Shown here: positions 1 through 18,458 of the stretch, one piece after another
How the letters are laid out: each line of letters opens with the position of its first letter
How positions within the stretch are numbered: position 1 is the first letter of the stretch
Source: Rhodocyclales bacterium
GTDB lineage: Bacteria > Pseudomonadota > Gammaproteobacteria > Burkholderiales > Rhodocyclaceae
Assembly (NCBI GenBank): GCA_021286885.1
Contig: JAJTBM010000014.1
Span: forward strand, 1 to 18,458
DNA length: 18,458 nucleotides
Reading direction: 5' to 3'
Program-made: the position numbers and the translations under genes
The notes under the pieces: generated by a model
Databases searched by the model: none
What the model was told of the DNA's origin: nothing
The model's input: the letters and a program-made list of their open reading frames with translations, nothing else

Positions 1-112
1 CGCCGGCCAGGCGCTTGATCAGGCCGGCGCGCATCATGAGTTTGTGGCTGACGATCTCTGCGTCGGAAGGGGCTTCCTTGAGAGTGGAGAGGAAGAACTG
101 GGAGGCGCGCAT
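1..112 (-). CDS. proS: Prolyl-tRNA synthetase, N-terminal fragment (runs off window)
   Basis: Only the first 37 codons are present, read leftwards from an ATG at 112-110. The translation begins [20 protein letters not shown] and continues to ...[10 protein letters not shown], which is the characteristic amino end of bacterial-type ProRS. The enzyme charges tRNA-Pro with proline in the cytoplasm. The gene is divergent from rppH, a common arrangement in betaproteobacteria. No clear Shine-Dalgarno sequence is visible before the ATG. The rest of the gene lies outside the window, so integrity cannot be judged. Confidence 0.9.
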
Positions 113-248
113 GGAGGAAAAATCCGTTGGTAAGTACAGCCTGCCATTTTAACGTGCACCGACGCCCCCCGCGTGGGGGAGATGGGGCGGTGCTGGCAGC
201 GGGCACCGTTCTGGTGCTGTCCTTTCACGGGCGCGGGAAATATGGAAG

Positions 249-270
249 AATTCATGCCAGTTCATGAATT
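249..270. repeat. 22-bp palindrome just upstream of the rppH ribosome binding site
   Basis: AATTCATG (249-256) and CATGAATT (263-270) form a perfect 8-bp inverted repeat with a 6-base spacer. It ends directly before the AAAGG ribosome binding site (271-275) of rppH. It could be an operator in the proS/rppH divergent region or an RNA hairpin abutting the ribosome site. The repeat is seen directly; its role is unknown. Confidence 0.6.
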
Positions 271-282
271 AAAGGTTGCACC

Positions 283-834
283 ATGCTCGATCGTGAAGGC
301 TATCGCCCTAACGTCGGCATCATTCTGGTGAATGCGCGCAACGAGGTTTTCTGGGGCAAGCGGATACGCGAACATTCCTGGCAGTTCCCGCAAGGGGGTA
401 TCAAGCACGGCGAATCGCCGGAACAGGCCATGTACCGCGAGCTCTACGAAGAAGTCGGTCTGCGGCCCGAACATGTGCGCATCCTTGGCCGTACCCGCGG
501 CTGGTTGCGCTATGACGTGCCCAAGCACTGGATCAAGCGCGAATGGCGCAATACCTATCGTGGTCAGAAACAGATCTGGTTTCTGCTGCGGCTGGTGGGG
601 CGTGATTCGGATGTCTGTCTGCGTGCCAGCAATCACCCGGAATTCGATGCCTGGCGCTGGAGTTCCTACTGGGTGCCGCTCGATGCGGTGATCGAGTTTA
701 AACGGGGGGTGTATCAGTCTGCCCTCACCGAGCTGGCCAGGCTTGTGTTCCGGGATCGTCTGTTCGACGTGCCCGAGAGCTACAAGCTGGCCATCATGCC
801 CCTGGATGTGCCTAAACCGCCATCCCTGAGCTGA
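283..834 (+). CDS. rppH: RNA 5'-pyrophosphohydrolase (Nudix), RppH
   Basis: RppH removes pyrophosphate from 5'-triphosphorylated RNAs, which starts 5'-end-dependent mRNA decay in the cytoplasm. The 183-residue protein opens [17 protein letters not shown], typical of RppH. It carries a complete Nudix box (G-x5-E-x7-RE-U-x-EE-x-GU) at residues 38-60, with the metal-binding glutamates in RELYEEVGL. The WQFPQGGI segment before the box and [10 protein letters not shown] near 150-160 are also RppH-like. Length is close to the usual 160-190 residues. The ATG at 283 has AAAGG at 271-275, 7 bases upstream. The gene is divergent from proS, as in many betaproteobacteria. Confidence 0.95.
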
Positions 835-865
835 AGTTCTGAAGTTCTGCACTTCTGCATCACCC

Positions 866-934
866 CAACGGACGGGCCCGTGGTTTTTGATCAATTTCAA
901 CAAATTGTTCAAGAATCCCGGGCCCGTTCCGTTG
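866..934. repeat. Long imperfect hairpin (69 nt) between rppH and the CBS gene
   Basis: The two arms pair through several blocks. CAACGGA (866-872) and CGGGCCCG (873-880) pair with CGGGCCCG (919-926) and TTCCGTTG (927-934). TTTTTGA (884-890) pairs with TCAAGAA (909-915) with one G-U. CAATTT (892-897) pairs with AAATTG (902-907) around a CAAC loop. Small bulges separate the blocks. No T-run follows the right arm, so it is not a canonical terminator. It may be a barrier or processing hairpin after rppH. The CGGGCCCG core recurs in the terminator at 6516-6556. Confidence 0.6.
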
Positions 935-1070
935 TCTCAGTCCTGTTGCTGCTTTTTCCGCATTTTTCCGCATTCGTCTCCGGGCTTTGAAGTGGCAGTG
1001 CGAGCCCGAGGACGCAAGGGCCGGCCCCGCGCCGGATGTCAAAAAGTCAGGCCATATGGAAGGAGACCCC

Positions 1071-1664
1071 ATGGAGCGCTTGCACTATCAGCCCATCAAA
1101 CAATTCCGGGTCAAGCGTGGCGCGTGCAGCGTTGCCGATGCCTGGAGCGTGACCAAGGTCACGGCATCCTCCCCCGCCGTCGAAGTCATGACGGACCTGC
1201 GCCGTATCCCGGCGGCCACCATTCACTACGATGTTTCCCTAGCCGAGGCCAATCACAGCATGATTCTGCGCGGCGTACGCATGCTGTTCGTGACCGACGC
1301 GGATCGGCATGTGGTCGGCATCATCACCGCCAGCGACCTCCTGGGCGAAAAACCGACCCGGGTGGCCCGCGAGCGTCTGATGCGCCATGAGGAGCTGTGT
1401 GTGGGCGACATCATGGTGGCCGCCGAAGATCTGGATGCGGTCTCCCTGGCCGACGTGCTGCGCGCTGAGGTGGGGCATGTGATCGCCACCCTCAAGCATT
1501 GCTGCCGTCAGCATGCTTTGGTGGTGGAGCCGGGGCCGGATGGCGCGCCGCTGGTGCGGGGTATCTTCTCCGCCTCCCAGATTGCCCGCCAGATGGGGAT
1601 TCCGCTGCAAACGGCTGAAGTGGCTCGTACCTTTGCCGAGATCGAGGCCGCCATTGCCAGCTGA
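1071..1664 (+). CDS. CBS-domain-pair protein, function unknown
   Basis: The 197-residue cytoplasmic protein has two CBS modules and no other recognisable domain. CBS1 lies about residues 36-95 (TASSPAVEVMTDL... VTDADRHVVGIITASDLLG) and CBS2 about 112-178 (VGDIMVAAED... LVRGIFSASQIARQMG). CBS pairs usually bind adenine nucleotides and act as energy or ligand sensors; the ligand and partner here are unknown. ATG 1071 was chosen because AGGAG at 1061-1065 sits 5 bases before it. The frame is open further upstream to an ATG at 987, but that 28-residue extension lacks CBS-like sequence and would bypass this ribosome site. The insertion between the motifs of CBS2 (LKHCCRQHALVVEPG) is somewhat long. 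Confidence 0.85.
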   Translation: MERLHYQPIKQFRVKRGACSVADAWSVTKVTASSPAVEVMTDLRRIPAATIHYDVSLAEANHSMILRGVRMLFVTDADRHVVGIITASDLLGEKPTRVARERLMRHEELCVGDIMVAAEDLDAVSLADVLRAEVGHVIATLKHCCRQHALVVEPGPDGAPLVRGIFSASQIARQMGIPLQTAEVARTFAEIEAAIAS

Positions 1665-1680
1665 GCACTGAGTGGCACGC

Positions 1681-1718
1681 CCTGCGTTGGCAGGCCGCCA
1701 GGCTTGATCCAGCGCAGG
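1681..1718. repeat. Hairpin after the CBS-domain gene
   Basis: CCTGCGTTGG (1681-1690) can pair along all 10 positions with CCAGCGCAGG (1709-1718), counting one G-U in RNA. It begins 16 bases after the CBS gene stop. No U-tract follows, so it may be a weak or factor-dependent terminator, or simply a stabilising 3' hairpin. Confidence 0.4.
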
Positions 1719-1731
1719 GTCAGGGTGGGTT

Positions 1732-1746
1732 CGGGTGGCCCACCCG
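1732..1746. repeat. 15-bp palindrome upstream of the CNP1-like gene
   Basis: CGGGTGG (1732-1738) and CCACCCG (1740-1746) form a perfect inverted repeat around one central base. A TAGAAT that resembles a -10 element lies at 1759-1764, so the palindrome would overlap the corresponding -35 area. No good -35 sequence is visible. It may be an operator; GC-rich chance pairing is also possible. Confidence 0.35.
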
Positions 1747-1792
1747 GCGGGGGCACGGTAGAATCCCGGGCCTGTTTCCGCTGGATACACCC

Positions 1793-2314
1793 ATGTCGAT
1801 TGCTTCCCCTGCCATGCGCGGGCTCCTTGTGGGCCTTGTCTCCCTGTGGTGCAGCAGCGCCGCATTTGCCGTCGAGCAGCGCAGCCTGTTCGAGGCGGCC
1901 CCCGTCGAAGAGTGGAAGGAGCAGGAGGTCGTGTTTCCGACCTATCCCGCCGAGGCGGATCTCCAGCCCCTCAGTTTCACCACCACATCCTCTGCCCGTT
2001 TCCTGATCGACCTCAAAACCCTCAGCAAGGGCGCGGATGAGGTGATCCGCTACGTCATGGTGGTGCGCACCGAAGGCGGCGCCGAGAACGTGAGTTATGA
2101 GGGTATCCGCTGCGAAACTGCCGAACGCCGGATCTACGCCCTGGGGCGGCAAGGCACCTGGGTGGCGCCCCGGGTGTCGGAATGGACCCGCATTATCGAC
2201 AACACCTTCAACCGCTATCCGGCGGTGCTGGCCAAGGAATATTTCTGCCCGCCGGGCTCCATCCTGCCGACCCAGGAGCAGATCCTGCGGGCGCTGCGCC
2301 GGGGTGGGCTGTAG
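1793..2314 (+). CDS. CNP1-like family exported protein
   Basis: The 173-residue protein begins with a Sec signal peptide (hydrophobic stretch about 9-20, cleavage probable after AFA at residue 26), so it is predicted to be periplasmic or envelope-associated. The mature part resembles the CNP1-like family named after a neisserial antigen: [20 protein letters not shown] near the start, ending in [18 protein letters not shown]. Two cysteines, C107 and C152, could form a disulphide. The biochemical role of the family is unknown to me. The start at 1793 has no strong ribosome site; an in-frame ATG at 1814 would shorten the n-region. coq7 follows after 20 bases on the same strand, suggesting cotranscription. 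Confidence 0.75.
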
Positions 2315-2334
2315 GCCTCGTTCAGGAGCACACA

Positions 2335-2955
2335 ATGATTGATCAGCTGATTATCGGTTTCGACAAGGCGCTGCGTACGGTCTTCGCCAACGCCCACACG
2401 GTACGCCCGACCCCCGGCGACGCTCTGCCCGAGGCAGACATGAGCGAGGAAGAGCGGCGCCATGCGGCGGCCCTCATGCGCATCAACCACTGCGGTGAAA
2501 TCTGCGCCCAGGCCCTTTATCAGGGGCAGGCGCTGATGTCGGACAACGAAGGCATCAAGCGTGCCCTCGTACAAGCGGCCCACGAAGAAACCGAGCACCT
2601 GGCCTGGACAGAAAAGCGGATTGCCGAGCTGGGCGGGCGCAAGAGCCTGCTCAACCCCCTCTGGTATGGCGGTTCCCTGGCCATTGGCGTGCTGGCCGCC
2701 AAGTGTGGAGATGGGGTGAATCTGGGTTTCCTGGCAGAAACCGAACGCCAGGTTGAGGCCCACCTGGATAGCCACCTGGGCAGCCTGCCGGAACAGGATG
2801 CCCGTTCCCGCTCGATTGTGGCCCAGATGAAGGACGATGAAATCGCCCATGCCGAAACGGCAGTGCGCCTGGGGGCCGTGGAGCTGCCCACCCCCGTGAA
2901 GCTCGCCATGAAGGCCAGCTCCCGGGTGATGACCCGCCTCGCCTACTGGGTCTGA
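2335..2955 (+). CDS. coq7: Ubiquinone biosynthesis hydroxylase Coq7 (demethoxyubiquinone hydroxylase)
   Basis: Coq7 is a carboxylate-bridged di-iron monooxygenase that hydroxylates 2-polyprenyl-3-methyl-6-methoxy-1,4-benzoquinone in late aerobic ubiquinone synthesis. The 206-residue ferritin-like protein shows the iron ligands in their expected settings: NHCGE (E55), HEETEH (E85, H88), [10 protein letters not shown] (around E137-E141) and DDEIAHAE (E169, H172). The segment [10 protein letters not shown] about 114-123 is the membrane-associating region. ATG 2335 was chosen over upstream in-frame codons because AGGAG (2324-2328) precedes it and the family starts MIDQLI. Betaproteobacteria commonly use Coq7 where enterics use UbiF. 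Confidence 0.95.
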
Positions 2956-2961
2956 GGCGGG
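2933..2961. terminator. Inverted repeat spanning the coq7 stop codon, possible weak terminator
   Basis: CCCGCCTC (2933-2940) and GAGGCGGG (2954-2961) form a perfect 8-bp stem around a 13-base loop, with the coq7 stop codon at the base of the right arm. It sits between the convergent coq7 and OsmC-like genes. No T-run follows on either strand, so any termination would be factor-dependent. Confidence 0.35.
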
Positions 2962-2974
2962 CAGGGGAGGGGGC

Positions 2975-3415
2975 TCAGGCGGCGGCCGGTGCGCTGGGGC
3001 CGGTCTCGATGATTTCCCAGGTGTGCTCGATTTCGGCGGTCTTGCCGAGCATGATGGTGGCCGAGCAGTATTTTTCGGCCGACAGCTTGATCGCCCGCTC
3101 CACGCTGTCCGGCTTGAGCTTGTGCCCCTTTACTACATAGTGGAACACGATGCGGGTGAACACCTTGGGTTCGGTCTCGGCTCGGTCGGCCTTGAGGCTC
3201 ACGGAGCAGCCGCTCACGTCCTGACGGCTGCGCTTGAGGATCAGCACCACGTCAAAGGCGGTGCAGCCACCGGCGCCGGCCAGCATCATCTCCATGGGGC
3301 GGGGGGCAATGTTGCGGCCGCCGGCTTCGGGGGCGCCGTCCATCATCACGGTATGGCCCGAGCCGGTTTCGGCCAGGAAGCTCATGCCATCCACCCATTT
3401 AACTACGCATTCCAT
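2975..3415 (-). CDS. OsmC-like (YhfA-type) thiol protein
   Basis: The 146-residue cytoplasmic protein belongs to the OsmC/Ohr superfamily, whose characterised members reduce peroxides with a cysteine pair. The two conserved cysteines are present: C51 in GAGGCTAFDVV and C117 in AEKYCSATIMLG. The segment RPMEMMLAGAGGCTA is typical of the fold. It resembles the YhfA-like subgroup more than classical OsmC or Ohr, and its substrate is uncertain. ATG 3415 is supported by AAGGAG (complement of 3421-3426) 5 bases upstream. A 45-residue in-frame extension to 3550 is proline/alanine-rich, unlike the family, and would bypass this site. The gene is convergent with coq7, with only 19 bases between the stops. 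Confidence 0.85.
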   Translation of the reverse strand: MECVVKWVDGMSFLAETGSGHTVMMDGAPEAGGRNIAPRPMEMMLAGAGGCTAFDVVLILKRSRQDVSGCSVSLKADRAETEPKVFTRIVFHYVVKGHKLKPDSVERAIKLSAEKYCSATIMLGKTAEIEHTWEIIETGPSAPAAA

Positions 3416-3697
3416 CCTTGCTCCTTCGGTTCGACTGAGATTGTGCGGTGAGGCATGGTTTGAGGTTGCCTTCGGGGCTGATTGTAGCGGGGCTGGTTCT
3501 GGAGGTGTTTCCAGATTTTGCTGCGGCGCAGCATGGGTGCTGGTTTGCAACCCGGGTTCAATACGGGATTTCCGCAGGTTTGCGGGGGTTTTGTGATTTA
3601 TTTTTGTTTTAAAACATATGCTTGCGTATCGTTTTTGAGCAATATGTTTTTTTTATGGGTAGATTAGAATTTTTGTGCGGCGATGCACAAAAAAAAC
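3416..3697. other. Non-coding region with AT-rich segment upstream of the small RNA
   Basis: No supported gene lies here. The first part (to about 3590) has GC typical of the window and must hold the promoter of the leftward OsmC-like gene, though I cannot point to convincing boxes. From about 3590 to 3697 composition becomes markedly AT-rich with long T and A runs. At 3670-3693 TTTTTGTGC and GCACAAAAA form a 9-bp hairpin. The A-tract 3689-3696 directly abuts the -35 element of the downstream small-RNA promoter and could serve as an UP element. Confidence 0.5.
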
Positions 3698-3726
3698 TTG
3701 CCTCAGGAAGAGGGCTGGATAATAAT
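3698..3726 (+). promoter_or_regulatory. Sigma70-type promoter of the small RNA
   Basis: TTGCCT (3698-3703, 4/6 to consensus) and AATAAT (3721-3726, 5/6) are separated by exactly 17 bases. An eight-base A-tract (3689-3696) lies directly upstream as a possible UP element. This places transcription start at about 3733. The -10 can also be read in neighbouring registers of the same AT-rich patch. Confidence 0.55.
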
Positions 3727-3732
3727 GACCTC

Positions 3733-3834
3733 AGTCCAGTTGCTTTTGTAGTTTGGAGCGACTGAAGAGTGTCTCCTCCACCCTCCTCCTTTGGTGTGGA
3801 TTTAGCGCAGATCCCCCGATCTGCGCTTTTTTTT
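3733..3834 (+). ncRNA. Candidate small RNA with anti-Shine-Dalgarno loop
   Basis: The unit is about 100 nt, from a predicted start near 3733 to a strong intrinsic terminator. Hairpin 1 pairs CAGTTGCT (3737-3744) with AGCGACTG (3757-3764), including one G-U. A CU-rich stretch follows. CACC (3779-3782) and GGTG (3793-3796) close a short stem whose loop is CTCCTCCTTT (3783-3792). The CCTCCTTT within it equals the anti-SD tail of 16S rRNA, and a further CTCCTCC lies at 3773-3779. The terminator hairpin (3804-3827) completes the RNA. No plausible peptide is encoded. It could bind ribosome-binding sites of mRNAs broadly, or act through a C-rich loop as some proteobacterial small RNAs do. I recall a described toxic betaproteobacterial small RNA with an anti-SD motif; membership cannot be checked here. 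Expression is not proven. Confidence 0.65.
3804..3834 (+). terminator. Intrinsic terminator of the small RNA
   Basis: AGCGCAGATC (3804-3813) and GATCTGCGCT (3818-3827) form a perfect 10-bp stem with a CCCC loop. The run of eight T (3827-3834) begins with the last stem base. It isolates the small RNA from the rplM promoter 19 bases further on. Confidence 0.92.
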
Positions 3835-3852
3835 GATTTTTTTCCGTAGGGT

Positions 3853-3881
3853 TTGACACGGCCAGGATCGCCGGATAGAAT
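3853..3881 (+). promoter_or_regulatory. Sigma70 promoter of rplM-rpsI
   Basis: A perfect -35 TTGACA (3853-3858) and TAGAAT (3876-3881, 5/6) are separated by 17 bases. Transcription should start near 3888, giving a leader of about 50 nt before rplM. The strength fits a ribosomal protein operon. Confidence 0.85.
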
Positions 3882-3905
3882 CTGCGGCTTTCCGAATTAT
3901 GGTCG

Positions 3906-3921
3906 TTCCCGGTGTCGGGAA
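3906..3921 (+). promoter_or_regulatory. Leader hairpin upstream of rplM (possible L13 autoregulation site)
   Basis: TTCCCG (3906-3911) and CGGGAA (3916-3921) form a perfect 6-bp stem with a GTGT loop in the short rplM leader, ending 6 bases before the GAGGA ribosome site (3928-3932). L13 is known to repress its own operon through the leader in E. coli; that this hairpin is the corresponding operator is an inference from position only. Confidence 0.4.
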
Positions 3922-3938
3922 AAGTCTGAGGAATCTTC

Positions 3939-4367
3939 ATGAAAACTTTTTCTGCCAAGCCGCATGAGGTCAAGCGTGACTGGTTCGTTGTTGACGCAAC
4001 GGATCTGGTCCTTGGTCGGCTTGCTGCCGAAGTTGCCCGCCGTCTGCGTGGCAAGCATAAGGCTATCTATACTCCGCACGTCGACACCGGTGACTACATT
4101 GTCGTCGTGAACGTTGAAAAGCTGCGCGTCACTGGCAACAAGGCCCAAGACAAGAAGTACTATCGCCACTCCGGTTACCCCGGCGGCATCTACGAAACCA
4201 ACTTTACCAAGCTGCAACAGCGCTTCCCCGCTCGCGTGCTGGAAAAGGCCGTCAAGGGCATGCTGCCCAAGGGCCCGCTCGGCTACGCCATGCTGAAGAA
4301 GCTGAAGTGCTATGCCGGTGCTGAGCACCCGCATGCCGCCCAGCAGCCCAAAGTTCTCGCGATCTAA
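3939..4367 (+). CDS. rplM: 50S ribosomal protein L13
   Basis: L13 is a core protein of the large ribosomal subunit and an early 23S rRNA binder. The 142-residue product matches the family's usual length. It begins [20 protein letters not shown] and contains the conserved [17 protein letters not shown] (about 27-43) and [21 protein letters not shown] (about 107-127). The ATG at 3939 has GAGGA at 3928-3932, 6 bases upstream. It is the first gene of the two-gene rplM-rpsI operon, driven by the promoter at 3853-3881. Codon use is biased, as expected for a highly expressed gene. Confidence 0.98.
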
Positions 4368-4379
4368 GAGGAGCCGATG

Positions 4380-4772
4380 ATGGCTGTGACTTACAACTAC
4401 GGCACCGGCCGCCGCAAGTCTGCTGTTGCCCGCGTCTTTATCAAAAAGGGCTCCGGCAACATCGTCGTGAATGGCAAGCCCGTTGATCAGTACTTCTCCC
4501 GTGAAACCGGCCGCATGATCGTGCGTCAGCCGCTGGTTCTCACCGAATTTGCCGAAGCCTTCGACATCCTGGTCAATGTGACCGGTGGTGGCGAATCCGG
4601 CCAAGCCGGTGCAGTGCGTCACGGCATCACCCGCGCTCTGATCGACTTCGATGCAGAACTCAAGTCCCCCCTGAAGAAGGCCGGGCTGGTTACTCGCGAT
4701 GCTCGTGAAGTCGAACGTAAGAAGGTCGGCTTCCGCAAGGCACGTCGTCGCAAGCAGTTCTCCAAGCGTTAA
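4380..4772 (+). CDS. rpsI: 30S ribosomal protein S9
   Basis: S9 is a small-subunit protein whose C-terminal tail reaches the P-site tRNA. The 130-residue product contains [21 protein letters not shown] at the start, [19 protein letters not shown] in the middle and the basic tail ending [11 protein letters not shown], all diagnostic. Two tandem ATG codons exist at 4377 and 4380. I chose 4380 because AGAGGAG (4367-4373) is 6 bases from it but only 3 from 4377, and because the family starts MA-V. The gene follows rplM by 12 bases and ends before a strong terminator. Confidence 0.97.
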
Positions 4773-4789
4773 TTCGCAGCTGCTTCAGC

Positions 4790-4815
4790 AAAAAGCCGCC
4801 TTTGGGCGGCTTTTT
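4790..4815 (+). terminator. Intrinsic terminator of rplM-rpsI
   Basis: AAAAAGCCGCC (4790-4800) pairs with GGCGGCTTTTT (4805-4815) around a TTTG loop. The T-run on one side and A-run on the other make it effective rightwards and possibly bidirectional. It begins 18 bases after the rpsI stop. Confidence 0.92.
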
Positions 4816-4920
4816 GTCATCTTGGCGTAGTATCTTTCCGCATGTTTGCGTGGGGTTGCAGTCCTGGAGTGCCCGGTGGCTGCAGCGTTGCGCTGTATTT
4901 CTGACCTCTAGGGGAATGGC

Positions 4921-5961
4921 ATGATCAAGGTTGGTGTGGTTGGTGGGACCGGATATACCGGCGTCGAATTGCTCCGTTTGCTGGCCCAGCATCCGGAAGT
5001 GGAACTGAAGGCCATCACGTCCCGTGGTGAGGCCGGTTTGCCGGTGGCAGACATGTTCCCCAGCCTGCGCCGCCGCGTGGACCTGAAGTTCGTCGATCCC
5101 CAGTCCGCTGATCTGGGCAACTGCGACGTGGTTTTCTTCGCCACCCCCAACGGCATCGCCATGAAGCAGGCCGCCGAGCTGGTGGCTGCCGGCGTGAAGG
5201 TGATCGACCTGGCTGCCGACTTCCGGATCAGCGATGTGGCCGAATGGCAAAAGTGGTACGGCATGGAGCATGCCTGCCCCGAGCTGGTGGCTGAGGCCGT
5301 GTATGGCCTGCCCGAAGTGAACCGCGCTGCTGTCCGTCAAGCCCGTGTGGTGGCCAACCCTGGCTGCTACCCGACCGCCGTCCAGCTGGGCTTCCTGCCC
5401 CTGGTGGAGGCCGGTGTGATCGAGCTGGATAGCCTGGTGGCGGATACCAAGTCTGGCGTTTCCGGTGCCGGGCGCAAGGCTGAAACCCACATCCTGTTCT
5501 CCGAGTCTGCCGACAACTTCCAGGCCTACGGCGTGGCGGGCCACCGCCACCTGCCCGAGATTCGTCAGGGCCTGTCCCGCTTTGCGGGCGGCGCGCCGGT
5601 GGGCCTTACCTTCGTGCCCCACCTGACCCCGATGATCCGTGGCATCCACGCCACCCTCTACGGTCGCCTCAAGAAAGACGTGAAGGACGTGGATCTGCAG
5701 GCCCTGTTTGAAGAACGCTTTGCCGGTGAGGCCTTTGTGGATGTGATGCCCAAGGGCTCCCATCCTTCCACCCGCTCGGTGCGCTCCGCCAACATGTGCC
5801 GGATCGCCGTCCATCGTCCCCAGGGCGGTGATGTGGTGGTGGTGCTGTCGGTCATCGACAACCTGGTCAAGGGCGCAGCCGGTCAGGCGGTGCAGAACAT
5901 GAACATCCTGTTCGATCTGCCCGAGACCACCGGCCTGTCCCAGATCCCGGTGATGCCCTGA
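4921..5961 (+). CDS. argC: N-acetyl-gamma-glutamyl-phosphate reductase
   Basis: ArgC catalyses the NADPH-dependent reduction of N-acetylglutamyl phosphate to the semialdehyde, the third step of arginine synthesis, in the cytoplasm. The 346-residue protein has the nucleotide-binding [14 protein letters not shown] at residues 8-21 and the catalytic cysteine C149 in [10 protein letters not shown]. The [10 protein letters not shown] segment and the HRHLPEI histidine region are also present. ATG 4921 has AGGGGA at 4910-4915, 5 bases upstream. The gene stands alone after the rpsI terminator; I see no convincing promoter or ArgR box in 4817-4920. erpA follows behind its own promoter. Confidence 0.97.
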
Positions 5962-5968
5962 ACTATAT

Positions 5969-5997
5969 TTGAGTAAATTGGTCGGATATTCTATGAT
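5969..5997 (+). promoter_or_regulatory. Sigma70-type promoter of erpA
   Basis: TTGAGT (5969-5974, 4/6) and TATGAT (5992-5997, 5/6) are separated by exactly 17 bases. The start site would be near 6004, giving a leader of about 57 nt. An inverted repeat (5982-6001) covers the -10 element. Confidence 0.65.
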
Positions 5998-6001
5998 CCG
6001 A
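5982..6001. promoter_or_regulatory. Inverted repeat over the erpA -10 box, possible operator
   Basis: TCGGAT (5982-5987) and ATCCGA (5996-6001) are perfect inverted copies with an 8-base spacer, and extend as GGTCGGAT/ATCCGATC with one mismatch. The position over the -10 element is typical of a repressor site. Iron-sulphur genes are often controlled by IscR-type regulators, but the sequence does not look like the IscR motif I know, so the regulator is unidentified. Confidence 0.4.
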
Positions 6002-6060
6002 TCTTGACCGACCCCGGGGCTCTCCCCATAATCGGTCGCACCTACTTGAGGAGTTGTTTG

Positions 6061-6414
6061 ATGAATGCTGCTGTGACCGAAATCCCGAGCGTGCTGGTCT
6101 TTACCGATAGCGCGGCCAACAAGGTCAAGGAACTGATCATCGAAGAAGGCAATCCCGAGCTGAAGCTGCGGGTTTTCGTGACCGGCGGTGGCTGCTCCGG
6201 CTTCCAGTACGGCTTTACCTTCGACGAGATCCAGAACGAAGACGACACCGTGATCGACAAAGATGGCGTCATGCTGCTGATCGATCCGATGAGCTACCAG
6301 TACCTGGTGGGCGCTGAGATCGACTACACCGAAGGCCTGGAAGGCTCCCAGTTCGTGATTCGCAATCCGAACGCCACCAGCACCTGCGGCTGCGGTTCTT
6401 CCTTCTCGGTCTGA
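6061..6414 (+). CDS. erpA: A-type iron-sulphur cluster carrier ErpA
   Basis: ErpA is an A-type carrier that delivers Fe-S clusters to apoproteins in the cytoplasm. The 117-residue product has the three conserved cysteines: C45 in [14 protein letters not shown] and C109/C111 in the C-terminal TCGCGSSF motif. The start [19 protein letters not shown] fits betaproteobacterial ErpA. ATG 6061 has GAGGAG at 6048-6053, 7 bases upstream; upstream in-frame codons back to 6004 would lie in the promoter leader. Placement after argC is familiar in this group, although the bactofilin gene often found nearby is absent here. Confidence 0.93.
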
Positions 6415-6449
6415 TCGCGCTGCATCTGCGCCCGGGCGTGCTCGGGCAA

Positions 6450-6483
6450 CAAAAACGCCGCTCATTTCTGGGCGGCGTTTTTG
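6450..6483 (+). terminator. Intrinsic terminator of erpA
   Basis: CAAAAACGCCGC (6450-6461) and GCGGCGTTTTTG (6472-6483) form a perfect 12-bp stem around a 10-base loop, ending in a T-run. It begins 36 bases after the erpA stop. Confidence 0.9.
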
Positions 6484-6515
6484 TTTGTGTGTTTGTGCGC
6501 AGCTTTCTTCAGGCC

Positions 6516-6556
6516 AAAAAACGGGCCCGGGATTGATTTCCCGGGCCCGTTTTTTT
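6516..6556. terminator. Bidirectional terminator between erpA and phasin gene
   Basis: CGGGCCCGGGA (6522-6532) and TCCCGGGCCCG (6539-6549) form an 11-bp stem with a TTGATT loop. Six A precede it and seven T (6550-6556) follow, so it should stop transcription from both sides. It is a second barrier after the erpA terminator and the main stop for the leftward phasin transcript. Confidence 0.93.
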
Positions 6557-6566
6557 GAATCTGGCA

Positions 6567-6614
6567 GAGGCCTCAGAGAGGGGCTCTCAAAGAGAGCCAG
6601 AACTCCGAGGCCTC
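6567..6614 (-). repeat. Nested hairpin in the phasin 3' untranslated region
   Basis: GAGGCCTC occurs at both 6567-6574 and 6607-6614 and is self-complementary, so the copies can pair with each other. Inside, GGCTCTC (6582-6588) and GAGAGCC (6592-6598) form a 7-bp stem with a 3-base loop. The element lies 22 bases past the phasin stop and before the terminator, so it would be part of the phasin mRNA tail. A role in mRNA stability or as a 3'-derived RNA is possible but not shown. Confidence 0.5.
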
Positions 6615-6636
6615 AGATGCTGATTCAGAAGTCTGA

Positions 6637-7212
6637 TCAGGCAGCAGCCTTCTTGGTGCTCTTGGCAGCCGGGGCGGCAGCGGTGGAGGCGGTCACGGCC
6701 TTCACGGTGGCGCTGGTGGCGGCAGCCACGTTGGCTTCGGCGATTTCGGCTACTTGCTTGGCAGCCTTGCTCACGCTGTCGTAGGCGGAGTTGGCGGCGG
6801 CGATGGCAGACTTCACAGCGGCCACGGCCACGTCGGAGCCGGCCGGGGCGGACTTGGCGGCCTTGTCCAGGGCGCTGGTGAAGTTCTTGTTGGCTTCGGC
6901 CACTTGAGCTTCGAACAGCTTGGAGAATTCTTCCTGGGTTTGGGTGCTGATTTCGTAGACGCTACGGGAGTAGGCCACGGCCTTTTCCACCAGGGGCTGG
7001 GCCAGGGAGGTTTGCAGGGCCACCAGCTCTTGCACGTCCTTCACAGCCAGCAGGGCCTTGGCGGAAGCAACGGAGTCTTCCAGCACGGCGCGGGCGGTGT
7101 TCAGGTTCAGGGCAGCCAGGCGCTCGGCGCTGGCGAAGGCGGCGTTGGCCAGGGTCAGCACGGTTTCGATGTTGGCCTTGTTGGCGGCGACGATTTGTTC
7201 GGGGGTGGTCAT
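6637..7212 (-). CDS. phaP: Phasin family protein (PHA granule-associated)
   Basis: Phasins coat polyhydroxyalkanoate granules and limit their size. The 191-residue product starts MTTPEQIVAANKANIETVLT, and is alanine-rich and helical throughout, with FASAERLAALNLNTARAVLEDS (about 26-47) and VYEISTQTQEEFSKLFEAQ typical of the phasin_2 family. The C-terminus is an Ala/Thr/Lys tail (SATVKAVTASTAAAPAAKST) like those of granule and nucleoid-linked phasins. ATG 7212 is set by AAGGAG (complement of 7219-7224) 6 bases upstream. The in-frame extension to 7287 would start in the promoter. The gene is monocistronic, between its own promoter and a bidirectional terminator. Which paralogue it is cannot be told. 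Confidence 0.9.
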   Translation of the reverse strand: MTTPEQIVAANKANIETVLTLANAAFASAERLAALNLNTARAVLEDSVASAKALLAVKDVQELVALQTSLAQPLVEKAVAYSRSVYEISTQTQEEFSKLFEAQVAEANKNFTSALDKAAKSAPAGSDVAVAAVKSAIAAANSAYDSVSKAAKQVAEIAEANVAAATSATVKAVTASTAAAPAAKSTKKAAA

Positions 7213-7274
7213 GACAATCTCCTTGAATGGGTGGCGCATTATGGAATCAGCCTTGCAACGCCCCGCGTTTCTGG

Positions 7275-7283
7275 TGCATCGCA
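7275..7283. promoter_or_regulatory. TGC-N3-GCA site downstream of the phasin start site
   Basis: TGCATCGCA (7275-7283) lies about 5-13 bases after the predicted phasin transcription start. A second TGC-N3-GCA lies upstream of the -35 (7334-7342). The PHA repressor PhaR is known to bind TGC-rich repeats at phasin promoters, with sites on both sides of the start in Cupriavidus; assignment here is inference. Confidence 0.4.
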
Positions 7284-7294
7284 ACATGGCTCCA

Positions 7295-7322
7295 ATTATA
7301 TGGCCCTTGATCCGGCTGTCAA
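7295..7322 (-). promoter_or_regulatory. Consensus sigma70 promoter of the phasin gene
   Basis: Reading leftwards, a perfect TTGACA (complement of 7317-7322) and a perfect TATAAT (complement of 7295-7300) are separated by 16 bases. Transcription should begin near 7288 with a leader of about 76 nt. Consensus in both boxes fits the very high phasin expression seen in PHA-storing bacteria, and implies control by a repressor. Confidence 0.88.
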
Positions 7323-7333
7323 TAGCTTTTTGT

Positions 7334-7342
7334 TGCGTTGCA
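7334..7342. promoter_or_regulatory. TGC-N3-GCA site upstream of the phasin -35 box
   Basis: TGCGTTGCA (7334-7342) sits 11 bases upstream of the phasin -35 element within the near-palindrome TTGTTGCGTTGCACAA. Together with the site at 7275-7283 it brackets the promoter, an arrangement consistent with PhaR control. No regulator gene is present in the window. Confidence 0.4.
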
Positions 7343-7462
7343 CAAATGTGACAGGCATGGCTGATCTTGTTGTTATAAAAGCTTTTTTAGGTAGGTGTGT
7401 GAATAATTGGAGCAGGCGGAGGGGCGGCTGTCGAGTTTTGCGTCACGTACTCAAGGTCAAAC

Positions 7463-7495
7463 AAAAACGCCATTTGCGAGGGGCAAATGGCGTTT
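7463..7495 (-). terminator. Intrinsic terminator of the kdsD-lptC-lptA operon
   Basis: AAACGCCATTTGC and GCAAATGGCGTTT (7465-7477 and 7483-7495) form a perfect 13-bp stem with a 5-base loop. Read leftwards it ends in a T-run (complement of 7463-7467). It lies 30 bases after the lptA stop, so the operon ends here with no lptB following. Confidence 0.88.
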
Positions 7496-7525
7496 GATGT
7501 TGTTGTGCAGCAGTTGAAGAAGGGC

Positions 7526-8071
7526 TCAGGGCTTGGTTTCTGCGTCTTTCTTCTTGGGTTGCAGCGTGACCTGCACGCGGGCCTGCTGGCTGGGTAGCGT
7601 GGTGGCGTTCGGGCCATTGGTGACCAGATAAGTTTCGCTTACCCCGTTGTACTGGATGTACTGGCCGTGGACTTCGTCGCTGCCGTTCTTGACATGGGCG
7701 CGCAGGAAGAACTGAGTCAGCTCGCTACGGCCATCGTGCTCAATGCGCTCGCCCTCGCCATCCACCCAGATGTCCTTGCCTTCCCGCTTCTGACGGAAGT
7801 GGGCCAGGCCGCCGGGGCCGCCCGTGGCAACACCCCGTTGATAGCCTTCGGCATCCTGGGTGACCACCAGTTTGTCGCTACGCAGAGTGAGGGTGCCTTG
7901 AGTCAGGACGACGCGGCCTTCGAAGACATGTACTTTGTTCTTGTCATCAACGCTGACTCGGTCAGCCTCGATGTTGACGGGTTTGCTGCGGTCGGCCTTT
8001 TCGGCGTGGGCCGACAGGCTGCCCAGAGCGAGCAGAGTGGCAATCAGAATCTGCCAGTGGTTTTTTTTCAT
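7526..8071 (-). CDS. lptA: Lipopolysaccharide transport periplasmic protein LptA
   Basis: LptA polymerises into the periplasmic bridge that carries lipopolysaccharide from LptC at the inner membrane to LptD in the outer membrane. The 181-residue protein has a signal peptide (MKKNHWQILIATLLALGSLS-AHA, cleavage about residue 23). An OstA-like beta-jellyroll follows, with PVNIEADRVSVDDKNKVHVFEGRVVLTQGTLTLRSDKLVV at about 31-70 and EVHGQYIQYNG near 133-143. The C-terminus is a charged tail (QPKKKDAETKP). It overlaps the lptC stop by 4 bases (ATGA, 8068-8071), indicating translational coupling. It is the last gene of the operon. Confidence 0.9.
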   Translation of the reverse strand: MKKNHWQILIATLLALGSLSAHAEKADRSKPVNIEADRVSVDDKNKVHVFEGRVVLTQGTLTLRSDKLVVTQDAEGYQRGVATGGPGGLAHFRQKREGKDIWVDGEGERIEHDGRSELTQFFLRAHVKNGSDEVHGQYIQYNGVSETYLVTNGPNATTLPSQQARVQVTLQPKKKDAETKP

Positions 8072-8655
8072 GGTTTCGGCGGCGTCTGGCTTGAGCGGTA
8101 GAGGATGCCCTTGACCCGGCCCTGGAGTCGGATCTCACCGGAGAGGCTATGGGTGTCCATCCGGTCGGCGGTGATCACGGTCTGGCCCTGGGTCAGGGTG
8201 ACGGGGGTTTCGGTACGCATTTTTTCGTCGTCGGGCCAGATCGTCATGCGCTCGGTGTTGAGCGTGGATTCCGGCTTGCCTTGATAGGGGGCGCGGCGGG
8301 CGTAGACCTTGTCGGTCAGCACAACCACATCTCCTTCCTTGTTGACCGTGGCTTTCTCGGATTCCAGGTGCATGGGTTCCGGACGGTTCAGGTATTCCAG
8401 GCGTGGGCGGGTGACTTCGCTGGTCTCATCGTCCAGGAAGTGCACCAGATGCTCGCCCCGCAGGATGTACTGGGTCTTGCCGGTCTGGTCGAAGCGATGC
8501 AGCGTGAACTGATCAATCGAAAAATCGGGTTCGTGCTGGAGTTGGGCATCCTTGCCGCGTTGCTCCTGGCTGGTGGAGCGCTCCAGCCAGATGGATACGC
8601 CTGCCAGCAGGATCAGCACTACCAGGGGAAAGAGGCTATGGCCGCGTCCGTTCAT
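8068..8655 (-). CDS. lptC: LPS export system protein LptC
   Basis: LptC is the bitopic inner-membrane protein that takes lipopolysaccharide from the LptB2FG transporter and hands it to LptA. The 195-residue product has one N-terminal membrane segment (SLFPLVVLILLAGVSIWLE, about 7-25) and a periplasmic jellyroll with the family pattern YILRGEHLVHFLDDETSEVTRPRLEYL and ESEKATVNKEGDVVVLTDKV. It shares one base with the kdsD stop (TGATG) and overlaps lptA by 4, so the three genes are translationally coupled. Divergent sequence is normal for this family, and the context makes the call firm. Confidence 0.88.
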   Translation of the reverse strand: MNGRGHSLFPLVVLILLAGVSIWLERSTSQEQRGKDAQLQHEPDFSIDQFTLHRFDQTGKTQYILRGEHLVHFLDDETSEVTRPRLEYLNRPEPMHLESEKATVNKEGDVVVLTDKVYARRAPYQGKPESTLNTERMTIWPDDEKMRTETPVTLTQGQTVITADRMDTHSLSGEIRLQGRVKGILYRSSQTPPKP

Positions 8656-9623
8656 CAGATGACCTTGGCCAGCATCAGATCGTGGTGATTGAGGGCCCCC
8701 ACCAGCCGGCCATCGGCGTCGGCCACCAGCAGCTGGCTGATGCGCAGGCGTTCCATCATCTCGGCGGCTTCCACGGCCAGAGCGCGGGCGGTGATGGTGC
8801 GCGGGTTGCGCCCCATGTGATCCTGGACCCGGGCGCTGCTGAAGTCACAGCCCGAAGCGAGGGTGCGGCGCAGGTCGCCGTCGGTGTAGATCCCGCGGAT
8901 GCGCTGGTCGGCATCCACAATGGCCGTCATGCCCATGCCAGCCCGGGTCATTTCGAGCAGGGCTTCGGAGAGCAGGGCCTCTTCGCCCACCTGGGGCAGG
9001 GCGCTGCCGGTGCGCATCACGTCGCTGACGTGGGTCAGCAGCCGGCGGCCCAGGGCGCCGCCCGGGTGGGAGCGGGCAAAGTCATCCGGGCCAAAACCCC
9101 GCAGATGGAGCAGGGCCACGGCCAGGGCGTCGGTCAGGGCCAGGGTGGCAGTGGTGCTGGCGGTGGGGGCCAGGTTCAGGGGGCAGGCCTCTTCGTGCAC
9201 ACGGGCATTCAGATGCACATCGGCCTCTTGAGCCAGGGTGGATTCGGGGTTGCCGGTGATGGCGATCAGCCGGGCGCCCTGGCGTTTGATGAGGGGCACG
9301 ATTTTGAGCAGTTCTTCGCCCGTGCCGGAGTACGAGAGGGCGACCAACACATCCTGGGCGGTGATCATGCCCAGATCCCCGTGGGCGGCCTCGGCGGCAT
9401 GCACAAAGTAGGCGGGGGTGCCGGTGCTGGCCAGGGTGGCGGCGAACTTGCGGCCGATGTGGCCAGTCTTGCCCACTCCGCACACGATCACCCGGCCATG
9501 GGATGCCATGATCAGATCCACTGCCCGGATGAAGCTGTCGTCCAGTTGCTCGGCCAGGGTGGTGATGGCTTCGGCTTCAATCTGCAGGACACGGCGTGCC
9601 AGGGGGAGGAGTTCGGAATGCAT
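8655..9623 (-). CDS. kdsD: D-arabinose-5-phosphate isomerase (KpsF/GutQ family), KdsD
   Basis: KdsD converts D-ribulose 5-phosphate to D-arabinose 5-phosphate, the first step of Kdo synthesis for lipopolysaccharide. The 322-residue protein has a SIS domain (about 38-175) with K52 in GVGKTGHIGRK, H81 in AAHGDL, E144 in HEEACPLNLAPT and H186 in SHPGGALGRRLL. Two CBS domains follow (about 202-260 and 270-322). Length matches E. coli KdsD. ATG 9623 gives the expected MHSELL start; the 42-residue in-frame extension runs through the divergent promoter region and is not family-like. The stop overlaps the lptC start, so no kdsC lies between them as it often does in this group. Confidence 0.92.
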   Translation of the reverse strand: MHSELLPLARRVLQIEAEAITTLAEQLDDSFIRAVDLIMASHGRVIVCGVGKTGHIGRKFAATLASTGTPAYFVHAAEAAHGDLGMITAQDVLVALSYSGTGEELLKIVPLIKRQGARLIAITGNPESTLAQEADVHLNARVHEEACPLNLAPTASTTATLALTDALAVALLHLRGFGPDDFARSHPGGALGRRLLTHVSDVMRTGSALPQVGEEALLSEALLEMTRAGMGMTAIVDADQRIRGIYTDGDLRRTLASGCDFSSARVQDHMGRNPRTITARALAVEAAEMMERLRISQLLVADADGRLVGALNHHDLMLAKVI

Positions 9624-9670
9624 GGTACTCGGCTTAGGCGAAAGAACTGCGCAGGTATAATCGGGGCTGG

Positions 9671-9679
9671 AGTATAGCA
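9671..9679 (-). promoter_or_regulatory. Extended -10 promoter element for kdsD
   Basis: Read leftwards the complement of 9671-9679 is TGCTATACT, an extended -10 motif, and would start transcription near 9664 in the 97-base gap shared with the divergent antiporter. No good -35 is seen. On the + strand a perfect TATAAT (9656-9661) could serve the antiporter, also without a clear -35. Confidence 0.4.
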
Positions 9680-9720
9680 GATCGACTATTAGGCCCACTC
9701 CGGCCCCCTTACGAGAACCC

Positions 9721-11694
9721 ATGATCAACACCCTGGAACTGGTCCTCATTCTTCTTGCCGGCGCTGTTTTTGTAGTCGGAGTCTTCCGTACCCTGAACCT
9801 GCCGCCGGTGCTTGGCTATTTGATGGTGGGGGCGGCGGTTGGCCCCCATGCTCTGAGTCTGATGCCCGATACGGGCGGTGCGCGCTATCTGGCGGAGTTT
9901 GGGGTGGTGTTTCTGATGTTCACCATCGGGTTGGAGTTCTCCCTGGCGCGTTTGTTCAGCATGAAGCGCATCGTGTTTGGTCTGGGGGGCATTCAGGTGC
10001 TCAGCTGCATCCTGCTGGTGATGCTGGTGGGCGGGCTGGCAGGCCTGGGCTGGGGGCCGAGCTTTGCTTTGGGCGGTACTCTGGCCATGTCATCCACGGC
10101 CATTTTGTCCAAGCTGTTGTCTGATCGGCTGGAGCTGGATTCCAAGCACGGGCGCGAGACCATCGGCGTGTTGCTGTTTCAGGATCTGGCCGTGGTGCCG
10201 CTTTTGATCCTGATCCCCACTTTTGCGATGCCGGCCGATGCGCTGATGGGGATTCTGGCGGTGGCGGGCCTCAAGGCGGTGCTGGTGCTGTCTTTGGTGC
10301 TGTTCTTTGGTCAGAAGCTGATGCGCGGCTGGTTCTTCCAGGTGGCCAAGCGCCGCTCGGCCGAGTTCTTCATGCTGAACGTGCTGTTCATCACCCTGGG
10401 GCTGGCCTGGCTGACCGAATCGGCGGGCTTGTCCATGGCCCTGGGTGCTTTCCTGGCGGGGATGCTGATCTCCGAAACCGAATACCGCTACCACGTGGAA
10501 GAAGACATCAAGCCCTTCCGCGATGTGCTCCTCGGGCTGTTCTTTGTCACGGTCGGGATGTTCCTGGATGTGGGCCAGATTCTGCGCAGCCTGCCCGCCG
10601 TGCTGGCCATGCTGGCGGCCCTCCTGTTGTTCAAGTTCCTGATCGCCCTGGGGGCCTCCCGGGTGCTGGGCAGCGCCCAGGGGACGGCGACCCGCACCGG
10701 TTTGTGGCTGTGTGCCGGTGGCGAATTCGGTTTCGTGCTGCTGTCTGAAATCGACGGGGCCGGCCTGCTGCCCCCGGCCTTGTCTCAGGTGGTGGTGGCG
10801 GCTCTGGTGCTCTCGATGCTGCTGGCGCCCATTGTGGTCCAATACAGCGAGAAGATCGTGCTGCGCCTGGTGCCTTCCGAATGGATGAGCCGTTCCCTGC
10901 AGCTGACCACCATCGCCACCCAGTCCATGTTTGTGGACAAGCACGCCATCCTGTGCGGTTTCGGGCGTAACGGCCAGTACATGGGGCGTTTGCTGGAGCA
11001 GGAGGGCATTACCTACATCGCCCTTGATCTGGATCCGGAACGGGTGCGGGAGGCCGCTGCGGCGGGCGAAACCGTGGTGTTTGGCGATGCGGCCAAGCGC
11101 GAGACGCTCATGGCGGCCGGCATTTCCCGGGCTTCGGTGGTGGTGGTGACCTATGCGGATACGGCGTCGGCCCTACGGGCCATCAGCCAGGTGCGCAGCT
11201 GCCGCCCGGATGTGCCGGTAGTGGTGCGGACTTACGACGAGATGGATCTGGAAAAGCTCCAGCAGGCCGGTGCCGCCGAAGTGGTGCCTGAGTCGGTGGA
11301 GTCGGCCCTTATCCTGGCTTCCCACGCCCTGGCGCTGATAGGGGTGCCCTTGCCGCGCATCCAGAAGCGCATCCGGGAGATCCGCTCCGAGCGTTATCAC
11401 CTGCTGCGCGGCATCTACCGGGGCGCCGACTTGCACGAGGAAAGTCTCGAAGAGCGCCAGCAGCAACGCCTGCACTCGGTGGTGCTGGATGCGGGCGCCT
11501 ACGCCATCGGCAAGACCCTGGCCGAGCTGATGATCGACGAGTCGGGGGTAGAAGTGAGCGCGGTGCGGCGCCAGCGCATCCGGGTGGTCGATCCGGTGCC
11601 CGAAACCCGCTTGGAGCTGGAGGATGTGCTGGTTTTGCTGGGCACCCCGGCCCAGCTGGCCAACGCTGAAATCCGCCTCTTCAAGGGCTTGTAA
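9721..11694 (+). CDS. Kef/YbaL-type monovalent cation:proton antiporter (CPA2) with RCK domain
   Basis: This 657-residue inner-membrane protein belongs to the CPA2 family, which moves K+ or Na+ against protons. Residues about 1-385 are strongly hydrophobic (roughly 12 membrane segments) and include GYLMVGAAVGPHALSL and the ion-path-like region around SSTAILSKLL, LLFQDLAVVPLL and GAFLAGMLISETEYR. A TrkA-N/RCK nucleotide-binding domain starts at about 408 with HAILCGFGRNGQ. A TrkA-C domain covers about 565-655. This is the YbaL/KefB layout; KefB/C proper need glutathione-adduct binding residues, which I did not establish. It is divergent from kdsD, a common neighbour of such antiporters in betaproteobacteria. 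Confidence 0.9.
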   Translation: MINTLELVLILLAGAVFVVGVFRTLNLPPVLGYLMVGAAVGPHALSLMPDTGGARYLAEFGVVFLMFTIGLEFSLARLFSMKRIVFGLGGIQVLSCILLVMLVGGLAGLGWGPSFALGGTLAMSSTAILSKLLSDRLELDSKHGRETIGVLLFQDLAVVPLLILIPTFAMPADALMGILAVAGLKAVLVLSLVLFFGQKLMRGWFFQVAKRRSAEFFMLNVLFITLGLAWLTESAGLSMALGAFLAGMLISETEYRYHVEEDIKPFRDVLLGLFFVTVGMFLDVGQILRSLPAVLAMLAALLLFKFLIALGASRVLGSAQGTATRTGLWLCAGGEFGFVLLSEIDGAGLLPPALSQVVVAALVLSMLLAPIVVQYSEKIVLRLVPSEWMSRSLQLTTIATQSMFVDKHAILCGFGRNGQYMGRLLEQEGITYIALDLDPERVREAAAAGETVVFGDAAKRETLMAAGISRASVVVVTYADTASALRAISQVRSCRPDVPVVVRTYDEMDLEKLQQAGAAEVVPESVESALILASHALALIGVPLPRIQKRIREIRSERYHLLRGIYRGADLHEESLEERQQQRLHSVVLDAGAYAIGKTLAELMIDESGVEVSAVRRQRIRVVDPVPETRLELEDVLVLLGTPAQLANAEIRLFKGL

Positions 11695-11702
11695 TCTCCG
11701 CG

Positions 11703-11738
11703 GGCGCTGTCCCCATCCGCTGGGGTGGAGGCAGCGCC
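11703..11738. terminator. Hairpin between convergent antiporter and pilin genes
   Basis: GGCGCTG (11703-11709) and CAGCGCC (11732-11738) form the outer stem and CCCCA (11711-11715) and TGGGG (11721-11725) an inner one. It occupies the 54-base gap between convergent genes, right after the antiporter stop. No T-run follows, so termination would be weak or Rho-dependent. Confidence 0.45.
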
Positions 11739-11748
11739 GGGCCGCGTG

Positions 11749-12435
11749 TCAGGCCGAGGTACACACCGTGTACAAGGTAGTTTCATTCAGATCTGCGGGG
11801 GCAATGGCGGCGCTAGTCGCGCTGCCGTTGGCCATCAGGCGCACGCTGCCGGTGTTGGGCAAGCCATCATCCATGTTGATGTCCACCTGCTGGGCGAGCC
11901 GGCCACTGATGTTGTCCTGACACACAAACAGGCTCCCGCCCCAGCCGGTGATCGGGCTGGTGCTGGTCACGCCGATCCGCCCACCCACCGCATTGCGCGG
12001 CAGCCAGGTGGTGACGTCCATCCCTTCCGCCCCCGGGTTGCGGCCATCCCCGCCCGCCAGATTGGCCAGGCGTACGTGCTGCCAGAACAGCAGCGATTCA
12101 TCCGTTGCGGTGGTGGAGTTCCAGTTCCCATCCACCCGCCCGTTGCCCACGGTGCCCCCCGTGCTGGCGGTGATCGCCCCGGCCAGGTGCGCGGCTGCGC
12201 CGGGGTCATCCCCCGGTAGGCTGCGGAAGCGGTCTTGGTAGGTGTGCAGATGGCTTGCGGTGGTGCGGAAATCATTCACCAGATTCTTGACCCGGGCGCT
12301 GTTGATCAGCTCTTGCCCCTTGAGCACCCCGCCCAGCAGCAGGCCGATCACGACCAGTACCACGGCCATTTCCACCAGGGTGAAGCCTCTTTGTGGTTGA
12401 TGCAGGGGCGCGTTGTTGTTGTACATGCGATGCAT
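11749..12435 (-). CDS. Type IV prepilin-like protein, PGDDP family
   Basis: The 228-residue protein has a 17-residue basic leader ending QRG, then FTLVEMAVVLVVIGLLLGGV with glutamate at mature position 5. This is a class III signal cut and methylated by a PilD-type peptidase. The helix continues into KGQELINSARVKNLVNDFRTTASHLHTYQDRFRSLPGDDP (to residue 78), a pattern I associate with uncharacterised pilin-like proteins of Burkholderia and relatives. Two cysteines late in the chain (FVCQDN and near-terminal TVCTSA) could form the usual pilin disulphide loop. ATG 12435 has GAGGAG (complement of 12443-12448) 7 bases upstream. It is the last gene of a four-gene cassette and could be its main subunit or another minor pilin. 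Confidence 0.8.
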   Translation of the reverse strand: MHRMYNNNAPLHQPQRGFTLVEMAVVLVVIGLLLGGVLKGQELINSARVKNLVNDFRTTASHLHTYQDRFRSLPGDDPGAAAHLAGAITASTGGTVGNGRVDGNWNSTTATDESLLFWQHVRLANLAGGDGRNPGAEGMDVTTWLPRNAVGGRIGVTSTSPITGWGGSLFVCQDNISGRLAQQVDINMDDGLPNTGSVRLMANGSATSAAIAPADLNETTLYTVCTSA

Positions 12436-12540
12436 GGAAAGTCTCCTCGGAACAGTGTGAGCATATGAAAGGAGCTGCCTGCTGGCGGGCTCCGCCTCGT
12501 TCTGCGGGGGCGTGGCTGGATGCTTGTTGTTGTACGGATT

Positions 12541-13287
12541 TCAGGGTTCCTTGCCGGCCTGGATCAGGCGCAGGGCGATGAGGTTGGGCGAGATCCAACT
12601 TACCCGGTCATCAAAGGCGCCGCCCGGCGTATCGGGATTGAGGGACAGACTGCGGCTGTAGATCCGGGTGCTGGTGCTGAGGGCGTTTTGTTCTTCGTCG
12701 CTGCCGTTGGGCGGCATGGGGAGGGTGCTCCCCCGGGCGTCGGTGGCGCCCAGCCCGTTGGGCCCGTGGGATAAAAACAGCACCACGGCCTTGCCATCGG
12801 TACTGGTGAGGCTCTGTTCGCTGCCGTCCGGGTTACGGGTCTGAATGCTCAGGGTGCCGGAGGCTGTGCCGTTGAGGGCCGTCCAGCTGGCGCTGAGGGA
12901 GGTGCTGAAGCTGCTGTGCACCGCGTAGTGGATGCGCCGGTCCCAGCCATCCAGGCCGCTTACTCCCAGGGTGGCCCAGGGGAGCAGGCCCCGGCTGCGG
13001 GTACAGGTGCCGCTGCTGCCATTGCGATCTTCGGTGCCATCCATGCCGCTGCGGGCGGGGCAGGGGAAATAGCCCTTGCGCACCAGAAAGCCCAGCAGCG
13101 CATCCCGGGTTTCTTCCAGGGCCGCGTCGGTGGCCTGTTCCTGGCGGCGTGCCATGTGGCTGGACAGCCCACTGACCAGCCCACTCGCCAGCAGGCTCAG
13201 GATGAGTAACACCATGGCCATCTCGACCAGGGTAAAGCCCCGGGCACGATGCGGGGTAAGGGAGGAGGCGGGCAGGGGTTGCGGCAT
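12541..13287 (-). CDS. Prepilin-type protein with FPCP motif (minor pseudopilin candidate)
   Basis: The 248-residue protein has a class III prepilin signal: leader ending RARG (residue 17), then FTLVEMAMVLLILSLLASGLV with Glu5. After the helix come ALEETRDALLGFLVRKGYFPCP (56-77) and a cysteine-containing GTCTRSRGLLPWATLGVSG...WDRRIHYAV block. This layout matches the neighbouring 388-residue protein (LLGY...LPCP...GLLPYRTL...LWYAV), so the two appear paralogous. The usual acidic calcium motif is degenerate here (DGTEDRNG). ATG 13287 follows the upstream stop by 12 bases, and its ribosome site AAGGAAT overlaps that stop, so translation is probably coupled. No assembly function can be assigned. 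Confidence 0.78.
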   Translation of the reverse strand: MPQPLPASSLTPHRARGFTLVEMAMVLLILSLLASGLVSGLSSHMARRQEQATDAALEETRDALLGFLVRKGYFPCPARSGMDGTEDRNGSSGTCTRSRGLLPWATLGVSGLDGWDRRIHYAVHSSFSTSLSASWTALNGTASGTLSIQTRNPDGSEQSLTSTDGKAVVLFLSHGPNGLGATDARGSTLPMPPNGSDEEQNALSTSTRIYSRSLSLNPDTPGGAFDDRVSWISPNLIALRLIQAGKEP

Positions 13288-13299
13288 TCCGGTGATTCC

Positions 13300-14466
13300 T
13301 TAGGGCAAGCAGTAGGCGATGTCGTGGCTGGCGGCGCTCCCGTTCAGGTTCAGGCTGGCCGCTGGAAGCTGGTGCAGTGGAAGCAGGGCGAGGGTGTCCT
13401 CTTCCAGGTATTGATGCAGATCGGGTGGGGTGTCGGGCGTGGTGTTGCGCCGGTGCTGGCTGGGGCTTGCGCTGCCTGCCATGATCAGCGCGCCTCGGCA
13501 GGTGCCGGCTTGCAGGCAGGTGGTGCCATTCGTGCAGCGGACGTAACGGGTTTGGGGGCGCCAGTTGTTGGCGCCGTCCCGTAAGGTTTCGCTGCGACAG
13601 TTGCCGTTGAGGTTTTCAAAGGCGGGCAGCTGGCCCAGTTCCAGGCCGCTCCAGCCGATGGGTGTTTCCAGCAGGATGGGGGCCGGTAGTTCCCGGGCGC
13701 AGTGGGCGAGGGATTTGATCAGCTGTTCCAGATACGTGGCATAGCCCGGGCGCCGGCGCAGTAGCGTGAAGATCTGTCCGCCGGTAATGCTCATGATCTG
13801 ATCGTTGTTTTGGCTGCCGGGCTTGGCGAGCTGAAGCGTTCCACTGCTGCTGGCGTTGGTGAGGGCTTCCAGGTATTCGGCCACATGGGCGGGCTGGGGG
13901 CAGGTGCGTTGCCCGTCTGTGCGTTGTTGCGTAGCTAGCGGTGGGCCGGGGGCGATGATGAGGGCGGCAGCCAGCCCTTGTTCATCCCCCGCCAGCATGA
14001 GCGTTTGGCCTGCGTCATCCACCAGGCGGAACTGGCCCGGGCTATCCCCGTTGAGGGTGCGGGGCTTGGGATTGTTTTTGAAGCTGCCCGCCACGGCGTA
14101 CCACAGGCATTCTCCGTGCCCATCCCGCAGATCTGGCAGATTGAGGGTGCGGTAAGGGAGTAGCCCCAGGCTGGCCAGGCCTTGCTGGCCGCAGGTTTCG
14201 GATGAGCCATCCCCGTCGATGTCGGGGCAGGGCAGGTAGCCATAATCCGAGTGGTCGTGGCTTTGTTCCCGGTAGCTGGCCCCATAGCCGAGCAGCGCAT
14301 CCCGAGCGGTTTCGAGGGCGCGGGCGGTGCGCAGCAGCTGGGCAAGCTGGCGCCGGGATGGGGAGCCCAGGGCATCCTGATGCTGCAGCAGCCAGCCCAG
14401 GCTGCCCAGGGCGGCCAGCAGGGCGAGGGCGGGCAAGATCATGCCGCGCTGGTGCTGACGTTTCAT
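13300..14466 (-). CDS. Pilin-like protein lacking Glu5, with DxDxDG loop (possible tip pseudopilin)
   Basis: The 388-residue protein opens MKRQHQRG-MILPALALLAALGSLGWLL: a short basic leader, Gly at the cleavage position and a hydrophobic helix but no glutamate at mature position 5. That absence is known in GspK- and PilX-like proteins that sit at pseudopilus or pilus tips. Residues 56-81 (RDALLGYGASYRE...YLPCP) and 100-125 (LGLLPYRTL...LWYAV) repeat the architecture of the neighbouring 248-residue pilin. Residues 82-90 read DIDGDGSSE, a DxDxDG calcium-type loop. Ten or so cysteines in the secreted part suggest disulphides. The start overlaps the upstream stop by 4 bases (ATGA, 14463-14466). 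Family membership is inferred from these features only. Confidence 0.7.
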   Translation of the reverse strand: MKRQHQRGMILPALALLAALGSLGWLLQHQDALGSPSRRQLAQLLRTARALETARDALLGYGASYREQSHDHSDYGYLPCPDIDGDGSSETCGQQGLASLGLLPYRTLNLPDLRDGHGECLWYAVAGSFKNNPKPRTLNGDSPGQFRLVDDAGQTLMLAGDEQGLAAALIIAPGPPLATQQRTDGQRTCPQPAHVAEYLEALTNASSSGTLQLAKPGSQNNDQIMSITGGQIFTLLRRRPGYATYLEQLIKSLAHCARELPAPILLETPIGWSGLELGQLPAFENLNGNCRSETLRDGANNWRPQTRYVRCTNGTTCLQAGTCRGALIMAGSASPSQHRRNTTPDTPPDLHQYLEEDTLALLPLHQLPAASLNLNGSAASHDIAYCLP

Positions 14467-14855
14467 GGGGCCGGGCGGGTGCTGGCGCCGATCCGGGCCA
14501 GGAGCCGGGTGCCGGTTTCGGATTTGAAGCGGATCTGCCCGTCGGCCTGAATCTGGGCCGGGCGGTATTCGGCCAGACCGTCCAGGAACAGGATGGTGCG
14601 TCCATCCCGCACCCGGCGCACGATCCCGTCCAGACGCTGGGTGGCCAGGGTGGGCGGTGCTTCAGGCGTGACGTCGACGGGGGCGGGGGCGGGCGCGGCA
14701 GCCTGGGGAGGCTGTTGGCGTTCTTCGGGGGTGAAGAACAAACGCCCCAGCGGAGGCGCGCTCCAGCCCACGAGGGGCGTGCAGAGCAGGGCCAGCGCCA
14801 TGAGGCGGGCTGCGCCCGGTGTCGGGCGGCGGGAGGCTTGGGCAGAGCAGGGCAC
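14463..14855 (-). CDS. Small exported protein of the pilus cassette
   Basis: The 130-residue product has a hydrophobic segment MALALLCTPLVGWSA, then APPLGRLFFTPEERQQ, an Ala/Pro linker (about 51-68) and a small C-terminal domain (LATQRLDGIVRRVRDGRTILFLDGLAEYRPAQI...TGTRLLARIG). The GRLFFTPEER start of the mature part recurs, as I recall, in short exported proteins next to pilin-like genes in betaproteobacteria. It may be a periplasmic assembly factor, with no known function. The start is uncertain: GTG 14855 gives a basic n-region, while ATG 14801 gives a short signal peptide without positive charge; neither has a good ribosome site. It is the first gene of the cassette, overlapping the next by 4 bases. 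Confidence 0.65.
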   Translation of the reverse strand: MPCSAQASRRPTPGAARLMALALLCTPLVGWSAPPLGRLFFTPEERQQPPQAAAPAPAPVDVTPEAPPTLATQRLDGIVRRVRDGRTILFLDGLAEYRPAQIQADGQIRFKSETGTRLLARIGASTRPAP

Positions 14856-14979
14856 GGGCAGGCTTTCGATTCATGCATTTGTCATGATCGAAAAATCTAG
14901 CATCTGCCCTTGCGGGTGCAAGCTTGAGAAGGTCAGGCCTTGTTACGGACAAAGCCCGAGTGTTTTTTATGACAAAAAA

Positions 14980-15621
14980 TTAATCCGCAAGCCCGTGCTT
15001 GAGGCCGTAATGGGTGAGTTCAGCGTTGTTGCGCAGGTTCATCTTCTCCAGCAGCCGGGCCCGGTACACGCTCACCGTTTTCACACTCAGGTTGAGGGCC
15101 TCGGCAATCTCGGTGGGCGTTTTGCCGGAGGCGATCATACAGAGGGTCTGGTATTCCCGATCCGAGAGCTTTTCGTGGGCCGGGCGTTCGCTGTCTTCGC
15201 CGATGGCATTGGCCAGTTCCATGGCCAGGGATGGGCTGACGTATTTCTTGCCGCTTGCGACCTGGCGGATTGCGGTGACCAGCAGTTCCGGGGCACTCTG
15301 CTTGGTGAGATAGCCCGAGGCGCCGGCCTTGAGGGCGCGAATTGCGTATTGCTCTTCCGGGTACATGCTCAGGATCAGCACGGGCAGGCGCGGGAATTCC
15401 TTCTTGATGATCTTGAGGGCGTCGATCCCGTTGCGGTCGGGCATGGAGACATCCATCAGCACCACATCCCATTTGCCATTGCGCACCTGCTGTACCGCCT
15501 GGATGCCGTTTTCGGCCTCCCCGGCCACGCTCAGATCCGGGGTCTCAGACAGGATCTGGCGCAAGCCTTGGCGCACTATCGCGTGGTCATCGGCGATCAG
15601 GACACGAAGGGGGGGGCTCAT
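14980..15621 (-). CDS. NarL/FixJ-family response regulator
   Basis: This 213-residue two-component regulator has an N-terminal receiver domain (about 5-120) and a C-terminal LuxR-type helix-turn-helix (about 148-208, KLSDREYQTLCMIASGKTPT... LNLSVKTVSVYRARLLEKMNL). The receiver is intact: acidic pair D11/D12, phosphoacceptor D57 in VVLMDVSMPD, S85 and K107 in YLTKQSA. It should be phosphorylated by the adjacent kinase and bind DNA as a dimer. The start overlaps the kinase stop by 4 bases (ATGA, 15618-15621), so the pair is coupled. The co-directional pilin cassette begins 124 bases downstream and is a candidate target, though no binding site is recognised. Confidence 0.93.
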   Translation of the reverse strand: MSPPLRVLIADDHAIVRQGLRQILSETPDLSVAGEAENGIQAVQQVRNGKWDVVLMDVSMPDRNGIDALKIIKKEFPRLPVLILSMYPEEQYAIRALKAGASGYLTKQSAPELLVTAIRQVASGKKYVSPSLAMELANAIGEDSERPAHEKLSDREYQTLCMIASGKTPTEIAEALNLSVKTVSVYRARLLEKMNLRNNAELTHYGLKHGLAD

Positions 15622-17186
15622 AAGGTGGCACTCCAGGCGGCGGGGTTGATGGGATCGTCGGAGACTTCAGGTTTGAGAGGAACGCGCAGGGTCAGGCGGG
15701 TACCGTGGGGCAGGGCGGGGCTGACTTCCATGGTGCCCCCCAAACTGCCCAGGCGCTCACGCATCCCGCGCAGCCCGAAGGAGCGCGGCTTGCGCAGGTC
15801 TTCTGCCGCAAAGCCCTTGCCATCGTCGGCAATTTCCAGCACGAGCCAGTCTTCTTCCTGCATGAGTCGAACTTGAATGGTCTTGGCTTGGGCGTGCTTG
15901 CTGACGTTGGTGAGCGCCTCCTGGAACACCCGAAAGAGGGCGAGGGCGGTGGCGTATTCGGGGGACGGTTCGTCGTCGACACACAGGATCTCACAGGGGA
16001 TGCCGGTGCGCTGGGTGAAGTCCTGCCCATGGGATTCAATGGCGGCCGCGAGCCCGAAGTCTTTCAAGATGCCAGGGCGCAGCTCCCGGGTGACGCGCCC
16101 GACGGTGGCAATGGCATCGTTGATCAACACCTCCAGGCTGTCCGAGTGCTTGCGGGCCCGGGCCGGGTCGGAGGTGATGCGGCCGCCCAGCATGGCGTTT
16201 TCAAAACGCATGGCCACCAGGGTGCCGCCCAGCACATCGTGCACATCCCTGGCGATGCGCTCCCGTTCCTCTTCCTTGATGTTTTGCAGGTGGTTGGACA
16301 GGGCAGCCAGTTGGGCGCGGGATTCCCGCAGATCCAGCTCGGCGCGCTTGCTGTGGGTGATGTTCCACATCACCCCTTCCCAGATCATCTGGCGCCCGTC
16401 TTCGGTGTTGCGTGGCGAACTGCGCAGATTGATCCACTTGTGTTCATTGGTGATCAGCCGTATGCGCCCTTCCCAGTTGAGGGTGGTGCGATGCATGGCT
16501 GAGTTGGCGACGGCTTCCAGGAAGCTGGGTTTATCTTCCTTGACCAGCCAGTGCAGCCAGCCCTGGGGCGACTTGATCAGCGCATCCGCCGTGCTGCCGA
16601 ACAGCATCCAGGCGGCTTCGCTGAGGTACTGGAAACCCAGCCCACCCCCGGGCAGGTAGCCCATCCGGAACACAACCCCCGGGATGTTGTCGGTCAAGGC
16701 GCGCAGGCGTTCTTCGTTGGTCTTGAGGGTTTGTTCGGCCAGGCGTTTTTCGTGGCGGTTGGCCGCTTCCCGCAGTTCCCGCTCCACGGCGGGTACCAGG
16801 CGATCCAGGCTGTTTTTGCTCAGGGAGTCGTGGGCGCCTGCGCGCATGGCAGCAATCGCCTCTTCCCCGCGCAAGCCCGCTGACACCATGATTACCGGCA
16901 GATCGAGCTGCTGGTTGCGCACCTGCTGGAGCACCGTATTCGCATCCAGGCCCGGCAGAATGGGGTCGCACAGGAGCACGTCCCAGCGCGCATGCTCAAG
17001 CGCACGCTCCAGGCCCTCAAGGGTGGCGACCTGCTGGTGACTGGGTTGATAGCCCGATGCAATAAAAATCCCCAGCAGCTTGGCCACGTCCGAGGCTGAC
17101 GGATCTACAAACAGCATGCGCAGAGGCTTGAGCGGGGGCTGACAGGTACAGGATGCGGGCGCGGTTTGAGGATTTGCGTTAGACAT
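15618..17186 (-). CDS. Hybrid histidine kinase (REC-PAS-HisKA_3-HATPase)
   Basis: The 522-residue kinase lacks membrane segments and should be cytoplasmic. Domains in order are a receiver-like domain (about 22-140), a PAS_3-type domain (about 160-285), a linker coiled coil (285-305), a HisKA_3 dimerisation domain with phospho-His H316 in ERIARDVHDVLGG, and a HATPase_c domain with N427 (EALTNVSKHA), DDGKGF (454-459) and FGLRGMRERL (470-479). The receiver keeps D74 (LLCDPILPG) and K124, but its acidic pocket reads VDPS, so one of the two usual acidic residues is replaced by proline. ATG 17186 is preferred; a TTG at 17204 is an alternative. The signal is unknown. It is cotranscribed with the NarL-type regulator. 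Confidence 0.92.
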   Translation of the reverse strand: MSNANPQTAPASCTCQPPLKPLRMLFVDPSASDVAKLLGIFIASGYQPSHQQVATLEGLERALEHARWDVLLCDPILPGLDANTVLQQVRNQQLDLPVIMVSAGLRGEEAIAAMRAGAHDSLSKNSLDRLVPAVERELREAANRHEKRLAEQTLKTNEERLRALTDNIPGVVFRMGYLPGGGLGFQYLSEAAWMLFGSTADALIKSPQGWLHWLVKEDKPSFLEAVANSAMHRTTLNWEGRIRLITNEHKWINLRSSPRNTEDGRQMIWEGVMWNITHSKRAELDLRESRAQLAALSNHLQNIKEEERERIARDVHDVLGGTLVAMRFENAMLGGRITSDPARARKHSDSLEVLINDAIATVGRVTRELRPGILKDFGLAAAIESHGQDFTQRTGIPCEILCVDDEPSPEYATALALFRVFQEALTNVSKHAQAKTIQVRLMQEEDWLVLEIADDGKGFAAEDLRKPRSFGLRGMRERLGSLGGTMEVSPALPHGTRLTLRVPLKPEVSDDPINPAAWSATL

Positions 17187-17237
17187 GCATCTTCCCGACT
17201 GCAATTAATCATCAGTTGTGTTTATAATCCGGCCTTC

Positions 17238-17255
17238 CTTCAGCACGCGCTGAAG
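17238..17255. repeat. Perfect hairpin between the kinase gene and tRNA-Thr
   Basis: CTTCAGC (17238-17244) and GCTGAAG (17249-17255) form a 7-bp stem with a 4-base loop in the gap between the divergent kinase gene and the tRNA. A TATAAT lies 10 bases to its left (17223-17228, + strand), so it may sit at the 5' end of a tRNA precursor, or be an operator for the leftward kinase gene. Confidence 0.4.
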
Positions 17256-17335
17256 CGGGCGCCCCTGATCCAGGCCTGCGCCCTTCCGGAATGCATGAAA
17301 TCTCGGATGCGTCCGGTACTTTAAACTAAAAGATT

Positions 17336-17411
17336 GCCGGTGTAGCTCAGTTGGTAGAGCAGCGCACTTGTAATGCGAAGGTCGAGGGTTCGATTCCTTT
17401 CACCGGCACCA
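17336..17411 (+). tRNA. tRNA-Thr (UGU)
   Basis: The 76-nt gene folds as a complete cloverleaf: acceptor arms GCCGGTG and CACCGGC, D-arm region TAGCTCAGTTGGTAGAGCA, anticodon loop CTTGTAA with anticodon TGT at 17369-17371, T-loop TTCGATT, and an encoded CCA at 17409-17411. It reads ACA codons. The base pair at 27-43 is a G-A mismatch, and the T-stem has three G-U pairs. A phage-type integrase gene starts 85 bases downstream on the same strand, so the 3' half of this tRNA is the likely integration site of a mobile element. Confidence 0.97.
17384..17411 (+). other. Probable attachment site (attL/attR) at the 3' end of tRNA-Thr
   Basis: Elements with tyrosine recombinases usually recombine into the T-arm and acceptor end of a tRNA, restoring the gene. 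The integrase starts 85 bases beyond this end and points into the element. The second copy of the repeat would lie outside the window, so the core cannot be defined here. Confidence 0.45.
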
Positions 17412-17496
17412 GAATTAATCGTTGTTTCACTTTGAAATCAGTAGGTTACGCCCTGGTTTCGGTGTTGTCTGTGGTATTCCTATGGTAGAGGACCAC

Positions 17497-18458
17497 ATGA
17501 CACGGCGACTCAAGCGGCTTACCCGCTCCCTTCTCATCTTGGCCATTCGTTACACCGAGCTTCGCAAAAACGGACTGTTTTACTATCAGCGGGCGGTCCC
17601 GCTGGACCTGCGCGATAGGCTCCCGGTCAAGATAATCAAGGTTCCCCTGGGGACCGCTGACCCCGCAACAGCCCTGAAGAAGGTCAAGCGCCTGAATGCG
17701 CAGTACGAACGAGAATGGGAACTCCTGCGGGCTGACCCCACCGCATCCCCCGCTGCTGCCAAGGCTCAAGCCCTGGAGTTGCTGCGCAAGTATGGTTTGA
17801 CCCCCCACGTACCCGCCAGCGATCAGGACGAAGCCGCCCTTGACGCCCTCTTTGCCCCCATGCAAGAGGCCCGGGAAGCCTACGCGGGGGATTGTGAAGA
17901 CACCTACCGTAACGCGGATGTCTCCGAGTATTTGACCCCCGTGCAGTGTGCGGCCCTGGGCCTGCTCAAGCCGAAGGCGGACACGCTCCACGATGCCCTA
18001 GAGGTGTATCTAAGCTGCCACCAGAAGGGAGACAGCGAGGAGCGGCGCACCTATGCCGCCCGCGTCATCAGCGGATTCATTGAGGTTGTGAAGGATAAGC
18101 CGGTGCTGGAGATTCGCCGGGGTGATGTCCGGGCTTACATCGCCTACGAACGCGCCCGGGGAGTCAAAACAACGACCGTGCGCCGCCGTCTGAATGACTT
18201 GCGTGCGGTTTTTGAGCGTTACACCCTGGAAAAGGAACTCACCGCAACGGTGGGGAATCCCTTTGAGAAACACACCATCAGGGGCGAGGGGCAAGACGCT
18301 GAAGAGGGGAGCCCGCTTGCGGCTGCTGATTGGTCGAGGTTGGCCCAGTTATGCCGCACCCTGGATGACGATGTGCGGTGGATGATTGCCGTGCAGATGG
18401 TCACGGGCGCCCGCATTGCAGAGGTAGCGGGGCTGACGCTGGCCGATGTGGTGCTGAA
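17497..18458 (+). CDS. Tyrosine recombinase / phage-type integrase (runs off window)
   Basis: The frame is open from ATG 17497 to the window end (320 codons, 3' end missing). The N-terminal segment LRKNGLFYYQRAVPLDLRDRL (about 22-42) followed by IKVPLGTADPATALKKVKRLNAQYEREWELL is the arm-type region of island integrases. A SAM-like core-binding domain lies about 160-250 (DALEVYLSCHQKGD... VRRRLNDLRAVFERY). The catalytic domain begins about 275, with the first catalytic arginine R306 in QMVTGARIAEVAGLTLADV. The remaining catalytic residues (H-x-x-R and Tyr) lie beyond the window. GAGGA at 17488-17492 supports ATG 17497; ATG 17482 is also in frame. Position just after tRNA-Thr indicates an integrated island or prophage whose cargo lies to the right. 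Confidence 0.9.
   Translation, partial: MTRRLKRLTRSLLILAIRYTELRKNGLFYYQRAVPLDLRDRLPVKIIKVPLGTADPATALKKVKRLNAQYEREWELLRADPTASPAAAKAQALELLRKYGLTPHVPASDQDEAALDALFAPMQEAREAYAGDCEDTYRNADVSEYLTPVQCAALGLLKPKADTLHDALEVYLSCHQKGDSEERRTYAARVISGFIEVVKDKPVLEIRRGDVRAYIAYERARGVKTTTVRRRLNDLRAVFERYTLEKELTATVGNPFEKHTIRGEGQDAEEGSPLAAADWSRLAQLCRTLDDDVRWMIAVQMVTGARIAEVAGLTLADVVL

Follow-up and report, generated by a model that had tools for sequence, protein, structure and literature searches.

An RF02278 anti-Shine-Dalgarno sRNA between osmC and rplM, with upstream palindromes that suggest control by PhaR

Anatomy and family of the sRNA

An 18,458-nt stretch of a Rhodocyclales genome (assembly GCA_021286885.1, contig JAJTBM010000014.1; the whole stretch is called the window here) carries a transcription unit without a reading frame in the gap that separates rplM from a divergently transcribed osmC-like gene. 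The gap was found to be a compact sRNA unit on the + strand, composed as follows.

3698..3703, + strand: -35 box TTGCCT
3721..3726, + strand: -10 box AATAAT, with a predicted transcript start near 3733
3737..3764, + strand: 5' hairpin of the leader, from a fold of the predicted leader; its sequence varies among relatives
3770..3834, + strand: match to RF02278 (Betaproteobacteria_toxic_sRNA), cmscan 67.1 bits
3770..3776, + strand: single-stranded start of the conserved core, UGUCUCC, lying within Site 1 of the Bordetella sRNA S17; the stem's UCC comes next
3777..3800, + strand: anti-Shine-Dalgarno (anti-SD) hairpin, whose loop UCCUCCUUU (3784-3792) contains CCUCCUUU, as in the 16S tail
3804..3834, + strand: intrinsic terminator of 10 pairs with a loop of 4 and eight T

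Most of this anatomy agrees with an earlier note made from the letters of the window. The -35 and -10 boxes are separated by the 17 nt that it had given and match the consensus at 9 of 12 positions; within 3400-4000, two promoter-like sites were found, against a shuffle average of 0.3. The G-U-containing 5' hairpin is also present in the folded predicted leader (about 3737-3764), with 10 pairs instead of the 8 bp originally described. The second stem does present an anti-SD loop, which reads TCCTCCTTT, hence CCTCCTTT sits inside the loop; the second CTCCTCC directly before it (3773-3779) and the perfect terminator were likewise recovered. Both the unit (3731-3834) and its core with terminator (3770-3834) fold far better than shuffled sequences (z = −6.1 and −7.4, respectively), the start and ends of the transcript being predicted ones. 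Among relatives, 81 of the 82 parsed leaders were folded, with starts that are guesses from promoter-like hexamers (median z = −1.3, 27 below −2); 5' hairpins appear from these folds to be common, yet weak in some genomes.

The suspicion that the RNA belongs to, or is related to, a toxic betaproteobacterial sRNA was confirmed by cmscan against Rfam, in which RF02278 was matched over its full length (positions 1-64 of 64) with a score above the curated cut-off of 50 bits (E = 7e-12), and the CU-rich core with hairpin and terminator is in place. The window sRNA is a real conserved gene, a new member in its own genome of a known family. That genome (80.5% complete, 611 contigs) gave one match. 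Within the GTDB family, RF02278 was detected at E ≤ 0.001 in 113 of 121 genomes (above cut-off in 90 of 121), and within the order in 151 of 240 (above cut-off in 89 of 240); none of 14 control genomes gave a match.

The family is widespread and its core is conserved almost to the letter. Among 233 unique copies, 231 had GTCTC near the start and two did not, and GTCTCCTCC was letter-identical in 226 of those 231; CUCC or CCUC was kept within positions 10-30 in 224 of 231. The conservation across relatives that had been proposed as a check holds for the near-invariant core as well as for the second stem, in which changes are compensated. As to stem covariation, the expectation was borne out at positions 10-13 of the second hairpin by a per-sequence fold count (position 11: C-G 145, U-A 43, A-U 17, G-C 3, U-G 1, unpaired 22), but MAFFT and RNAalifold aligned 230 unique core-and-terminator sequences poorly and returned almost no consensus fold. 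The 11-nt strings preceding the T-run comprised 193 distinct ones among 230 copies. The reported identity of the loop with the 16S 3' tail could be verified against a same-genus genome, G036, in which CCTCCTTT is part of the tail (...GGATCACCTCCTTTCTAGAG); a search of the window's own assembly yielded no 16S tail, and a match to the tail in another genome (G094) lay outside any 16S context.

Locus and upstream palindromes

The genes around the sRNA, and a promoter downstream of it, are the following.

2335..2955, + strand: coq7 (PF03232), a conserved neighbour
2975..3415, − strand: OsmC-like protein gene (PF02566), divergent from the sRNA
3853..3881, + strand: separate, near-consensus rplM promoter TTGACA-17-TAGAAT, past the sRNA terminator
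3939..4367, + strand: rplM, encoding L13 (PF00572), a conserved neighbour

The coq7-osmC-rplM locus is kept across many Betaproteobacteria. From 110 loci, for which 80 regions were chosen among the matches listed (mostly the best per genome, with some second or weak copies), 107 copies were parsed by a letter pattern and a T-run, without repeats; 82 lie at the coq7-osmC-[sRNA]-rplM locus and 25 elsewhere. Three loci yielded more than one copy and nine yielded none (L057, L080, L082, L089, L098, L099, L101, L102 and L107, the last being a repeat of L083). Of the 82 locus copies, 68 stand between an upstream osmC and a downstream rplM, 12 have only osmC beside them and two have only rplM. In the order outside the family, at least one of coq7, osmC and rplM stands beside 56 of 91 copies in genomes with PhaR, the repressor discussed below, and beside 7 of 40 copies without a PhaR hit, one of the seven being in the family.

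Among 16 named loci whose neighbours were read, osmC and rplM are both within range in 9-10: one of two Burkholderia loci, Paraburkholderia (n = 1), two Cupriavidus, Ralstonia, Herbaspirillum, Noviherbaspirillum, Thauera and Pandoraea. The second Burkholderia locus has rplM alone, following the sRNA, whereas the other one and that of Paraburkholderia lie between the two genes. Accumulibacter, Aromatoleum and Caldimonas have osmC and coq7, and two Bordetella loci and one of Achromobacter have coq7 alone, with no osmC or rplM within the searched range. As judged from genomes of near relatives, the coq7, osmC and rplM neighbourhood is probably shared with the loci of S17 and of the Burkholderia sRNA ncS27. 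Since S17 has been published beside coq7, as are the two Bordetella loci here, S17 and the window sRNA are most likely orthologous; the ncS27 locus, between BCAL3348a and BCAL3349, is probably the same one.

Absent from the earlier note were two palindromes upstream of the sRNA, resembling YTKNTGCRNYGCANMAR, the consensus that PMC12849132 derives for PhaR in Ralstonia eutropha, and scored by us at up to 2 mismatches.

3518..3534, no strand: distal PhaR-like palindrome TTGCTGCGGCGCAGCAT, 1 mismatch to YTKNTGCRNYGCANMAR
3675..3691, no strand: proximal PhaR-like palindrome GTGCGGCGATGCACAAA, 2 mismatches, ending 6 nt before the -35 box

Both also pass the threshold of 3 mismatches near a promoter given in the accessible part of PMC12849132, and both fall in intervals used by relatives. 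Counted from the core, a site was present at −130..−50 in 72 of 82 locus copies and at −270..−190 in 38 of 82 (both intervals in 36, at least one in 74, neither in 8), while four control intervals held sites in 1 of 82, 82, 81 and 82 copies, respectively. Chance-like matches were seen at +225..+245, inside the rplM coding sequence, in 11 of 82 copies. In copies away from the locus, the -35 box itself carries the site, at about −38, and 17 of 25 of these copies have one in −60..+20. The initial motif test used a TGC-N3-GCA pattern noticed upstream in the same sequences, so that the tests with the published consensus, which partly reuse loci where the pattern was noticed, carry the PhaR claim.

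The total in the window, 7 palindromes with up to 2 mismatches against 3.25 expected, is only modestly above expectation (7 or more were counted in 10 of 200 shuffles). Among the 40 named copies, taken from 39 of 80 named loci, 33 have a site within 300 nt and seven have none, including two of three Cupriavidus copies. The exact consensus occurred 81 times in ten genomes, compared with 9 for the reversed pattern, and the sRNA accounts for one of the 5 exact sites in G010 and for one of the 6 found in G005. Among the genes next to other exact sites, viewed by eye at 20 loci, are a likely phaB-type reductase and many genes with no obvious connection to polyhydroxybutyrate (PHB). At the two Bordetella loci by coq7, both in genomes with PhaR, the palindrome spans the -35 box, TTGCAT or TTGCAA; the published -35 box of S17 is TTGCAT (PMC11722255).

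Some variants of the upstream region were also observed. All seven copies of the family f20 in the comparison outside the GTDB family (L208, L216, L217, L218, L227, L229 and L230) have CGC in place of TGC in the left half-palindrome, as in ATGGCGCACCGCACAAA, and their preferred site may thus be a shifted one. A different string, ATTTCGYANTGCARAT, precedes the -35 box in five of nine upstream regions (L264, L275, L285, L328 and L299, from three Cupriavidus, one Ralstonia and one Paraburkholderia) and is possibly the site of another regulator. The distal site of the window (3518-3534) lies ~100 nt upstream of the osmC start, and the divergent osmC could share its control.

Co-occurrence with PhaR and the phasin genes

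A search for PhaR as PF07879 was positive for 116 of the 121 genomes in the GTDB family (two sets, 77 of 80 and 39 of 41) and for 164 of 240 in the order. The window's own genome, 80.5% complete, gave no PF07879 match and three phasin matches; both same-genus genomes searched have PhaR. Outside the family, palindromes at these positions accompany PhaR: a site within 160 nt was seen in 55 of 91 copies from PhaR-positive genomes (49 of 61 genomes; shuffle mean 4.0), compared with 3 of 40 copies without a PhaR hit (3 of 33 genomes; shuffle mean 1.1). All 91 PhaR-positive copies score above 50 bits, whereas the 40 include 11 below the cut-off and one family genome, G012; when copies above the cut-off only were counted, 2 of 29 had a site. 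The exact 12-base core TGCRNYGCANMA occurred in 49 of 91 copies with PhaR versus 0 of 40 without a PhaR hit, and for copies at the same locus the numbers were 43 of 56 versus 1 of 7. Because PhaR-less genomes cluster by family, these copy counts are non-independent, and Fisher tests, which ignore kinship, serve for orientation only; counted by family, a site was present in 16 of 18 with PhaR versus 3 of 11 without, two families standing on both sides. The association is incomplete: at up to 2 mismatches, no site was seen for 36 of the 91 PhaR-positive copies, and of the 35 that are not at the locus only 12 have one. All 34 named genomes tested are PhaR-positive, including those of the seven copies without a site. 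In the comparison outside the family, G204 has PhaR and no site, and G250 has PhaR and only one site, with 3 mismatches. The sole same-locus exception in the other direction is G012, whose phaR may be absent from the assembly rather than from the genome, given that five phasin matches were found in it, one of them preceded by an exact site.

Phasin genes, as expected PhaR targets, served as a positive control, and the window contains one of them, about 3 kb from the sRNA, with two PhaR-like sites.

6637..7212, − strand: phasin gene (PF09361), expected PhaR target
7271..7287, no strand: PhaR-like site with 1 mismatch, directly after the phasin -10 box TATAAT
7330..7346, no strand: exact PhaR consensus, directly upstream of the phasin -35 box TTGACA

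Of 30 regions upstream of phasin genes in 22 genomes of the family, 29 contain the palindrome at up to 2 mismatches (shuffle mean 2.5), the 30 being the listed phasin matches that came with the loci. The phasin promoter of the window has the same layout as that of phaP1 of Ralstonia eutropha, where PhaR, a PHB-granule repressor of a phasin gene, has sites directly upstream of the -35 box and around the start (PMC12849132, accessible part). The sRNA gene resembles phaP1 in having a site directly upstream of its -35 box, but phaP1 is a protein gene, and the second site of the sRNA is far upstream, away from the start.

Readings of the locus and its published relatives

We consider it probable that the window's RF02278 sRNA pairs with ribosome-binding sites (RBSs) through two CU-rich anti-SD stretches, with PhaR as its likely repressor and PHB storage as the condition that lifts the repression. 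PhaR, binding at the two window sites, would silence the sRNA gene and let go of it once PHB granules attract the protein; that it would repress here, and not activate as it does phaP3 in Ralstonia eutropha (PMC12849132), is suggested by the position of the sites and by analogy with phaP1. The two anti-SD stretches would then pair with the RBSs of mRNAs and repress these targets by covering the site, with assistance from Hfq and possibly trimming by RNase E to a form of ~65 nt, as relatives, S17 among them, lead us to infer. Genes for carbon uptake and catabolism would be lowered by the anti-SD RNA, and stored carbon would in this way feed back on intake; turning down uptake and catabolism after storage is the purpose that we infer. 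On balance we also lean towards the broader proposal that in Betaproteobacteria the RF02278 sRNAs serve as the PHB regulon's RNA arm, with PhaR leaving for the granules and the RNA lowering uptake and catabolism. Control by PhaR and PHB is likely to be a new insight, based on the position of the palindromes, their co-occurrence with PhaR and the phasin control. No link of PhaR to RF02278, ncS27, bdhR1 or S17 was found in the titles, abstracts and passages of the open literature searched, and the word is absent from PMC11722255 and from the main text of PMC5688073.

The same RF02278 anti-SD sRNA could carry a palindrome that is read by some other regulator with a PhaR-like site, or that is an ordinary promoter element, a reading which we hold to be unlikely and yet worth serious attention. 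TTGC also belongs to the -35 box, the palindrome overlaps it in most copies away from the locus, and the lack of a site within 2 mismatches in 36 of the 91 PhaR-positive copies fits this reading as well. On the other hand, the window site lies upstream of the -35 box and not on it, a second interval at −270..−190 is used by 38 of 82 copies, the identical palindrome precedes 29 of 30 phasin regions, and it is nearly absent where PhaR was not found. Quite improbable, in our judgement, is a broad growth inhibitor, a mimic of the 16S tail that would lower general translation and be tied to growth rate through the ribosomal protein operon, as the earlier note had imagined. The loop does equal part of the 16S tail, and the family owes its name to toxicity in E. 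coli; however, rplM is served by a promoter of its own, other loci hold 25 of the 107 parsed copies, Bordetella loci have no rplM within range, and the palindromes suggest dedicated control. Growth-rate control by position is not supported, given that promoter and those copies, and the palindromes point to carbon-storage control instead. Of the idea that such an RNA acts on RBSs, the part that stands is the action itself, since CU-rich stretches are the means, shown or predicted, by which published relatives do so, while broad sequestering is at odds with the 91-92 Bordetella genes that rise without S17 and with an S17 that hardly slows E. coli (PMC11722255, as far as accessible). Least credible of all is that the unit is a leader or attenuator of rplM-rpsI, whose terminator would gate read-through into the operon without making a separate RNA: it is on the same strand and the terminator is 104 nt from the rplM start, but the near-consensus promoter at 3853-3881 lies between the two and led us to reject this reading, copies without rplM as the next gene retain the core, and relatives are, in the published material accessible, free sRNAs on northern blots.

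Published relatives, cited here from the accessible parts of the papers, supply the mode of action considered above. S17 of Bordetella belongs to RF02278 by that paper's own note on bdhR1 and has, like the window sRNA, a leader before a core with Sites 1 and 2 and a terminator; its promoter is of the sigma-A type. It is an Hfq-binding RNA that RNase E shortens from 190 to 67 nt, and its Site 1 pairs with the BP2158 leader to repress that gene, as compensatory changes confirm; 70 of 91 S17-affected genes match its single-stranded sites, and exponential growth of E. coli BL21 was not slowed, or at most weakly inhibited (PMC11722255). The two RNAs differ in leader length (about 123 nt in S17L versus about 37 nt predicted here) and in that Bvg-mode control and the Hfq and RNase E steps are established for S17, whereas the window sRNA is known from sequence. 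ncS27-type RNAs of Burkholderia (PMC5688073, PMC4603805, PMC10987360) share with it the double hairpin and the CU-rich unpaired stretches, and a longer form of ncS27 can be processed to a short one. The Burkholderia double-hairpin RNAs, three to five per genome compared with one in the incomplete genome here, have their predicted targets at the RBSs of genes for carbon transport and metabolism (PMC5688073). Overexpression of ncS27 slows growth (PMC5688073), also on several single substrates (PMC10987360), and growth inhibition on overexpression has been reported for some RF02278 members.

If PhaR is the regulator, an RNA that mimics the ribosome would place the translation of many metabolic genes under the control of the storage polymer, and there would be a physiological reason for the growth effects reported on amino acids and sugars. 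PhaR would further become a candidate for the unnamed repressor that has been postulated at the S17 promoter (PMC11722255), and for the regulator of the Burkholderia copies, three homologues of which share an upstream motif while the regulator of their accumulation is called unknown (PMC5688073). An alphaproteobacterial precedent for PhaR on an sRNA exists in MmgR of Sinorhizobium, whose gene is repressed by PhaR (AniA) via a palindrome and tied to PHB (PMC12542648, PMC8401924, accessible parts); MmgR, likened here by description only, belongs to a different RNA family, alpha-r8 of the alphaproteobacteria, and has phasins as proposed targets. The NmsR sRNAs of Neisseria, also compared by description only, use CU-rich unpaired stretches against RBSs (PMC5688073).

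Further observations concern the family and the window. In Burkholderia cenocepacia H111, insertions that hit ncS03 and ncS27 came under positive selection in two host models (PMC12013268, accessible part), a selection that would fit RNAs restraining metabolism. RF02278 copies can be clustered, with five within about 3.5 kb in G044 (L055, 2799-6340) and pairs 0.3-1.4 kb apart in two other genomes, at L038 (3003, 4363) and L040 (3003, 3337), and the palindrome core lies at about −38 in eight of nine clustered copies. Elsewhere in the window, at 11749-13287 on the − strand, two adjacent ORFs have the PF07963 N-terminal methylation motif, which suggests a pseudopilin cluster.
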